The notes beneath the pieces are model-generated. The model worked only from the letters and a program-made list of their open reading frames with translations, was not told the DNA's origin and searched no databases. From Methanosarcina acetivorans C2A (GTDB lineage Archaea; Halobacteriota; Methanosarcinia; Methanosarcinales; Methanosarcinaceae): a DNA stretch of 64,000 nucleotides. The DNA lies in the NCBI RefSeq assembly GCF_000007345.1, contig NC_003552.1, forward strand, positions 4,154,001-4,218,000, in the 5' to 3' direction. This document shows, in pieces, positions 1-64,000 of this stretch. Positions within the stretch are counted from its first letter, which is position 1, and each line of letters begins with the position of its first letter. The translations under genes were made by a program, and so were the position numbers.

Positions 1-605
1 ACCAGTCAGAAAAATACTCGGGTTCGGATGAAGCGCAGCTGGTCCCGCTCATAATATATGCGCAGGACGTTGAGAGCAGGATCATCAGAGGAGAATTCAG
101 ACAGGAGGACTTTGCACCAACCCTGCTCGGAATTCTTGATATCCCTGAAAGGCCAAGGTTTGCCAAAGGAGAACAGATCCTGCTTACAGGTCACGTAAAC
201 ATTAAAGTCACACTTCCGGAAAAAGGAACCGTAGAACTCAGGAAAGACGGAAAGATTCTCGAAACCGCAGGAAATGATGACAGGTTTGTTTTCCTCGGAC
301 TTGAGTCTGATAAATCCTATACGATCAGGGCTGAGCTTGATTCCGGAAAGAGCCTGGAAGCAAAGGAAAAGGAAGTTTTTCTTGAAACAGACTCAGTAAT
401 TAGTTTCGGTGAAGAAGGGACCGGGAAAGAGAAAAGCGAATACCCATCGGTGGAATCAAAAGAAGGAATCAGCTCTGCAGGGGTTTTAGGAGAAGAAAAT
501 TCGCTTTTTGGCAGGAAATCAAGTTACCTTATAGGATATCTTCTTATAGGAATAATAAACCTTGCAGGGTTTTTTATCATCATGAAAATTCTGAAAAAAG
601 GCTGA
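1..605 (+). CDS. C-terminal part of an alkaline-phosphatase-superfamily-like membrane protein (partial)
   Basis: The frame is open from base 3 to the TGA at 603-605, giving the last 201 residues of a protein that begins before the window. The first 50 residues (LVPLIIYAQDV, then FAPTLLGILDI) resemble the C-terminal end of catalytic domains of the alkaline phosphatase/sulfatase superfamily; this is recalled, not searched. A beta-rich stretch of about 70 residues follows, then an acidic Ser/Glu linker, one hydrophobic membrane helix (YLIGYLLIGIINLAGFFIIM) and a short Lys tail, so the catalytic part should be tethered outside the cell by its C-terminus. The catalytic residues lie upstream and cannot be checked. 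It could instead be another surface hydrolase with the same topology. Confidence 0.5.
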   Translation, partial: QSEKYSGSDEAQLVPLIIYAQDVESRIIRGEFRQEDFAPTLLGILDIPERPRFAKGEQILLTGHVNIKVTLPEKGTVELRKDGKILETAGNDDRFVFLGLESDKSYTIRAELDSGKSLEAKEKEVFLETDSVISFGEEGTGKEKSEYPSVESKEGISSAGVLGEENSLFGRKSSYLIGYLLIGIINLAGFFIIMKILKKG

Positions 606-865
606 AGAGCCGCTGAAGGCTTTTAAAATGCCTCCGGGTTTTTAAAAAGTCTCAAGCTTTTAAGAAGTTTCAGGGCTCTTAAGAAACCTCAAGCCCTACA
701 AAGCTATTCTGAAAAATTGAAATATCAGTTCCCGGGCTAAGATTTATGGATCCCCGGTTAAAATTTCAGAATAAAAGTTCCAGCTCAGCTGATGTCATCG
801 TTTTTACAAACTATAAAGTTGAAGAAAAGTGTAAAGATGATCAGAATGGATAAAAAAAGGTATAA
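606..865. other. Spacer downstream of the partial gene
   Basis: No coding frame is supported. The first 110 bases hold imperfectly repeated motifs of the type ctttTAAgaagtttcagggct and short T runs, probably the 3' end and termination zone of the preceding gene. The spacer ends at the 6-bp target duplication (gtataa, 860-865) of the MITE that follows. Confidence 0.4.
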
Positions 866-1102
866 CTTATATTCGGCAGGTCGACATTATGAATTAAATA
901 TTTTTGCTGATATTGTTTTTTAAACATTCTGCAAATTTGTAATATACTTGAAGCTGGTTAACATATGACTCAAATCTTACTCCCTATATAAGTAACGAAC
1001 CATTTTTGCAGTAATGTTTAATGTGGAAGAAAACGTGTTTTCCCACAAAAACGCTATCAATAAAAATACTTGGAAAAAATCAAGTTACCTGCCGAAAGTA
1101 GG
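866..1102 (+). mobile_element. 237-bp MITE, type 1, copy 1
   Basis: A non-coding element, 237 bp, found again at 10176-10412 with one mismatch that I can see (a/c in ttga[a/c]gctgg). Its ends form an imperfect 16-bp terminal inverted repeat with a perfect 10-bp core (ttcggcaggt / acctgccgaa). It is flanked by a 6-bp direct repeat gtataa at 860-865 and 1103-1108, the expected target duplication. Inside are an AT-rich body, an archaeal TATA-like box (ctatataag, 984-992) and an imperfect hairpin near 1030-1060. No transposase is encoded, so mobility would depend on a transposase supplied elsewhere. Confidence 0.85.
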
Positions 1103-1440
1103 GTATAATATAAATTTTACAGTTTTACTAATAAGATATATTTAATATAGTTTATAGATAAATATTTATTATATCTCTATTGAGCAAAAATTATTGGGCG
1201 AATATCATAGAGCCAATCTGAGACTGTCTGAAACGGATTTGCTTGAAAAAGATGAAACTCCCTGGCTTCCTGAGTAGCCATAGAAGATGAAAACCCTGAC
1301 CCGGGCTGTATAGTAAACACGGGCTGTACAGTTCAACCCGGCTGTGCCTGACATTCATGGTTCTGGTAGAAAGAACCTGCAGAACCACAGAGAAGACAGA
1401 AAGCCCGAAAAATTGATTTCCTTAGCGGAAGTGGCCAAAA
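1103..1440. other. Leader region of the CDF transporter gene
   Basis: No convincing gene. AT-rich to about 1185 (tatatttaatatag, tttatagataaat), which could hold a promoter for the gene at 1441, then a more balanced stretch up to the start codon. A TATA box inside the preceding MITE (984-992) is an alternative promoter and would give a leader of about 420 nt. Confidence 0.3.
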
Positions 1441-2466
1441 ATGGAACATGAAGAAAGGTTTGAGAAGGCTGTTCAGGTTACAGGCGTCGGGCTCTTTGTG
1501 AACCTCGGGCTAACTCTTTTCAAGTTGTTTGCAGGAATTCTTGGGAACAGTACAGCAATGGTCGCAGACGCTGTCCATTCTCTTTCGGATTTTCTGACTG
1601 ACATTGTGGTGATCTTTGGCTTCAAGGTCGCAAAAAAGCCGGTGGATGAAAGCCACAACTACGGCCACGGAAAAATTGAAACCCTCAGTGCAAGCCTTGT
1701 AGGGCTCATGCTTCTTGTGGTTGCCGGGCAGATTTTACTTTACGGACTCCGGCGGACTCTGTTGTTTGCCCAGGGAGGAAACCTTGAGCAGCCAGCTCTT
1801 ATTGCTCTTTATGCAGCCCTGCTGTCCGTAATCTCAAAAGAGTTCATGTACCATTATACAATCCTGCAGGCCAGGAAAATCAACAGTATGGCTCTAACTG
1901 CGAACGCCTGGCACCACCGTTCGGATGCTTTGTCCTCGCTCTGCACTCTGGCAGGGATCGGGGCTGCAATCTTCCTGGGAGGAAAATGGGTTGTTCTCGA
2001 CCCTCTTATGGCGGTCTTCCTGAGCTTCATCATCCTGAATGTCGCCCTGAAGATATTCCGCAGCAGCATAAACGAACTCATAGAAGCCTCCCTTGACGAA
2101 GAAACCGAAGGTCAGATCAGGGAGATCATCCGGAATACCGAAGGAGTGAAAGCCGTCTCGAACCTCAAGACCCGGAGGATAGGAAATAACATTGCTGTGG
2201 ATGTCCGCATTAAAGTTGATAATGCCCTGGACATAGGAGAGGCAAACCGGATTTCCATCCACGTGGAACATAACCTGAAAAAAGCCTTTGGGCCCTATAC
2301 CTATGTCCTTGTTAAAGCCGAACCCTATGAACGCGAACCCGCAGGAAATCCCGAGGACGGGAAATTTCCCGAACATCCGATGCGATCTGAAAAGCACGAC
2401 ACCTGCCTTCGAAAGCAACCGATAAAAAAAGCAAAAACAACAGGTTATAAAGATTCAAGAAGGTAA
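1441..2466 (+). CDS. Cation diffusion facilitator (CDF) family metal transporter
   Basis: 341 residues. CDF proteins export divalent metals (Zn, Fe, Mn, Cd or Co) across the cytoplasmic membrane in exchange for protons. The first 210 residues give about six membrane helices. The two intramembrane metal-site halves are visible: H46-x3-D50 (with D54) in helix 2 and H158-x3-D162 in helix 5, each an HxxxD pair. The loop SHNYGHGKIE after helix 2 is also typical. Residues 215-295 form the cytosolic metallochaperone-like domain, and a basic tail of about 45 residues follows. His rather than Asp in the helix-2 pair suggests Zn/Cd-type selectivity, but the substrate is not fixed by sequence. The start ATG has no strong Shine-Dalgarno (SD) sequence. 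The gene is single and lies downstream of a MITE. Confidence 0.92.
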   Translation: MEHEERFEKAVQVTGVGLFVNLGLTLFKLFAGILGNSTAMVADAVHSLSDFLTDIVVIFGFKVAKKPVDESHNYGHGKIETLSASLVGLMLLVVAGQILLYGLRRTLLFAQGGNLEQPALIALYAALLSVISKEFMYHYTILQARKINSMALTANAWHHRSDALSSLCTLAGIGAAIFLGGKWVVLDPLMAVFLSFIILNVALKIFRSSINELIEASLDEETEGQIREIIRNTEGVKAVSNLKTRRIGNNIAVDVRIKVDNALDIGEANRISIHVEHNLKKAFGPYTYVLVKAEPYEREPAGNPEDGKFPEHPMRSEKHDTCLRKQPIKKAKTTGYKDSRR

Positions 2467-2508
2467 CTTTATTAAAAAATCATTTGATTCAAAAAGATCA
2501 TTTTGATT

Positions 2509-2787
2509 TCAGGAAAGTTCGTACACGTTCCCCAGGGCTTTTTCAAAAGTAACATCAACGTATTCTACGTGAGCAAAAGTAGGCCCTTTCCGAAGTTCAT
2601 TGATGAGAAGCTCAAGAGATTCCTGTCTGCCTTCCGCGAGAACAAAAACCCTTCCGTCCCTGAGGTTTATAGGGTTGCAGTCCACTCCAAAACGTTCGGC
2701 AGCGTTTTTTGCAAACCTTCGAAAACCAACGCCCTGTACCCTCCCGGATACAAAGATCTTCGCCCGAACAGTTTCTTCCGTGGTCAC
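2509..2787 (-). CDS. acyP: Acylphosphatase
   Basis: 92 residues, the usual length for the family. It hydrolyses the carboxyl-phosphate bond of acyl phosphates in the cytosol. The signature GRVQGVGFR (residues 15-23) gives the phosphate loop and catalytic Arg23, and the catalytic Asn is N41 in NLRDGRV. The start is GTG at 2785-2787, since an in-frame TAG lies four codons upstream. A TATA-like ctatatatc lies 25-35 nt upstream on this strand, so the transcript may be leaderless or nearly so. The gene converges with the CDF transporter; the stops are about 40 bp apart. Confidence 0.93.
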   Translation of the reverse strand: MTTEETVRAKIFVSGRVQGVGFRRFAKNAAERFGVDCNPINLRDGRVFVLAEGRQESLELLINELRKGPTFAHVEYVDVTFEKALGNVYELS

Positions 2788-3232
2788 AAATGGCTATTTT
2801 GGAGAACAATGATATATAGCTATGGTTGGTTCTGAAGACAATGTTAGATAGAAACTTTTTTCAGGAAGGAGAAAAGGCCGTCAAATATAAAGAGAGGACA
2901 AAATTTTAAAATTCTCATCTATTGCGGAGATAAATTACTTTAAGCGATCTTTAACGCATCCTTTTCATAAGGAATCTTTTACGTCTCTTTTGCTTAATTA
3001 TGTAATCCTTATCTGACGTTTTAAATTTTCTGTATATATAATAGATCGAATATATATTATTTATTATAAATACTATTTTTAATGACCATATTAAAAATTA
3101 ATATATGATAAGTCTCATAAATGTGGCTAAAGTGACTTTACGAATGTAAGGAAGGCAGAATTTAAAAGATCAGGTAAAAGGGGTTTAATTGAAGTATTAA
3201 TATGCCCAATTTAAGGGCAGGGTTGGGGTCTT
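2788..3232. other. Divergent AT-rich promoter region
   Basis: Spacer between the acylphosphatase gene (-) and the first large kinase gene (+). It is very AT-rich at 3030-3110 (tgtatatataatag, gaatatatattatttatt), which offers TATA boxes about 120-190 nt upstream of the kinase start. I see no gene, repeat or clear operator here. Confidence 0.4.
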
Positions 3233-6200
3233 ATGATTACTTCTAAAAGCGTAGCTGCCGACGAACTGGAGAGCCGGCTGAAAGGACGGATTGCTGAGCT
3301 GGAAAAATCAAACGGAGAGTTGAGGGCCAGGCTTCTCGAATACAAACACTCCGAAGAAGCCATGAGCAAATCGGAAGAAAAACTCGGATACATATCACCC
3401 CAGGGAAAAGAATACCGTTTTAATACACGAATAGTACCTGAGTTCGTTGACGGCGAGGTCGCTTCCGTTCTTGCTATTTCCCACGATATCACTGACATAA
3501 AAGAAGCAAAGACCAGGCTGAAAGAAACACGCGACAATTTAGAAGAACTGGTTGAAGATCGGACAACTCAGCTTGAAAAGGCTTACAGGTCATTGAAAGA
3601 AAGTGAAAAAGATCTTGCAGAAGCTCAAAAAATAGCTCATCCTGGAAACCGGAACTGGAATATTGTGACAGATGAATTATACTGGTCTGATGAAATCTAT
3701 CGGATTTTCGGGTGCACCCCTCAGGAATTTGGGGCAACCTACGATACATTTTTGAGTTACATGCACCCGGAAGATCAAGATTATGTGAATTATGTGAACA
3801 ACGCCGTAAATGGAGCTCTGAACGGAAAACCTTACAGCACTGACCACAGAATTGCCCTGGCCGGTGGAGAAGAATGGATAGTCCATGAACAGGGTGAAGT
3901 TATTTTTGGGAAAGGAAAACTGAGGACGTCCGGGATTGATATAATTGGGGATATTCCCTGGGGGACGCACTTCTGCCAGTTTTACCAGACAAAAGAAGAT
4001 TTGATGGATGTACTCGTCCCTTACTTAAAAGCAGGGCTGGAAAACAATGAGTTCTGCATGTGGGTTACATCGCAACCTCTGGATATGAAAGATGCAAAAG
4101 AAGCCCTTAGAAGAGCTGTTCCCGACCTTGATACTTACCTTGGGAAAGGGCAGATAGAGATTATTCCCTACACTCACTGGTATGTACAGGAAGGTTCTTT
4201 CGATTCGGAAAGAGTATTGAACGGGTGGATCGAAAAACTCAATAAAGCCCTGGCCAATGGCTATGACGGTTTGAGATTGACAGGGAACACCTTCTGGCTG
4301 GAAAAAAAGGATTGGAATGATTTTGTTGATTATGAAGAAGAAGTGGACAGAGTTATCGGTAATTACCGTATGATAGCACTGTGTACTTATTGCCTTGAGA
4401 AGTGTAATTCAACTGAAATAGTAGACGTGGTAATCAACCACCAGTTTGCCCTGATTAAAAGGGAAGAAAAATGGGAGCAGATCGAGAGCTCAAAACGCAA
4501 AAGAGCAGAAGAAACCGCTCTTCAAGCCGCAAAAGATTGGAAATATACCTTTGATGCCGTGCCGGACCTGATAGCCATAATCGACACCGAATACAAAGTC
4601 GTCCGTGCAAACAGGGCCATGGCGGCAAAATTGGGAGTGACACCGGAAGAGTGTGTGGGGCTAACCTGTTATCGTGCCATTCATGGGACGAACGAACCCC
4701 CTTCTTTTTGTCCGCACAGGCAGTTGCTTAAAGACGGAATAGAACACACAACAGAGGTCTGCGAGGACTGTCTCGGAGGCTATTTCCTGGTAAGCACCTC
4801 ACCTCTTCATGATTCCGAAGGAAAACTCATTGGGAGCGTTCATGTTGCCCATGACATCAGTGAACGCAAGCAGGCTGAAGAAGCACTGATAAGAAGTGAG
4901 AATGAATTCCGCACGTTGGCTGAAAACTCTCCTGACCTGATTGCTCGTTTTGACAGACAGAACCGCCACCTGTATATTAATCCAGTGTCTGTGGAAATTT
5001 ATGACCACCCTCAGGAAAAAGTGATTGGCAAAACTCACAGTGAACTGGGAAGAGATCCTGAGCAGATAAAGTTCTGGGAAGAACACCATGAAAAGGTTTT
5101 TGCCATAGGAAAGCCCGAAACAATGGAATTTGAATATACGTCACCTCAAGGAAAAAAATACTATTTTAATACGCGAATAGTGCCTGAGTTTGTTGACGGG
5201 GAAGTTACTTCCGTTCTTGCCATTTCCCGTGACATCGCAGACATAAAAGAAGCAGAAATTAGGCTGAAAGAAACACTCGACAATTTAGAAGAACTGGTTG
5301 AAGATCGGACAACTCAGCTCGAAAAGGCTTACAGATCATTAAAAGAAAGTGAAAAAGGTCTTGCAGAAGCTCAAAAAATAGCTCATCTTGGAAACTGGAA
5401 CTGGAACATTGTGACCGATGAATTATACTGGTCGGATGAAATTTATCGGATTTTCGGGTGCACTCCTCAGGAATTTGTGGCAACTTACGATACATTTTTG
5501 AGTTACGTGCACCCAGACGATAGTGAGAGTGTGGAAAATGCCGTAAAAGGAGCTCTGGACGGAAAACCTTACAGCATTGATCATAGGATTATCCTGGCCG
5601 GTGGAGAAGAACGGATAGTCCATGAACAGGGTGAAGTTATTTTTGGGGAAGGAAATGTGCCTTTCAGGATGAATGGAGTAGTCCAAGATATCACTGAGAG
5701 AAAAAAAGTTGAAAAAGCGCTGGAACTGGCTAATGCATATAACCGCAGTCTGATTGAAGCCAGCCTCGATCCTCTGGTCACTATTGGTCCTGACGGGAAA
5801 ATAACAGATGTAAACAAAGCCACTGAGCTGGTTACGGGTCATTTAAGAAGTGAGTTGATTGGAACCGATTTCTCTGATTATTTCACCGAGCCTGAAAAAG
5901 CTAAGGAAGGATATAAACAGGTATTCAGGGAAGGACTGGTGCGGGATTACGCTCTGGAAATTCAGCACAGAGACGGGCATATTACACCCGTATTGTATAA
6001 TGCATCCGTATATCGGGACAAAGACTGGGAAGTTATCGGGATTTTTGCTGCAGCTCGTGATGTCACCGAGTATAAAAGAGCTGAGAAAGCACTGAAACTG
6101 GCTAATGCGTATAACCGTAGTCTGATTGAGGCAAGCATAGACCCGCTTGTAACTATTGGTCCGGATGGTAAAATAACCGATGTAAATAACTCTACGGAAT

Positions 6201-7576
6201 CCATTACCGGTTATTCTCGTAACGAGTTAATCGGGACTGATTTTTTAGATTATTTTACCGAGCCTGAGAAAGCCAGAGAAGGATATCAACACGTGTTCCA
6301 GAATGGACTTGTCCGAAACTATCCATTAGAAATTCTACACAAATGTGGACATTTAACGCCGGTTTTGTATAATGCGTCGGTTTATAGGGATGAAACCGGG
6401 AAAGTTATCGGGGTTTTTGCTGCAGCCCGTGATATTACCGAACTTAAAAAAGCCGAAGAAAAAATTCAGACACTTGCAAATGTTGTCGAATCATCGAACG
6501 ATGCTATTATAACCGAATCTCTTGATGGTATTATTACCAGCTGGAATAAAGGAGCAGAGCAGGTTTATGGTTATCTGGCTGAAGAAGTTATGGGCAAGAA
6601 CATGTCCATACTCGAATCAGACAATCTTAAAGGGGAAATAAAGCAATTAGTTGACAGGGTTAAGCAGGGAAAAAAAGTTCAGAACCACGAAACTTTACGG
6701 TTGAAAAAGGACGGAACAATATTAAATATTTCAGTAACTCTCTCTCCGGTTTTTGATGTATCTGGAAAGCTCGTTGCTATCAGTAATATTGCCGGAGATA
6801 TTACGGAAAAGAAAATCTCGGAAAACCTGCTTCATGAAAAGCAAATGGCTGAAATTGCAAACCGTACAAAGAATGATTTTCTGGCAAATATGAGTCACGA
6901 ACTTAGAACCCCCCTTAACTCAATAATAGGTTTCTCTGACATGCTTTATGAGCAGGCATACGGAGAGTTGAATCGAAAACAACTAAGAGCCATAGGAAAT
7001 ATCTCTAGCAGTGGGAAGCATCTTCTGAATCTGATCAACGGTATCCTGGATCTTTCAAAAATAGAAGCAAATAAAATGGAGCTTAATTATAGAGAATTTG
7101 ACCTTGCTACCAAGCTTGAGCTGATACGAAACGTTCTGTATCCCGTAGCAGATAAAAAAAATATTGATATTGAAATCGATATGGATACTGAGCTTACGAA
7201 GATCTGTGCCGATGAGGAGAAGTTTACCCGGATAATGTATAACCTTGTAGACAATGCTATAAAATTTTCTTATGAAAACAGCCTTGTAAAAATAGGAGCA
7301 AGAAAAAATGGCAATCTGGTTGAAATAACGGTTACGGACGCCGGAATCGGAATAAAGGCCGAAGATCAGCACAAACTATTCAAGCCTTTCAGCCAGGTAA
7401 ACTCCTTCCCTTCAAAAAAATTCCAGGGTACCGGGCTTGGTCTCTCCCTGGTCAAACAGATTGTTAACCTGCATGGAGGTTACGTATGGTTCAGGAGCGA
7501 ACAAGGAGAAGGGAGCACCTTTGCTTTTGCGATCCCGATAGCATCAAAGATGAAAGTATTGGCCTGCTATCATTAA
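3233..7576 (+). CDS. Soluble multi-PAS/MEDS sensor histidine kinase
   Basis: 1447 residues with no membrane helix, so a cytosolic sensor kinase. Approximate order: coiled coil 1-45; a truncated PAS 50-95; coiled coil and a PAS_3-like unit 130-230; a MEDS domain (235-410, beginning GDIPWGTHFCQFY), a module found in methanogen and methylotroph regulators; a Cys-containing PAS 427-552 (CYRAIHG...FCPH...CEDC); PAS 553-690; a second PAS_3-like unit 715-830; twin PAS 835-950 and 955-1070; PAS 1075-1200; HisKA with phospho-acceptor H1222 in NMSHELRTP; HATPase with N box NLVDNAIKFS, DAGIGI and GTGLGLSLV. There is no receiver domain, so a separate response regulator is needed. The unit around residues 55-225 is a near copy of 670-825, and the first copy is truncated at both ends. 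The likely signal is a small intracellular ligand or redox state. Start is ATG at 3233. Confidence 0.9.
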   Translation: MITSKSVAADELESRLKGRIAELEKSNGELRARLLEYKHSEEAMSKSEEKLGYISPQGKEYRFNTRIVPEFVDGEVASVLAISHDITDIKEAKTRLKETRDNLEELVEDRTTQLEKAYRSLKESEKDLAEAQKIAHPGNRNWNIVTDELYWSDEIYRIFGCTPQEFGATYDTFLSYMHPEDQDYVNYVNNAVNGALNGKPYSTDHRIALAGGEEWIVHEQGEVIFGKGKLRTSGIDIIGDIPWGTHFCQFYQTKEDLMDVLVPYLKAGLENNEFCMWVTSQPLDMKDAKEALRRAVPDLDTYLGKGQIEIIPYTHWYVQEGSFDSERVLNGWIEKLNKALANGYDGLRLTGNTFWLEKKDWNDFVDYEEEVDRVIGNYRMIALCTYCLEKCNSTEIVDVVINHQFALIKREEKWEQIESSKRKRAEETALQAAKDWKYTFDAVPDLIAIIDTEYKVVRANRAMAAKLGVTPEECVGLTCYRAIHGTNEPPSFCPHRQLLKDGIEHTTEVCEDCLGGYFLVSTSPLHDSEGKLIGSVHVAHDISERKQAEEALIRSENEFRTLAENSPDLIARFDRQNRHLYINPVSVEIYDHPQEKVIGKTHSELGRDPEQIKFWEEHHEKVFAIGKPETMEFEYTSPQGKKYYFNTRIVPEFVDGEVTSVLAISRDIADIKEAEIRLKETLDNLEELVEDRTTQLEKAYRSLKESEKGLAEAQKIAHLGNWNWNIVTDELYWSDEIYRIFGCTPQEFVATYDTFLSYVHPDDSESVENAVKGALDGKPYSIDHRIILAGGEERIVHEQGEVIFGEGNVPFRMNGVVQDITERKKVEKALELANAYNRSLIEASLDPLVTIGPDGKITDVNKATELVTGHLRSELIGTDFSDYFTEPEKAKEGYKQVFREGLVRDYALEIQHRDGHITPVLYNASVYRDKDWEVIGIFAAARDVTEYKRAEKALKLANAYNRSLIEASIDPLVTIGPDGKITDVNNSTESITGYSRNELIGTDFLDYFTEPEKAREGYQHVFQNGLVRNYPLEILHKCGHLTPVLYNASVYRDETGKVIGVFAAARDITELKKAEEKIQTLANVVESSNDAIITESLDGIITSWNKGAEQVYGYLAEEVMGKNMSILESDNLKGEIKQLVDRVKQGKKVQNHETLRLKKDGTILNISVTLSPVFDVSGKLVAISNIAGDITEKKISENLLHEKQMAEIANRTKNDFLANMSHELRTPLNSIIGFSDMLYEQAYGELNRKQLRAIGNISSSGKHLLNLINGILDLSKIEANKMELNYREFDLATKLELIRNVLYPVADKKNIDIEIDMDTELTKICADEEKFTRIMYNLVDNAIKFSYENSLVKIGARKNGNLVEITVTDAGIGIKAEDQHKLFKPFSQVNSFPSKKFQGTGLGLSLVKQIVNLHGGYVWFRSEQGEGSTFAFAIPIASKMKVLACYH

Positions 7577-8199
7577 AAGAGTAATTGGATATCTTAAAAG
7601 ATTAATTAGATGTCCAACGTTATATTACTAAACGTAAGAAAGAAGAAGAAACCGTAAAAAGCATATAACAAGGATATTGAAAAGGACATTTTCTTTGACA
7701 CGGGCATTGTAATTCCATCAGGGATAAATCCGGTCCAAAAATTGGCTAAAAATGCTGCTTGATATTTAAAATCCCTGGAAACATAAAACAGGTCTTCTTT
7801 CTCGATCTTGTTTCAATAACAAGTTGTTCAGCATTTTTTATGTCCCCTTTTTTTACAACAGCTTGTTCTTTTATTCAGCATTTTTTGTCTTGTTTTGTTA
7901 CAACTATGAGCTCTTTTAAGACTTTTTCAAATCCGTTCAAGTTCAACCCGGGTTTCTTTTTTTCACATACTTTTGAACTATACTTTGGAACTTCTTAATA
8001 TACGGAATTAAGTATACTGTTTGAAAGTACAATTAAGTAAACATTATATGGCTTCAGGTAATTTAATGAAAAGCTTAAGCATAATAATTGTTTGATCTGT
8101 TTATAATATTAATAGTGTTTTTATTTAATCTTGGTTGGTTAATAATTTTGTTTAAGGATCTTTTTGAGAGTAGGCGTATATTTAGAAGTAGGTGGTAAA
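7577..8199. other. Long AT-rich spacer
   Basis: No supported gene. Around 7800-7930 a pyrimidine-rich stretch repeats loosely (acaagttgttcagcattttt and ttcttttattcagcattttt), and a 79-codon frame there has biased, low-complexity composition and no SD. The last 150 bases are AT-rich with several TATA candidates and serve as promoter region for the surface protein at 8200. Confidence 0.35.
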
Positions 8200-9939
8200 A
8201 TGAATGAAAAAAGTCCTGGATCCATACTGAAAATAATGGAAAAAATAGGAGTTTCCATTTTAATTTTTCTTTTTTTGATTTTACTGGGAATGTTCGTTCT
8301 TTTCACCATGCAGTCATACTCTTCATCAATACCATCAAACTATACACAGTCAAATTTCACACAATCAAACCTTAGCTCGTCAAACTTCACACAATCAAAC
8401 TTCACACAATCAAACTTCACACAATCAAGCTTCACACAATCAAACCTTACACCTTCAAACCTCACACAGCCAAATTTTACACAAGCAAACCTCACACAAG
8501 CAAACCTTATACAGTCAAATTCCATACCAAATGAAACGGTTTATGTGGCCGGAGACGGAAAAGGGGACTTCAATTGTGATGGGATTGATGACCAGATAGA
8601 AATCAATAAAGCCCTCGCTTATGTGGCAAAAAATCCTGAATTCACTACCGTTTATTTGAAAGGCCCCAACACTTACGTGATCTCAGACAAAATTCTCATC
8701 GGGAGCGACACGACCCTGGAAGGGGACCCTACAGCCGTGATAAAGCTTAAAGACAACGCAGATTGGCTGCATCAAAGACCGCTGATAACTCAGATGAGTA
8801 GCTTTGGAAACCAGAATATCACTATAACTGGATTTGAGATCGATGGAAACTATGAAGGAAATACCGAAAAAATGAGAGGAGATGGATACTATAATCTAAT
8901 CTATTTCATTAACTGTGACAACATACATGTTTGTAATATGTACATGCATGACAGCCACGGGGACGGGCTGAAAATAAAAGACAGCAAAAACATAAAATAT
9001 CACGACAACCGAATTTACAAGCTTGGTCATGACGGCCTTTATGCAATCGAATGTCAGAATATAGAAGCATGGAATAATAACATGAGATGTAAGACAAATT
9101 CTGCACTGAGAATCTGGAACTCAAACCATGTAAAATTCCATGATAACATTATTTACACCGAATTCGAGGATGATGCAGGAGGTCCGGGGATTCAGATACA
9201 GTATATTAGAACATCCGAAGCTCAGCCGATGAACGATATAGAGGTATATAACAACACTATTTATGATACATATGGTCCAGGGATCTGGCTTATAGCATTC
9301 GGTGAGCCATACTCAAAAACTGAGGCACAGAATGTTCACATACACCACAACATATTCTATGGCTGTGGAACGCATCGGACCTATGATTGGCTGGGCGGTA
9401 TAGTAACAAGCGGATTTTATGATACCCTCATAGAAAACAATGTGTTTGATGCGAATTATAACGCTGCTGTTGTGTATACGTACCCAACTGGCTCGCGTTA
9501 TGACACTGACTTTACTCCAAAAGGTATAGATGGGAATTATACGACCATAGTGCGCAACAACATTATAACAAATACTTTAAAACGCAAGTACAGTCCAGAA
9601 GGAACAGGTTATGGAGTTATTGATAACTTCCCGGAAACACACAGCTTTGTACTGGAAAATAACTGTCTGTACAATAACTCTGCAGGTAACTACCCGAACT
9701 GCACATCAACCACTGATATCTATGCAGATCCGCTCTTCGTAAACCAGAATGAACATGATTACTGCTTGAAACCGAACTCTCCCTGCATCGGTGCCGGATA
9801 TACTTTACCAATTTCTTTAGAAGAATCGGAAGAAAAAACCACAGAATCTATCGAGTCTGAAGAAAAAAACATAAAATCTATTGAATCTGAAGAAAAAAAT
9901 ATAAAATCTATTATACGTGCTTTTATATCTCAAATATGA
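8200..9939 (+). CDS. Membrane-anchored right-handed beta-helix surface protein with a sequon-rich stalk (disaggregatase-like)
   Basis: 579 residues from ATG 8200, chosen because GGTGG (8191-8195) sits at SD distance; an in-frame TTG at 8164 lacks one. Residues 16-37 form one hydrophobic helix after a short basic N-terminus, giving N-in, C-out topology. Residues 47-106 are 12 tandem pentapeptides of the type NFTQS, most of which are N-X-S/T glycosylation sequons. Residues 112-555 form a parallel beta-helix of the pectate-lyase-3/NosD type (start VYVAGDGKGDFNCDG; repeated N-x-I-x-D turns; end PLFVNQNEHDYCLKPNSPCIGAG). This resembles Methanosarcina disaggregatase-related proteins, which act on the cell-envelope heteropolysaccharide; the enzyme activity is inferred. 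The last 40 residues are a repetitive Glu/Lys/Ser tail with no sorting motif. Confidence 0.8.
   Translation: MNEKSPGSILKIMEKIGVSILIFLFLILLGMFVLFTMQSYSSSIPSNYTQSNFTQSNLSSSNFTQSNFTQSNFTQSSFTQSNLTPSNLTQPNFTQANLTQANLIQSNSIPNETVYVAGDGKGDFNCDGIDDQIEINKALAYVAKNPEFTTVYLKGPNTYVISDKILIGSDTTLEGDPTAVIKLKDNADWLHQRPLITQMSSFGNQNITITGFEIDGNYEGNTEKMRGDGYYNLIYFINCDNIHVCNMYMHDSHGDGLKIKDSKNIKYHDNRIYKLGHDGLYAIECQNIEAWNNNMRCKTNSALRIWNSNHVKFHDNIIYTEFEDDAGGPGIQIQYIRTSEAQPMNDIEVYNNTIYDTYGPGIWLIAFGEPYSKTEAQNVHIHHNIFYGCGTHRTYDWLGGIVTSGFYDTLIENNVFDANYNAAVVYTYPTGSRYDTDFTPKGIDGNYTTIVRNNIITNTLKRKYSPEGTGYGVIDNFPETHSFVLENNCLYNNSAGNYPNCTSTTDIYADPLFVNQNEHDYCLKPNSPCIGAGYTLPISLEESEEKTTESIESEEKNIKSIESEEKNIKSIIRAFISQI
8338..8517 (+). 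repeat. 15-bp coding minisatellite (12 pentapeptide units)
   Basis: Twelve in-frame 15-bp units of the type ttcacacaatcaaac encode NFTQS or NLTQA-like pentapeptides. Ten of the twelve contain an N-X-S/T sequon. The units also fit the A(N/D)LXX pentapeptide-repeat pattern, but the location just outside a membrane helix favours a glycosylated stalk. Unit number is likely to vary between strains by slippage. Confidence 0.9.
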
Positions 9940-10175
9940 AGTCCCTTTCAGTTGATACTCCAGAATAAAGTCTGAAAAGTACTCGGCTACCTCCTAAGCT
10001 AGGTACTGAGCCGACTCAGGGATACCTGGTCTTCATCACCACTTATTTTTCTTACATTCAATGTAAATGCGGTGTCTACGTCCTTTCCGAATACCCAACC
10101 TTCTTTTATCATCACCGCATTTTACTGCCATTTTGTGCTCCATTTGATATAGTTTTCAAGTACGAGAGAATACGG
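9940..10175. other. Spacer with a possible hairpin
   Basis: No supported gene. A two-tier hairpin can be drawn at 9983-10014 (tcggct / agccga enclosing cct / agg), which may end transcription of the surface-protein gene, though no T run follows. The rest up to the MITE target duplication atacgg (10170-10175) has no feature I can defend. Confidence 0.3.
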
Positions 10176-10412
10176 CTTATATTCGGCAGGTCGACATTAT
10201 GAATTAAATATTTTTGCTGATATTGTTTTTTAAACATTCTGCAAATTTGTAATATACTTGACGCTGGTTAACATATGACTCAAATCTTACTCCCTATATA
10301 AGTAACGAACCATTTTTGCAGTAATGTTTAATGTGGAAGAAAACGTGTTTTCCCACAAAAACGCTATCAATAAAAATACTTGGAAAAAATCAAGTTACCT
10401 GCCGAAAGTAGG
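10176..10412 (+). mobile_element. 237-bp MITE, type 1, copy 2
   Basis: Second copy of the element at 866-1102, same length and orientation, one visible substitution. It is flanked by a different 6-bp direct repeat, atacgg (10170-10175 and 10413-10418), which independently confirms the element boundaries. The internal TATA-like box is at 10294-10302, pointing toward the kinase gene that starts 91 bp downstream of the element. Confidence 0.87.
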
Positions 10413-10503
10413 ATACGGGATAATTATTCGCACTTAAGATCAATGAGCTATATCTTTAGATAAATGACAATTTGTCTATGATATCCACATTTATCCAGAA
10501 ATA

Positions 10504-13500
10504 ATGGTGATTGATATCTGCAATACCGAGCACAAGCAAGATGATCACAGAATACGCAGATACAATAGTGTTCTTGAAGGGATTAACAGGATCTTCAGCA
10601 TTGTAATCCAGGCAAAGACAGAAGAAGAGCTGGGTATTGCCTGTTTATCCGTAGCTATAGACATGACCGACAGCCAGATAGGTTTTGTTGGTATAGTGGG
10701 AACTGATGGGTTATTACATGACATTGCAATCAGCGACATGGGACTGGCTCAGTGCAAAATGTACGACAAGACCGGACACCACCGCCTTCCAGGAAATTTC
10801 ATTTTTCATGGCCTTTATGGACGCGTTGTTGATAGTGGAACAGGGTTTTTTACCAACGAACCACTGTCCCATCCCGATAGCATCGTCCTCCCCCAAGGCT
10901 ATCCCCCACTCACATCATTTCTAAGCGTGCCTCTTATTCTGGAAGGAAAAACTGTGGGTATGATTTCTGTCGCAAACCGTGAAGGCGGTTATAGCTACGA
11001 GCAGCAGGAGGATCTGGAAGCAATCGCACCTGCCATAATGCAAGCTTTGCATAGAAAAAGAGAAGAAAAAGAGCGGGAACGAGCTGAAGAGGCTCTGCGC
11101 GTCAGCGAGGAAAGGCTTCGCCTCCTGAGCGATAATCTGCTGGACAGTGCAGTCTATCAATATACCCATGAGCTCGATGGCAGTGTTCGCTTCCTGTACA
11201 TCAGCGCAGGCATAGAGCGGCTCAACGGCATTAAAGTATCAGATGTGCTTAGCGATCCGGGCACGCTACACCGGCAAATCCCTCAGACGTATTTCGAACA
11301 GCTCGTCGAAGCCGAGGCACGCAGCGCCCGCGAACTGTCGGACTTCGATATGGAAATACCCATGCTGCGGCCCGACGGTCAGGTGCGCTGGATGAGACTG
11401 CACTCTCATCCTCGCCGGCTTCCCGACGGTCGAACTATCTGGGACGGGGTGCAAACCGACATTACCGAACTCAAACAGGCTGAGGAAGAACGAAAAAAAC
11501 TGCTGAGGGAGGTGGACGAAGCTTGCAAGCGCTTCGAGACCGTGGTCGAGAACTCTCCTGTAGGAATCTGTGTCTGGCGAGGCCCCGACCTCGTTTACGA
11601 GTTGGCTAACCCTGCCTATCACGTGTTCGCGCCGGGAAAGCAGTTCCTCGGAAAGACCTATGCTGAGGTATGGCCGGAGGCTATCGAACCGCACATGTCG
11701 ATAATCAGGAGGGTCATGGAGACAGGTGAGCCTTACTACGCCACGGACGTGCCAGTACCCATCAGACGGAATTCCAACGATCCGCTGGAGGACAGGTTCT
11801 TCAATATTTTCTACTCAGCGCTCCCGCCGGATACCTCCGGCAGGGTTGGTGTCCTGAACATAACGGTGGAGACTACCGAACGCAAACGGGCCGAAGAAGC
11901 TCTAATGAAAATTCATAAAGACCTTGAAGAAAAAATCAAAGAACGTACAGCAGAGCTTGAAAAGTCGTATAATTCGTTGAAGGAAAGTGAAAGAAGGCTC
12001 TCTGAAGCTCAGAAAATGGCTCATCTCGGAAGTTGGGATCGGGATATTGCAACTGATGAAATATACTGGTCTGATGAAGCTTATCGCATTTATGGTCTTA
12101 GTCCTCAAGAATTCAAGATAACGTATAACATGTTTTTAAGTTACGTACACCCCGATGATCGGGATTATGTGAATAATACTATTAAAAAAGTTCTGTATGG
12201 AAAACCCTACAGTATTGATTTCAGGATAATTGCGGCTGACGGGGTAGAGCGTATAGTTCATTCACAGGGCGAAGTTACTTTTGATGAGCGGAATAAGCCA
12301 GTTCGAGCGAAGGGAACAGTTCAGGACATTACAGAATATAAAAAAGCCGAAGAAAAGATTCAGAGCCTTGCAAACATAGTGGAATCTTCAAATGATGCTA
12401 TTATAACCGAATCCCTTGACGGTATTATCACTAGCTGGAACAAAGGGGCAGAGCGAATTTATGGTTATTCGGCTAAGGAAATTCTTGGAAAGCCGATGTC
12501 CGTACTGGAGCCATCCATATTAGCCGGGGAGAAAAAAGAATTAGTCAAACTGGTTAAACAGGGAGAAGTAATCCAGCAATATGAGACTTTACGGTTAAGA
12601 AAGGATAGTACGATAATAAATGTTTCAATAACGCTTTCTCCAGTTTTTGATATGTATGGAAAACTCGCTGCTGTTTCGGTTATTTATAGAGATATTACCG
12701 AAAGAAAAAGAGCAGAAGAAAGACTTCGAGAAAGTGAGGAAAAATATCGCAACATTGTGGAGACCGCAAACGAAGGCATATTCATAATTAATAATGAAGC
12801 CGTAATCACTTATGCAAATAAAAAAGTAACGGATATGATCGGGTACAGTCTGGAAGAAGGTATTGGCAGACCTGTATGGGAATTTATCAGTGACGAAAGC
12901 AAGGCTCTTGCCAAGCTTAGCCTGGAAAGTAGGCAGCAGGGCATCAATGAGAGTTACGAATTGAAATTAATACGTAAAGATGGCTTACCCTTGTGGGTGC
13001 TTATAAATGTTAAATCTCTTTTCGATAAGGATGGAAGGTTCATGGGCTCTCTGAGCATGTTCACCGACATCACCGAGCGAAAAGAGGCTGAAAGAACCCT
13101 CGATAAGATCCAGATAGCACGCCAGAAGGAAATTCATCACAGGATCAAGAATAACCTGCAGGTAATTTCTTCACTCCTGGATCTTCAGGCTGGAAAATTC
13201 AACAATAAAGAGCATATTCGGGATTCGGAAGTTCTTGAAGCCTTCAAAGAGAGCCAGGACAGGGTGACATCTATTGCCCTTATCCACGAGGAACTGCACG
13301 AAGAGGAAGGAAAAACCACCGATACATTGAATTTCCCAATATACCTGCAGAGACTTGTCAAAAATCTTTTCCGAACCTACACTCTTGGAAACATCGATAT
13401 AAGTTTAAACCTTGACCTGAAAGAAAACATCTTCTTTGATATGGATACTGCGGTTCCGTTAGGGATAATTGTTAATGAACTCGTTTCAAATTCCTTAAAA

Positions 13501-13884
13501 CATGCATTTTCAGGCAGGAACAAAGGTATAATTCAAATTAAGCTCTTTAGCGAAGAGGCTGGAAATGAGCCGAATAGTAAAAGGAAGCTTAGCATGGAGA
13601 AGCTAATCAAAGAAAAACTTGCTGAAGAGGAACTTGCTGAAGAGGAACTTGCTAAGGAAGAACTTGCTAAAGAGAGAATTCCAGGAAAAAGTACCGGATA
13701 CACGCTCATAGTTTCAGATGATGGAATTGGCATTCCCGAAGAAATCGATATTAAGAACCCAGAAACCCTTGGTTTGCAGCTTGTAAATATTCTGGTGGAC
13801 CAATTAGACGGTAAAATAAAGCTGGAAAGAGAGCACGGAACCGAATTTATTATAAACTTCAGTGTTGAAGAAAAAAATAATTAG
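10504..13884 (+). CDS. Soluble GAF/multi-PAS sensor kinase of the HisKA_2 class
   Basis: 1126 residues with no membrane helix. Order: GAF domain about 25-188; PAS 198-330; PAS 339-463; coiled coil; PAS_3-like 500-612; PAS 619-738; PAS 740-859; HisKA_2 dimerisation domain 868-945 with EIHHRIKNNLQ, where the phospho-acceptor is probably H879; then a HATPase domain with N box NELVSNSLKHAF and DDGIGIP. A highly charged insert (about residues 1020-1065, repeated LAEEE / LAKEE) interrupts the HATPase domain between the N box and the DDGIGIP motif. The region coding for the first two PAS domains (11100-11880) is visibly richer in G+C and uses CGC, GCG and CCG-type codons unlike its neighbours, so those modules may be acquired. 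No output receiver is attached. Several internal PAS units are paralogous to those of the kinase at 3233. Confidence 0.9.
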   Translation: MVIDICNTEHKQDDHRIRRYNSVLEGINRIFSIVIQAKTEEELGIACLSVAIDMTDSQIGFVGIVGTDGLLHDIAISDMGLAQCKMYDKTGHHRLPGNFIFHGLYGRVVDSGTGFFTNEPLSHPDSIVLPQGYPPLTSFLSVPLILEGKTVGMISVANREGGYSYEQQEDLEAIAPAIMQALHRKREEKERERAEEALRVSEERLRLLSDNLLDSAVYQYTHELDGSVRFLYISAGIERLNGIKVSDVLSDPGTLHRQIPQTYFEQLVEAEARSARELSDFDMEIPMLRPDGQVRWMRLHSHPRRLPDGRTIWDGVQTDITELKQAEEERKKLLREVDEACKRFETVVENSPVGICVWRGPDLVYELANPAYHVFAPGKQFLGKTYAEVWPEAIEPHMSIIRRVMETGEPYYATDVPVPIRRNSNDPLEDRFFNIFYSALPPDTSGRVGVLNITVETTERKRAEEALMKIHKDLEEKIKERTAELEKSYNSLKESERRLSEAQKMAHLGSWDRDIATDEIYWSDEAYRIYGLSPQEFKITYNMFLSYVHPDDRDYVNNTIKKVLYGKPYSIDFRIIAADGVERIVHSQGEVTFDERNKPVRAKGTVQDITEYKKAEEKIQSLANIVESSNDAIITESLDGIITSWNKGAERIYGYSAKEILGKPMSVLEPSILAGEKKELVKLVKQGEVIQQYETLRLRKDSTIINVSITLSPVFDMYGKLAAVSVIYRDITERKRAEERLRESEEKYRNIVETANEGIFIINNEAVITYANKKVTDMIGYSLEEGIGRPVWEFISDESKALAKLSLESRQQGINESYELKLIRKDGLPLWVLINVKSLFDKDGRFMGSLSMFTDITERKEAERTLDKIQIARQKEIHHRIKNNLQVISSLLDLQAGKFNNKEHIRDSEVLEAFKESQDRVTSIALIHEELHEEEGKTTDTLNFPIYLQRLVKNLFRTYTLGNIDISLNLDLKENIFFDMDTAVPLGIIVNELVSNSLKHAFSGRNKGIIQIKLFSEEAGNEPNSKRKLSMEKLIKEKLAEEELAEEELAKEELAKERIPGKSTGYTLIVSDDGIGIPEEIDIKNPETLGLQLVNILVDQLDGKIKLEREHGTEFIINFSVEEKNN
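13609..13680 (+). repeat. Degenerate 15-bp coding repeat inside the kinase ATPase domain
   Basis: Tandem units of the type cttgctgaagaggaa or cttgctaaggaagaa encode LAEEE and LAKEE pentads, about four to five copies. They fall in the variable loop between the N box and the G1 box of the HATPase fold, where length changes can be tolerated. Confidence 0.75.
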
Positions 13885-13932
13885 TAAGAATTTAAGGATT
13901 TTGAAGATAAAGCGCTGGAGGAGAACTTCCAG

Positions 13933-13982
13933 GCTATCTCAGAAGCTTCAAAGCTATCTCAGAAGCTTCAAAGGTTATCTCA
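13933..13982. repeat. Short tandem repeat after the kinase gene
   Basis: Two perfect 20-bp units beginning gctatctcagaagc, at 13933-13952 and 13953-13972, followed by a partial third. It lies in the convergent spacer between the kinase gene and the minus-strand gene ending at 13998. No function is evident. Confidence 0.7.
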
Positions 13983-13997
13983 ACATAAAAATCAGCG

Positions 13998-14489
13998 TCA
14001 AAAAGTACGTTTTCCTGAAATGTACGATCTCAGCTTCATTAAAATTTCCGTTCCCTGTCTGCGTAATTCCTTGATATTTTCCTGGTATACAACAGCTGCT
14101 GGCACCATCAGTAACGGGATAGTTGCTGCGGCTTTGGCTCCTTCCGAAACAGGCAAAGCGGCTAAAAAACTCGCTCCGCTTACACCATAAACCGGAACTA
14201 TAGGAAACAACATACCCAGACCAAATGCTCTCCTGAAATGTATTCCCAATTTTGCAGCCAGAAAACCGTTGGAACCTATGACCAGACCAATACCGATACT
14301 GGGCCCTATAGTCTGAAACGGATTATATGATGGTCCGATGTAAAGTCCAAAATCGATACCAGAAAAGGAAAAAAGGCCATTGAACTGGTTCCTTTCCTGA
14401 TTGGAATTTCCCCCAAGACCTGATACAACTATACCTATGTCAAGCTGCAGGGGTCCCCTTCCTGTTTCCCTTCCACCCATTATAGCCAT
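13998..14489 (-). CDS. Hypothetical glycine-rich hydrophobic protein
   Basis: 163 residues from the ATG at 14487-14489 (MAIMGGRETG); a TTG 24 bases upstream would add eight residues. I do not recognise the family. The middle (FGLYIGPSY, TIGPSIGIGLVIG, AAKLGIHF, FPIVPVYGV) is rich in Gly, Ile and Phe with alternating small and hydrophobic residues, followed by a hydrophobic segment (AAATIPLLMVPAAVVY) and a basic C-terminal helix. This suggests a membrane-associated or self-assembling protein rather than an enzyme. Upstream lie about 280 AT-rich bases with repeated tatagataaatt motifs that could be its promoter. The gene converges with the kinase at 10504. Confidence 0.55.
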   Translation of the reverse strand: MAIMGGRETGRGPLQLDIGIVVSGLGGNSNQERNQFNGLFSFSGIDFGLYIGPSYNPFQTIGPSIGIGLVIGSNGFLAAKLGIHFRRAFGLGMLFPIVPVYGVSGASFLAALPVSEGAKAAATIPLLMVPAAVVYQENIKELRRQGTEILMKLRSYISGKRTF

Positions 14490-14768
14490 TATGTTATTAC
14501 TTTCCCTGATCAATAATATAATTTACCTATCTTCCGGTTTCACCAAAAAACTCTGTTAAATACGAATTACTTCTCCCTTTCTTCGATCACTAAGCCGAAA
14601 AAAAGGTATGGAAAATTCCTGTTAAAAGCATGCAGAGGATCCAGATAAATTCACACATATAAATAAATTATATCTATAGATAAATTTGTATTTATAGATA
14701 AATTTATACTGAAAACCTACACATATAAAACCGAATTTGTACTTTCAGTTTCTGGACAAACTTTTCTT

Positions 14769-15398
14769 TCACGGAGTTTGCGCACGCACCACTCTAACGG
14801 TCTTTCTATTCGTCGATTCGTTCACAGTTTCGTATTCGAACCCCATGGCACCCAAATCTGTGACAAACCATTTCGGCATATGGCCGCAAATGACATCAAG
14901 CCTGTTGAATTCCCCGTTTTTTAGATAGGGGATAAGAATTTTCTTTGAAGTCAGGTCCGGAAATTTAAACATGATATCTTCTATATTAATCGAAAAATCC
15001 CCTCTGTTCTCACCGGGTTCCAGAAATTCCGTGATGTCGAACTTGCGGGGCTCTTCCTGCCTCTTCTCAATTGTCTCAAGCATGTCTTTTTTGATCAAAT
15101 CAAGGACATCCAGCACCTTACTGTCCACGAGGAAGATGTCAAAGCCTGCTGCCTGAAAAGTTCCGGAAGCAATTCCCGGGATTTCACTTGCAACCACCAC
15201 TTTTACATCACCAAGCTGCTTTATGGCATCCCCCACAGCCATACGAACTGCGGCCATGCCTCTCGCGTTGCAAACTTGATTTTCGAAACGGTTCAGGACC
15301 TTCCATTCCACACCGTCTTCTTCGTATACTGCAATGAATCCCGGTTCAAAGATTGAACTCGTTTGCTGGTTCTCGTTTTCCACAACTGCAATTTTCAA
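14769..15398 (-). CDS. AnfO-family protein (Fe-only nitrogenase-associated)
   Basis: 209 residues. The N-terminal 110 residues have a NifX/dinitrogenase-cofactor-like fold pattern (MKIAVVENENQ, RMAVGDAIKQLGDVKVVVASEIPGI quoted in part). The C-terminal part carries the motifs I associate with AnfO (ITEFLEPGE, LTSKKILIPYLKNGEF, VICGHMPKWF). AnfO is an accessory protein of the iron-only nitrogenase. The start is TTG at 15396-15398, supported by a strong SD GGAGG seven bases upstream. The start overlaps the stop of a possible upstream frame (15395-15745) in a TTGA junction, suggesting translational coupling. No nitrogenase structural gene is nearby, so this is an orphan copy. Confidence 0.72.
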   Translation of the reverse strand: MKIAVVENENQQTSSIFEPGFIAVYEEDGVEWKVLNRFENQVCNARGMAAVRMAVGDAIKQLGDVKVVVASEIPGIASGTFQAAGFDIFLVDSKVLDVLDLIKKDMLETIEKRQEEPRKFDITEFLEPGENRGDFSINIEDIMFKFPDLTSKKILIPYLKNGEFNRLDVICGHMPKWFVTDLGAMGFEYETVNESTNRKTVRVVRAQTP

Positions 15399-15745
15399 GG
15401 CTTATCCTCCTTTCGTGTTGAAATTTCTGATGATTTCAGGCTGCGATCAAAGCAATTGATTGCTACAGGAAATATTTGCTCGATTTGAATAATCTGTGGA
15501 ATAAGTTCTGCAACCGAAGGAATATAGTATTTACGGACATTCAGCTTTGATTTGCACTTCAAAACAGATTTTCCGGAACGCACCAGCTCCTGTTTTCGAG
15601 AATTCAAAATTTCGCTGGCGCACCTCACTGCAAGCAACGGGATATGTCCGCGTCCCCACTCCAAAAAAGATCTTCTGAACTTGCAATAGATATGAACCTG
15701 CAATAGATAACTTTGAGAGTTCTGATATCGCATTTGCAGTCTCAC
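15395..15745 (-). CDS. Possible small gene or gene remnant coupled to the AnfO-like gene
   Basis: An open frame of up to 116 codons whose TGA overlaps the TTG start of the AnfO-like gene. The C-terminal 80 codons (from WGRGHIPLLAVRCAS to STRKEDKP) use normal-looking codons and read like real protein, while the N-terminal part overlaps a competing frame (15531-15827) across a short direct repeat (tctattgcaggttc / tctattgcaagttc near 15680-15710). This could be a small unrecognised gene or the frameshifted 3' end of a longer one. I cannot assign a family. Confidence 0.3.
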   Translation of the reverse strand: MRLQMRYQNSQSYLLQVHIYCKFRRSFLEWGRGHIPLLAVRCASEILNSRKQELVRSGKSVLKCKSKLNVRKYYIPSVAELIPQIIQIEQIFPVAINCFDRSLKSSEISTRKEDKP

Positions 15746-15834
15746 TTCTACTTTCGGCCGGCCAGTTTCTCAACGTTCGGACACTCTTTTTTATCGAGAA
15801 TACATCTACTCTCTGACTTTGTCTCAAATCCGTA

Positions 15835-15890
15835 AGTCGTATATATATTATGATTTTTAACTTTTAAGTGAAATTCTATGGAGATTAAAC
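15835..15890 (+). promoter_or_regulatory. Probable divergent promoter between the AnfO-like unit and ilvD
   Basis: A TATA-like gtatatatatta (15839-15850) lies about 40 bases before the ilvD ATG, and its symmetry allows use in the other direction as well. An SD GGAGA (15880-15884) precedes the ilvD start with a 6-nt spacer. Confidence 0.55.
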
Positions 15891-17552
15891 ATGAGAAGCG
15901 ATATCATCAAAGAGGGACCTGAACGAGCTCCCAACCGTTCCCTTCTGAAAGCGACTGGAGTTACAGATTCGGAAATGAAGAAACCGTTTATTGCAGTCGT
16001 CAATTCCTGGAATGATATAATTCCCGGCCATATGCATTTGAATAAACTTGCTGAGGCTGTAAAGGCCGGGATCAGGAATGCCGGAGGAGTTCCTTTTGAG
16101 TTTCATACCGTAGGGGTTTGCGATGGAATCGCAATGGGACACGAAGGTATGAAATACTCTCTTCCAAGCAGGGAAATTATTGAAGACACAATTGAACTCA
16201 TGGTTAAAGCCCACCAGTTTGACGGAATGGTCCTTATCCCATCCTGCGACAAAATTGTGCCCGGGCACCTGATGGCAGCAGGCAGGCTTGATATCCCTGC
16301 AATTGTTGTAACCGGAGGGCCGATGCTCCCCGGATATGTTGATGATAATTACAGGGATTTAATTTCAGTCTCGGAGGGGGTCGGAGCCTACAGTGCCGGC
16401 AAAATTTCCGAAACCGAGTTTAAAAGGCTTGAGAACCTTTCCTGTGCAGGAGCAGGTTCCTGTGCCGGGATGTTTACCGCAAACACAATGGCCTGCATGA
16501 CCGAAGCCCTCGGGTTGAGTCTTCCCGGCTGTGCAACCGCCCATGCAGTGGACGCAAAAAAGATTCTTATTGCCAAGGAATCCGGAGAGCGTATTGTTGA
16601 GCTTGTAAAAGAGAACCTGACCCCGAGGAAGATTGTTACTCAGAAGTCCTTTGAAAATGCCATAATGGTTGATATGGCAGTCGGAGGAAGCACAAACACA
16701 ACCCTGCACCTTCCTGCCCTTGCCCATGAATTCGGTCTTGGGCTGCCTCTTGAAGCCTTTGACGAACTGAGCAGAAAAACACCGCATCTGATCTCCCTCA
16801 GACCCGGAGGCCCCAATTTCATACTGCACTTTGACAGAGCAGGCGGAGTCGAGGCTGTTATGCAGAGACTTGCTTCAAAACTCCACCTTGACCAGCTTAC
16901 AGTCAACGGCAAAACTATCGGGGAAAACCTGGACGAGCTTGAAATAGTTAACCCGAAGCTGAATGCGGAGATCATTACAACCCTCGAAAACCCAATCCAT
17001 GCCGAAGGAGGAATTGCAGTCCTCAAAGGCAGCCTTGCTCCCGACGGCTCGGTTGTTAAACAAGCGGCAGTTGATCCGAAAATGCACGTCTACACAGGCC
17101 CTGCAAAAGTGTACGACTGTGAGGAAGATGCCATGAAGAGCATCCTTGCAGGGGATGTCAAGCCCGGAGACATTGTCGTTATCCGGTACGAAGGCCCCAA
17201 GGGAGGACCAGGGATGAGGGAAATGCTTGCGGCTACAGCTGCACTTGGAGGAAGGGGACTTTTAGAATCTGTAGCCCTGGTAACTGACGGACGTTTCTCC
17301 GGCGGGACTCGCGGACCCTGCATCGGGCACGTCTCGCCAGAAGCCAGTGACGGAGGGCCTATTGCTCTTGTGAAAGACGGAGACCTTATCGAAATCAATA
17401 TTCCCGAAAGAGCCCTGAACCTGAAGATTTCCGAAGAAGAACTTAAGCAGCGAAAAGCTTCCTTTGTGCCTCCGAAAACAGAAATTACAGGTTACCTCGC
17501 CAGGTATCAGCGTGCTGTCCACTCCGCAAATACGGGAGGGATAGTGGACTAA
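15891..17552 (+). CDS. ilvD: Dihydroxy-acid dehydratase
   Basis: 553 residues, standard length. It dehydrates 2,3-dihydroxy-isovalerate and -methylvalerate to the keto acids in valine, isoleucine and leucine synthesis, in the cytosol, with an Fe-S cluster and Mg. Visible signatures: the Cys motif [14 protein letters not shown] (C77), [10 protein letters not shown] (C119, K121) and [14 protein letters not shown] (C191), plus C-terminal [17 protein letters not shown]. Three conserved Cys in these positions fit the [2Fe-2S] type. Start ATG with SD GGAGA six bases upstream. The gene is monocistronic; no other ilv or leu gene is adjacent. Confidence 0.97.
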
Positions 17553-17693
17553 GTTTTCAGATGATTTGGTTTGAAAGGCTGTTTATGGAGGATTTTTCCT
17601 CTACTGGAATTTTTTCTGCTGGATTTTTTCTCTATTGGAGTTTTCCTATGTTCTTTTCTTTAATATTGGAGTTTTCCTATGTTTTTTTCTTTA
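17553..17693. other. T-rich 3' region of ilvD with a short repeat
   Basis: Pyrimidine-rich stretch with imperfect tandem copies of attggagttttcctatgtt and several runs of T, a plausible termination zone for ilvD. It ends at the insertion site of the IS1-like element. Confidence 0.45.
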
Positions 17694-17707
17694 ATTTTTC
17701 TCGTTTC

Positions 17708-18447
17708 GGGATTGTTAATTAAATATAGATAACTCTTTATTTCTGTGTTTCATCAATAGAAGAACAGAGTACTTTAGCATTTCAAGACTCTTCGTATAAC
17801 ACTTTGTCTTTCGTCTCAACCTTGCCAGAAAGTGCCTTAGTATGCCGTTATATCCTTCAACTGTATACGTTTCTGCTTTGGATTGAGTATGAATGGTTTC
17901 AGGAATAAACTCTGCATATGCCCTCCAGTGATCAGTCATCACTTCTCCAATCTCTTTCTTCTTTAATTTTTCCCAGAGTAGTTGTCCAGTTTTCGTTCCT
18001 CTGCTACCAAAAGAGCAGTTGATGAATTTTTTCCCAACTCTATCAACAGCAATCCAGATCCAGCAATATTTTTTTTGTTACCGATGTAAGTGTGCATCTC
18101 ATCCAGTTCAACAATAGATATCTCATTTTCGCTTTTTAGCTCCTCTATCTCCTGACCAAATTTCTTTATCCATTTTTGGACAGAAACATGACTTACCCCT
18201 AAAAATCGTCCTATTGAACGAAATCCTAATCCCTCAAGATAAAGTTGCAAAGCCTGTCTCTTAACTAAAGGAGAACTAGCAGTTGATTTTAGCTCGACTG
18301 AATAGTTATATCCACAATCGTGGCATTTGTAGCGTTGACGTCCACAAACTATACCGTTTTTTGTGTGATTGGAACTTTTGCATCTTGGGCAGTTCATGCA
18401 GAAATATAGGTTTTCATAATATATAACTATAATTAAATACCAATGCC
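17708..18447 (-). mobile_element. IS1-family insertion sequence, about 740 bp
   Basis: Bounded by a perfect 14-bp direct repeat atttttctcgtttc (17694-17707 and 18448-18461), the presumed target duplication. The ends form an imperfect inverted repeat (left gggattgttaattaaatata, right ggcattggtatttaattata on the other strand). The size fits IS1-type elements. It carries one transposase gene on the minus strand, interrupted by a frameshift at an A8 run. It lies between ilvD and a DUF2795-like gene. Confidence 0.85.
17715..18397 (-). pseudogene. IS1-family transposase, frameshifted (or slippage-dependent)
   Basis: The N-terminal frame starts at ATG 18395-18397 (MNCPRCKSSNHTKNG) and has the IS1 InsA-type zinc ribbon (CPRC...CHDC), an HTH segment and the first catalytic block VELDEMHTYIGNKKN. 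The C-terminal frame, ending at 17715, has the remaining block MTDHWRAYAEF...YTVEGYNG...HFLARLRRKT. The two frames join by a -1 shift at the A8 run (18069-18076 on the + strand as T8), just after GNKKN. Reading one A twice restores a continuous DDE domain. It may be a dead copy with one lost base, or expression may need ribosomal or transcriptional slippage. The shift lies inside the catalytic domain, unlike the classical insA/insB site. Confidence 0.8.
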
Positions 18448-18584
18448 ATTTTTCTCGTTTCAAACGTTGGGGACTTTCATTCAGATAATGTCCAGAACCT
18501 GCTAATTATCCTCCAGGAAATGTTTGGGTTGAATCATTTTTATATAATTAACAATATAATACAAACTCGAGGGTAGACAGCCAC

Positions 18585-18860
18585 GTGGGAGAGGTAATAG
18601 CTACCCGACTCTTTGGAGGTGAACTTATCAAAAGAAGTCAGAGTGATGTTACGGAATTTATAACCGGCAGGGGTATCGGATATCCTGCAACCAAGAGAGA
18701 CATTATCAGGTTTGCTACAGGAAAGTCGGTAGAGAGTGATGTTCTGGATCTCCTGAAAGGGATACCTGAAATAGAGTATAACACTCCTGATGAAGTTACC
18801 AGAGAAATCGAACGTCTGGAAAGCCAGCGTACCAGAGAGTATACCAGACCGGAATACTGA
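18585..18860 (+). CDS. DUF2795-like small protein
   Basis: 91 residues from GTG 18585. The middle (GYPATKRDIIRFATGKSVESD then LKGIPEIEYNTPDEV) matches the DUF2795 pattern of small soluble proteins of unknown role, in which a Pro-Ala-x-Lys helix is followed by a short acidic-aromatic segment. A TATA-like tttttatataatta (18537-18550) lies about 40 bases upstream, and gagggt (18570-18575) is a possible SD. The N-terminal 30 residues differ from what I remember of the family, and the start is not certain. The IS1 element ends about 130 bp upstream. Confidence 0.7.
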   Translation: MGEVIATRLFGGELIKRSQSDVTEFITGRGIGYPATKRDIIRFATGKSVESDVLDLLKGIPEIEYNTPDEVTREIERLESQRTREYTRPEY

Positions 18861-18960
18861 ATTTACTGAGCAGGTTTTTTAACAGTATGAACAGTATTTT
18901 GAATAGTACTATTCAGCTTATTCAAATCAGCTGAGTTATATAGGTTTTGGACAGGTTAAA

Positions 18961-19031
18961 GGATCTGTACAAAACCCATTCGATATTTGGGTGCTCTGTT
19001 CTATCAGTAATTATGAAAAATTTGAGTTACA
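18961..19031. repeat. 71-bp diverged direct repeat, copy 1
   Basis: Shares the scaffold gtacaaa-cc...atatttgg-tg...gttctatc...taatt-atgaaa...tttgagtta with 21910-21980, same orientation, roughly three quarters of bases matching by eye. The two copies bracket the block holding the methyltransferase 3' fragment, the dipeptidase and the wHTH gene. Confidence 0.6.
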
Positions 19032-19119
19032 GCAGTTTATGGTAATTTGAGTTGCCGATCACGAATAAGTGTGCTATTGGAATTATATTCGTCTTTATTA
19101 GAATTATCGTCGTGATATT

Positions 19120-19351
19120 TCAGCAAATTTTTAACATTGTATTTCCATCCTTTTGGAACTCGTATTCTACCGTTACTTTTGTTACATTTCGTTTTTTGTC
19201 TTTAAGAAATCGATGACATAACTAACATATGGCGATCGGTTGTCGTCTACATCCGGCAGTGGAAATATTCTGACTTCTTTTGAAACCCTGCACAATTCCG
19301 CCAACGATTTCAGATGAAACTTAAGCTCATTGTATATTCCCTGTCCGGACT
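19120..19351 (-). pseudogene. SAM-dependent methyltransferase, C-terminal fragment
   Basis: Reading the minus strand from 19349 gives SGQGIYNELKFHLKSLAEL, then CRVSKEVRIFPLPDVDDNRS and PYVSYVIDFLKTKN, before a stop. A one-base shift near 19185 continues it with VTKVTVEYEFQKDGNTMLK to a TGA at 19120-19122. This is the C-terminal pattern (RV-KEVRIFPL, RSPYV, YEFQ-GGN-ML) of a class I methyltransferase family that I recognise from Methanosarcina. The upstream part is missing here, and the matching N-terminal fragment is at 21976-22140 on the same strand. Confidence 0.65.
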
Positions 19352-19352
19352 A

Positions 19353-19578
19353 AAAATTAGTTTTTTCAGTCAATTTGTGTAAAAATTTATAGAAAGTGTT
19401 ATAGGGAGAAAAAGCCAACCTACTTCTGAAAAGTTGAAATTAATTACTATTGTTATAAAGTTGAGCAATGCACTGAAGAACTGATCCTGAAAAACAATTC
19501 CAGAAACCCTGTGGCTGAAAACGTGATAGATTTCGGGAGAGGCTCGGAAACACTGCAAAATAAAATGGGGCGGATACC
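19353..19578. other. Spacer upstream of the dipeptidase gene
   Basis: No supported gene. The sequence shows no clear promoter beyond AT-rich patches at 19370-19400 and 19440-19460. The last bases (ggggcgg) provide a possible SD for the GTG at 19579. Confidence 0.3.
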
Positions 19579-21303
19579 GTGTGTACAACTTTAATTATTA
19601 CCAGAGGAGCGAGCAAGGATGGGTCGATGATAGTAGCTCATTCCGACGATGATGAACTGGGAGATCAGAGGATTATTTATGTCCCGGCTCAGGACCATGA
19701 ACAGGGAGCAATGCGACAGGTGTTTGAGGAACACTATCGCTATCCCCGGTTAGTAACATATGAAAGAGGGCCGAACTATGAACCTGCCACTCACCACGTT
19801 TCACAGTCTCCTAATCCGGTTCCGGATCTGACCGGGCCGATCGGCTACATTCCTCAGGTGAGGCATACATATGCTTATTTTGACGGCAACTACGGGATCA
19901 TGAACGAACATAACCTGATGATGGGGGAGTGTACCAATGGCGCCAAATACCAGCCTGCTCACGTAAGCGCCGAAGAAGCTGAAAAAAATAGCAAACATAT
20001 CCGGCTCTTTTACAGCCAGGAACTATCAAGAGTTGCACTGGAACGCTGTAATAAAGCCAGGGAAGCCGTCGAACTTATGGGGAAACTCCTCGATAAATAT
20101 GGCTATTACTCAACCGGAGAAACACTGCTGGTAGCCGATGAAGATGAAGCCTGGGTTTTTGAAATGTGCGCCCTGCCGGATGAACAATACCATTCCGCCT
20201 GGGTGGCCCAGCAGGTCCCTGACGGAGAGGTTTTTGTAGCAGCCAACGAGTTTCGAATTCGCCAGATCGAGGATAATAGGAGAGACATTATCTGTTCCGA
20301 ATTGCTAAAACCCGGACTGAAAAATCTGGGCTGGTGGAACCCGGAGGACGGTCCACTGGACTGGCTTTCCTCGGTAAGTAATGGAGAATATAACCATCCT
20401 TATTATTCACTGCGCCGTGTCTGGAGAGTTCTTGACCGGGTCAACCCCGATCTGGCTCTAAGCCCCTGGGTAACCAGGGGTTTTAAAGACGTCAAAGATG
20501 GGAGTTATGCTATCGATTATCCCTTTTCAATAAAACCAAAGTGCCCGCTTACCCTTCAGGATGTCTTTGCCCTGTACAGAGATCATTACGAAGGGACGCA
20601 ATTTGACCTGACCCGGGGTGTAGCTGCCGGACCTTACGGTGATCCCAATCGTTTCGTCGGCCCGTACGATGGGAACCAGAATAATGTTACGGAGAATGAG
20701 CACATGTACGGCGCCTGGGAAAGACCGATCTCCATCTTCTATCAGGGTTATACATATGTCAACCAGCTCAGGCCCAAAACCCCGGAAATCCCTGAAGCAA
20801 GCAAGGGGCTTTGCTGGTTCGGCCCGGATGTGTCCTATACCACCTGTTTTGTTCCCTTCGCCGCACAGGCTCTGGAATTGCCTGAACGATACCAGAGTGG
20901 GGACCCTCAAGTATTTGACCCGAAAACAGCCTGGTGGGCCTTTGATTTTGTATCCAACTGGGCCAGATTGAATTACCAGCGCATGACCAGAGTGGATATT
21001 CTGCCGCTGCAGCAAAAAATTGAAACCGAGGAAGTCCAGAAAACGATTCTCCAGTGGGACGAATGCTGCAGGGGAAAAAGTGACCTGGAAGCCAGGGATT
21101 TACTTACCAGGCTTGGAAAGGAAAACGCAAACGAAGTTGTAAAACAGTGGCATAAGCTGGGACATGCTCTGATTGCCAAATATTCCGACGGCTACTGTAA
21201 CCTTCCTGAAAACCAAGAACCTCAGAATATCGGGTATAGTTCGAAATGGCTGGCCTTAACCAATTATAAAGACGGGCCCACTTCCTATGAGATGAAGCCC
21301 TGA
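19579..21303 (+). CDS. C69-family dipeptidase (N-terminal nucleophile hydrolase)
   Basis: 574 residues. The C69/PepD family cleaves dipeptides using an N-terminal Cys exposed by removal of the initiator Met. Here the protein begins M-C-T-T-L-I-I-T-R-G-A-S-K-D-G-S, so the nucleophile would be Cys2 with no propeptide or signal peptide, indicating a cytosolic enzyme. Other family-typical stretches are AHSDDDE, GIMNEHNLMMGE, ETLLVADEDEAWVFEM and VAANEFRIRQI. The start is GTG at 19579, fixed by the need for Cys at position 2. Codon usage is more G+C-rich than the surrounding spacers, and the gene sits inside a rearranged block between two methyltransferase fragments, so acquisition by transfer is possible. 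Confidence 0.88.
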   Translation: MCTTLIITRGASKDGSMIVAHSDDDELGDQRIIYVPAQDHEQGAMRQVFEEHYRYPRLVTYERGPNYEPATHHVSQSPNPVPDLTGPIGYIPQVRHTYAYFDGNYGIMNEHNLMMGECTNGAKYQPAHVSAEEAEKNSKHIRLFYSQELSRVALERCNKAREAVELMGKLLDKYGYYSTGETLLVADEDEAWVFEMCALPDEQYHSAWVAQQVPDGEVFVAANEFRIRQIEDNRRDIICSELLKPGLKNLGWWNPEDGPLDWLSSVSNGEYNHPYYSLRRVWRVLDRVNPDLALSPWVTRGFKDVKDGSYAIDYPFSIKPKCPLTLQDVFALYRDHYEGTQFDLTRGVAAGPYGDPNRFVGPYDGNQNNVTENEHMYGAWERPISIFYQGYTYVNQLRPKTPEIPEASKGLCWFGPDVSYTTCFVPFAAQALELPERYQSGDPQVFDPKTAWWAFDFVSNWARLNYQRMTRVDILPLQQKIETEEVQKTILQWDECCRGKSDLEARDLLTRLGKENANEVVKQWHKLGHALIAKYSDGYCNLPENQEPQNIGYSSKWLALTNYKDGPTSYEMKP

Positions 21304-21533
21304 AACCCTGAACTTTTAATTATAGTTAGCCGCCCGAAACGGACCTGTAACTCATAACTTGGAACAAAAAATTGAATAGGAGAAAAACATAGGAAAATCG
21401 GAAACGGCTTAACCGTACCGATCTTATCTAAAGTCTTGAATGAAAGATCAGTAAGTTCATCCGATCTCAGATGTCAACTTCCCGATCTTATTATTCAGAC
21501 TCAATTTTATTCAGACAAGCTTATTGTTTAGGC

Positions 21534-21824
21534 TTATTCTACCAGCTGGTTAATTTTATAGTAAAAGTCAACTATTAACTTTGCTGCCTCGCTTTCCATG
21601 TTCAGCTGGAAAGTTCGGATTTGTTTTCCCAGGGGTTTTTCCAGGATAACGCCGGACTCGATCAAAGGTGTGATAACCCTTGATACACTGGAGTGAGACA
21701 ACCCGGTTTCTTCAGCTATTCCTGAAAGATAGGTGGGTTCGTTCTGGTTTTCAATCAGGTTTTTAAGTACGGTCATCTGTGCGGTTTTTCCAAATATTTT
21801 TTCCATTGAATCCATCGATATCAT
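21534..21824 (-). CDS. Small winged-helix transcriptional regulator
   Basis: 96 residues. Residues 14-75 form a winged helix (MTVLKNLIENQNEPTYLSGI, then EETGLSHSSVSRVITPLIES), with the recognition helix SHSSVSRVITPL and a wing around EKPLGKQIRTFQL. The architecture is like small MarR/ArsR-type archaeal repressors. The C-terminal helix (AAKLIVDFYYKINQL) probably dimerises. Three in-frame ATGs (codons 1, 4 and 7) make the start uncertain. It lies on the same strand as, and between, the two methyltransferase fragments, so it may once have been its neighbour or regulator. The target is unknown. Confidence 0.8.
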   Translation of the reverse strand: MISMDSMEKIFGKTAQMTVLKNLIENQNEPTYLSGIAEETGLSHSSVSRVITPLIESGVILEKPLGKQIRTFQLNMESEAAKLIVDFYYKINQLVE

Positions 21825-21909
21825 CTCAGAGGTGGCTATTCTCTATAAGTGATTCTCATTTCCAATAACTAACCACGGTTATAAACTTATCTATTTATTG
21901 AACAGATTT

Positions 21910-21980
21910 GATATCGGTACAAACCACTCTCAATATTTGGATGCAATGTTCTATCGATAATTCATGAAATTTGAGTTATA
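21910..21980. repeat. 71-bp diverged direct repeat, copy 2
   Basis: Partner of 18961-19031. It begins exactly where the N-terminal methyltransferase fragment stops making sense (the stop TAA is in the repeat at 21976-21978), so it marks the breakpoint. Confidence 0.6.
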
Positions 21981-22140
21981 ATTTTCCGCCGCGTTCCGCA
22001 AGTTCTGCATTAAAGCTTGCGGGGCCTTCCCCGCAGCCCAGAATTTTTCGCTTGAGATCGGCAGGGGTCAGGCTGAACATCCTCACATATTCCTCAAAAG
22101 ACCTGCCCCAGGGTTTGATACTAGGATATATTATTGTCAT
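21976..22140 (-). pseudogene. SAM-dependent methyltransferase, N-terminal fragment
   Basis: From ATG 22138-22140 the frame reads MTIIYPSIKPWGRSFEEYV, then RMFSLTPADLKRKILGCGEG and PASFNAELAERGGK, followed at once by a stop. The motif LGCGEGPASFNAELAERGG is the glycine-rich SAM-binding motif I of a class I methyltransferase, here in the family with the PWGRS-EEY N-terminus. About 54 codons remain of an expected 230-250. The break coincides with the 71-bp repeat. The C-terminal end of a protein of the same family is at 19120-19351 on the same strand. Confidence 0.75.
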
Positions 22141-22236
22141 GATATGTACACTACAGATCATAAATATACAGCATATATAACCATCCTTACCGGATTAAAT
22201 AAAGCCTAAGGAAGACAAACAAACTTAAGCTTGAAG

Positions 22237-22404
22237 TTAACTAAGAATAATTCTAAAAAACCCAAGATTTACGGGGCAAGATTCCGAAATTATACATGAT
22301 GCTTTTTTCTTAGAGGCTGTCTTAAAATTAAATAATACCTGTCCCAAGATTGTTTGTTTTGTCCTGAAATAATTTCGCTTTGAAACTTTTTTCCTCTTGT
22401 CCAT
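22237..22404 (-). CDS. Doubtful small ORF
   Basis: 55 codons from ATG 22402-22404 with a good SD (GGTGG, nine bases upstream). The product MDKRKKVSKRNYFRTKQTIL... is very basic and matches nothing I know. The SD is the only support. It may be the truncated 5' end of a lost gene in this degraded region. Confidence 0.25.
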   Translation of the reverse strand: MDKRKKVSKRNYFRTKQTILGQVLFNFKTASKKKASCIISESCPVNLGFFRIILS

Positions 22405-22419
22405 GTTTTCACCACCCAA

Positions 22420-22649
22420 ACAATCTCACTCCTATTCTGAACTTTGCCTCAACTGGTAATCTATTCCAGAATGGCTTTGTCGTACTCAACTATGTAATAA
22501 TATGTATTCTCATGTAAAATTCACGTAAAAAACTACAACTGGAAAAATGAGATGAGAAAATTACATGAGAATACTACAATTAAAAAACTGCAATTAGAAA
22601 ACTACATGAGAATAATGAAATGAGAACGGCAATTGATAAATCAGACAGT
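22420..22649. other. AT-rich spacer with loosely repeated motifs
   Basis: Holds several copies of tacatgagaataa/ctacaatt-like words (22505-22630). It has no gene or hairpin that I can support and lies just after the permease stop on the minus strand. Confidence 0.3.
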
Positions 22650-23969
22650 CTAAAGCTCATTCTCTCTTTTTCTGGTTTTAAGCAACACCAATAGTGCACT
22701 TATTCCTGCAAGGAAAAACCCGTAAAGCATGACTTCTTTACCGATCTGGGAAAAAAGGAAAACCGCGGACAGAGCCCCAAGAGCCGGAAATATGGGAAAA
22801 CGGCCTATACTGACAGGGACTCTGAAAGGGCGCTTTCTTTCCGGGTCGGTGTATCGGAGTTTTATGAGGGAGATGTTGACTATAAAAAAGACAATAAAAA
22901 TCATAAAATTCGCAATATTTGCTACTGTTGCTATGTCTCCAAGGAAGACGAACAGACTTGAAAAGAATGCAATTCCGCAAATTGCAGTCCAGGGAGTCTT
23001 GAGTTTTTGATGTACCCGCGCGAGGATTTTCGGAAGCGAACCCGAATTTGCCATGCCGTAAACAATTCTTGACCCTCCAAGCATAACCACAAGTACTGTA
23101 TTCATTGTGGAAAAAAGAGCGATCCAGGAAAGAAGGACAAAAGCCTTTTCCCCAAAAGCGACAGCTGCAACTTCAGCAAGCGGGATCTCCGAAATTCCGA
23201 GAACCTGAAAATCAAGCACACTCACGGAAGCTACTGCCACACAAATATAGAGGAAAATAGTGAAGAAAATGGAAATAAGCAAAGCTTTTGGAGTTGTTTT
23301 CTCCGCATCTTTTGTTTCCTGGGATAACCGTACAATATCTTCAAACCCCAGAAATGCAAAAATAATCAGGGCAGAAGCCTCAAAGACTCCTGAGAGGCTC
23401 GGGGTCTCAAAATAATTTACCGTGCCAAGATAGGGAATCCCCACGTAAATAATTATCATGAGACCTGAGAGTTCTATAAAGGTCATGAGAATAGCCAGCC
23501 GGGCTGACTCCTTGATCCCGTAAACCATGACAAGGCTCAGGAGAATATACAAGCTTATTGCTCCTATTAGAATCCCACCTCCGAAAATATTACTGAAGTA
23601 CCTCCCAAAGCCGAGAGCAACCGCAGAAGCGGTAATTGCTACATAATAGATGACCAGCAGCCCTACAAATAGACCTATACGTTCTCCAAAAGCCTTCCTC
23701 GCAAACACATACTCTGCTCCTGCTCGAGGGTACATAGAAGAAAGTTCCATATAGCTGAGAGCGGAAAGAGAGGCAGTAAATCCTGCAAACAGAAAGGAAG
23801 CCCAGACCATGTTGCCAGCAAGCCCCGCAGCTTTTCCCATAAGCACATAGATCCCTGCTCCAAGAATATCTCCAATTCCGACCAGAGTAATTTCGAGTAA
23901 ACTCAGGTCCCTTTTTAGTTCCGATTCCCTTCCCATATAATTGCCTGAGTTATATTTAACTTCAAACAT
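22650..23969 (-). CDS. APC-superfamily amino acid permease
   Basis: 439 residues with about 12 membrane helices. The first helix carries the APC signature GIGDILGAGIYVLMGKAAGL (residues about 31-50), followed by GFTASLSALSYMELSSMYP and AGAEYVFARKAFGE, typical of amino acid/polyamine transporters. Further typical segments are AFLGFEDIVRLSQETKDAEK and FSTMNTVLVVMLGGSRIVYGMA. It should import amino acids by proton or sodium symport; the substrate cannot be told. The first ATG is reported, but codon 12 (MGRESELKRD) is an equally good start because neither has a strong SD and a TATA-like ggtatata sits directly before the first. The gene is single. Confidence 0.92.
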   Translation of the reverse strand: MFEVKYNSGNYMGRESELKRDLSLLEITLVGIGDILGAGIYVLMGKAAGLAGNMVWASFLFAGFTASLSALSYMELSSMYPRAGAEYVFARKAFGERIGLFVGLLVIYYVAITASAVALGFGRYFSNIFGGGILIGAISLYILLSLVMVYGIKESARLAILMTFIELSGLMIIIYVGIPYLGTVNYFETPSLSGVFEASALIIFAFLGFEDIVRLSQETKDAEKTTPKALLISIFFTIFLYICVAVASVSVLDFQVLGISEIPLAEVAAVAFGEKAFVLLSWIALFSTMNTVLVVMLGGSRIVYGMANSGSLPKILARVHQKLKTPWTAICGIAFFSSLFVFLGDIATVANIANFMIFIVFFIVNISLIKLRYTDPERKRPFRVPVSIGRFPIFPALGALSAVFLFSQIGKEVMLYGFFLAGISALLVLLKTRKRENEL

Positions 23970-24086
23970 TATATACCAGATGAAATTATATTTCTAAATT
24001 CTGATAAAAGACACAAAATTTGAGTAAAAGACACAAAAGTTAATAAAAATTGTACTCTGAATTTGGATAAAATGCGCAAAAACTAG

Positions 24087-24250
24087 TACATCGATTCCAA
24101 ATTATGGGAAGAATTGGACTTTGAAATCAGCACTGGTTAATGTTTTTTCTATGAGAAAACCACAAGCGGACAAGAATAAACACGAATTGAAAATATTTGT
24201 GTTCACTTGTTTTTATTCATGGTTTATTGAGGATATATGGAATCGATGTA
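24087..24250 (+). mobile_element. 164-bp MITE, type 2, copy A
   Basis: Ends form a 13-bp perfect inverted repeat tacatcgattcca / tggaatcgatgta, flanked on both sides by CTAG (24083-24086 and 24251-24254). An inverted copy with two visible mismatches lies at 30383-30546. Both copies are 164 bp. CTAG duplication fits IS5-type (YTAR) target choice. It is non-coding and ends 28 bp before the gene at 24279, to which its right end contributes a TATA-like ggatatatgg. Confidence 0.85.
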
Positions 24251-24278
24251 CTAGCATTTTCAGCTTGCAGAGGTAGGA

Positions 24279-25148
24279 ATGACGGTTGAAAAGCCAGGTT
24301 CGCTTACTCGTTCGATAGACCTTAATTATCCCACAAACAGGGCAATTGTGATAATTACCCTGATATTTCTCTCCGGAGTCTCAGGCTTTCAACTTTTTCT
24401 GGAAAGAGATCTTTCTACGGCTTTTTACTCCGGCTTAAGAGCAGGCACCTCGGTATTTTTTGCCTGGGCTTTTGCAAGGGAACTGGACCCGGACAACGAG
24501 CTTTCTGCTTTTTTTGCAGCTTTTCTGGGCTGTACTGGCTTTCTGCTTTTTCCTTTCCCACTCCTGCTTGCCCTCTTCCTGGAGCTCCTGCTTCTTCGTA
24601 TAGTTAACAGAAGTAGCGGTGTGTCATCAAAAACTTCCGATTCTTTTGCAGTATTCCTGCTTTCAAGCTGGCTCTCCCTGGGGGAAAGCTGGATTTTTGG
24701 CTTGTTCACCGCACTGGTCTTTTTTTTGGACGCTGTCCTCCCTGTACCTTCTCGCCAAAACCGTATTTTCGGACTGGCAGTCTTAATGGTTTCAACATTT
24801 GCCTTCTTACAGGGTGCAGGCGAGGAAGGAACTTTCCCGGGAATGCAATCCGGATTATTCATACTGATAACTGCTCTCCTTTTTATTCCCACAGTCCTCA
24901 GCTCCCGGGAAATAAAATCAACAGGGGACAGAACAGGAATTCCTCTGGATCCTCGTCGGGTGCGGGCAGCTCAGCTGATAGCTCTGCTGAGTTCATCTTT
25001 GTTTACAGCTTTAAGGGGATGGGCAGGAGTCGAAAGTCTCATGCCTTTATGGGGAGCAATTCTGGGCGTTTCCCTTTACGGATATTCAAAAATGCTATTC
25101 AAAAAATTAAGGAAGGCTCCTCGGCCGGATTGCCCGGGAGAAACCTGA
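24279..25148 (+). CDS. Polytopic membrane protein of unknown function
   Basis: 289 residues with about eight hydrophobic helices (for example AIVIITLIFLSGVSGFQLFL, LLFPFPLLLALFLELLLL, GLFILITALLFIPTV) and short loops. It looks like an integral membrane protein with no soluble domain and no transporter signature. It probably belongs to a family confined to Methanosarcinales, but I cannot name it. The start ATG is supported by gaggtagga immediately upstream. It converges with fprA, the stops being about 55 bp apart. The type 2 MITE ends 28 bp before the start, so the promoter probably lies within the MITE or was displaced by it. Confidence 0.7.
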   Translation: MTVEKPGSLTRSIDLNYPTNRAIVIITLIFLSGVSGFQLFLERDLSTAFYSGLRAGTSVFFAWAFARELDPDNELSAFFAAFLGCTGFLLFPFPLLLALFLELLLLRIVNRSSGVSSKTSDSFAVFLLSSWLSLGESWIFGLFTALVFFLDAVLPVPSRQNRIFGLAVLMVSTFAFLQGAGEEGTFPGMQSGLFILITALLFIPTVLSSREIKSTGDRTGIPLDPRRVRAAQLIALLSSSLFTALRGWAGVESLMPLWGAILGVSLYGYSKMLFKKLRKAPRPDCPGET

Positions 25149-25204
25149 GAAATCGGCAAAATAGGATTCTTCGGCCAGGAAATTTAAATCATCAATTTCA
25201 ATAC

Positions 25205-26386
25205 TTATGTCTTCATTTTTCGAGCCAGTTCTCGCCCTATCTCCTCAACTTTCTTTAATTTTTCTCTGCTGGCTCTGCCCTGTACCTGTAGGGTGCCCAC
25301 AATCTCTATTTTAGAAGGAGCCAGGAGTTCGCCTGCCTGCTTCAGTGCACCTCCTCCCCAGCCAAAGGACCCGAGTACAACCCCATACTTTGCCGGGGGG
25401 TTGAGGGCTTTTACCAGGTAAGTGCCGTACAGGGCAAGCGGGTGCATACCTCCGAGGACTGTCGGTGCTCCAAGGACTATAGACCTGGAATCAACCAGTT
25501 CCCTTGCAACATCTCCTATGTCCGAGGCTACAAGGTCATACATCCTGACATCCACTCCTTCTTTTAGCAGGGTTTCTGCAATTGTCCTGATCATCTCCCG
25601 GGTAGACCCCCACATACTCACATAAACAATAAGGGCTTTGTTCTCGGTTTTTCCTTGAGTCCATTTCTCATAAGGGTCCAGGATTCGCTTCGGGTTTTTG
25701 TAAATCGGCCCGTGGCTGGGGGCAATTATTTCTATCCCAAGGTCCTTTATCTTCTCAAGGGCTCTGGCTCCCATTTTCCCAAAGGGCATCATGATTTCCC
25801 CGTAGTAGCGCTTTGCAAGAGAAACTAGCTCTTCGATCTCTTCGTCATAGACTCCCTGGGCTGTATGTGCCCCGAAAAAGTCGCATGAGAAAAGGACTTT
25901 ATCTTCAGGCAGGTATGTAAACATGGTTTCTGGCCAGTGGAGCCAGGGAGCTTCTATGAAACGAAGAGTCTTTCCTCCAAGGTCAAGGCTATCTCCTTCG
26001 GCAACGATTTTGATTCGGGCTTCAGGCAGCTCATGGTAGAGCTTTGCCATCTTTACTCCTTTCTTGGTCGTGACAAACAGGGCCTCTGGAGCTTTTTCAA
26101 GGATAAATCGAATTGCATTGGCGTGGTCCGGTTCTGCATGGTTCATTATCAGGTAATCGAGTTTTTTCAGGTCCGAAACCATGTTGATTTTTGCTTCCAA
26201 TTCCTCTTCAAAACCCGGATTCACGGTATCTATGAGGGCTGTTTTTTTCTCGCCTTTCACGAGATAAGAATTGTAGCTGGTACCCTCTGGCAACGGGATT
26301 AAAGAATCGAAGATCCTGCGGTTCCAATCTTTTGACCCAACTCCGAAAACATTCCTGGCAATCTCCGGGATATTATATATTTCCAT
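25205..26386 (-). CDS. fprA: Flavodiiron protein (F420H2:O2 oxidoreductase type, FprA)
   Basis: 393 residues from ATG 26384-26386, chosen for its SD GGAGG with a 7-nt spacer; an upstream ATG adds 22 residues without SD support. It reduces O2 to water with electrons from F420H2 in methanogens, an oxygen-defence enzyme in the cytosol. The N-terminal metallo-beta-lactamase-like half has diiron ligands H83, E85 and D87 with neighbouring H88 (NHAEPDH), H150 (WLHWPE), D169 (SCDFFG) and H225 (APSHGPIY). The C-terminal flavodoxin half starts at about 250 (ALIVYVSMWGSTREM), with VLGAPTVLGGMHP and GSFGWGGGA forming the FMN site. All ligands of the active family are present. Single gene. Confidence 0.95.
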   Translation of the reverse strand: MEIYNIPEIARNVFGVGSKDWNRRIFDSLIPLPEGTSYNSYLVKGEKKTALIDTVNPGFEEELEAKINMVSDLKKLDYLIMNHAEPDHANAIRFILEKAPEALFVTTKKGVKMAKLYHELPEARIKIVAEGDSLDLGGKTLRFIEAPWLHWPETMFTYLPEDKVLFSCDFFGAHTAQGVYDEEIEELVSLAKRYYGEIMMPFGKMGARALEKIKDLGIEIIAPSHGPIYKNPKRILDPYEKWTQGKTENKALIVYVSMWGSTREMIRTIAETLLKEGVDVRMYDLVASDIGDVARELVDSRSIVLGAPTVLGGMHPLALYGTYLVKALNPPAKYGVVLGSFGWGGGALKQAGELLAPSKIEIVGTLQVQGRASREKLKKVEEIGRELARKMKT

Positions 26387-26819
26387 ACTTTTCCTCCAAC
26401 TCTCTTCTGAATCATTTACTCTCAAAATAAAATGTACCAAAATACGGTACACAGAAATCTTTAACTGTTCCCCACAAGCTCAAAACAGTATTATGGTGTA
26501 GCTATGTTAATTCGATATATTTATTATATTGATTAAATATTTTTGATAAGAACCTCTTTCTATTTTTACCTGTTCGTTCTGTCAGAAAAAAAGGTTAGAA
26601 GGCATAAGCCTATAATGATTTTCAACACGCAGTATTTTTTTTAAAAAATAATAAAATGAAAAACTTTATATAGACAGCAGTAAGTTATCACTTTCCTATT
26701 CAGGCAAAATTTTACATCATCATGCTTGATACGGTAACCATTAAGCCTGAAATTATTCGGTATTGAAATGAGGCTTTGAATACTCGAATATTTCATCAAT
26801 CAACAAAGAAGGGATATTT
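26387..26819 (+). promoter_or_regulatory. Divergent promoter region of fprA and glnA
   Basis: 433 bp with no gene. A TATA box tttatata (26665-26672) would give a glnA leader of roughly 120 nt. A short hairpin word ggcataagcc is at 26602-26611. I looked for the methanogen NrpR operator (GGTA-N6-TACC or GGAA-N6-TTCC) and did not find a clear one. gaaggga before the ATG at 26820 is the likely SD. On the minus strand AT-rich stretches near 26510-26540 can serve fprA. Confidence 0.5.
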
Positions 26820-28340
26820 ATGAAAACATCAAACGTAGAACTGAATCCGAACAAACTGGTACAGTACCTCAATAAGCCAGCAAGCGAGTTCACTAAGGAT
26901 GACATTATAAGGTTCATCAAGGAAAACGGAATTAAGATGCTGAATTTCCGCTATGTTGGTGGCGATGGGAGACTTAAAGCCCTTACCTTCGTGATCAGAG
27001 ATGAAGAGCACCTTGATAACTTACTTTCTGCCGGTGAGAGGGTGGACGGGTCAAGTCTTTTTTCATACATCGAGGCAGACACAAGCGACCTCTATGTGCT
27101 CCCTAAATACAGAACTGCTTTCGTGAATCCTTTTGAGGAAATACCCACTGTGGACATCCTCTGTTCTTACTTCGACAAGGACGGAACCCCCCTCATAAGC
27201 GCTTCAGAAACCATCATGAAGAAGGCTTCCCAGGTCCTGACCGAGAAGACAGGCTATGAACTTCAGGCAATGGGCGAGTTGGAATACTATATCATTGCCA
27301 ACAGTGGGGAAGTCAATATGGGTTTCCCGGCCGTTGACCAGAGGGGGTACCACGAGTCCAATCCCTTTACCAAATACGACCAGCTCAGGAAAGAAGCAAT
27401 GATGTACATCGCCGAAGCTGGCGGAAAAATCAAGTACGGCCACTCTGAAGTAGGGAACTTCACTGATAACAACTACTACTATGAGCAGAACGAAATCGAA
27501 TTCGAAACCGACACCCTTGAAAACAGTGCTGACCGCCTGCTGATTGCAAAGTGGATGCTCAGGATGCTTGCTGACCAGTACGGTGTGGTTATCAGCTTTG
27601 CCCCGAAGATCACTGTCGGAAAAGCAGGAAGCGGACTGCACGTGCACATGAAACTCCTCAAGGACGGAAAGAGTATAATGGTCGAGAACGGCGATATCAG
27701 TGACGCTGCAAAGCGTGCAATGGCCGGACTTCTTGACGTTGCAGCAGGAATCACTGCCTTTGGAAACAGGGTCCCAACATCCTACCTGCGTCTCGTTCCT
27801 CACCAGGAAGCCCCAACTAACATCTGCTGGGGAGACAGGAACCGCTCTGCTCTGATCCGTGTGCCTCTTGGCTGGTTCTCTGACGACTGCAGCAAGATGA
27901 TTGCTCATGTCAACCCCAACTATTGCGAGGATTTCAAGAGCCACAGCTACAAGTCTACCTTTGAATTCCGTGCTGCAGACCCCTCCGCTGACCTTTACCT
28001 CCTCTTTGCAGCCTTTGCTGTAGGTATCCGCCACGGGTTTGAAATGGACAACGCTCTTGAGATTGCAAAGAACCTTTACATCGATGTGAACATCTTCAAG
28101 GACGAACACAAAGACAGACTTGCTCAGCTTGAACACCTCCCAGCTTCATGCTACGAGTCCGCCCAGGCCCTGAAGAAATACAAGGACATCTTCACCCAGT
28201 ACGATGTCTTCACTGAAGGTATGATCGATGACACCGTAAAATACCTTGAAAGTCTTGACGACTACCAGCTCAGTGAGAGACTCTACGGCAAGAATGAAGA
28301 AATCAAGAAACTTGTGGATTCTTACATCCATATTGCCTGA
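26820..28340 (+). CDS. glnA: Glutamine synthetase, divergent (GlnA2-like) type
   Basis: 506 residues, longer than the usual 440-450 of archaeal GlnA. It makes glutamine from glutamate, ammonia and ATP. The beta-grasp N-terminal domain (about 40-135) contains GERVDGSSLFSYIEADTSDL. The catalytic domain shows the metal-binding ELEYYI, GHSEVGNFTD and NEIEFET, the glutamate-site GKAGSGLHVHM, and RLVPHQEAPTNICWGDRNRS. The C-terminal part adds about 60 helical residues (EHLPASCYESAQAL onward). The N-terminal and C-terminal extensions and motif spellings differ from the canonical nitrogen-regulated enzyme, so it is probably the second, GlnA2-like synthetase. No amtB-glnK genes are adjacent. Confidence 0.88.
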   Translation: MKTSNVELNPNKLVQYLNKPASEFTKDDIIRFIKENGIKMLNFRYVGGDGRLKALTFVIRDEEHLDNLLSAGERVDGSSLFSYIEADTSDLYVLPKYRTAFVNPFEEIPTVDILCSYFDKDGTPLISASETIMKKASQVLTEKTGYELQAMGELEYYIIANSGEVNMGFPAVDQRGYHESNPFTKYDQLRKEAMMYIAEAGGKIKYGHSEVGNFTDNNYYYEQNEIEFETDTLENSADRLLIAKWMLRMLADQYGVVISFAPKITVGKAGSGLHVHMKLLKDGKSIMVENGDISDAAKRAMAGLLDVAAGITAFGNRVPTSYLRLVPHQEAPTNICWGDRNRSALIRVPLGWFSDDCSKMIAHVNPNYCEDFKSHSYKSTFEFRAADPSADLYLLFAAFAVGIRHGFEMDNALEIAKNLYIDVNIFKDEHKDRLAQLEHLPASCYESAQALKKYKDIFTQYDVFTEGMIDDTVKYLESLDDYQLSERLYGKNEEIKKLVDSYIHIA

Positions 28341-28392
28341 GTCCGATAGAATTAATTTAAAACAAACCGGTAACTTTATCTCCATAAAAATG

Positions 28393-28423
28393 CAGGGCTC
28401 ATGCTTGCCACGGCAGAGCCCTG
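28393..28423 (+). terminator. Hairpin after glnA
   Basis: A perfect 8-bp stem cagggctc (28393-28400) / gagccctg (28416-28423) with a 15-nt loop, about 50 bases after the glnA stop. A T-rich stretch (ctgttttttgtgatttttt) follows about 20 bases later. It probably marks the glnA mRNA 3' end. Confidence 0.6.
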
Positions 28424-28470
28424 TATAAATCCACATTTCTCCCTGTTTTTTGTGATTTTTTCCGGTACGT

Positions 28471-28530
28471 TGATTGTATTTGAGCTTCTTTCATTTGAGC
28501 CGATTGTATTTGAGTTTCTTCCATTTGAGC
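28471..28530. repeat. 30-bp tandem duplication
   Basis: Two 30-bp units (gattgtatttgag-ttctt-catttgagc), 28471-28500 and 28501-28530, with three differences. Non-coding. Confidence 0.75.
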
Positions 28531-28596
28531 TTTTTCCCGGAACACCTTAAGAGATCAGAGGCTTTTTTTACTTTCAGAAAACGATCACCGGGTTGA

Positions 28597-28676
28597 AAAT
28601 TAAAAGAGAGATAAATTAAAAGAGAGATAAATTAAAAGAGAGATAAATTAAAAGAGAGATAAATTAAAAGAGAAAG
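28597..28676. repeat. 16-bp tandem repeat, five units
   Basis: Five head-to-tail copies of aaattaaaagagagat (the last ends agaaag). It is purine-rich and non-coding, lying in the spacer between glnA and the minus-strand YbjQ-like gene. Confidence 0.9.
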
Positions 28677-28759
28677 ACAAACTTCGATGGTACTGTTAAA
28701 ATAGATTATAAGGCATTAAATCCGAGGAAAAATGACCATTCTTCATCCCCTTTCTTTTA

Positions 28760-29080
28760 TTACCTATTCATTATTTTAACGGCTGTCCCGTATGCAAGTA
28801 TTTCAGCCGCCCCTGCCATTACCATTGAAGTCATGAACCTGACATTTACCACGGCATCGGCCCCCATCTTTTCGGCATCTTCCACCATACGGTTGATTGC
28901 CTTCTCCCGTGCCTCTTCAAGCATCTTGGAGTATTCTGTCAGTTCACCTCCTACGACGCTGCGCAGCCCTGACATGATATCCTTGCCAAGATGCTTGGCC
29001 TGAATGGTACTACCGCGGGCCATTCCAAGGGTTTTTGTGATCTCTTTTCCTGCTATTGTATCCGTGGTTGCGATTATCAT
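28760..29080 (-). CDS. YbjQ-family (UPF0145) protein
   Basis: 106 residues, the full length of the family. Typical stretches are MIIATTDTIAGKEITKTLG, then RGSTIQAKHLGKDI, GGELTEYSKMLEEAREKAI and GADAVVNVRFMTS...ILAYGTAV. YbjQ proteins form small pentamer-like dodecin-fold assemblies with heavy-metal-binding annotation but no settled role. AGGTGA precedes the ATG at SD distance. It lies 8 bp downstream of the small membrane protein gene 29089-29310, so the two form an operon. Confidence 0.9.
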   Translation of the reverse strand: MIIATTDTIAGKEITKTLGMARGSTIQAKHLGKDIMSGLRSVVGGELTEYSKMLEEAREKAINRMVEDAEKMGADAVVNVRFMTSMVMAGAAEILAYGTAVKIMNR

Positions 29081-29088
29081 GTTCTCAC

Positions 29089-29310
29089 CTAGTATCTTCT
29101 TTCAGTTTCCTGATCCTCAACGCTCATTTTTTCCTTTATCAGGGTCAATAAAACCAGTAATATACCTGCTACAATTGCTCCGATTGACACTTTAAGTACC
29201 AGGTTGGATTCCATGGTAAAAATGTTATATAGACCATATCCCAGCAGTAAGACAAAGCCTATGACTGCCAGTCCGGTACCAAGATTTTTAATTGCTGTGC
29301 TACTGTTCAT
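29089..29310 (-). CDS. Small two-helix membrane protein
   Basis: 73 residues: a short polar N-terminus, helix LGTGLAVIGFVLLLGYGLYNI, a short extracytoplasmic loop, helix LVLKVSIGAIVAGILLVLLTLI, and a charged C-terminal tail EKMSVEDQETERRY. It is the first gene of the pair with the YbjQ-like protein (8-bp gap) and could anchor or partner it at the membrane. I do not recognise a named family. Upstream TATA-like ttatataagt on this strand lies near 29370. Confidence 0.75.
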   Translation of the reverse strand: MNSSTAIKNLGTGLAVIGFVLLLGYGLYNIFTMESNLVLKVSIGAIVAGILLVLLTLIKEKMSVEDQETERRY

Positions 29311-29733
29311 AAGAACATCTCTTCAAACAAAATTGGAATTCTTCACAGAAACCGGGTTGCTTGAGATTTTATATAAGTACAGGATACATATCACTTTCTT
29401 TATATTTATAGACATGTTTCATCCGGATAAATTACGCTTTAAGGGCTATGACCTAATAGAGAAACTTTCATGAACCCGAAAAAAGAAGAGAAAAGGAAAT
29501 TTCGAATTTCTTTAATAATGAGACAGGTTAAGGGCTAAATTAATTAACTGAGGTTTTACCATTTTTCTTTAAATTACTTCTTTTTTTAAAATAACAATAA
29601 AAAAAGATGATTTCATCGAAATATTATTTATTGACCTTTAAAATACCATTTCAAATCAAATAATAAGGATTATACCTAATTAAACCTATTTTAAGGTACC
29701 AATCTAAAAATAAACCTTAATAAGGTATAATCC
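29311..29733. other. AT-rich spacer before the dead transposase gene
   Basis: No supported gene. The last 150 bases contain several copies of the words aataaggtataatcc / aataaggattataccta (29661-29733), an imperfect inverted repeat directly before the transposase start. The left end of the IS should lie here, but I could not fix it. Confidence 0.35.
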
Positions 29734-31439
29734 ATGGTAAAAATTGTTGGTAAGGGATATAGGTATTTTTTGCTTCAGTTGAGTGACTTTTTAGAGATTA
29801 CAAAAACAATAGTTGTAAGCTTGAAGAGTGTTGAAGGCAGGAAAAAATATGAAAAGATATTTGGAAGAAAATTCGAAGACAAAAAGGATAATTCAAGAAT
29901 CCTTACCGTTCACATTAACCAGTCAACGCTTGCAAGCTTTATAGGTAATTTTTTTGAAAAAACGATATCAATCACCACTTTCAAGGACCATTTTCTTTTT
30001 AAAAATTCAAAATTTAAAATTATGTTCCTGAAGAGTGATAAAAAGAATAAGAAAAAAGCAGAAAACAGTAGACATTGTGTCATATCTACGTATCAAAGAG
30101 TACTGTCTGATTTCTTTGAGGACATAATAAATGTCCTCAAACGGAAAATTAATGTTCCTTACAAGGTTAAACCTTTAATTGTGAAGAGTAAGGACTATAT
30201 GGAGAATGTTCTTCCTCGGAGTCAAATACTCGCTTTTCAAAATCTTAAAAAATTTAGAGGATATTTGAGGAACATTTTTGAATTAAACCCTTTGCTTGGT
30301 TCTTATTTTAATGACATTCAGGTATCAATGGGGTATAAACCTCAACTTGAAGAATTATCTTTCAATAATATTTTCAAGCTAGTACATCGATTCCATATAT
30401 CCTCAATAAACCATGAATAAAAACAAGTGAACACAAATATTTTCAATTCGTGTTTATTCTTGTCCGCTTGTGGCTTTCTCATAGAAAAAACATTGACCAG
30501 TGCTGATTTCAAAGTCCAATTCTTCCCATAATTTGGAATCGATGTACTAGAGTTATCAAGATGCAAACTTGGATATTCTAATCTTGAATCATTTATCAGA
30601 GATTACAACCAGAACCAAGCTCTAAGGAATGAATTAAAAATCAAAAGCGGAGAAAAGATTACTCTTTCTTCTTATCGACGAAACCTAAAAATAATTTATC
30701 CTTATCTGGACAGATATGCAGAATTACTGATCCAAGAATGTAGAAATCTTAACCTTATTGGTGACAAAATCTGGATTTGGGATCGAAGATTTTTTGAGTG
30801 TAATTGCAGTGGTTTGAAAAATAAAGAGACTGGACAGCTTTCCGATCCAGATGCTGGACATTATGTCAAGAAAACAGGTAAATTTAGTGTATTATCAGGA
30901 ACAGGATACACTGATACATGTATTGTTGATAGTTGGTGGGGTTTACCTGTTTATTGGGATGCAGTAAATGCTAGCAAAAATGACAACACCATATTTCAGG
31001 ATACAATAAATCAATGTATGAAATCAGCAACAGAAAAACCGTTTTTTGTGATCGCTGATGCAGGACCTGATAGTCATCTTTCCAATGAAACCGTAATTGA
31101 GAAAGGGGTTATTCCAGTCATAGCTGCAAGAGCGAATAGTGTTGGAAATATCTTGAAAACAGAAAAGGGGAACCACTTCAGAGCTCAATACGTCCCAAGA
31201 ATTTATCATAAATTGCTTGGAAAATTGTACAATATAAGAACCCCACTGTTGAAAGGAAAAATTCAAACGATGTTGTTGGATACAATAGATCAAAAACACC
31301 AACCAGAGGAAGTGAATGGGCTAAAATCTATGTATCGATAAGCAATATTGCCGCATTACTTACGGCACTTACAGCTTTTAAAGTTGGAAGACATGATCTG
31401 ATAAGAGCACCAGGAGCTTTTAGAAGGTTGAATATCTGA
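29734..31439 (+). pseudogene. DDE transposase gene, split by a MITE and frameshifted
   Basis: Three pieces of one gene. Piece 1 (29734-30378) ends FNNIFK. The 164-bp MITE and its CTAG duplication follow, with a stop at 30418. Removing the MITE plus one CTAG gives the codons CTA GAG TTA and a continuous frame (LELSRCKLGYSNLESFI) through 31300. A one-base shift near 31285-31305 then leads into GSEWAKIYVSISNIAALLTA and ends at 31439. Catalytic-type blocks are IWIWDRRFFECN, FFVIADAGPDSHLS and the SEWAKIY helix. The overall plan suits a DDE transposase of an IS4/IS5-like or unclassified archaeal group. The gene is inactive twice over. Confidence 0.8.
30383..30546 (-). mobile_element. 164-bp MITE, type 2, copy B, inside a transposase gene
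   Basis: Inverted copy of 24087-24250 with two visible substitutions (t/c and a/g). It is flanked by CTAG at 30379-30382 and 30547-30550. Insertion into the transposase reading frame gives an exact record of the event: deletion of 168 bp restores the frame and a plausible protein sequence. Confidence 0.9.
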
Positions 31440-31723
31440 GCAAGTAAAAGCAATTTTTTTAAAAAAAAGGAAGTTTAGTGCTTTTAATTTGATTTTAAAG
31501 CATTAATAGTGAAATTGGCAAAGGCTCAGATAAGTAGTATCTTTTCGTTTTAATGTTTTGGAAAATCACTTTTTTCGTTTGGGTGTGGTCTGTGAGAATC
31601 ACGGCACCCGAATGTCAAAAATGTAAGCAACTTCGGGGTAAAAATAAAAATCGGAATAATTTATCTCTGCGATAATCCACTAAAGATCCATCTTCCGTGC
31701 ATTATTGACTTATTTATGAGCAG
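31440..31723. other. Spacer after the transposase pseudogene
   Basis: No gene. ctttaatttgattttaaagca (31475-31496) partly matches, inverted, the words near 29635-29660, and may include the right end of the dead IS. The rest lies 3' of the minus-strand HEAT-like gene. Confidence 0.3.
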
Positions 31724-32977
31724 TCATAATTTTGTTTTAAGTCCTCTTCCATCAGGGATTTTCTCCCTGGCTTCTTCTTTTTCAGGCTCTTCTAGATAAG
31801 GCACAAGCGAAGAAAGAGCCCGTATCCTCCGAGATTCTGATTTAATCCCGTATGCGATCTCACGGGCTTTTTCCAGAATTTCTTTTTTTCTTGCTTCGTC
31901 CAGATGTGGTATCAGAAATAAAAGGGCCTGTGGCCTCATGTCTTTATCTTTAAGATTGGAAGCTAAATGGATGGTTTCTTCTATGATTTCCTCTTTTCTC
32001 TGCCCATGCAGACAGGGGACGAGAAACGAAAACGCCTGGATCCTCAGAAACTCGGATTGAATTCCGGCTATCATTTCCAAAGCTTTTTCCAGCAGGGCTT
32101 CATTTGTGGTATTGTCCAGATGCGGAACAATCAGGGAAAGGATCTCGAATTTTGCATCATCGTATTGGATATGGGGAGAGAATTCAAAGATCTCTTCAAC
32201 GAGTTTCTCTTTTCCCGGACCCTCCAGGAGAGAAGCAAGCGGAGCAAAGACTCTGGCTCTTTCGGCGTCATCATGAATATTTGAGGTAGAATAAAGGACT
32301 TTTTTTATATACTCTCTCTTTTTTGGACCTTCCAGATAAGGCACAACCAGGGAAAGGGCCCGGGACCTCAGATCCCCATACTGGATTTGACAGGCGAAGT
32401 CAAGGGTTTTTTCCAGAATTTCTTCTTTTTCCGTTCCGCATTCTGACGGTTCTGAATTCCAGGTACTATCAGCACTGATGGTACTGTTAGTATTGACTCC
32501 ACTGCCATCACTGATCTTATTGACACAACTGTTTTTTGCTGTCAATTTTTCAAGAAGTTCGTTAAATTCTTTAAGCACTCTGGCTTTATCATTTGAGTTT
32601 TGAAAAGAAGCTCTGCCCAGACGCTCTTCAGTTGCCAGCTTCTTCACTGCCTCGGTTTCAATAAAAGATGAAATTTCCATTTCAAGATCCGGATTCTTTT
32701 CAAACGATTTCAGGAACTCCTGAACCAGAGCCTGTTTCACTTCCGGATCAGAGGGTGCAATTACCATATCTCCTGCGGCTTCTTTCAACTCTGGCCTGTC
32801 TACAGAACACAGTATTTCCCATAGTTTTTTCTTTACCGCCCAGACCTCGGGTCCTGCTTTTTTGCGAGCTTCTCCAGCTGCTTTTTTGGATCCGATAACC
32901 AGATAGGGAATTACAGGTTCGATAAGATCTACTACTTCCTGTGCCAGTTGACTTTTTATTACATCCTGTTGCCGCAT
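31724..32977 (-). CDS. Helical-repeat (HEAT-like) protein with a distinct N-terminal domain
   Basis: 417 residues, soluble. Residues 1-115 are an alpha-helical module (VVDLIEPVIPYLVIGSKKAA, KKKLWEILCSVDRPELKEAA, then SDPEVKQALVQEFLKSFEKN) of a kind I have seen as the N-terminal module of large bacterial repeat and ATPase proteins; this is a recollection. Residues 185-405 hold about five repeats of 44-47 residues with the pattern IQ-xx-xRx-RALSLVVPYLEGPxKxE-xxEKxLE-A, a HEAT-like solenoid. A Ser/Thr/Asn-rich linker (about 150-180) joins the two. There is no catalytic motif, so it is probably a scaffold or protein-binding subunit. A second, different HEAT protein lies at 35707. Confidence 0.7.
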   Translation of the reverse strand: MRQQDVIKSQLAQEVVDLIEPVIPYLVIGSKKAAGEARKKAGPEVWAVKKKLWEILCSVDRPELKEAAGDMVIAPSDPEVKQALVQEFLKSFEKNPDLEMEISSFIETEAVKKLATEERLGRASFQNSNDKARVLKEFNELLEKLTAKNSCVNKISDGSGVNTNSTISADSTWNSEPSECGTEKEEILEKTLDFACQIQYGDLRSRALSLVVPYLEGPKKREYIKKVLYSTSNIHDDAERARVFAPLASLLEGPGKEKLVEEIFEFSPHIQYDDAKFEILSLIVPHLDNTTNEALLEKALEMIAGIQSEFLRIQAFSFLVPCLHGQRKEEIIEETIHLASNLKDKDMRPQALLFLIPHLDEARKKEILEKAREIAYGIKSESRRIRALSSLVPYLEEPEKEEAREKIPDGRGLKTKL

Positions 32978-33241
32978 TGTTTCGTCCTTCTATTTAGCAA
33001 AATATTATGTTCTCTCTTTATGGGTTTAGTGCCGGAACATAATAAAGGCAAGTTTAACATCCGTACTGGAATTAATATAATAGCAGATAAATATTTTGTC
33101 GGAAGCTTCAGGGAAAACTCAGTATGATCCGTCTATTAATCCGTTTATAAATCCAGATACGAAATAACAAATCGCAAAACAGTCATTTTGCTGATAATAT
33201 ATAAATAAATTTTTGTATGGAGTGTCTGGATATTATAAAGC
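32978..33241 (+). promoter_or_regulatory. Divergent promoter region, HEAT-like gene and serpin gene
   Basis: A TATA box ataatatataaat (33194-33206) lies about 40 bases before the serpin ATG, so the serpin mRNA should have a leader of only about 10 nt or none. No operator was recognised. Confidence 0.5.
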
Positions 33242-34516
33242 ATGAACAAAATAAAAATCGCTTTTCTTGTATTTTCTCTAATTTTGCTATGTACAGGCTG
33301 CATAGAAGACAAGGCTGTAGTTGAAAAAAACACAGCTGTATTTGAAGAAAGTACGATAAATGCGGACTCAGTTAGTGATTATGATATTGCAGCTGCAAAC
33401 AACGCTTTTGCTTTTGACATGTATTCACAGCTGGCACGGCGGGAAACAGGAGATCATGAAAACGTCTTTTTTTCACCGCACAGCATATCTGCTTCCATGG
33501 CTATCTGTTATGAGGGGGCTGAGGATACCACAAAAGAGCAGATCTCAAACGTCTTCTATTTCCCCTCCAATAAAACAGTTTTGAAAGTTCGTATGGAGAG
33601 AATAAATGACAAGATAAATTCCGTAAATAGTGATTATGAGCTTCAAACTGCAAATGCACTCTGGGTGCAGGAAGGGTATCCTGTAAAAGAAACATATATC
33701 CACAACGTACAAAAATACTATGATGGAGAAGTAACTAATCTGGACTTTGCGGGAAAACCGGATGCTTCCAGAGATACAATCAATGAATGGGTCGAAGCCA
33801 GAACCAATGATAAAATTAAGGATCTTGTTCCGGAAGATGCAATAACTGCTGATGCAAGGTTAATTATTACGAATGCGGTTTACTTTAACGGAAAATGGAT
33901 GTATGAATTTGATAAGGAAATGACAGGCAAAAAATCTTTTTATCCGACAAAAGAGGAAGACATCTCTGTTGACATGATGTACACGTGTAACAGATTCAAT
34001 TATGGCGAAACCTCAAAGGCGAAAATTATAGAATTGCCTTATAGAGGCAATGATTTATCCATGTATGTCGTGCTCCCGAAAAGCAACAATATTGAAAAGT
34101 TTGAGACAGAATTCACATTAAACGATTACACCGAACTTAAAAACGACATGGAAGTAGTGGAGGAAGTAAAGACCACAATTCCTAAATTTAAGTTTGAGAC
34201 TAAAACAGAGCTCTCTAATTCCCTCATTGAAATGGGTGTTGTGGATGCCTTCGGGCAGGCGGACTTTTCAGGAATTAGTGACAGTCCGTTAGAAATATCC
34301 AGAGTGATTCATCAAGCCTTTATAGACGTAAAGGAAGAAGGTACAGAAGCTGCCGCAGCAACAATGGAGGAGATGGCGATGGGCGTGAGCATCTCATGGG
34401 ATGCCAAACCAAAGGAATTCACAGCTGACCATCCGTTCATGTTTTTCATAGAGGATGGAAGGACAAACTGCATCCTTTTCATGGGAAAAGTTGAATACCC
34501 TGAATATGAGGAGTGA
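33242..34516 (+). CDS. Serpin, predicted lipoprotein
   Basis: 424 residues. Serpins trap serine or cysteine proteases by insertion of a cleaved reactive loop. An N-terminal lipobox-like segment (LILLCTGC, Cys20) indicates export and lipid anchoring on the outer face of the membrane. Serpin landmarks: NVFFSPHSISASMAICYEGA, TNAVYFNGKWMYEFD, and the breach/shutter segments up to HPFMFFIEDGRTNCILFMGK. The hinge, VKEEGTEAAAAT, fits inhibitory serpins (small residues P12-P9), so it should be functional. The loop after it (MEEMAMGVSISW) is longer than in the standard family, so P1 cannot be fixed; Met or Ala residues there would suit an elastase or subtilisin-like target. Serpins are rare in archaea. 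Confidence 0.93.
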   Translation: MNKIKIAFLVFSLILLCTGCIEDKAVVEKNTAVFEESTINADSVSDYDIAAANNAFAFDMYSQLARRETGDHENVFFSPHSISASMAICYEGAEDTTKEQISNVFYFPSNKTVLKVRMERINDKINSVNSDYELQTANALWVQEGYPVKETYIHNVQKYYDGEVTNLDFAGKPDASRDTINEWVEARTNDKIKDLVPEDAITADARLIITNAVYFNGKWMYEFDKEMTGKKSFYPTKEEDISVDMMYTCNRFNYGETSKAKIIELPYRGNDLSMYVVLPKSNNIEKFETEFTLNDYTELKNDMEVVEEVKTTIPKFKFETKTELSNSLIEMGVVDAFGQADFSGISDSPLEISRVIHQAFIDVKEEGTEAAAATMEEMAMGVSISWDAKPKEFTADHPFMFFIEDGRTNCILFMGKVEYPEYEE

Positions 34517-34615
34517 GATAACTATACTTATATTTTTTTGATTTCTTACTTTTTAGATTTTTATTCTTTTTGATTTTCTATTTTTTAGGTTTCTGAGCCT
34601 CAAACTTTTATTCAT
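34517..34615. terminator. T-rich bidirectional end region
   Basis: Convergent spacer between the serpin and the FilR1-like gene with repeated T runs (tatatttttttgatttc, ctttttagatttttattc). Archaeal termination often uses such U-rich stretches without a hairpin. Confidence 0.45.
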
Positions 34616-35404
34616 TCAAATTTCTTTTACTTCTCTGGACAGTCCTTCATAGTAAGCATAGAGGTCTTCTCCCCATTGGCGGGCTTCGGGGCCGAAGCAT
34701 ATGATGTCGTTTGCGTGGTCGTAGGCGCCGCTGTTGTAGAAAAGGCCTAGCGAGAGAAAGCCATCCGTTACTGCGGATGAGAGGAGCAGTTCTTTATCGT
34801 AGACAAAGAGACGGGTGTTTTCAAGAGCAAGGAACTTTTCCATTTCAGGCCTGAATTCGGTTTTCATTCTTTCTAATACAGGTTCTGTCACAATCAAAGA
34901 TATATCAATGCCTCTTTCTGCAAAGTTCAGGAACATTTCCGGGTACAGAGGGTGGATAAAGGGAGAGATACCTTTTACAAATTTTGATTTTGAGATATTT
35001 TCCACAAATTCGGTGTGGGGAGAAAACATGCTGCTTTCATCAAGAGGCTTGGTAAAGGTACTGTGCTTGAGTTCACCTATCCTCTTCAATAAATATAAGG
35101 GAATTCCGTCGAGCTTGTGGTTGGCCCAGAAATCGTATTTATCCTCAAGGGTCTCCATGGTATTGACAAGATTCTGCATATTTTCAGCTATTATGTCTCC
35201 CAAAAGGGTTAACTCGTACTTTTTCCTTGTCCCGCACAGGAGGTCTCTGCCTTTAAGCAGTTTGATCTGAGGCTGAACTGAGGTTGGGCTGGCATTGAGA
35301 GAATTTCTTAGTTCTTCAAGACTTTTTGGGCCCTCTTTCAATAACAGAAGAATGTTTTTTCTTTTTTCCGAAAATAATACCAGGTTGAGGTAGGAGTTTT
35401 CCAT
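34616..35404 (-). CDS. FilR1-like winged-helix regulator
   Basis: 262 residues. An N-terminal winged helix (residues about 8-70: KRKNILLLLKEGPKSLEELR, then NASPTSVQPQIKLLKGRDLL) is followed by a C-terminal domain of the DUF1724/FilR1 type (FVKGISPFIHPLYPEMFLNF, ISLIVTEPVLERMKTE, SLGLFYNSGAYD). This architecture belongs to the family of regulators expanded in methanogens, several of which control methyltransferase genes in Methanosarcina. The ligand and targets are unknown. An 11-residue C-terminal end (YYEGLSREVKEI) is normal. A palindrome at 35530-35539 in the upstream spacer is a candidate operator. Its neighbours are the serpin (convergent) and the large HEAT protein (divergent). Confidence 0.85.
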   Translation of the reverse strand: MENSYLNLVLFSEKRKNILLLLKEGPKSLEELRNSLNASPTSVQPQIKLLKGRDLLCGTRKKYELTLLGDIIAENMQNLVNTMETLEDKYDFWANHKLDGIPLYLLKRIGELKHSTFTKPLDESSMFSPHTEFVENISKSKFVKGISPFIHPLYPEMFLNFAERGIDISLIVTEPVLERMKTEFRPEMEKFLALENTRLFVYDKELLLSSAVTDGFLSLGLFYNSGAYDHANDIICFGPEARQWGEDLYAYYEGLSREVKEI

Positions 35405-35529
35405 TTCCAGACTCCCCTTTTTTAAGATTTAATTCTGAATTTTAACAGTTTTTTATGGTCCTGTCTACATAATTTAAGTTATAATATAAAGGATATTTGG
35501 AATTGAATAAGAAGTTATATGTTTTGATC

Positions 35530-35539
35530 CGGATATCCG
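35530..35539. promoter_or_regulatory. Perfect 10-bp palindrome, candidate operator
   Basis: cggatatccg in the 302-bp divergent spacer between the FilR1-like gene and the HEAT protein gene. The site is about 130 bp upstream of one start and 170 bp upstream of the other. This is symmetry only; no binding evidence. Confidence 0.25.
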
Positions 35540-35706
35540 AGTATTATGAAGCTCTAAAAATACTTCTTTCTTTCAGGTTACCGAACTTCACCTTCAATAC
35601 TTTTTTCTTCCGGATAAAATCCAAAATCAATACTTATATGAAACAAACCTGCTAAACTCAAATACAGCAAATAGAAAGGGATTAGAGCAGCAGTTGGTGA
35701 AAATTC

Positions 35707-38700
35707 TTGAGTGACCAGCCCGGTATGCATGATAAGACTTTCAGTCAGATTTCGGAGGAGAGGAAAAAAGCCGCAAGACAGCTGGGGGTCCTTTTTGAGG
35801 TTTTTCCCGAGCGGAAGCAGGCATTTGAAGACCTGTTGAGGCTTTGTTCTGACAGGGACAGCGAGGTCAGGGAAGAGGCTGTTAATTCGCTTGAGATGGT
35901 TTTCCCCAATGTGCCGGATAGGGAACTTGCCTGGGAGAGGTTTGTAAACCTTACGGCTTATCCATCAGAAAGGGTAATGAGAAGGGGGGTAAATGCTCTA
36001 ATTGCTGTGTTTCCACTTATGCCTGACAAAATCCGGGCATGGAACGATCTGACCGAGCTGGTAACCTCAAAATCAAGTATGGAAGACGTGAGCAGGGGGA
36101 TTGTCCGCCGGCTCCCTGATGTGCTCCCGGAGTTTCCGAATAAGGAGCAGGCCTGGAAAGACCTGCTTGAGATGACTGTTTCGGATGACCCTTATGTGCG
36201 GGAAAAGGCGGCTTCTTTTTTAAGCATGGTTTTTCCTGAGATTCCTGAGGGAAGGAAAAATGACTCCTGGGACGAATTACTGAAATTGGCAGGTGAGTCC
36301 GCAGACTCAAAGGTCAGGGAACTGGCTGCAAAGTCTATCGGAGAGGTTTTTCCGGTTCTATCTGAGGAAAAGAAAGATGAAGCTTGGGAAGAGATGCTGA
36401 AACTGGCAGAAAAAACCGCGGATCAGGCCGTTCAAAAGGAAATTCTGCTCGCTCTACCTTCGGTCTTTTCTTCGGTGCCTGATAAAAAAGTGGCATGGGG
36501 AGATCTTTTCAGGCTAACCGGCGATGAAAGCGGAGTTATGCGAAAACAGGCAGTAAATACCCTTGTTTCCGTATTTCCTGAGATGCAAAATAGCATAAGA
36601 GTCTGGGCTGATTTCCTGAGGCTTACCGGGGCAAGGGACGGATACGTCAGGGATACGGCTGCAGATGCGCTTTCAGCTGTGTTTCCTGAGTTGGCAGACA
36701 AAGACTCAGTCTGGGAAGAACTTCTCAAACTCACAGGGCATGAAGATGAATATGTCAGGCGGGCTGCAGCTGATACCCTCAGTAAAGTTTTTCCCCATGT
36801 GTCCGACAAAAATCAGGCATATTCGGACCTTGTACAGCTGGCTGAAAAGAAGGATAGTTACGTGCTCAGGAGAGTTGTCAAGACTCTTGCTTCTATCTGC
36901 CCCCAATTCCGTAATGAATATGAGATATATGAGGTAGAAGAAGAGGAAAATAAAGAAGGAGAAATTGAAGAGATAGAGGAAGGGGCAGAGAAGTGGAAAA
37001 ATGAGATAAAAAGGACAGAGCTTGAGGCAGAAGGGGAGAAAAGTAAACCTGCCGGTTTCTACAAACTGGCTTCGGAAAAAGCTACCTTTGTACGAAGGGA
37101 TGTTGCCCATTCTTTAGGGGATGTCTTTCCTGGAAAAGGAGAAGAAAGGGGGACAAAGGGCGAAAGAGGGGTGAGAGGAAAGGGGGAGATCGAACGTGAG
37201 CAGGTCAGGGAAATAGAAAATAGAAAGCCTGCTTTTGACCTCCTGAAGCTGACGAGGGACAGGGACAGCTATGTACGAAAAGATGCAGCTGAGTCTTTTG
37301 CCAGAGCATATCCTCACCTGCCGGACAAAAAAGAGGTAATTGGAGAGCTTTTAAGCCTGATGCAGAACCCGGACCCGCAGATGCGCAGAGGGGCTATCGA
37401 ATCTCTTCTTGCTCTTTATTCCCGGAGGGCGGGCAGAGCGCAGGACATCTGGGGGGCACTTCTTAATATGTCAGGGGATGGAGATATGGGTGTTAGAAAA
37501 AGTGCTGCAGGGCTGCTTTCCCATGTCTTTCCGGCAGTTGAGGAAAAATCCGGAGTTTTTTTTGACCTTGTCAAACTCAGTGAAGGTCAAGACGCTCAGC
37601 TTCGGAAAAGAGCAGCTGAGCTTCTCACCGTTGCATTTACGCACGTCGATAACAAGCAGAGGGCGTGGAACGATCTGTTGAGGCTTACATCCGTTGAAGA
37701 CCGGGAGGTCCGGAAAGGGGCGGTACTTGCCCTTGCTTCCGGATTTGCAGATGTTCCGGACAAAGGGAGAGCCTGGAGCGACCTTATAAGGCTTTCAACT
37801 CATAGCGACAGCTTTGTGCAGAGGGCTGCAACCCGCGCGCTCGGACCTGCCTTCTTCCATGTGCCTGATAAAACCCGGGCCTGGAGAGACCTGCAGGTTC
37901 TTATCGATAGCCCCTATGTCTATGTCCGCAGGAATGCTCTCCGTTCCCTTGGAAGGGCTTCCCTCTGGAGAGCCCTCAGGGCGGAAAACGAAGCTGCTTA
38001 TCTTTTCGGGTTCAAGGAAGCTGTCAAATACTTTAAGGAAGCTGCTGAAACTCTTGTTGATACCTCCATTCCCGAGTTTTATTCCCCATTTTACGAGAGC
38101 CTCCTGAGAATACTTTTTATCGACAGCCCGGAGAGGGCTGCAAGGCTCGAAAGTGAGAGGTATTTTTCAAAGGCGGCCCATGAGATCAGGGATCTGGAAG
38201 AAAATCAGAAGCTTCTGGAAATTCTGGAAGAGCTTGCAAGGCTTCTTCAAGCTGCAGGAAATCTGACTCCCGGAGACCTGCCCGCCCAGAAGAAACTGCT
38301 TGAGAAATGCATTGCGGCTTTTGACAGGGCTTCAGGGTTGCTGGAAGCTATGGAAGAAGAATTTATTCTTGCGCAGAAGTCCGTGAAAAAAGAGTATCCC
38401 AGGATTGGAAAAGTAGTTCTGGAGCAGAAGCTGAAAGAAACTCTTTCCGGAATCCGGTACCGGGCAAGGACCGCCTGCCTGCAAGCAAAAGGCACTCCCA
38501 CGGAAAAAATTACGTGCGCAGTAAGCCAGAAAGTCAGAGAATGGGGTTTTCAGGACCTTGATAAAGACCGAAAGGAGCTGGACAGGCAGCTTGATTCTCT
38601 GCTCAATATCCTCAGGGCACAGGTTCCCAATCTGCCTGAAAATCAGTATTTTTTTGAAAAACTTGAAGATATCAGACAGGAAAAGGACCTGCTTGAACGC

Positions 38701-38769
38701 TACAGGCGTGTGGGCAGGCTGATCGGCCTGATCCCCGGAATCAGGATGCCAAAAGGTTCAGGCAAATGA
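35707..38769 (+). CDS. Large HEAT-repeat protein with helical C-terminal domain
   Basis: 1020 residues. The start is TTG 35707 (MSDQPGMHDK), supported by GGTGA eight bases upstream. About 17 HEAT repeats of 37-39 residues follow the pattern VFPxVPDKxxAWxDLLxLT, then xDxxVRxxAAxxLxxVFP. They run from about residue 15 to 415 and, after a charged insert of about 85 residues (Glu/Lys-rich, 400-500), from 500 to 750. The last 260 residues form a helical, partly coiled-coil domain (FYSPFYESLLRILFIDSPER, LLERYRRVGRLIGLIPGIRM). There is no enzymatic motif, signal peptide or membrane helix. Such long HEAT solenoids are common in Methanosarcina and probably act as scaffolds. Single gene, divergent from the FilR1-like regulator. 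Confidence 0.85.
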   Translation: MSDQPGMHDKTFSQISEERKKAARQLGVLFEVFPERKQAFEDLLRLCSDRDSEVREEAVNSLEMVFPNVPDRELAWERFVNLTAYPSERVMRRGVNALIAVFPLMPDKIRAWNDLTELVTSKSSMEDVSRGIVRRLPDVLPEFPNKEQAWKDLLEMTVSDDPYVREKAASFLSMVFPEIPEGRKNDSWDELLKLAGESADSKVRELAAKSIGEVFPVLSEEKKDEAWEEMLKLAEKTADQAVQKEILLALPSVFSSVPDKKVAWGDLFRLTGDESGVMRKQAVNTLVSVFPEMQNSIRVWADFLRLTGARDGYVRDTAADALSAVFPELADKDSVWEELLKLTGHEDEYVRRAAADTLSKVFPHVSDKNQAYSDLVQLAEKKDSYVLRRVVKTLASICPQFRNEYEIYEVEEEENKEGEIEEIEEGAEKWKNEIKRTELEAEGEKSKPAGFYKLASEKATFVRRDVAHSLGDVFPGKGEERGTKGERGVRGKGEIEREQVREIENRKPAFDLLKLTRDRDSYVRKDAAESFARAYPHLPDKKEVIGELLSLMQNPDPQMRRGAIESLLALYSRRAGRAQDIWGALLNMSGDGDMGVRKSAAGLLSHVFPAVEEKSGVFFDLVKLSEGQDAQLRKRAAELLTVAFTHVDNKQRAWNDLLRLTSVEDREVRKGAVLALASGFADVPDKGRAWSDLIRLSTHSDSFVQRAATRALGPAFFHVPDKTRAWRDLQVLIDSPYVYVRRNALRSLGRASLWRALRAENEAAYLFGFKEAVKYFKEAAETLVDTSIPEFYSPFYESLLRILFIDSPERAARLESERYFSKAAHEIRDLEENQKLLEILEELARLLQAAGNLTPGDLPAQKKLLEKCIAAFDRASGLLEAMEEEFILAQKSVKKEYPRIGKVVLEQKLKETLSGIRYRARTACLQAKGTPTEKITCAVSQKVREWGFQDLDKDRKELDRQLDSLLNILRAQVPNLPENQYFFEKLEDIRQEKDLLERYRRVGRLIGLIPGIRMPKGSGK

Positions 38770-38844
38770 AGGTCTTCTCCCTGGAATTCAAATGAAAGTT
38801 TTTTCTCCCCGGAATTTATATCCTATCCTTCCAATCCCTGTATC

Positions 38845-39162
38845 ATGTACGAAGCAGGCATTGAAATGACCAACGAGGACTTTGAATTTGCAAAGCTTCC
38901 TCTTTCAAAAAAATTTATTCGCCTCATATTCGAAAAATATCAGCTTGACTACATAGCCTATTTCGGGGAGAATATGTTCTATGTCTCAGGGCAAAACTCC
39001 CAGCCTCTTACTCCATTATATCCCAATGCCAGATATCCTGAAGATATCGAACTGGTTCTGGATTTCATGGCGCGTGAGCGGATCCGCAGGATAAAATACG
39101 AAGGTGGAATCCTTTTTCGGTCTGCAGTCCCGGAACTGCGGGATTCGGGGAATAATAGCTGA
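38845..39162 (+). CDS. Small conserved-looking hypothetical protein
   Basis: 105 residues, acidic N-terminus then mixed alpha/beta character (FEFAKLPLSKKFIRLIFEKY, IAYFGENMFYVSGQNSQPLT, EDIELVLDFMARERIRRIKY). I do not recognise it. TATA-like tttatatcct (38815-38824) is about 25 bases before the ATG, suggesting a leaderless transcript starting at 38845. A second ATG (38866, MTNEDFEF) is possible. It follows the HEAT gene by 75 bp. Confidence 0.6.
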   Translation: MYEAGIEMTNEDFEFAKLPLSKKFIRLIFEKYQLDYIAYFGENMFYVSGQNSQPLTPLYPNARYPEDIELVLDFMARERIRRIKYEGGILFRSAVPELRDSGNNS

Positions 39163-39258
39163 AAATATGTGACGGGGAATGATAGCTCGAAGTAAATGTG
39201 GCGGGGAATGACAGCTCAAAGTAACTTTGAAAAACATTGATGTTAAAAAGAGATTTAG

Positions 39259-39387
39259 TGCCTATCCGAAAAGTCGGTAATGCGATCGAAAAATTACAGC
39301 AGGTCTATAATAGCAGGGCTTCCTCTTCGGTTTTGCATATTGCTAATGGTAAGTTACAGTAGGTCACAACACTTTTCGGATAGGCTC
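39259..39387 (+). mobile_element. 129-bp inverted-repeat element (type 3, IS5-like ends)
   Basis: A perfect 15-bp inverted repeat gcctatccgaaaagt (39260-39274) / acttttcggataggc (39371-39385), with ttag on both sides (39255-39258 and 39388-39391) as a possible 4-bp duplication of the YTAR type. The interior has two direct words (attacagcaggtc, gttacagtaggtc) and no coding frame. The terminal sequence resembles that of IS5-group elements as I remember them. Only one copy is in the window, so the boundaries are less secure than for the other two MITE types. Confidence 0.65.
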
Positions 39388-39554
39388 TTAGATGTCCCTG
39401 TTTAAGGTTCAGATATAGCTCTGTTTAAGACTCAGGTATAGTTTTATTTAATACAGAAACCAGGTTGCTTTTTTCTTTTTGTTCTGGTTATTTATAGTTT
39501 TATTGCAATAATTTACATCACAAAGTTTCTCTTTATTGTTAGGAGGGGTATTGA

Positions 39555-39740
39555 ATGATACATCTATGGGAATATGATTCTCGCAGGATTCATGGTGTGC
39601 ATATGCCACAAATGATGAGCGACCTTGAAAAAATCGGGAACGAGGGCTGGGAACTGATTATGGTTAAAGATGACATTGATGATGAAGGAACAGTAACTGC
39701 TATTTTCAAACGGCAGAAGGCAGAGGTCATATCTCTGTAA
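39555..39740 (+). CDS. DUF4177-like small protein
   Basis: 61 residues: IHLWEYDSRRIHG, then MMSDLEKIGNEGWELIMVKD and VTAIFKRQK. The pattern W-EY...L...G-EGWEL(I/V)...FKR is that of DUF4177-type small alpha/beta proteins of unknown role. A strong SD AGGAGG (39541-39546) lies upstream of the ATG, so expression is well supported. It is single, in a spacer-rich area next to the type 3 element. Confidence 0.8.
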   Translation: MIHLWEYDSRRIHGVHMPQMMSDLEKIGNEGWELIMVKDDIDDEGTVTAIFKRQKAEVISL

Positions 39741-40106
39741 CTAAATTCATTTTTTAACTGTTTCGTAACAATTTTTAAGTTTTTTCTACCTTTTCATTTT
39801 TAATTTCTGTTTTTAATTTCTGTTTTTAATTTCTGTTCATGCGTCTTCGGTTAAGTGAGGAATCATGATAAATTGCCTCCATTTTCGTAACAGTTCTCAA
39901 AAACTGTATCCCATTGAGAGTTGGAACTGGGTATCGATTTCATGTAAAAAGGACAAAATTTAAGGCGACTTTTGGTGCAAAATCGATATCCTTCAGGCAA
40001 GAAAATTCCTTAACCGATGACCAATGAATTTCTGTTTTTAATTTACTATCCTGACATATGTCGTATTTAGCCCGTATTTATAGTTTCCTTTTCACCATCA
40101 ATTTAT
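39741..40106. other. Spacer with short repeats and a palindrome
   Basis: Holds three tandem 13-bp units (ttttaatttctgt, 39796-39834) and a weak inverted pair (tcggttaag near 39850, ccttaaccga near 40010) enclosing a second weak pair around gtatcgattt / aaatcgatatcc. A perfect palindrome gacatatgtc at 40053-40062 is listed separately. No gene. Confidence 0.4.
40053..40062. promoter_or_regulatory. Palindrome downstream of the DUF1670-like pair
   Basis: gacatatgtc, in the context ctgacatatgtcgtattt, closely matches ctgacgtatgtccgcattt at 41691-41709 on the other side of the gene pair. It is either a paired operator or a boundary repeat of a mobile module. Confidence 0.4.
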
Positions 40107-40880
40107 TTATTCTTTTTTGTCGCTATTGATATCGTTTTCCAGTTTATGTAATTCCCTGTATTGCTCTACAACTCCTCTGCTTATCCCTGTTGCATATGAT
40201 ATCTCTTCCACCGTCATTCTTTTTCCGATGAGCATTTTCACCCTTCCATAATCGCGGATATACCTATCCACTGCTTCCGGACTATGATTTGTTTCCTTTG
40301 CGATCTGGCTTGTTGATTTCTTTTCGAGCTTCTTCCTCACAATAATTCCTTTATGTGTAATTCCAGGACCTATATCGTGAATATTTCCTCTCGTTGGAAG
40401 TACCTCATCATGCTCATTTTGATACTGCTGTACGTATTTACTCACTGTAGGGATTGATTTTCCAAGTAAAACTACTACGTCAGCTTGGGTTAACAAAGCT
40501 CCCTGTTCATAAGCTTCGTTAAATAGCCTTACTGCTCTTGCTTTTTCTATCTCAGTTTTCTTTACCTTTTTTTCTAACTTTTCCATATCCTCTCTGGTTA
40601 CCAGGTTTAACCTGACTGGAATTATTTTATGATCTTCTATCTTTTTATGCTGTTCCTGTGACTCATCTACGCTTACCGCAGGCCATATCACCTGACCAAC
40701 TTCAAGGTTATCCGGAAAAAACTGGTCTATTAAGCCTTTTACGTCATTAACAATCATTTTTACTACTCTTTTTCCTCCAAGAAACCTATATTCGGTATAA
40801 AGCAGATATTCCAGAGCACTATCAAAGGTCTTCCTGAGCATAGATGAAAAAGGAGAAACCTGGTTCATCATCTTTTTCAC
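40107..40880 (-). CDS. HTH-rich DUF1670-like protein, second of a pair
   Basis: 257 residues. The N-terminal third lacks known motifs (EYRFLGGKRVVKMIVNDVKG, then LIDQFFPDNLEVGQVIWPAV). The rest is three successive helix-turn-helix-like segments: LLTQADVVVLLGKSIPTVSK, KKSTSQIAKETNHSPEAVDR and RMTVEEISYATGISRGVVEQ. I associate this plan with DUF1670, an archaeal/bacterial family of unknown function often multi-copy in Methanosarcina. Its ATG overlaps the stop of the first gene by 4 nt (40877-40880, ATGA), so translation is coupled. Relative order and motifs are shared with the 260-residue neighbour, so the pair arose by duplication. Probably DNA-binding; regulator or mobile-element function is open. 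Confidence 0.72.
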   Translation of the reverse strand: MKKMMNQVSPFSSMLRKTFDSALEYLLYTEYRFLGGKRVVKMIVNDVKGLIDQFFPDNLEVGQVIWPAVSVDESQEQHKKIEDHKIIPVRLNLVTREDMEKLEKKVKKTEIEKARAVRLFNEAYEQGALLTQADVVVLLGKSIPTVSKYVQQYQNEHDEVLPTRGNIHDIGPGITHKGIIVRKKLEKKSTSQIAKETNHSPEAVDRYIRDYGRVKMLIGKRMTVEEISYATGISRGVVEQYRELHKLENDINSDKKE

Positions 40881-41659
40881 CTCTTTTTTTCGAAGCTTGT
40901 TTTGACCTCTGATTTTATCTCATTTAAGATGGGACTTCCTTTGTCTTTGAATCTGTTGTAGAGCTGCATGTATTCCTCTACAAGTCTTTCAGATATCCCT
41001 ACAGAATAACGTATTTCCGCATTTGATAACCCTTTTTCATTGAGATATACGACACGTTCAAAAGATTGAAGATACCGTTCTATACTCCTTATGCTGTGAT
41101 GCATTCTTCTGGCAACTTCAGAAGGTTGTGATCCTTGCAATAGCAGTTTTACAGCTTTTGTTTTGTGAGAGACTGCAGAACCGATATCTTTGATGTAACC
41201 TCTTGTGGGAACGACAATTCCCTGTGCCTCATACTCCTTTACATCTCTCTGTATTGTTCGCTCACTTACGGTAAGCAGGGAAGCTAAATCTTCGTGAGTA
41301 AACAGAGCATCCTGATCATATGCTTCCTCTGCATAGCGAAGCATCTTTGCTTTTCTGAGTGCAGCAACTCCATATTCCGATAGAACGTCAAGATCAGTCT
41401 TTGAGACGAGGGTTATCCAAACAGTTACAAGTTTGCATTTAATAAGCGGTTTTCCTGCGGGTTCATCAGAAGAAACAAGGTCTATGGGAACTCTATTTTT
41501 ACTGAGTCCATTATCGTGAAAATATTCCGGGTCAAAGTGATATTTGACCGACTCAAGAATAGACCTGGTAACTCCAGGCGCAAGTTCAAAGTCATACTCA
41601 ATTTCGGAGAGAAAATTCTGTTCAGCACTTTTGACATCTAAACGATGGACATCCTTCAT
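40877..41659 (-). CDS. HTH-rich DUF1670-like protein, first of a pair
   Basis: 260 residues, a paralogue of its downstream partner. HTH-like segments: LFTHEDLASLLTVSERTIQR, SQPSEVARRMHHSIRSIERY and LSNAEIRYSVGISERLVEEY. Both proteins keep the conserved block (V/L)PTRGxIxDIGxxxxHK between the first and second HTH. The start ATG 41657-41659 has an SD AGGAG eight bases upstream. A TATA-like agtatatact (41727-41736) would place transcription start over the near-palindrome 41693-41702, which suits autorepression. The two proteins probably act together, perhaps as a heterodimer. Confidence 0.72.
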   Translation of the reverse strand: MKDVHRLDVKSAEQNFLSEIEYDFELAPGVTRSILESVKYHFDPEYFHDNGLSKNRVPIDLVSSDEPAGKPLIKCKLVTVWITLVSKTDLDVLSEYGVAALRKAKMLRYAEEAYDQDALFTHEDLASLLTVSERTIQRDVKEYEAQGIVVPTRGYIKDIGSAVSHKTKAVKLLLQGSQPSEVARRMHHSIRSIERYLQSFERVVYLNEKGLSNAEIRYSVGISERLVEEYMQLYNRFKDKGSPILNEIKSEVKTSFEKKR

Positions 41660-41692
41660 GGCCTCGACTCCTAATTATATAAGGGCCAATCT

Positions 41693-41702
41693 GACGTATG
41701 TC
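41693..41702. promoter_or_regulatory. Near-palindromic candidate operator of the DUF1670-like pair
   Basis: gacgtatgtc sits about 34-43 bases upstream of the ATG 41659, where transcription should start if the TATA at 41727-41736 is used. The same word in palindromic form (gacatatgtc) is found 45 bp beyond the stop of the second gene. Confidence 0.45.
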
Positions 41703-41736
41703 CGCATTTCACATTTAAATTTGTGAGTATATACTT

Positions 41737-42530
41737 ATTAGAAGGAGAAGTTTACTCCCTTAGTTTCCAGTATTTTTCCCCTTCTTTCTGATGAACTCTT
41801 TTCGTGAAGAATGTTTACTTGTATATATTTTCTTTGCGGTTACTTATAAATATTCTAATTTTTAAAAATCAACTTTCAGAAAAATTTTATTATTATCTGT
41901 ATATTTTATATATCGGACTATATTTTATATCTAATAATTTTTAGAAAGATTTATATCAAATATTTGCATAAGTTAATCCATATTATCGTCACAGGATAAT
42001 ATAAAAAGACATATACTATATTAAATGTGAAATGTTAATAATTCATGGGGATTTGCCTGACGGCGAATTTGTGGTTTGCAATTAATAGGTATATGTCTGA
42101 TGGCCGGGCTGATGGGTCAGCTCAGACAATAAAAACGGGGTTGGTTCATAATTCCCCTGCTGCGCAAGAATTGGGGTTACAACTTGCCGCTCCGGAGGGA
42201 GAAGCTAACACATTCCTGCCTGAAAACGGTCTTGGAAAGGTGTTGGCTTTTTGATCTACTAATCGAGGTAAAATTGGTTAGATTAATTAATTTCAGGAGG
42301 TGAGGCGCAAAACAGTTTTATAATTAAAAACTGTAAATTTCCTACAGTCTTGTTTTATTTAATTTTTAACCAATAATTAATTTCAGAATTTCTAGACTGT
42401 TTATAGGATTGTGTTCAAGCTAACTGGAATCTGCTACAACTCGCGACTTCAATAATTTATTTAATCTTATATAATACTCAATGTTGGACTCAAAATAAAA
42501 TTGAACATTTGCGGAATCTAGGTGCAGAAT
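41737..42530. other. Long spacer before the surface-protein cluster
   Basis: Very AT-rich at 41860-42030. A 14-bp inverted pair (catttcacatttaa 41705-41718, ttaaatgtgaaatg 42021-42034) brackets part of it. A 69-codon frame at 42045-42254 has no SD and no recognisable product; it may be a relic. aggaggtgag at 42296-42305 looks like an SD but leads only to an eight-codon frame. A hairpin acagtttt...aaaactgt lies at 42311-42333. TATA cttatataatac (42467-42478) fits the gene at 42531. Confidence 0.4.
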
Positions 42531-44987
42531 ATGAAACAGAAAATAATGTTATTTGGTGCACTGCTAATTATGTTCCTTTTAGCAGGAACAGCAAGTGCAA
42601 TAGAAGATACGGAGAATACAGATACTGTATCGCTTCCAGTTGATCTGTGCGTTGATAGTATCGTCTACAGCGACGAAGGTCCTTTCGCGGCGGGAGACGT
42701 TGTAGAAACCACTGTAACCTTCAACAAACCCGTCAATTATGCGGCTTTTACTGTTTGTGACTACGATCCGAATCCCACCGTCATCGTAATGACTCCAAAG
42801 GATGACAGTGGTACTGTCTGGTGTGGTACATATCCCGTTCAAGGCGATGTAAACGATGCGGTTGACGTGATAGTATATGGAGCCATCTTAGATGGGGACT
42901 TTGCTTATGGAGCTCTCTTCGACGACTTTGGAGTCATCCTCGACGACTATGGAACCATCTTAGAAGGTTATCCTGTGATTGAAGAGGTTGAGGAAACTGA
43001 TTATTACGCCTTTGTGATTGACAACGAAGCTCCGAAGTTTATTATAATTGAACCGGATATTGGTGTCAATACAAATTGTGTATGCTTCAATATCCAAGCC
43101 GTCGATAAACTGAGCGATACAATTGCCTATGCCATCTTTATCAATGGTATTGAGAAGAAAGCAGGGGTTGTGGATTGTGACGGATATGTAATATATGAGC
43201 CTGAGCTGGATGATGGCTATTATCAATGGAGAATCGAACTCGAAGACGAAGCAGGAAATATTTGTATCTCTGAAGACTTCGACCTGTACGTGGACACCGA
43301 CTGTCCGAGTGCAGTACTTGTTTCCCCGGAAGCCAGCTGCGTCATCAGCGCATATCTCGATCCCTTCATGACATTCAGTTTCACCGCTGAGGATGATTTC
43401 TCTGGTGACTGTGATCTGGAGCTGTATTACCAGGTGTACATCAACGGAGAACCTGTTGAGGAAATGTCCGGGATTATGCCCTCTGAAGAGCTCGTAACCA
43501 TAGACGTTCCATCTGGCTTCTTCGAGGACGGGGCTTATGCTTGGTACGTTGAAATTGAGGATCTGGCAGGAAATTGCTTTACGAGTGAAGTCCGGGAATT
43601 CTATGTCAACTGCGAAGAGCTTATAGTCAGTCTCAATTTCCCGGCGGATGGTGAGTTCGTTTCTGCATGTCCGGAATTTAACTTCAGTGTTTCAGGAGGA
43701 GCAGGGCTGCCTTTCGATTACGAACTGCTTATTGACGGCGAGGTAGTAAAGGAGGGCACGTGCGTTATCGGTGAAGACGAGGTTAACTGCTATTCCGTGA
43801 ATGTAGAAGTGGATGAAGGCATAGATATTCTCTGGACCGTGTGTATCACTGATTGTGCAGGCAGGGAATATCTACCTGATCCATGTTCTTTCTCTGTTGA
43901 CTGTACTGCTCCGGCTGCCGTGGCAAACCTGTGTGTTGTTGACGCTCTGAGCGCGACTACATGGTACTATACATATGATGAGCCCGGACTGTACGTTAGC
44001 TGGGATAATAACTTAGAAGACGATCTTTGCTTTGACCCGGCCGATCCTTTCTCTACTCCATATGTGGTTTTAATCAGCGAATGCGAGCCCTCATGCATTG
44101 AGGATATGCAACTGGCAGATGCTGTAAGCCCACTCGAATCCCAATATGACGACAACGGTGTATGTACTCTTGATACAGACGTCTATATCGGAGGGTGTGC
44201 TGGAGAACCCCTCGTTTATGGTCAGGACTACTGGGTAGCTGTTATTGCCCTGGATTGGGCTGGTAACTACGACGAATGCTTTGCCGTTTGCGGGCCTGTC
44301 CGGACATACGAAGACATGAACCTCATGCTTGATGCAGGCTGGAACCTGAAATCCGTGCCCAAGACTCCGGCTGCATTCAATGACGACCCGGACTCGGTCT
44401 TTGGAGAATGCACCACAGTCATTTACTGGGACGGTTGTGAATGGGTATTCCCGGACTGCATCGAACCATGTAGGGGTTACTGGGTCTACACTCCGGAAGC
44501 CTGCGTGAGCAATATAAAGTTCAAGCCAATGTCACTTGACAGTTCAACTCCTGATGTGCCTCCGTCTCTTGACCTGGATTGTGGATGGCAGATGATAGGA
44601 CACACCTCTACAGTACCTGTACACTGGTCCGAGACTCTGGGTTCATTGCAGGGTCTTCTGGGCTTAGAGTATAAGTTCTCCAACCTCATCACGTATTCTT
44701 GCAATGAAGGTTGGGGCGGTACAATCTCTCTTGGATTCTTAGACCTGGTCGGTGAAGACGGTGTTTCAGAAATGGATCCATGCCCGGTTGAAGTACTTGA
44801 ATTTGATGGTCTTATGGCTCCAGGACAGGGATACTGGGTCTTCATGAAGGAACCCGGTACCTACGCTTCCGTCGAAAACGTGGAGTTCTACGTCGGTGGA
44901 ATAATTCCCGACGATGGAACCGACGATGGAGCCGACGATGGTACCATCAATGATACTATCAATGATATCTTCAATGGCACCGTGTAA
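42531..44987 (+). CDS. Secreted Cys-rich Ig-like surface protein
   Basis: 818 residues from ATG 42531, chosen because aggtg lies 7-11 bases upstream; a GTG three codons earlier lacks an SD. A signal peptide (KIMLFGALLIMFLLAGTASA) ends near residue 23. Next come about four Ig-like/fibronectin-like domains of 95-100 residues (repeated ...DxDCPSAVLVSPEASC..., DGAYAWYVEIEDLAGNCFTS, ILWTVCITDCAGREY), unusually rich in paired Cys. Two copies of a GW-domain-like motif follow (LDAGWNLKSVPKTP...PCRGYWVYTPE; LDCGWQMIGHTS...GQGYWVFMKEP). The tail is Asp-rich (DDGTDDGADDGT) and lacks a membrane helix or PGF motif, so it may be released or bound non-covalently. It is very acidic overall and probably a cell-surface adhesin or structural protein. 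A strong terminator follows the stop. Confidence 0.8.
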   Translation: MKQKIMLFGALLIMFLLAGTASAIEDTENTDTVSLPVDLCVDSIVYSDEGPFAAGDVVETTVTFNKPVNYAAFTVCDYDPNPTVIVMTPKDDSGTVWCGTYPVQGDVNDAVDVIVYGAILDGDFAYGALFDDFGVILDDYGTILEGYPVIEEVEETDYYAFVIDNEAPKFIIIEPDIGVNTNCVCFNIQAVDKLSDTIAYAIFINGIEKKAGVVDCDGYVIYEPELDDGYYQWRIELEDEAGNICISEDFDLYVDTDCPSAVLVSPEASCVISAYLDPFMTFSFTAEDDFSGDCDLELYYQVYINGEPVEEMSGIMPSEELVTIDVPSGFFEDGAYAWYVEIEDLAGNCFTSEVREFYVNCEELIVSLNFPADGEFVSACPEFNFSVSGGAGLPFDYELLIDGEVVKEGTCVIGEDEVNCYSVNVEVDEGIDILWTVCITDCAGREYLPDPCSFSVDCTAPAAVANLCVVDALSATTWYYTYDEPGLYVSWDNNLEDDLCFDPADPFSTPYVVLISECEPSCIEDMQLADAVSPLESQYDDNGVCTLDTDVYIGGCAGEPLVYGQDYWVAVIALDWAGNYDECFAVCGPVRTYEDMNLMLDAGWNLKSVPKTPAAFNDDPDSVFGECTTVIYWDGCEWVFPDCIEPCRGYWVYTPEACVSNIKFKPMSLDSSTPDVPPSLDLDCGWQMIGHTSTVPVHWSETLGSLQGLLGLEYKFSNLITYSCNEGWGGTISLGFLDLVGEDGVSEMDPCPVEVLEFDGLMAPGQGYWVFMKEPGTYASVENVEFYVGGIIPDDGTDDGADDGTINDTINDIFNGTV

Positions 44988-45015
44988 GAGGTGAAATTTC
45001 GAAAGCAGGCAACTT

Positions 45016-45046
45016 TTCAGCCATTAAGGCTGAAGTTTTTTTCTTT
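45016..45046 (+). terminator. Intrinsic-type terminator between surface-protein genes
   Basis: A perfect 7-bp stem ttcagcc (45016-45022) / ggctgaa (45028-45034), 5-nt loop, then gtttttttcttttttc. It lies 28 bp after one stop and about 45 bp before the next start, with no room for an obvious new promoter. Hence it may be a partial terminator within one transcription unit. Confidence 0.75.
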
Positions 45047-45078
45047 TTTCTTGTTTGCCTAGCAATCGGAGGTAAATC

Positions 45079-45771
45079 ATGAACAGGATATTAAAAAATA
45101 GTTTATTGGGAACAGCTGTACTTATGTTGTTTTTTTCAACAGCTGCTCATACATGTATGGCAGAGGAAGAAGCAGTTCCTTTGCTTCCAATGACAGTGGA
45201 GGGGGTCGCCCTGATTGATGGGGACCCGGCTCCCACAGGCACTGTCGTTGCAGCTTACCTTGATGGAGAGCTGGTAAAAGAGGCTATCATAAATAGTTCC
45301 TCAGGAAGTTTCTATCTCTTGATTCCCGGAGAAGCCGAGGACGAGGGAAAGCCAGTTACCTTTAAGGTGGATGAAGAGGATTCGGGTGCGAGTTATGACT
45401 GGGAATCCGGAAAACAGGTTTTATCCATCGAACTGTCGGTCGGTGACGTAGCCGACTCAGGGAGTTCTAAAAAGAGCTCAACATCAAGTTCAAGTTCCGG
45501 ATCGGTAGAAACCAGCGAATCGGAAACTTCTGGCGCTGAAGTCATTAATAGTTCAGTCACTCAACCGGAGGTAGAGATTCAGGAAACTGTCCCGGAAAAT
45601 GCAGTTGCCGATTCAGGTGAAGGTGCCGAAACCGAACAGAGTGCGGAATCTTCCGAAGAATCCTCTGAAACAAGCAGTACTCCAGGTTTTCAGATTATTT
45701 ATGCGGTTGTAGGCCTCATTCTGCTCACTTTCGGCTCAAAGCTTGGGAGGGAAGCAAGAAGGAAACCCTGA
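45079..45771 (+). CDS. Surface protein with C-terminal PGF-CTERM-like anchor
   Basis: 230 residues. SD CGGAGGT before the ATG. A signal peptide runs to about residue 28 (cleavage after CMA). Residues 33-125 form a beta-rich domain (EGVALIDGDPAPTGTVVAAY, then GSFYLLIPGEAEDEGKPVTF) that is homologous to the N-terminal domain of the next gene product. Residues 128-200 are a Ser/Glu/Thr-rich linker likely to be glycosylated. The end has STPGF, one membrane helix and a basic tail (GREARRKP), the plan of PGF-CTERM archaeosortase substrates, so the protein is probably processed and lipid-anchored outside the cell. Confidence 0.8.
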   Translation: MNRILKNSLLGTAVLMLFFSTAAHTCMAEEEAVPLLPMTVEGVALIDGDPAPTGTVVAAYLDGELVKEAIINSSSGSFYLLIPGEAEDEGKPVTFKVDEEDSGASYDWESGKQVLSIELSVGDVADSGSSKKSSTSSSSSGSVETSESETSGAEVINSSVTQPEVEIQETVPENAVADSGEGAETEQSAESSEESSETSSTPGFQIIYAVVGLILLTFGSKLGREARRKP

Positions 45772-45825
45772 CGGATTTTTCTAAAAGGATCTGCACGGGT
45801 AACGTGAAAATCTCAAGGTGATAAG

Positions 45826-46647
45826 GTGACCATCAAGGACAAATACTTAAGAGTTTTATCATGCCTGGTTATTCTGGTACTGGGCATATCCCTTGTTCCG
45901 GTTGCATCTGCCAGCAGTACTATTCCTTCGATTCCCAACTCATTTGAAGGAAAGCTGATTACGAATGGTGCAGATGTACCCGCAGGAACTATAATTTCGG
46001 CTTATATAGATTCCGAGCTTGCTGGCAGTAATACTATAGATGAAGCAGGAAAATACCGGCTATTAGTCTCGGGTACCGAGGAGGATAACGGAAAGGAAAT
46101 TGTCTTCAAACTGGGCTTCGTTGAATCCGAGCCTGTTTCCGTGACCTACCAGCAAGGTGCCTATCCAGTGGAACTCGATCTTACTTTTGAAGGGGAGTTT
46201 GTATCTCCAATCATAGAAAGCTGCTCTGCATCTCCTGTGTACATCCTGAATGACGGAAAGGATTACTCAACTATCAGGGCAAAAATCTCGGATGAAACTT
46301 CCGGAGTTATGTCGGTAACTATCGATCTCACCCCCATAGGAGGAGAAGTTGTTTCCCTGACGCCCGAAAGCGGAGGCATTTACACCTGCGATGTGAGCAG
46401 CACTCTGGCAGGAGAGTTTAAACTCGCTCTTACAGCTACGGACTACTTTGGGAATAAAGTTACAGATGGAGATAGTATCTCGATTACCGTAGTTTCAGAA
46501 AATGAGATTACGACAATGTTTGGGGGCGCTGATAAGATTTTCTCTGCTGAAGAAATCAAAAACATTGTAAATAATAATGAAATCTCCAGCAGGCTCAAAT
46601 ACGCAATTCTGGCAATTTACTTTGCTGACGGGTGGGATAGAATATGA
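45826..46647 (+). CDS. Secreted beta-domain protein with EF-hand/dockerin-like C-terminus
   Basis: 273 residues. The start is GTG 45826 with AAGGTGA as SD. A signal peptide ends near VASA (residue 29). Residues 38-125 (EGKLITNGADVPAGTIISAY, AGKYRLLVSGTEEDNGKEIV) match the domain of the upstream gene product. Residues 128-225 form an Ig-like domain (ILNDGKDYSTIRAKISDETS, LALTATDYFGNKVTDGDS). The last 45 residues (GGADKIFSAEEIKNIVNNNE, LKYAILAIYFADGW) look like a degenerate dockerin or helical interaction domain. There is no anchor. The TGA overlaps the ATG of the next gene (46644-46647), so translation is coupled and the products may form a complex. Confidence 0.72.
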   Translation: MTIKDKYLRVLSCLVILVLGISLVPVASASSTIPSIPNSFEGKLITNGADVPAGTIISAYIDSELAGSNTIDEAGKYRLLVSGTEEDNGKEIVFKLGFVESEPVSVTYQQGAYPVELDLTFEGEFVSPIIESCSASPVYILNDGKDYSTIRAKISDETSGVMSVTIDLTPIGGEVVSLTPESGGIYTCDVSSTLAGEFKLALTATDYFGNKVTDGDSISITVVSENEITTMFGGADKIFSAEEIKNIVNNNEISSRLKYAILAIYFADGWDRI

Positions 46648-47759
46648 AACGGCCTGAATTTAAAATTGCTTTTGTGCTGCTCCTGAGCCTGGTCTTATGC
46701 ACGGTACCGGCTTCTGCAGGCAGTGCAGAAAGGACTCTTCCTTCTTCCGTTAGCACCAGTGAGGTGTTTGAGGTAACAATTAGTGTAGCTGATTATGGAG
46801 TAGCCGGGCAGGTTCTGGAAAAGATTCCTGCAGAATTCACATACGTCAGCTCGACTCTCCCGGAAGAAGCTGTAACTGTAAACGGGAACAAGATTTCTTT
46901 CCTGCTGATAAACGATGAGAGTTTCAGCTATACTCTTAAAGCTCCTGAATCAACCGGAACATACCAGTTTGTGGGGCTTTTAAGAGATATCAACAAAACC
47001 GAATTCTCTGTTCTCCCGGCAAGTTCTTCTATAAAGGTAGTATCAACCTCCGGGAGTTCAGGCGGCAGTTCACATAAGAGCTCAGGTAGCAGTTCAAGCG
47101 GCGGAGCTGGAGGTTCCCCCGAACTCCAGAGCAATGTAGAGGCTAAAGAGCTTTCTCAGGCGTTTGTCACCAACGGAACACATGTAAGGTTTGATTTTCC
47201 AAATGGTGTAACCTGCATAAGGTATGTGGAGTTTGATGCCAAGAAAACTCTCGGAAAGATCACTACTATTGCCGAAATGCTGAAAGGTCAATCCAAGCTG
47301 GTTCCGAATCTGCCCGAAGGCACGGTCTATAAGAACGTAAACATCTGGGTGGGTTCAGGAGGAATTGCAAACTCTGATAATATCGAGAATGCAGTTGTCG
47401 GTTTCAGAGTCGAAAAGGCCTGGCTTGAGGAAAACGAGATTGATGCAGATTCGTTAAACCTCTGGTACTATGACAATTCATGGAATAAACTTGATACAGA
47501 GAAATTAGACGAGGAAAGCGACACTTATGTCTACTTCGAAGCCAAGACTCCAGGTTTCGGATCCTTTGTAATTGTTGCTGGAGACGATTCTGGTTCGATA
47601 GAAGTCGAGCCTGTTCCGACTGATGATGCAGGAGATGATGTGGCATCCGAACCCGCAAGGGCTTCAAGCGGAGGCTGGCGTTCCACGCCTGGTTTTGAAT
47701 CCGCAGCTTTTCTGGGAGCTGTTGGAGCCGCATACTGCGTCATGAGAAGAAAGTTCTAA
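46644..47759 (+). CDS. PGF-pre-PGF domain surface protein with PGF-CTERM anchor
   Basis: 371 residues. The signal peptide ends near residue 25 (VPASAG). Residues 27-130 form a beta domain (RTLPSSVSTSEVFEVTISV). After a Ser/Gly-rich linker (134-157) comes the PGF-pre-PGF domain (about 160-312), recognised from HVRFDFPNGVTCIRYVEFDA, NIWVGSGGIANSDNIENAV and TPGFGSFVIVAGD. The C-terminus has a second linker and STPGF (345-349), helix ESAAFLGAVGAAYCVM and RRKF, a clear PGF-CTERM sorting signal. It is translationally coupled to the preceding gene. It is probably the anchored member of a three-protein surface assembly. Confidence 0.87.
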   Translation: MKRPEFKIAFVLLLSLVLCTVPASAGSAERTLPSSVSTSEVFEVTISVADYGVAGQVLEKIPAEFTYVSSTLPEEAVTVNGNKISFLLINDESFSYTLKAPESTGTYQFVGLLRDINKTEFSVLPASSSIKVVSTSGSSGGSSHKSSGSSSSGGAGGSPELQSNVEAKELSQAFVTNGTHVRFDFPNGVTCIRYVEFDAKKTLGKITTIAEMLKGQSKLVPNLPEGTVYKNVNIWVGSGGIANSDNIENAVVGFRVEKAWLEENEIDADSLNLWYYDNSWNKLDTEKLDEESDTYVYFEAKTPGFGSFVIVAGDDSGSIEVEPVPTDDAGDDVASEPARASSGGWRSTPGFESAAFLGAVGAAYCVMRRKF

Positions 47760-47783
47760 ATGCCAAAATAAATTTCCTGTTTG

Positions 47784-47816
47784 AAGCAGCATCCAAAGCT
47801 GCTTACTTTTTTATAT
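47784..47816 (+). terminator. Terminator of the surface-protein operon
   Basis: Stem aagcagc (47784-47790) / gctgctt (47798-47804), 7-nt loop, then acttttttatattt, 25 bp after the last stop. Confidence 0.75.
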
Positions 47817-47822
47817 TTCACC

Positions 47823-48115
47823 CTGGTTGCACCACCCGAGTTTCGCTTCCCGAATTGCGCCTCGGGATCATAAGAAAATCATAGATTTTCTGGGAGTTGC
47901 GATGTAATCGCAACAGAACGAGGTCTGTTTCGGCAGAGTTGCGACTCTGCAGTTCGCTGTCTGTTTCGGCAGAGTTGCGACTCTGCAGTTCGCTGTCTGT
48001 TTCGGCAGAGTTGCGACTCTGCAGTTCGCTGTCTGTTTCGCTCCGCTCAAGCAGACTAATTTGCAGATAAAAATCGGGAGCTCCGCTCAAGCAGACTATT
48101 ATGGGAAAAGTGAGC
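47823..48115. repeat. Palindromic repeat cluster with a 36-bp tandem array
   Basis: A dispersed repeat segment (47840-47915) ends in the hairpin gttgcga-tgtaa-tcgcaac (47896-47914) and has an inverted, diverged relative at 57595-57700. It is followed by three perfect 36-bp units (47925-47960, 47961-47996, 47997-48032), each containing the palindrome gcagagt-tgcg-actctgc. Two copies of ctccgctcaagcagacta follow (48040-48057, 48081-48098). The units are contiguous without spacers, so this is not CRISPR. It resembles REP/BIME-type intergenic DNA. Short minus-strand frames through it are repeats, not genes. Confidence 0.8.
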
Positions 48116-48438
48116 TTCGCTCAAGAGGGCTGCATTACAATATTTCTGACCAATGCAATGTCATTATTTATACCGGGTGTCGAAGGAAATTTTTTGCAGG
48201 GTCGCGTCAGACAAGCTGGCGTAAGCATCGATAAGATCTGATTTTAAGGCGGTCTCCGGGGGTAAAAGTTAGTATTCCTAAGGCCGGTAGGAGTATTCTT
48301 CAGTTCTTTTTCCGGGAAGAAGGCCGGTTATAGACCTGGGTGCGAGGAGAAGATACAGAAAATATTATTTCTGACGTTCGGTTTAAAGAACTGCATACAA
48401 TGACTGAATGCATGAAATTGAGAACTGCATAAATGAGC
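48116..48438. other. Spacer beyond the palindromic repeats
   Basis: More G+C-rich than other spacers, with several possible short stems (for example around 48176-48230 and 48270-48345). No gene or known RNA family was recognised. It lies 3' of the minus-strand mscS-type gene and could contain a small RNA, but I have no positive evidence. Confidence 0.25.
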
Positions 48439-49377
48439 TCATAACCCGGAATCCTTACTGAAATCTATGTTAAAATCGGAATCTTTTCGGGTTCCTTTAC
48501 TTGACCTGAGATTTCTCCGAGTAGGAGCATCCGATTCATGATTTTCCCTTACTGGAGGAAGGTTGAGGATATGGAGTTGGGGAGCCCTGATACCATTTTT
48601 CAGAAATTCTATCCAGGCTCTTGTGTGCACATCGGATTCGAACTTGAATTCATCCCGCAGATCATTGACGTAAGCTTTCGCTCTTAACCTGGTATAAAAA
48701 GGGAGAGCTTTGTGGAGCAGGGTAACAGGAGTGCTTCCGGAGATGTAGACGTATTTTGAGCTCACGACCGCTTCCCGGAGGATCCTCATTGCAGTTTCCA
48801 CATTTGACTCTGAAGCGATATAGAGGTCTATCACAACCATCATTTCCGAAGCCCCGTAATTCCCGCTGGCAACGGTTTCGTTGAAGATAAGGCTGTTTGG
48901 GGCTGTAACGGTGTTGTCGTCAGGGGTTACCAGTTTCGTTGCCCTTAGTCCGATATCGGTAACCTCCCCATAATAAGCTCCAATGGAGATTTTATCCCCT
49001 ATCTGGTAGGGCTTTTCAAAAGTAATTACAAGTCCGCCTATAATGTCTGCAAAAAGGTCCTTGACTCCAAAACCGATGGCAGCACCAAGAAGCCCTGTAA
49101 GAAGGAGCAGTTCGGGCCCAAAGATGTTGAATATTTCCCTGAGGATGTAATAAAAAGCCAGAACATATATTCCAAACTTTACCGCAGGGATAATCATTTT
49201 TACTTTTATCCTATCCTTGCGGCTCATTTTTTCTGAGAGCTTTGATATAAGGGCGGTAATAACCCTACCGAGCACGTAGGCAGCGGCAAGAATCAGGAAC
49301 ATGGTTACGACGGTTTGCGTATCTATTGACCTGAGGGTTTCCAGAAGCTGCTGACTGCCTGAATCTCCGTTTACCAT
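48439..49377 (-). CDS. MscS-family mechanosensitive channel
   Basis: 312 residues. Three membrane helices lie within residues 20-120 (TVVTMFLILAAAYVLGRVIT, FGIYVLAFYYILREIF, and the pore helix LLLLTGLLGAAIGFGVKDLF). The signature ADIIGGLVITFEKPYQIGD and the beta domain (GEVTDIGLRATKLVTPDDNT, APNSLIFNE) are those of MscS channels, which open under membrane tension to release solutes during hypo-osmotic shock. The C-terminal 40 residues are basic and disordered. The ATG directly follows the TAA of the ATPase gene with no base between, so translation is coupled to that ATPase. Confidence 0.93.
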   Translation of the reverse strand: MVNGDSGSQQLLETLRSIDTQTVVTMFLILAAAYVLGRVITALISKLSEKMSRKDRIKVKMIIPAVKFGIYVLAFYYILREIFNIFGPELLLLTGLLGAAIGFGVKDLFADIIGGLVITFEKPYQIGDKISIGAYYGEVTDIGLRATKLVTPDDNTVTAPNSLIFNETVASGNYGASEMMVVIDLYIASESNVETAMRILREAVVSSKYVYISGSTPVTLLHKALPFYTRLRAKAYVNDLRDEFKFESDVHTRAWIEFLKNGIRAPQLHILNLPPVRENHESDAPTRRNLRSSKGTRKDSDFNIDFSKDSGL

Positions 49378-50424
49378 TTACCACACCAGCCTCAGTTTTT
49401 CCATATAAGCAATTACGCTTTGCAGGGCTTCTGGCCTGATCCGGTAGGAAGCGCCTTCATCTTTAAAAATCAGTTCCCCGGTTAGGAGCCGGAAGAGAAT
49501 TTCATCCGCCCTGAATTCAGATCCTATCAGTTCGGCGATTTCGGTTTTTTTCAGGGCCTGGTATGAAAGGATCAGGCTTAAAACGAAAGCCTCTTCGTAC
49601 TCAAGATCGATATCAAATGAAAACTGCCCTATATCTTCATGCTTTATCCCCGGATAATCAAGCCCGAGTTCCCAGATTCTCCATGCAATTCCTGGGTTAC
49701 CTTTTGACTCCAAGTAGATCTTTTCAAACACCATTTCTTCGGCAGTCTGTGTCTCTTCCTCATGCAGGAAGCGGTGCCTCAGATAAGATAAATTTATTTT
49801 CAGGACAGGGACGAAGATTTTCCTACCCAGGGAGGACAGTTCAAGCGGGTATTTTTCTATATATATGAAAGGCTCTTTTTTTGGCTCTTCATCGTTTTCA
49901 AATCTGATTTCTGCTTTCCCATACCTTTTAAGGATAAAGAGCCTGAGATTTTCCTTTTCGAAGGCAGGGATGAAGATCTGTACCGGAAAATACCTCTCGA
50001 TTCCGAAGGCTTCACTCAGGTATCTCCAGGAATAAAGGTTCCAGGTGGCGATGAATAGCTTTTCCTGAGAGCTTATCATGTAAAGAAACTCATAAAAGAT
50101 GTCAAAACCGCCGGGCTTTCGCATGTACAGATAGTGGCAGTTATCAAAGAGCACTACCCTTTTAGTGTCATCAGGAATGGAAATCTCCTTTCTGTCCCGG
50201 ACAATTTCGGAAAAAGTGATTCCTGTTGCCCTGTTCTGATTTATCCTCTCTATTTCGCCAAGCAGAGTCGTCTTTCCGGCAAGAGTTCCGGCTATTATGG
50301 CTATATTCAGTTTTTTCCCTGTCTCATAATCAGCAATTGAAGCCTGTATTTCTCTGATTTCTTCCCTCAGTCCGAGAATTTCACCGAAGCTGTAATCTCC
50401 AGAGTCGCTATGCTGAGTACCCAC
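49378..50424 (-). CDS. P-loop ATPase coupled to the MscS channel gene
   Basis: 348 residues, soluble, from GTG 50422-50424. Walker A is AGTLAGKT (residues 45-52) and Walker B is RVVLFDNCH (D94). The order afterwards (sensor-like LFIATWNLYSW about 125, then a helical domain ESKGNPGIAWRIWELGLD and a C-terminal winged-helix-like region EIAELIGSEFRADEILFRLL) is that of AAA+/STAND-type ATPases such as Orc/MalT-like NTPases. The GNPG-A-R-W motif is the STAND/AAA+ sensor-2-region type. Its function is unknown. The stop abuts the MscS start, suggesting the two proteins are made in step and may interact, for example ATP-dependent control of channel gating. Confidence 0.75.
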   Translation of the reverse strand: MGTQHSDSGDYSFGEILGLREEIREIQASIADYETGKKLNIAIIAGTLAGKTTLLGEIERINQNRATGITFSEIVRDRKEISIPDDTKRVVLFDNCHYLYMRKPGGFDIFYEFLYMISSQEKLFIATWNLYSWRYLSEAFGIERYFPVQIFIPAFEKENLRLFILKRYGKAEIRFENDEEPKKEPFIYIEKYPLELSSLGRKIFVPVLKINLSYLRHRFLHEEETQTAEEMVFEKIYLESKGNPGIAWRIWELGLDYPGIKHEDIGQFSFDIDLEYEEAFVLSLILSYQALKKTEIAELIGSEFRADEILFRLLTGELIFKDEGASYRIRPEALQSVIAYMEKLRLVW

Positions 50425-50778
50425 TGTATCCCCGATTTTATATTCCCTGTATTGTACTTAATAGATACTGCCAAATATTTTTCCATAATTGAGTTATTTT
50501 TCAGGGGCGGGATTCTTTAAAGGCTCTTTAAAGGCTCTTTAAAGGACTCTTTACGGGATTATTTTCAATGATTATTTGAGGAGTTTTTCAAGGACTCTTT
50601 AAAAGACTCTTTAAGACAGTCACAGATATTTCCAAGGCATTGATTTTGCAGAAAATAAATTCGGCTGGAACTTTTAAATATTTATAGCTATTTATAGAGT
50701 TTGAAATTTATTCTTCGAGATTTATTTCTCACTTAATTTACTTTATTGAAAAACCCAACCCTTCCCGGAGAAATAGCT
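50425..50778. other. Divergent spacer with ggctctttaaa repeats
   Basis: Five imperfect copies of (g)gactctttaaa at 50511-50555 and 50590-50617. AT-rich ttaaatatttatagctatttatag (50671-50694) could act as promoter for the plus-strand gene. No gene. Confidence 0.45.
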
Positions 50779-51276
50779 GTGGATGACTGGATGATTTTAA
50801 CCCTTATCCTTTTCCTTGCCCTGCTTATAGTGTACCTGCTCGTCAAATACATCAAATTGAAAGGCAGGGTAGAATCCCGCGCAAGAGACCTGTATGAAGC
50901 TTGGCAAACGCGGGAGATGGAACGACAGGTTTCCGAAAAAGCCGACACTCTCTTTCGGACCTGGAAACTTGACGAGGAGAAAAAAATCCGTCAGGACGCT
51001 GTAAAGAAAAGCGAAGCCGTAATCCGCGGCAAGGTCACAGAACACCTGATCCCTTATTTCCCTGACTTTGAATACAACCCCAAAGATGCAAGGTTCCTCG
51101 GAACTCCTGTGGACTTCATCGTCTTTGACGGGCTTTCCGAAGGAAAAATGAATAAGGTGGTCTTTGTTGAGGTGAAGTCCGGAAAAACGGGAGTTCTTTC
51201 CCAGAGAGAAAAGCTTGTCAGGGAGTGTATTGACAGAGGAAGAGTCAGCTACGAGATCATCCACAACAGGGAATGA
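50779..51276 (+). CDS. Membrane-tethered nuclease-like protein related to archaeal Holliday-junction-resolvase family
   Basis: 165 residues from GTG 50779, chosen because GGAG (50767-50770) is at SD distance; a TTG 33 bases upstream lacks one. The N-terminal helix MILTLILFLALLIVYLLVKY is a membrane anchor. Residues 30-85 are a charged coiled coil. Residues 85-165 carry a PD-(D/E)XK-like core: FLGTPVDFIVFDGL (Asp) and VVFVEVKSGK (E-x-K). This matches the uncharacterised endonuclease-like family described as related to Holliday junction resolvases. The membrane anchor is unusual for a DNA nuclease. It is divergent from the MscS-ATPase operon. Confidence 0.8.
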   Translation: MDDWMILTLILFLALLIVYLLVKYIKLKGRVESRARDLYEAWQTREMERQVSEKADTLFRTWKLDEEKKIRQDAVKKSEAVIRGKVTEHLIPYFPDFEYNPKDARFLGTPVDFIVFDGLSEGKMNKVVFVEVKSGKTGVLSQREKLVRECIDRGRVSYEIIHNRE

Positions 51277-51411
51277 ATTCCAATAATTTCTTATCCTTTT
51301 TGGTAAGTAAGAGTTCATAGGAAGAAAATGACTTATCAATTACGATCATATTCCTTCTATAAACTCAAAATCTATTGAAATTCAAATACTTAACTTTCTG
51401 GGGGGTAAACA

Positions 51412-51774
51412 ATGGCAGAAACAACAGATAATAACAAACCTATGATCTGGAAAGAGCTCGTACTGGGATTCGCTGTAATCGAATCATGCATATATCATTC
51501 GATACGCACAGTACCTATCGTGACTGCAAGTAATGCCGAAGAGGCTCTTTTCACAGATAACCTCAGCAGACTTACCAAATTGGAAGGAGGCGAGACTGTA
51601 AAAGGAGTTCTTCAGGTTCCTTTCCCAACGTATGAGGTAACCGGGTCCGTACCGGTTGAAGGTGAAGAATTCAGCAATGTTCTTCTTTTAGGATACGAGT
51701 ATTCTGGTGTGCAGCCTCCTGACTGGATGGAGGTTCTTAAGAGGAAGGCAGCAAACCCGGAGAAATGTGTGTAA
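51412..51774 (+). CDS. Hypothetical protein
   Basis: 120 residues with a strong SD (GGGGG, 51400-51404) before the ATG. The sequence (KPMIWKELVLGFAVIESCIY, VKGVLQVPFPTYEVTGSVPV, EFSNVLLLGYEYSGVQPPDW) shows no transmembrane helix or known motif, one Cys near the start and one at the penultimate position. I do not recognise it. It lies alone about 135 bp after the nuclease-like gene. Confidence 0.6.
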   Translation: MAETTDNNKPMIWKELVLGFAVIESCIYHSIRTVPIVTASNAEEALFTDNLSRLTKLEGGETVKGVLQVPFPTYEVTGSVPVEGEEFSNVLLLGYEYSGVQPPDWMEVLKRKAANPEKCV

Positions 51775-52118
51775 AATTTGAGTTCGGTATGGAAAACAGC
51801 AATCATTGATAGGTCGGAAAAACACCTGAAAAAAATGTTTGAGTCCGGGAAAAGCAAAATCCGGTTTATCGAAGAGCTAACTCCGCTATCCATAGCCCTT
51901 ATTTGCAGCTCTTTCCCGATTTGTTTATAACTGTCCCGTTTTCTTTTTGCTCATTCCGTTTTTTTCTGTCTTTTTACTTGCCGGTTTTTTGCAGAACTCA
52001 TCTTAATTCTCTCGACAGTTTCACTTGCTAGCTTTTCTAGCCAGAAGCCGACAGGGGCTGAGTTTTTCAGCAAACGTAAGAATACTTTTAAAGCATGAGG
52101 ACTACGCAGTATCGCTTT
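51775..52118. other. Spacer without supported features
   Basis: About 340 bp between the hypothetical gene and the 3' end of the small coiled-coil gene. I see no gene, hairpin or repeat that I can defend; a few T-rich stretches (51945-51980) may end transcription. Confidence 0.3.
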
Positions 52119-52274
52119 TTACTCCAGCTTTTCCCCCTCGACATAGCACCCGAAATATGTATTTTGCTCCACTTTTTTAAGGACACCGCTAATGTTTTCC
52201 AGTGCCGCTTCCATCTTTTCCATTCTCTTCTCTATCTCCTGCAATCTGGCAAGAATTTCCTGATCCGTAGTCAC
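52119..52274 (-). CDS. Small coiled-coil protein
   Basis: 51 residues from GTG 52272-52274, chosen because GGGG lies at SD distance; an ATG 36 bases upstream would add 12 residues. Residues 4-40 are one amphipathic helix with heptad pattern (ILARLQEIEKRMEKMEAALE), and the end is polar (YFGCYVEGEKLE). Probably an oligomerising adaptor or small regulator. I know no family. Confidence 0.55.
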   Translation of the reverse strand: MTTDQEILARLQEIEKRMEKMEAALENISGVLKKVEQNTYFGCYVEGEKLE

Positions 52275-52330
52275 AATTTCAACCCCTTTTAGATCTGCTA
52301 AAGTTAGCATTCAGTATAACAGAAATTTCC

Positions 52331-52410
52331 AATGTGTATTCGGTGTGTATTCAGCGTATTACTCTATTGTATATTCAGTATAATTCTATTGTATATTCAG
52401 TATATTCTGC
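52331..52410. repeat. Short tandem repeats upstream of the THEP1 gene
   Basis: Imperfect units gtgtattc-g and two 22-bp units of the type tctattgtatattcagtata (52363-52407). Non-coding. Confidence 0.6.
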
Positions 52411-52506
52411 AATGTTTTTATAGTCAACGTAAAATGGGTTAACGGCTTGTTTATATAAGCCAGGTATATTTTCCGGGAAATGAGAATAGAAGGGAAAGAA
52501 AAAACC

Positions 52507-53034
52507 ATGTTGAGAATTGCAGTAACAGGCAGTCCGGGGGTAGGGAAATCAACAGTCGTAGCAAAAACTGCCGAAAAACTTGCCGAAAAGCCAGGCTTTA
52601 AAATAGGCGGCATCAGGACCGCCGAAATCCGTAAAGAAGGGCATAGGGAAGGCTTCTCAATCAGGGACCTTGCGACAGGAAAGACAGGAATTCTTAGCCA
52701 CGTTAAAGGCAGCGGACCCAGGCTTGGAAAATATCACGTCAACCTGGACGACCTTGAGAGGATCGGAGCAAACGCGGTCAGGAACGCCCTTGCCTGCGAT
52801 CTGGTAGTCATAGATGAGATAGGGCCGATGGAGCTTATATCTCAATCTTTCGTTTCTGCGGTTGAGGAAGTTCTGGAATCAGATAAACCTGTTCTGGCTG
52901 TGCTTCACCATTCAAGCAGGCATCCGCTTGCGCAGAGGTTTAGAAAAGGGTTTGAGGTTTTGACGGTTGATAAGGGGAACCGGGATGAATTACCTGAAAA
53001 AATCACAAATCGTTTCCTCAGGAAATTGGGCTGA
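52507..53034 (+). CDS. THEP1-type nucleoside-triphosphatase
   Basis: 175 residues from ATG 52507 (MLRIAVTGSPGVGKST). An earlier ATG at 52480 would add nine residues; it coincides with the start expected from the TATA tttatata (52450-52457), so leaderless initiation there is possible. Walker A is GSPGVGKST, Walker B is DLVVIDEIGPMEL, and the end has VLHHSSRHPLAQRF, all typical of the KTI12-related THEP1 NTPases, small cytosolic enzymes that hydrolyse NTPs with relaxed base specificity. The physiological role is unclear. Single gene. Confidence 0.9.
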   Translation: MLRIAVTGSPGVGKSTVVAKTAEKLAEKPGFKIGGIRTAEIRKEGHREGFSIRDLATGKTGILSHVKGSGPRLGKYHVNLDDLERIGANAVRNALACDLVVIDEIGPMELISQSFVSAVEEVLESDKPVLAVLHHSSRHPLAQRFRKGFEVLTVDKGNRDELPEKITNRFLRKLG

Positions 53035-53218
53035 AACTGATTCTTCGCGTTCCACTACTGCTGTTTTTTCCTGCCTGAACCAAACTTTTGCGATATTTTT
53101 AGTACCGGGGATAATTACGGGGCTGTCTCGTCCACGGTGAGGGCACACTGTAAAGCTTCCGGCCTCGTCAAAGAGAGGTAAGTTGCCTTTGATACGCAGG
53201 GGACGTGAGTATTCTGCT

Positions 53219-53398
53219 TTACTTCTGGGAGAGCAGGGCTAGCAGGATTACTAAAACTATGATCAAAAGTTTTGAGGCAACCAGAATTAGTTTTTTTCTC
53301 AATATCTCCTCTCTTTCGGATTTCACTTCTTTTTCCGTTTTTCCTGTTTGTTCCGGTTTTTTATCTTTTTCGGGGTTTTGCTCCAGACTTTCGGTCAT
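53219..53398 (-). CDS. Small charged protein with a C-terminal membrane helix
   Basis: 59 residues: MTESLEQNPEKDKKPEQTGK, then a very charged middle, then LRKKLILVASKLLIIVLVIL and LALLSQK. The first 38 residues are Lys/Glu-rich and disordered, and the last 21 form a single hydrophobic helix, so it is a tail-anchored protein. An aggaacgagaagg stretch before the ATG can serve as SD. Codon use looks normal. No family recognised. It lies between the THEP1 gene and the GTPase gene. Confidence 0.55.
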   Translation of the reverse strand: MTESLEQNPEKDKKPEQTGKTEKEVKSEREEILRKKLILVASKLLIIVLVILLALLSQK

Positions 53399-53534
53399 CC
53401 TTCTCGTTCCTGATCTTTGTATGTTGATTTCTTTTTAAAGCTTGAATAATTTTTCTTTTTTTCCGGGTAAACCGTAACGAATATGGCCAGATTTTGTTCC
53501 GGAGCAGGAGCTTCATTAATTTCTCAGATATTTC

Positions 53535-54299
53535 TCAGATAAGCAGTAGCCCGGTTTGCCAGTCGTTGATTATTCTGATAGCCGTCCTCATTTCGTCTAC
53601 CTCTCCTTTCTTCTGGAGGAAATTGCACTGTTTGCCTATCAGTTCAAGTCCTGAGTAAGAGTCCTGGGTTTCGAGGGTGACATTATAAAAGACCTCAAGG
53701 GCAGTTTTGTTTTCGACAAGCATTTTTTCTATTATCTTAAGGGCAACCCCGATAGGGTCCTTCAGGTGGGTCGCATCCTTTATCCCCAGCAGGCCCTGTA
53801 CATAGTCATCATTTTCATCGAAGGGAATGACTCCGGGGGTATCCACAAACATAATGCGTGACCCTGCACCCACGTGCTGCACGCCTTTTGTGTGGCCGGA
53901 TACGGGGGAAGTGCTAGCCCTGTGCCTGCCGGTAACCCCGTTGATAACGGAGGATTTGCCCACATTGGGATAACCGAGGGTGCCGACAAGGATATCCTGC
54001 CCTTTTATACAGGCAGATGCAAGGATCTGATGCCTTAACATGGTTGTCCCGAACCTGGCCTTGCCGGACACAAAAACCGTGGGGGCAATTCTTGAGAGGC
54101 GGGCTTTGGTTTTCTCAAGTTTATCTTTTGAGACAAGGTCGCACTTATTGATGACTATTATGAAAGGCTTCTTTAAACGAATGATTTCCTTTTCAACCTC
54201 GTTGTTTCGGGTCTCATCAGGAAACCGGGCATCTATGACTTCAAGAAGGACATCGGCTTTTTTTATAACGTCCCTTACCAGAACTTTGTAGCTTGTCAT
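53535..54299 (-). CDS. Circularly permuted GTPase (YlqF/RbgA-like family)
   Basis: 254 residues. The GTPase motifs occur in permuted order: G4 NKCD (51-54), G5 SGKA (78-81), G1 GYPNVGKSS (109-117) and G3 DTPG (153-156). This defines the YlqF/YawG-type cpGTPases that act in ribosome assembly. The C-terminal part (GVALKIIEKMLVENKTALEV, LELIGKQCNFLQKKGEVDEM) matches the archaeal members. It is probably needed for large-subunit maturation in the cytosol. Single gene, weak SD. Confidence 0.93.
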   Translation of the reverse strand: MTSYKVLVRDVIKKADVLLEVIDARFPDETRNNEVEKEIIRLKKPFIIVINKCDLVSKDKLEKTKARLSRIAPTVFVSGKARFGTTMLRHQILASACIKGQDILVGTLGYPNVGKSSVINGVTGRHRASTSPVSGHTKGVQHVGAGSRIMFVDTPGVIPFDENDDYVQGLLGIKDATHLKDPIGVALKIIEKMLVENKTALEVFYNVTLETQDSYSGLELIGKQCNFLQKKGEVDEMRTAIRIINDWQTGLLLI

Positions 54300-54454
54300 C
54301 GGGCTGTGCTATGATGGGGTAAGGATATAAGGATATCTCTAAATCAGGGTGTCTTCAAACCTGGCTCTCTTCAAATGGTAAACTTTTGTTTCCATAACCC
54401 GTAACTTGAGGAATGAAGTAAATACAAAACAATAAAAGGAGCAGTTAGTAACCG

Positions 54455-54640
54455 ATGAATCTACCAAAATCAGGCAACGCTTTTTCAGCTAATTTTTTTT
54501 CAGCTAATTTTTTTTCAGCTAATTTTTTTTCAGCTAATTTTTTTTCAGCTAATTTTTTCGGCTGCAGAGTTTCAGTTATTCCAATACCTTTAGGACAGGT
54601 TCAACTGTTCTCTTTCGGGTTACTGGCAGTTCGAATCTGA
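54455..54640 (+). CDS. Doubtful repeat-encoded ORF
   Basis: 61 codons starting 18 bases after AAAGGAGC; the product has five FSANF repeats from the 15-bp array at 54481-54555 and overlaps the 3' end of the kinase gene on the other strand. The SD is rather far from the ATG. It is more likely a by-product of the microsatellite than a gene. Confidence 0.15.
   Translation: MNLPKSGNAFSANFFSANFFSANFFSANFFSANFFGCRVSVIPIPLGQVQLFSFGLLAVRI
54481..54555. repeat. 15-bp tandem repeat, five units
   Basis: Five perfect copies of tttttcagctaattt, just beyond the stop of the minus-strand kinase gene. The T-rich units on the plus strand are A-rich on the kinase mRNA strand. Likely to vary by slippage. Confidence 0.92.
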
Positions 54641-56861
54641 AAGACGAACCTTCGCCTATTTTGCTTTCCACATAAATATTTCCGCCATGCATTTCAACAT
54701 ATTTTTTTACCAGGGTCAGCCCCAATCCCGTACCTTCAAAATTGCGGCTTAGAGAAGAATCGATCTGGATAAATGGCTTAAATATCTTTTCAAAGCTGTC
54801 CTCAGGAATTCCTATTCCCGTGTCTTTGACCTCGATAGTTACAAGGAGGCCTTCCTGTTTCAAGGTTACATCAATCGAACCGCCGGCGGGTGTGAACTTA
54901 ATGGCATTACTTAATAAGTTCTCCATAATCTGTCGGAACTTGCCTTCATCAGCAGTGATCCACAACGTTCTGTTTTCGGACTGGTAATTTAATATTATAT
55001 TCTTCTCCTGAGCTTGAGGAAGAACCACTGAGATTACTTTATTGATAGATTCATCTACGGAAAACTTTTCCACATTGAGATCTTCTTCTCCAGATTCTGC
55101 TTTTGATAAATCGAGTATGTCGTTGATAATTTCGAGAAGGTTTTTTCCGCTTGAAGAGATGAACTGGACGTACCGGGATTGTTTTTCGTTCAGGGGCCCT
55201 GCAATTTCTTCTTTTAGCAGGTCAGAAAACCCGATTATGGAGTTCAGAGGAGTCTTCAGTTCGTGGCTCATGTTGGTTAAAAATTCGCTTTTTGTGCGGT
55301 TTGCCACCTCGGCAGCTGTTTTTGCATTTATCAGCGCCTCTTCTGCTTTTTTTCTAACGGTTATATCCCTTATAACCACGATATTTGCCGGCTGGTTCTG
55401 GTAGATTATTTTTGTACCAAGCCCTTCAATCCAGAAATGTTCCCCCATTGAAGAGATTGCTTTGTAAACACTGAGGTAACCCCCCTGATTATTGAGGACG
55501 TTTATCTGGTCTCTAATCGCAACAGGCACTGATTCGGGAGCGAGGTATTTTGCAATGTTCGTGCCTGTTATCTTTTCGAGCTCCACATTAAACATTTTTC
55601 CAACAGCAGCGTTTGCAGCAATGACTTCCCCTTCAAAGTTAAGTATGATTATACCGTCAAGAGTATTGTTGACAAGAGCACGGAAGTTCTCTTCGCTTGA
55701 TTTCAGATCCCTCTCCGCTTTTTTACGTTCCGTAATGTCCCGGACATACACTATCAGCCTATCTTCGTCGCCCAGTTTGAATGTTCGGGTTGCAATTTCA
55801 GCTGTAAAGAACGTACCGTCCTTTCTTTTGTTTATGCTCTCGATGGTTTTATTCTCCGAGACTGCTTTACCGGTGGTTATTATCTCCGGAATACTTTGCA
55901 TGAAGTCTTCCCGAAGAATATTATCCACATTCAGCTCCAGCATTTCTTCTTTACCGTACCCGAAGATTCGGCAGGCTGCTTCGTTACAGTCAACAATTTT
56001 TCCACTATTTGCCCCTATAATTATGCCGTCAATTGAGAGTTCTACAACCTGTTTGAATTTTTCTTCCGATTCCGTAAGTTCCCTTTCTATCTTTTTGCTT
56101 GCAGTAACATCATAGACATTTGTAAAAAAAAGTTCCCTGCCTCTGATATTGATTGTATTGATATACATCTCCACATGCCTTATTTCTCCACTGGCAAGCT
56201 TATGGCAGGAATAGAAATGGCCTTTCTTTTCGGAAAAAACCTGCTGGCTGATTTTTCTATTTCTTTCCCGGGAGTATATGCTAATATCAGTGATTTTTTT
56301 TGCAGTCATCTCCGCATACGTATACCCGTAGTAAGCACATGCAGGCTCGTTTGCATCGGCAATAAGGTAATCGACCGGGTCTATGAGAAGGGTGACAGCC
56401 GGGCTGTTGTTAAAAAGCTGTTTATACCTGTTCTCGCTTTCCTGCAGGGCTTCATAATTCTTTTTTATCCGGATTAAAGACTTTATCCTTGTTTTAAGCT
56501 CAAACCTGTTTATCGGCTTGTGAATGAAATCGTCAGCTCCGCACCGAGTTGCTTTCATTTTATTTGTTTTCTCAAAAAATCTGGAAATTATGATTATAGG
56601 TATGAACCTGTATTCGGGATCACTTTTGAGTGTGCTGCAGATCTCATACCCGTCATTCTCAGGCAGCATCAGGTCCAATAATATCAAATCCGGAAGTTTA
56701 GCTTTCACAAGTTCGATAGCTTCTTTTCCGCTGTATGCAGGGATAGGAAGATATTCATCTTCGAGCTGTAAACATAGTAACTCTACTTGGTCTTTTTCGT
56801 CATCAATTATGAGAACTTTTGGTTTATCGGAAGTGTACAATTCGATCATCTTGAATACCAT
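54576..56861 (-). CDS. Receiver-PAS-histidine kinase hybrid
   Basis: 761 residues, soluble. An N-terminal receiver domain (about 14-130) has acidic residues D20/D21, phospho-acceptor D63 (LLDLMLPENDG) and K114-type motif HKPIN. Three PAS domains follow at about 145-260, 265-385 and 390-510. HisKA has H533 in NMSHELKTPLNS, and the HATPase domain (about 635-745) shows NLLSNAIKFTP, DTGIGIP and GTGLGLTLV. The receiver-first order suggests that the kinase is itself controlled by phosphorylation from another kinase, perhaps one of the two receiver-less kinases in this window. ATG at codon 5 (MIELYTS) is an alternative start. A 15-bp repeat array follows the stop. Confidence 0.92.
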   Translation of the reverse strand: MVFKMIELYTSDKPKVLIIDDEKDQVELLCLQLEDEYLPIPAYSGKEAIELVKAKLPDLILLDLMLPENDGYEICSTLKSDPEYRFIPIIIISRFFEKTNKMKATRCGADDFIHKPINRFELKTRIKSLIRIKKNYEALQESENRYKQLFNNSPAVTLLIDPVDYLIADANEPACAYYGYTYAEMTAKKITDISIYSRERNRKISQQVFSEKKGHFYSCHKLASGEIRHVEMYINTINIRGRELFFTNVYDVTASKKIERELTESEEKFKQVVELSIDGIIIGANSGKIVDCNEAACRIFGYGKEEMLELNVDNILREDFMQSIPEIITTGKAVSENKTIESINKRKDGTFFTAEIATRTFKLGDEDRLIVYVRDITERKKAERDLKSSEENFRALVNNTLDGIIILNFEGEVIAANAAVGKMFNVELEKITGTNIAKYLAPESVPVAIRDQINVLNNQGGYLSVYKAISSMGEHFWIEGLGTKIIYQNQPANIVVIRDITVRKKAEEALINAKTAAEVANRTKSEFLTNMSHELKTPLNSIIGFSDLLKEEIAGPLNEKQSRYVQFISSSGKNLLEIINDILDLSKAESGEEDLNVEKFSVDESINKVISVVLPQAQEKNIILNYQSENRTLWITADEGKFRQIMENLLSNAIKFTPAGGSIDVTLKQEGLLVTIEVKDTGIGIPEDSFEKIFKPFIQIDSSLSRNFEGTGLGLTLVKKYVEMHGGNIYVESKIGEGSSFRFELPVTRKRTVEPVLKVLE

Positions 56862-57594
56862 TTTTCATGGTTTTGCAACTGAATGGAAAATATTATATAG
56901 ATTCACTATCTCTATGGATTTCAACTTATTTATATTCTTTTCCAAAAAAAATTTAGAAAGTGTTGAGTGGTAACTTATTTTTCTTCGGGATTATTTCTCT
57001 TTCTTGTATTATTTATGTATAAATAATCGTTATTTTCAGCCCTAATATTCCTTTTTCATTTGCTGAAAATTCTAACATTTCTTGGACCATATTCTAGTCA
57101 AATAATTAAATAAGTCAATAAAGACAGACAAAAAATATTTGCACCATTTGCAGCATCTTTGCACTAAATTCTCCCATATCAGTAAAATTTATTTTTTTCT
57201 GTTTGTTCGAAATAAGCCTGGTTGAAATTAAAGGCTTGATTAATTGAAAAAGGGTTAAAAGTTAAGATTAAAAAAGATTCAAGTTGAATTCAAAAGATGG
57301 GCAATCGGATTGATTGTTTTATTTATGCAGGAGTCCGGGAAAGAATCTCTCGGTTATCATCCCTGCGCCATCCCGGGCTTAAACAGGTCGACCACCCCGA
57401 TAAATTCTTTTCTTAACGCTGGGACCCATTTAAATTCACAGGTAAATATAAATGCCTTCGCCAGCCTGTCTGGGAAAACGACAAGATACAGCGAATATGG
57501 TTGAACGGATCAGATATATCTATAATTTGATCCGCTTAAGCAAAAAGAAAAAGTAATGTTACTTATCCATAGGTTAGTCCTATTGAGCGATCAT
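56862..57594. other. Long spacer upstream of the receiver-PAS kinase
   Basis: AT-rich without a supported gene. The first 100 bases (attatatagattcac near 56890-56905) hold promoter candidates for the kinase on the minus strand. Open frames near 57310-57500 lack SD and recognisable sequence. Confidence 0.3.
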
Positions 57595-57700
57595 AGAGAA
57601 CGAAAAGGATGGCGGATTGTTGCGATTACATCGCAACTACCAGGAAATCGGAGATTTCATGTGATCCCAAATAGCAATTCGGGAATCGCAACTAGAGAAT
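57595..57700 (-). repeat. Dispersed palindromic repeat, inverted relative of 47.85 kb
   Basis: Contains the hairpin gttgcga-ttaca-tcgcaac (57618-57636). On the minus strand the segment matches 47840-47915 in order: cccgaattgc, gggatca, gaaa, agattt, ctgg, agttgcgatgtaatcgcaac. This defines an intergenic repeat family of roughly 80-100 bp with a conserved 19-bp palindromic core. Confidence 0.7.
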
Positions 57701-57728
57701 CAAAAAATGAAATCCTGGTTTTTAAAAC

Positions 57729-58007
57729 TCAGTTTTCAGTTTTTTCCCAGTATTCTTCAGCTTCTTCTTCCATTTCTTCCAGCCTGTCGTAATAGTCCGG
57801 AAATTCGTTAAGGTGAGCCAGGGCAATCTTTCCTGTCATTATGGGATCGTCGTTCGTGACGTTTGTTGCGGGGTCTATGGTTCCGTGTTCCAGCTCTACG
57901 TCCATGCCTCTGCGGAACTGGTCAACATCGAATTTGTCCCAGGTTAATCCTAGCTGTTCCCCAACTGCCTTTGCTTCTTCAGCGGTAAAACTTTTGGTTG
58001 TCAACAT
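57729..58007 (-). CDS. DUF5661-like protein
   Basis: 92 residues from ATG 58005-58007, supported by GGAGTGA just upstream; a GTG six bases earlier is possible. The whole length fits DUF5661: FTAEEAKAVGEQLGLTWDKF, then QFRRGMDVELEHGTIDPATN and DPIMTGKIALAHLNEFPDYY. These are small soluble alpha-helical proteins of unknown function. The acidic tail EEMEEEAEEYWEKTEN is typical. Single gene. Confidence 0.87.
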   Translation of the reverse strand: MLTTKSFTAEEAKAVGEQLGLTWDKFDVDQFRRGMDVELEHGTIDPATNVTNDDPIMTGKIALAHLNEFPDYYDRLEEMEEEAEEYWEKTEN

Positions 58008-58212
58008 TATCACTCCGTTTAATGGTTTGATCTGTTTTTGTACTTAAGGTTTGCCCTGTGGAATGTCCTTCTTTTCGTTTTTCCTTGCGCAGGAGATTTT
58101 TATCCTTAGTAAAAAGGTACTTCCTGTCATTAAATTATGTTTCCAGATACTAAAGAGCATTTCCTGTCATCATATTTATCTAGATATGAAATTATGAATG
58201 AGGGAGAAAAAC

Positions 58213-58686
58213 ATGTCAGAAAAAGATACTTTGTTTATGAGGCGTGCCATTGAACTCTCCCTCGAAAGTGTGAAAAAAGGAGGAGGGCCTTTTGGGGCTG
58301 TCATTACGAAAAATGGAAAGATCATCTCGGAAAGCTGCAACCAGGTCACCGTACTTAACGACCCGACAGCCCATGCCGAGATCAGCGCCATCAGAGAGGC
58401 AGCCCGGAAACTGAACGCCCCTGACCTTAAAGGGTGTGAGATCTACGCTTCCTGTGAGCCCTGCCCCATGTGCCTCGGAGCCATTTACTGGGCAAGGATA
58501 GACAGAGTTTTTTTTGCAAACACAAGGGAGGATGCCGATAATATCGGGTTTGACGACTCCTTCATATACGAAGAAATTCCACGCTCCCTCAGGGAAAGAA
58601 GCATCGAGTTCAGACAGCTGCTCAGGGAAGAAGCCCTTGAAGCTTTCAGGGAGTGGGAAGCAACTGAGGATAAGGTGGAGTATTGA
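58213..58686 (+). CDS. Guanine-deaminase-like CDA-family enzyme
   Basis: 157 residues from ATG 58213, chosen because GGGAG lies six bases upstream; an in-frame ATG at 58198 lacks an SD. The zinc-dependent deaminase motifs are H54-A-E56 (TAHAEISAI) and C84-x2-C87 (CEPCPMCLGAIYW). The sequence NTREDADNIGFDDSFIYEEI is characteristic of guanine deaminases of the GuaD type rather than tRNA adenosine deaminases. It converts guanine to xanthine for purine salvage. Cytosolic, single gene. Confidence 0.9.
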   Translation: MSEKDTLFMRRAIELSLESVKKGGGPFGAVITKNGKIISESCNQVTVLNDPTAHAEISAIREAARKLNAPDLKGCEIYASCEPCPMCLGAIYWARIDRVFFANTREDADNIGFDDSFIYEEIPRSLRERSIEFRQLLREEALEAFREWEATEDKVEY

Positions 58687-59023
58687 GTCTGCCAGGTAAA
58701 ATCCCAGATCCGTCTGATACAGGGCGAGCTTGCTTTTTTTCAACTCCATTCAGAAATTCTGATGGATGCAACTTCATTAAACCCTGGCTTTTCTGTTTTT
58801 AATTTTGCGTGAATACTATTTCCTAATTTTTCTCATGTATGCAAACTGATTTCTTTCATTAGAGCATAAGTATTATGGGGCTTTTAATTTTATCTGGGAA
58901 AGTTTCTGTTCAGGGGTTTGCTCCATACGTTTTTGGACAACCTTCCTACAAAGTCATTAAAATTTAAATGTCTTTAAGTACCTGTTCAGTTCAAACAGGG
59001 CTTATGAGGGGATTTTGGGAAAT
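58687..59023 (+). promoter_or_regulatory. Promoter region of the PEP synthase gene
   Basis: No gene. An AT-rich ttaaaatttaaatg (58958-58971) is the best TATA candidate. A short hairpin cctgtt-cagttc-aaacagg lies at 58981-58999 in the likely leader, and gagggg (59006-59011) is a possible SD for the ATG at 59024. Confidence 0.4.
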
Positions 59024-61432
59024 ATGCCTGGAGATAAAAACAAATACATCCGCTGGTTTGAAGAGACCACGATCGAGGACGTCCCGCTGGTTGGCGGAAA
59101 GAATGCTTCCCTTGGGGAGATGTACAGGGAACTTACTTCAAAAGGTGTGAGGATCCCGAATGGCTTTTCAGTTACTTCCGAGGCTTACTGGCACATGCTG
59201 AAGGCAGGAGGAATTCTCGAAAAACTTAAAAAGACAATGGAAGGGCTTGATACCTCAAATGTGTCAGACCTTGCAAAGAGGGGAAAGGCCGCAAGAGACC
59301 TGATTCTTGGTGCGGGACTTCCGGATGATCTCTGGGAGGAGATCAAAGCTTCTTACGATCGACTCTGCGAGCAGTACGGAGAGGACACGGATGTGGCTGT
59401 CAGGAGTTCGGCAACGGCCGAGGATCTGCCTACCGCTTCTTTTGCGGGGCAGCAGGAGACTTACCTCAATATTCGGGGATATCCAGGACTTCGGGACGCC
59501 TGTATACGCTGTTTTGCTTCTCTTTTTACGGATAGGGCCATTTCCTACCGCGTAACCAACAATTTCGACCACTTTAAGGTAGCCCTTTCCATAGGAATCA
59601 TGAAGATGGTCAGATCGGATCTGGCTTCAAGCGGTGTGATTTTTACTCTTGACACGGAAACGGGTTTCAGGGATGTTGTTTTCATTACCGGAGCATACGG
59701 GCTCGGCGAGAATGTCGTTCAGGGCCAGGTAAACCCTGATGAGTTCTATGTCTTCAAGCCCACTTTCAGGGAAGGGCATAAGCCGATTATCCAGAAGAAG
59801 CTGGGGAGCAAAGAAATCAAGATGATCTACGGCAGGGGAGACTCAAAAGTCCTCACAAGGAATGTGGAGGTCCCTGAGGCTGAAAGGCTGCGCTTCTGTA
59901 TCAATGACGAAGAAGTGCTCAAACTTGCCGGGTATGCGATCGATATTGAGGAACATTATTCTAACAAGTACGGGGAATCCAGGCCCATGGATATCGAGTG
60001 GGCAAAGGACGGTATAACAGGCGAACTCTTCATAGTGCAGGCAAGGCCCGAAACCGTCCAGTCCCAGAGAGCAAAGGATGTGCTGGAAACTTATGTCCTT
60101 GAAAAGAAGTCCGAAGTCCTTGCAAAAGGCAGGAGCGTGGGAGATAAGATCGCATCCGGAAAAGCCCACGTGATCCCCGATGTTTCCGACCTGCCTTCTT
60201 TCAGGCCCGGGGAAATCCTGATCGCGGATACGACCACTCCTGACTGGGAACCGGTTATGAAAACCGCAGCTGCGATTGTCACCAACAAGGGAGGCAGGAC
60301 CTGTCATGCGGCGATTGTCAGCAGGGAACTCGGAATCCCTGCGGTTGTCGGGGCTGGAAATGCTACCGAAGTCCTTGAGACAGGCAGGGAAATTACCGTG
60401 AGCTGTGCCGAAGGCGAAGACGGGTTTGTATATGCAGGGCTCCTCCCCTTCCATAAAGATACCATGAGCCTGAAAGACCTGAAACGCCCAGGGACCGAGA
60501 TTATGATGAACCTTGGAAACCCTGAAAGTGCTTTTGCGTATTCCATGATTCCTAACGACGGGATCGGGCTTGCAAGGCTCGAGTTTATTATCACAAGCTA
60601 CATCAAAGTCCATCCCATGGCTCTTGTGCACCCTGAAAAAGTCAAGGCTCAGGGGGAAATCCAAGAGATCGAAGGGCTAACGCGGGGCTATGAGAAAAAG
60701 GAAGATTATTTTGTCGATCAGCTTGCCAGAGGCGTCGGAATGATTACTGCGGCTTTTTACCCAAAGCCGGTTGTGGTCAGGATGAGCGATTTCAAGACCA
60801 ATGAGTACGCAAGCCTTGTAGGGGGCAGCTACTTTGAAATGGACGAAAACAACCCCATGATAGGATTCAGGGGAGCTTCCCGTTACTTTGATGAACGGTA
60901 CAGGGAAGGTTTTGCCCTTGAGTGCAGAGCTATGAAAAAAGTCAGGGACGAAATGGGGCTTACAAATCTTATTCTTATGATTCCCTTCTGCCGGACCGTT
61001 GAGGAAGCGGAGAAAGTCATCGCCGAGATGGAGAAAAACGATCTCAGGCGCGGAGAAAACGGGCTTCAGGTCTATGTTATGTGCGAAATCCCCAATAACG
61101 TCCTGCTTGTCGACGAATTCAGTGAATTCTTTGACGGTTTTTCCATTGGCTCAAATGACCTGACCCAGCTGACCCTGGGGGTTGACCGCGACTCTGAACT
61201 CCTTGCCGCGGAATTCGATGAGCGGGATCCGGGGGTCATGAAAATCATGTCAATGGCAGTGCAGGGGGCAAAGCGAAATAAAAGGCACAGCGGGATATGC
61301 GGGCAGGCTCCGAGTGATTTCCCGGAGATTGCAGAATTCCTGGTAAAAGAGGGGATCAATTCGATTTCCCTTAATCCGGACTCTGTTATGAAAATCACCC
61401 TTAAGGTTCTCGAAACTGAAAAGGAGCTCTGA
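59024..61432 (+). CDS. ppsA: Phosphoenolpyruvate synthase
   Basis: 802 residues from ATG 59024; a TTG nine bases earlier is possible. It makes PEP, AMP and phosphate from pyruvate, ATP and water, the entry to gluconeogenesis in methanogens. The N-terminal ATP-grasp domain (VGGKNASLGEMYREL, DVAVRSSATAEDLPTASFAG, QARPETVQ) is followed by the phosphohistidine swivel domain with GGRTCHAAIVSRELG (His428) and the C-terminal PEP/pyruvate TIM barrel (MSDFKTNEYASLVGG, SIGSNDLTQLTLGVDRDS, HSGICGQAPSD). Length, domain order and catalytic residues are complete. It acts alone in the cytosol. Confidence 0.97.
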   Translation: MPGDKNKYIRWFEETTIEDVPLVGGKNASLGEMYRELTSKGVRIPNGFSVTSEAYWHMLKAGGILEKLKKTMEGLDTSNVSDLAKRGKAARDLILGAGLPDDLWEEIKASYDRLCEQYGEDTDVAVRSSATAEDLPTASFAGQQETYLNIRGYPGLRDACIRCFASLFTDRAISYRVTNNFDHFKVALSIGIMKMVRSDLASSGVIFTLDTETGFRDVVFITGAYGLGENVVQGQVNPDEFYVFKPTFREGHKPIIQKKLGSKEIKMIYGRGDSKVLTRNVEVPEAERLRFCINDEEVLKLAGYAIDIEEHYSNKYGESRPMDIEWAKDGITGELFIVQARPETVQSQRAKDVLETYVLEKKSEVLAKGRSVGDKIASGKAHVIPDVSDLPSFRPGEILIADTTTPDWEPVMKTAAAIVTNKGGRTCHAAIVSRELGIPAVVGAGNATEVLETGREITVSCAEGEDGFVYAGLLPFHKDTMSLKDLKRPGTEIMMNLGNPESAFAYSMIPNDGIGLARLEFIITSYIKVHPMALVHPEKVKAQGEIQEIEGLTRGYEKKEDYFVDQLARGVGMITAAFYPKPVVVRMSDFKTNEYASLVGGSYFEMDENNPMIGFRGASRYFDERYREGFALECRAMKKVRDEMGLTNLILMIPFCRTVEEAEKVIAEMEKNDLRRGENGLQVYVMCEIPNNVLLVDEFSEFFDGFSIGSNDLTQLTLGVDRDSELLAAEFDERDPGVMKIMSMAVQGAKRNKRHSGICGQAPSDFPEIAEFLVKEGINSISLNPDSVMKITLKVLETEKEL

Positions 61433-61505
61433 AGGCGCTGAAAAAGACCCGAAAAAAGACCCTGGAACCTGTTGACTTACTTTTTATAAGAGGTCAAATT
61501 TCCAG

Positions 61506-61561
61506 CCGGTAAATGTCAGCGGCCTTTTATCAACAACTGCTGATAAGGGGCTGTCGACCGG
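61506..61561 (+). other. Structured hairpin after ppsA / before small-protein genes
   Basis: An extended fold can be drawn by eye: outer stem ccggt (61506-61510) / accgg (61557-61561), then cag/ctg, then a 10-pair stem ccttttatca (61523-61532) / tgataagggg (61541-61550) including two G-U pairs, with an 8-nt loop. TATA-like tttttataag (61482-61491) lies just upstream, so it may be the start of a leader or a small RNA; alternatively it marks the ppsA mRNA end, though no T run follows. Confidence 0.45.
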
Positions 61562-61700
61562 GGACTATTGATAGAAGCCGTATACATTTGCAGGGTATAT
61601 CCATACCGGCATCAAAACTATGAATTTACTGGAAAAATCTATATATGTGATGTAGTAAATACCTATATTGAGTGTGAAAATAAAAAGGAAGCAATTAATT

Positions 61701-61895
61701 ATGCAGAAAATAACCAAAACAACAATTGCTGGGGAGAAAAAAGAGCCGGAACATATGCTTTTTTTAAAAAGATGTCCGGAGTGTCATTCCGAACTTGAAA
61801 ACGATCTTTTCAGAGGATTTCAGTACTGTAACGTGTGTGGGTACTGGACAAGAAAAGAAACTGCAAGGCTTGAACCGATAATGATTATGGAGTGA
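61701..61895 (+). CDS. Small zinc-ribbon protein 1
   Basis: 64 residues from ATG 61701, with AAGGAAG as SD and a TATA-like ctatatatg (61641-61649) about 55 bases upstream. A zinc ribbon CPEC (residues about 30-33) and CNVCG (about 47-51) dominates the middle; the sequence is KRCPECHSELENDLFRGF then QYCNVCGYWTRKE. It is followed 8 bp later by a second zinc-ribbon gene. An alternative frame at 61568-61798 overlaps it; see the rejected list. Probably a small nucleic-acid-binding or regulatory zinc protein. Confidence 0.65.
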   Translation: MQKITKTTIAGEKKEPEHMLFLKRCPECHSELENDLFRGFQYCNVCGYWTRKETARLEPIMIME

Positions 61896-61903
61896 GTTCA
61901 GAT

Positions 61904-62068
61904 ATGTTTGATTTTCCTTCAAAATGTGTCAGGTGCGGCACACCTCTTAAAAAACAGATAATTGGCTCGAACAATTTTTACTACTGCAGAAAATGCGGGT
62001 GTACGTCCTCAGTTACATCTGTAAGCGCATCAATTCAAACTGCAGTCCAGGAAACAGCTAACATTTAA
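61904..62068 (+). CDS. Small zinc-ribbon protein 2
   Basis: 54 residues: MFDFPSKCVRCGTPLKKQII, then GSNNFYYCRKCGCTSSVTSV and a polar tail. Two C-x2-C knuckles (CVRC, CRKC) form a rubredoxin-type or ribbon zinc site, and one extra Cys follows directly. SD GGAGTGA lies 9-15 bases before the ATG and overlaps the stop of the first gene, so the two are co-translated. I do not know a named family. Confidence 0.7.
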   Translation: MFDFPSKCVRCGTPLKKQIIGSNNFYYCRKCGCTSSVTSVSASIQTAVQETANI

Positions 62069-62404
62069 GGCGCTGTTAAGAAAATCATTGATTTTCAAAG
62101 CCTTTAAAGGGCTGAACTGATCTTGATATCCTTTAACGGGATATCTTGAGTTTTTCTTTTCATTCTACTTTTTGTTCTGCTTTTCATTCTACTTTTTGTT
62201 CTGCTTTTCATTCTACTTTTTGTTCTGCTTTTCATTCTGTAACCTTTTACTTCCTTTTTTCCCTGTTTTTGGGAGAAAAATGAAATTTTAAGTAATTTGA
62301 AAAGAAAAAGGTATATGAGTCTTAAAATTCAATACGCAACATCAACTTTAATAGTACAATCCTGAAGTAACTTTAACACCAGAAAACCTCTCTGTTTGAT
62401 CCGC
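62069..62404. other. Spacer with hairpins and a 24-bp tandem repeat
   Basis: Two short stems follow the zinc-ribbon gene: gaaaatc/gattttc (62080-62096) and gatatcc/ggatatc (62125-62145), a possible termination zone. Three perfect 24-bp units beginning ttttcattctac (62157-62228) plus a partial fourth come next. AT-rich DNA at 62280-62330 should hold the promoter of the AlbA_2 gene. Confidence 0.7.
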
Positions 62405-63676
62405 ATGGTCGAAAAAGAAATAGATTCCTTATGCAATCAGTATGGTCTGAAGCCTACAAGCCTCTCTGACCTTATGCTGAAGGTCAATTTTCCTGACCCT
62501 GACCTTGAGTACGGCTTTGCCGAAGAAGAAAACTCTCTTTATCTCTCCCTTTATGAAGAGCTGAATGCCGCCAGTTCTCTTTCCGGGGTGGGTGGCAATT
62601 TTCAGGCTTACATCCAGCTTACTCTTGACCCCGAGAAAGCAAGTTCGGAATACCTTGCGGACTTTTTCAACAATCCCCTTGGCCTGAAGATCCGGAAGGC
62701 CTGGGAAGCGAGGGGCTTTATCTCGAGACCTGAAATCCGGGAATCCGAAGAACCGGCTGCGGTTATCTCCAAGGGTTCTGCCCTGCATGACACTTCCGGA
62801 GATGCTTCTTTTTCAGGAGAATCTGGATTTTCAGGGATTATTTCTTCCCTGGCAGCAAATGAAAGCGAATTTTCAGGTGAAACTCCGGATGAGAATATAT
62901 GTGCGGAAACCGGAGAAAGCACTTCTGTCCTTTCAGACGCGGCTGTTTCTCTTCCGCCCGGAATTTCATCGTTACCTAATGTGGATCTCTATTCTCTTAC
63001 GCACAGCAAACTCTATCTCCCCGACCTGCAGGTCCAGCTTGAGATCCTTAAAATCAAAGATATCACAAGAGAGCTTATTTCCCAGCTAAATTTGTTCGAG
63101 TGCAGGCTTTCAACCTATCCCAAGAGTATAACCCATATCCGTAGGAATCTCGAACTTATCCGGGAAGCGGTGAAGCTTGCAAATGATTCGGACTACATTC
63201 TGGAACTGATCAGGAGGGGGGAGAGCAAGAAACTCGAGTTCAAGTCCACGCTGCGGATGAACCTTATTACCGGAAAGCCTGACTGGAATATCGAACATGC
63301 GGTGCTGAAGACAATAGTTGCTTACCTGAACACTGAAGGCGGTGTTCTTCTTATTGGCGTCTCCAATAATGGGGAGATCCTTGGAATCAAAAACGATGGT
63401 TTTCCTAATGAGGATAAGTTCCTCCTGCATTTCAAGCAGCTCATAAAACAGCACATAGGCCTTAACTACGCTCCCATGATAGAGTATGCCCTTGTGCCCG
63501 TAAGTGGCAAAAAAATCCTGGAAATAGAATGCAGAAGAAGTGATGAAGTTGTTTTCCTTAAACCGGATAAAAATGACGAAGAGTTCTATATCCGCATAGG
63601 TCCCTCAAGTGAAAGGCTCACAGGCAGTAAACTGATCGAATACGTGAACCGGCACTATAATGGAAAAACAGAATGA
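62405..63676 (+). CDS. Schlafen/AlbA_2-domain protein
   Basis: 423 residues from ATG 62405; a TTG nine bases earlier is possible. Residues 1-100 form an uncharacterised domain (MVEKEIDSLCNQYGLKPTSL, FQAYIQLTLDPEKASSEYLA). Residues 105-200 are Ser/Glu-rich and disordered. Residues 200-265 are helical (DITRELISQLNLFECRLSTY). Residues 275-410 form the AlbA_2/Schlafen domain: ILELIRRGESKKLEFKSTLR with the E-x-K...E pattern, KTIVAYLNTEGGVLLIGVSN, and EFYIRIGPSSERL. Schlafen AlbA_2 domains bind or cut RNA/DNA, or regulate transcription; the residues for a nuclease (E in GES, E-x-K) appear present. The N-terminal fusion looks unusual. Single gene. Confidence 0.85.
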   Translation: MVEKEIDSLCNQYGLKPTSLSDLMLKVNFPDPDLEYGFAEEENSLYLSLYEELNAASSLSGVGGNFQAYIQLTLDPEKASSEYLADFFNNPLGLKIRKAWEARGFISRPEIRESEEPAAVISKGSALHDTSGDASFSGESGFSGIISSLAANESEFSGETPDENICAETGESTSVLSDAAVSLPPGISSLPNVDLYSLTHSKLYLPDLQVQLEILKIKDITRELISQLNLFECRLSTYPKSITHIRRNLELIREAVKLANDSDYILELIRRGESKKLEFKSTLRMNLITGKPDWNIEHAVLKTIVAYLNTEGGVLLIGVSNNGEILGIKNDGFPNEDKFLLHFKQLIKQHIGLNYAPMIEYALVPVSGKKILEIECRRSDEVVFLKPDKNDEEFYIRIGPSSERLTGSKLIEYVNRHYNGKTE

Positions 63677-63734
63677 TCAGCCCTTTTTCGGGATCTGAAG
63701 GTTTAAGAGTTCTGGGCCCTCAAACCTGGAGGTT

Positions 63735-64000
63735 TCAAGTTCCCAGTCCGAATATATTTATTATTCCCGTGGAAGTCAGATCCACTGCCAGAGCTGCAAG
63801 CAAAAGTCCCATGAGCCTTGTGAAGACGAGCATTCCGTTATAGCCTATGAACTTGTGGAGTCTCCTTGAAAAGTGGAAGACGATAAGGCAGATGAGGAAT
63901 GTAGCTATTATCGATACGAGCACAACTCCTTTTTGTTGAACGCCATCTGCCATCCCCATGAGGACAATAACCGTGCTGATCGTACCCGGGCCTGTCAGGA
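63735..64000 (-). CDS. MarC-family membrane protein (partial)
   Basis: The last 88 codons are visible, and the gene continues past the window edge. LTGPGTISTVIVLMGMADGV is the conserved mid-protein motif of the MarC (UPF0056) family, followed by two membrane helices (GVVLVSIIATFLICLIVFHF and LMGLLLAALAVDL) with the conserved FTRLMGLLLAALAVD segment. These are six-helix integral membrane proteins of uncertain function, formerly linked with multiple antibiotic resistance. The end FGLGT is typical. Confidence 0.88.
   Translation of the reverse strand, partial: LTGPGTISTVIVLMGMADGVQQKGVVLVSIIATFLICLIVFHFSRRLHKFIGYNGMLVFTRLMGLLLAALAVDLTSTGIINIFGLGT

Follow-up and report, generated by a model that had tools for sequence, protein, structure and literature searches.

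A pseudo-AAA+ protein as the putative dedicated partner of an MscS-family channel in Methanosarcina acetivorans and related archaea

The gene pair and its products

The window analysed here is a stretch of 64,000 nucleotides (4154001-4218000) of the single 5,751,492-base chromosome of Methanosarcina acetivorans C2A, and all coordinates below are window positions. Its minus strand carries two open reading frames that meet at a common boundary:

49378-50424, minus strand: open reading frame of the pseudo-AAA+/P-loop partner, 348 aa, GTG start and TAA stop, with 111 distinct complete homologues
48439-49377, minus strand: open reading frame of the MscS-family channel, 312 aa, ATG start
49375-49380, minus strand: zero-gap junction TAA/ATG

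The minus-strand junction reads AGG CTG GTG TGG TAA ATG GTA AAC. The initial annotation had described the ATPase stop and the channel start as adjacent, and the sequence bears this out: the partner stop (49378-49380) abuts the channel start (49375-49377) with 0 bases between them.

By its domain content and predicted fold, the downstream protein is an MscS-family channel. It matches Pfam MS_channel_2nd (PF00924, mechanosensitive channel beta-domain) at 3.3e-19, with 69.2 bits against a cut-off of 20.2, and its best Foldseek matches are MscK and MscS (E about 1e-15), with a TM3 pore helix and a cytosolic alpha/beta domain. Three transmembrane helices, cytosolic cage domains and a disordered C-terminal tail (about 271-312) are predicted, the AlphaFold2 model being a low-confidence monomer (pTM 0.39). 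The M. acetivorans genome holds seven MscS-family genes, and the paired channel scores 463 bits against the subfamily profile compared with at most 93 for the other six, which indicates that the partner goes with one distinct MscS subfamily.

The upstream protein has no family match in Pfam, NCBIfam or PADLOC, and no confident sequence match to any solved structure. Its AlphaFold2 model (pLDDT 85, pTM 0.78) consists of an AAA+-like core followed by lid helices and a C-terminal winged helix. Foldseek matched this model to RuvB, Cdc6/Orc1, the plant NLR ZAR1 and TnsC, all of them AAA+ proteins with a lid and a winged helix; against RuvB and Orc1/Cdc6 the probability was 1.00, with TM-scores of 0.4-0.46 and a large rmsd, values that probably reflect domains set at different angles. 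A core fold with a lid domain, as expected of an active AAA+ ATPase, is therefore present in the Foldseek comparison. Based on these matches, the predicted anatomy agrees with the P-loop protein with a helical and winged-helix end that had been proposed from the sequence.

Strictness of the pairing and coupling of translation

Within the order, 58 of 186 genomes, 47 of them among the 118 good ones, encode the partner, and 56, of which 46 are good, encode a channel of the paired MscS subfamily at E up to 1e-30; the two sets of genomes are nearly identical. The exceptions are contig ends in two genomes (G065 and G107) and a 67-residue remnant in a third (G126), while in G159 the contig with the MscS gene starts within the final 70 residues of an ATPase. 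Profile searches recovered the partner family from another order of the class and from 69 of 393 genomes in other families of the phylum, representing 36 of 136 genera; among haloarchaea the module is rare (15 of 292). One relative lies on a plasmid, that of the haloarchaeon Salinirubellus, which carries the same pair with a 4-nt overlap between the genes, whose annotations read 'hypothetical' and 'mechanosensitive'. No relatives were found in the phage search or in viral contigs. The collection-wide scan used exact short peptides of one sequence, with a reach limited to close relatives, and some partial copies derive from fragmented metagenome assemblies. The absence of the module from about 60% of the good genomes of the order, together with its rarity in haloarchaea, marks it as accessory.

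The pairing was assessed over 111 distinct complete partners drawn from across the phylum (Methanosarcina, other methanogens and haloarchaea). In 109 of these a channel of the paired subfamily is the next gene downstream on the same strand, and for the remaining two a contig end is no more than 100 nt away. Only one pair is separated (L171), by a 1.2-kb gap with an insertion encoding a TnpB-like protein. This leaves 108 uninterrupted junctions, for which spacing was taken as the distance from the stop to the nearest in-frame start codon; in all 108 the channel start falls within -7 to +3 nt of the partner stop. Because the same gene order and spacing recur throughout, the zero-gap junction in the window is not a chance arrangement. 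The initial annotation had asked whether the pair is conserved in Methanosarcinales and beyond, naming an ATPase found mostly without an MscS gene as the contrary outcome. Conservation instead extends from the order to the phylum, haloarchaea included, and the P-loop-fold protein is tied to one MscS subfamily throughout.

Several further observations were made on the family's copies. Multiple copies or fragments of the whole pair occur in G152 (L080 and L095), G197 (L126 and L127) and G048 (L016, L025 and L026), and at L095 the shortening affects partner and channel alike. In draft genomes, frameshifts or stops interrupt the partner genes at L017/L024 (G020), L022/L023 (G019), L136 (G163) and L197 (G473), which could reflect either decay or assembly error. 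A second, distantly related MscS gene lies near the module at L172, L173, L180, L184, L193, L194, L196 and L201. Two weak ATPase matches, L189 (7336-8410) and L190 (7852-8956), were rejected as family members, as they are generic P-loop ATPases with no MscS gene beside them. Both have GKTT intact, resemble the family weakly (E about 1e-8) and may offer an outgroup for its origin.

The junction also suggests how the channel might be translated, owing to a further feature in the last partner codons:

49384-49387, minus strand: GGTG, Shine-Dalgarno-like, within CTG GTG TGG TAA and 6 nt before the channel ATG

GGTG is part of the archaeal Shine-Dalgarno sequence. Of 108 partner genes, 78 have it within their final 18 nt plus the stop, compared with 6% of in-frame background windows, and in 56 of the genes it stands at identical spacing. 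Where the penultimate codon encodes valine it is GTG in 61 of 73 cases, as against 24% (535/2186) of the valine codons in gene bodies. This enrichment and codon bias indicate that the channel's ribosome-binding site is usually kept inside the last codons of the partner. The pattern supports coupled translation of partner and channel, but it does not by itself bear out the fixed ratio of the two proteins put forward in the initial annotation. The partner would be translated first, the ribosome would re-initiate at the channel start via this site, and the two proteins would thereby be born together.

No other neighbour of the pair is conserved. When neighbours were clustered over 74 loci, the ATPase appeared in 72 and the MscS gene in 70, while the next most frequent cluster appeared in 12; the two genes thus form a stand-alone module. 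The nearest genes on either side are of housekeeping type or differ between loci, and potassium transporters occur in 3 flanks, too few to argue from. In the window itself, a divergent gene (50746-51276) encodes a protein of PF10107 (7e-66), described as an 'endonuclease related to archaeal Holliday junction resolvase', whose N-terminus carries a hydrophobic segment, and neighbour clustering did not find it conserved beside the pair in other genomes. Between this gene and the partner gene, at positions 50510-50614, the 12-base unit GGACTCTTTAAA recurs about nine times in imperfect form. The repeat was not found in the nine close relatives examined, and it was rejected as an operator on this ground. 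A perfect 36-base tandem repeat (3.3 copies) lies downstream of the channel gene at 47923-48040, and 42522-47759, beside the module, is occupied by a run of four genes of secreted or surface type that contain Ig-like or Ser/Gly-rich stretches.

Taken with the fold of the partner, this distribution bears on an immune-effector reading of the pair, a parallel drawn in the initial annotation; on this reading an NLR-like partner would sense infection and open the channel to kill the cell. Such a reading might draw on ZAR1 among the Foldseek matches, on the patchy presence of the module and on weak, sub-threshold matches of relatives to the nSTAND3 profile. The best of these reached an E-value of 6e-6 among 40 family members, and two matching members scanned singly gave 17-21 bits against a cut-off of 27.2; the window protein itself has no nSTAND3 match. 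However, the partner ends after the winged helix and lacks a C-terminal sensor or repeat domain of the STAND/NLR type. PADLOC gave no credible match of the pair to known defence families. Among the matches listed for the 136 nearest flanking genes (25 of 34 families) are one TnpB (Cas12f-like models), one Csx1, one nicking endonuclease and also cation-pump-like 'E1-E2' models. About 2-3 of the 136 are therefore defence-like among these matches, one of them the transposon TnpB, a count that has no random-gene baseline and does not place the pair in defence islands as expected of an anti-phage system. The partner tree clusters by family, and the strong phylum-wide co-conservation is unlike that of arms-race genes. 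The suggestion of an immune effector thus fares poorly, and we consider it very improbable.

The nucleotide site and the role of the partner

Residue conservation was counted over the 109 paired partner sequences, with 334 positions ranked. The relevant features of the window protein are as follows:

50266-50289, minus strand: P-loop GTLAGKTT, residues 46-53, with Lys51; lysine in only 46 of 109 relatives
50128-50145, minus strand: Walker B-like strand end, residues 94-99 (D94, N95, C96, H97, Y98, L99); catalytic Glu absent
50104-50112, minus strand: GGF loop, residues 105-107; G106 in 109/109, F107 in 108/109
50017-50043, minus strand: sensor-1-region motif WNLYSWRYL, residues 128-136; W133 in 109/109, N129 in 108/109, W128 in 107/109
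49690-49707, minus strand: SKGNPG in the lid region, residues 240-245; G242 in 108/108, N243 in 105/108

The Walker A motif GxxxxGK(T/S) is present in the window protein and in only 46 of the 109 members, and is thus not a feature of the family. At the lysine position, K occurs in 46 members, R in 44, E in 9 and one of Q, S, D, L, V or I in 10, so that the lysine has been lost in 63, including all members from the sampled haloarchaeal families. Those that keep it are mostly Methanosarcinaceae and combine GK(T/S) with the Walker B aspartate D94, a residue found in 79 members overall. No member has GK(T/S), D94 and E95 together (the window protein has DN), and the hhhhDE Walker B with its catalytic Glu, expected of an active AAA+ ATPase, is accordingly lacking in all members that keep the lysine. 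K51 ranks only 101st in conservation, whereas G106 and W133 never vary and F107, N129, W128, G242, N243, L136 and F146 hardly do. The motifs conserved in place of the Walker sites are the GGF loop, WN..SW, SxGN and a C-terminal RxVW.

Parsimony on the partner tree requires at least seven changes of the lysine state. The dN/dS of the partner is 0.12-0.34 in lysine-less pairs as against 0.17-0.27 in pairs with the lysine, close to that of the channel itself, and members that have lost the Walker lysine are under purifying selection of about equal strength. Loss of the lysine while selection, gene order and the other motifs are kept points to a conserved task that is independent of a working ATPase site. 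Judged by its sequence, the partner appears to be an ATPase fold that is decaying as an ATPase, the ATP-using residues having been lost in many lineages.

These results limit the proposal that ATP or another nucleotide at the P-loop switches the partner and so opens or shuts the channel. The partner fold is a nucleotide-binding one, the 46 mostly Methanosarcinaceae members retain GK(T/S) plus D94, and P-loops containing arginine might still bind nucleotide weakly. Against this, selection has not relaxed in the 63 members in which the lysine is replaced, and every member with the lysine lacks the catalytic Glu. Nucleotide gating could therefore apply to at most a subset of lineages, and we regard it as unlikely. 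Of the regulator put forward in the initial annotation, the dedicated partner of one MscS subfamily is supported and the response to nucleotide state is not.

The winged helix raised two further proposals, a response of the channel to DNA damage and an operon autoregulator that binds DNA through this domain. The partner gene does come first in the operon. However, the winged helix is net acidic (median charge -4) and the recognition helix is neutral rather than basic in the 95 non-halophilic members, which makes DNA binding unlikely; this reading of the domain was dropped on the charge test, and the DNA-damage response is likewise not supported. In addition, the most conserved residues lie in the core and not in the recognition helix, and the repeat upstream of the M. 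acetivorans partner gene has no counterpart in relatives. We give autoregulation very little credence.

A different role for the partner would be that of an assembly or insertion factor, which chaperones the folding, oligomerization or membrane insertion of the channel and stays outside the working channel. A partner that is always upstream and translationally coupled would fit such a role, AAA+-like folds are common among remodelling factors, and loss of the Walker lysine would suit a holdase-like activity. Yet canonical MscS assembles unaided, M. acetivorans has six further MscS genes that fall outside the partner-carrying subfamily, and AAA+ remodellers normally need the ATP hydrolysis for which the partner's site is incomplete. 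Such a factor seems improbable to us, although we place it ahead of nucleotide gating in the GKT lineages and behind a regulatory subunit.

Our preferred reading, which we hold with moderate confidence, is that the pseudo-AAA+ protein is an obligate regulatory partner or subunit of a dedicated MscS channel. We infer both the physical complex and the control of gating, and tight operons can also hold proteins of the same pathway that never touch. In this scheme the MscS-type channel and its obligate cytosolic partner of AAA+/Orc-like fold would make one functional unit. The partner would most likely bind the cytosolic cage or the membrane-proximal part of the MscS heptamer and, once bound, would set when the channel opens. 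That the Walker A lysine has repeatedly gone while the gene was kept suggests that the partner would act by a conformational switch of the protein and not by ATP hydrolysis, although nucleotide may still serve Methanosarcina-type partners as a bound ligand or a structural cofactor. A more specific model is possible but more doubtful: that gating subunits of pseudo-AAA+ type (Orc/NLR fold), in a ring or a set, are permanently attached to the heptamer, and that their nucleotide site has been lost repeatedly while the channel-binding surface (GGF, WN..SW, RxVW) has been kept.

Comparison with known systems

We found no description of the pair in the open-licence papers and family libraries searched; in that literature a dedicated pseudo-AAA+ partner of an MscS channel is not described, and the protein is unnamed. 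The closest archaeal operons are the haloarchaeal dacZ-mscS2, in which an MscS-type channel accompanies a c-di-AMP cyclase with an osmotic link (PMC6741144), and ynaI-kamA-ablB of Ca. Methanoperedens, in which one accompanies osmolyte-synthesis genes (PMC11337218). Both are archaeal MscS operons like the module, but neither partner is a P-loop protein. With Orc1/Cdc6, RuvB, TnsC and STAND/NLR proteins the partner shares a predicted core, lid and winged helix and a GNP-type motif. It differs from them in the loss of the Walker A lysine from most members, in having no complete DE site together with that lysine, in its acidic winged helix, in the absence of a DNA context and in its strict pairing with a channel.

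MscS serves in textbooks as the example of a channel for which the membrane alone is sufficient. The paired channel shares the MS_channel domain with the MscS superfamily (E. coli MscS, MscK, YnaI and YbiO), along with cytosolic cage domains and three TM helices, the third of them rich in glycine and alanine. The members known so far are each encoded by a single gene, and some have fused domains (the large periplasmic part of MscK, the cyclic-nucleotide-binding domain of bCNG), whereas the paired channel has a separate AAA+-fold partner, and we know of no other MscS-superfamily member that does. If our reading is correct, some MscS channels would be multi-protein, with a phylum-wide, one-to-one coupled partner, and the range from active-looking to clearly dead P-loops would provide a natural series on an AAA+ fold freed from the need for nucleotide. 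As M. acetivorans is genetically tractable, the role of the partner is directly testable. The nearest functional parallel may be the KtrAB/TrkAH potassium transporters, in which an ion pathway is gated by a separately encoded cytosolic subunit of nucleotide-binding fold. There the subunit is an RCK/KTN Rossmann ring on a non-MscS channel, while the archaeal pair combines an AAA+ fold with an MscS channel; and nucleotide binding, central to KtrAB/TrkAH, appears from the sequences to be dispensable in the archaeal partner.
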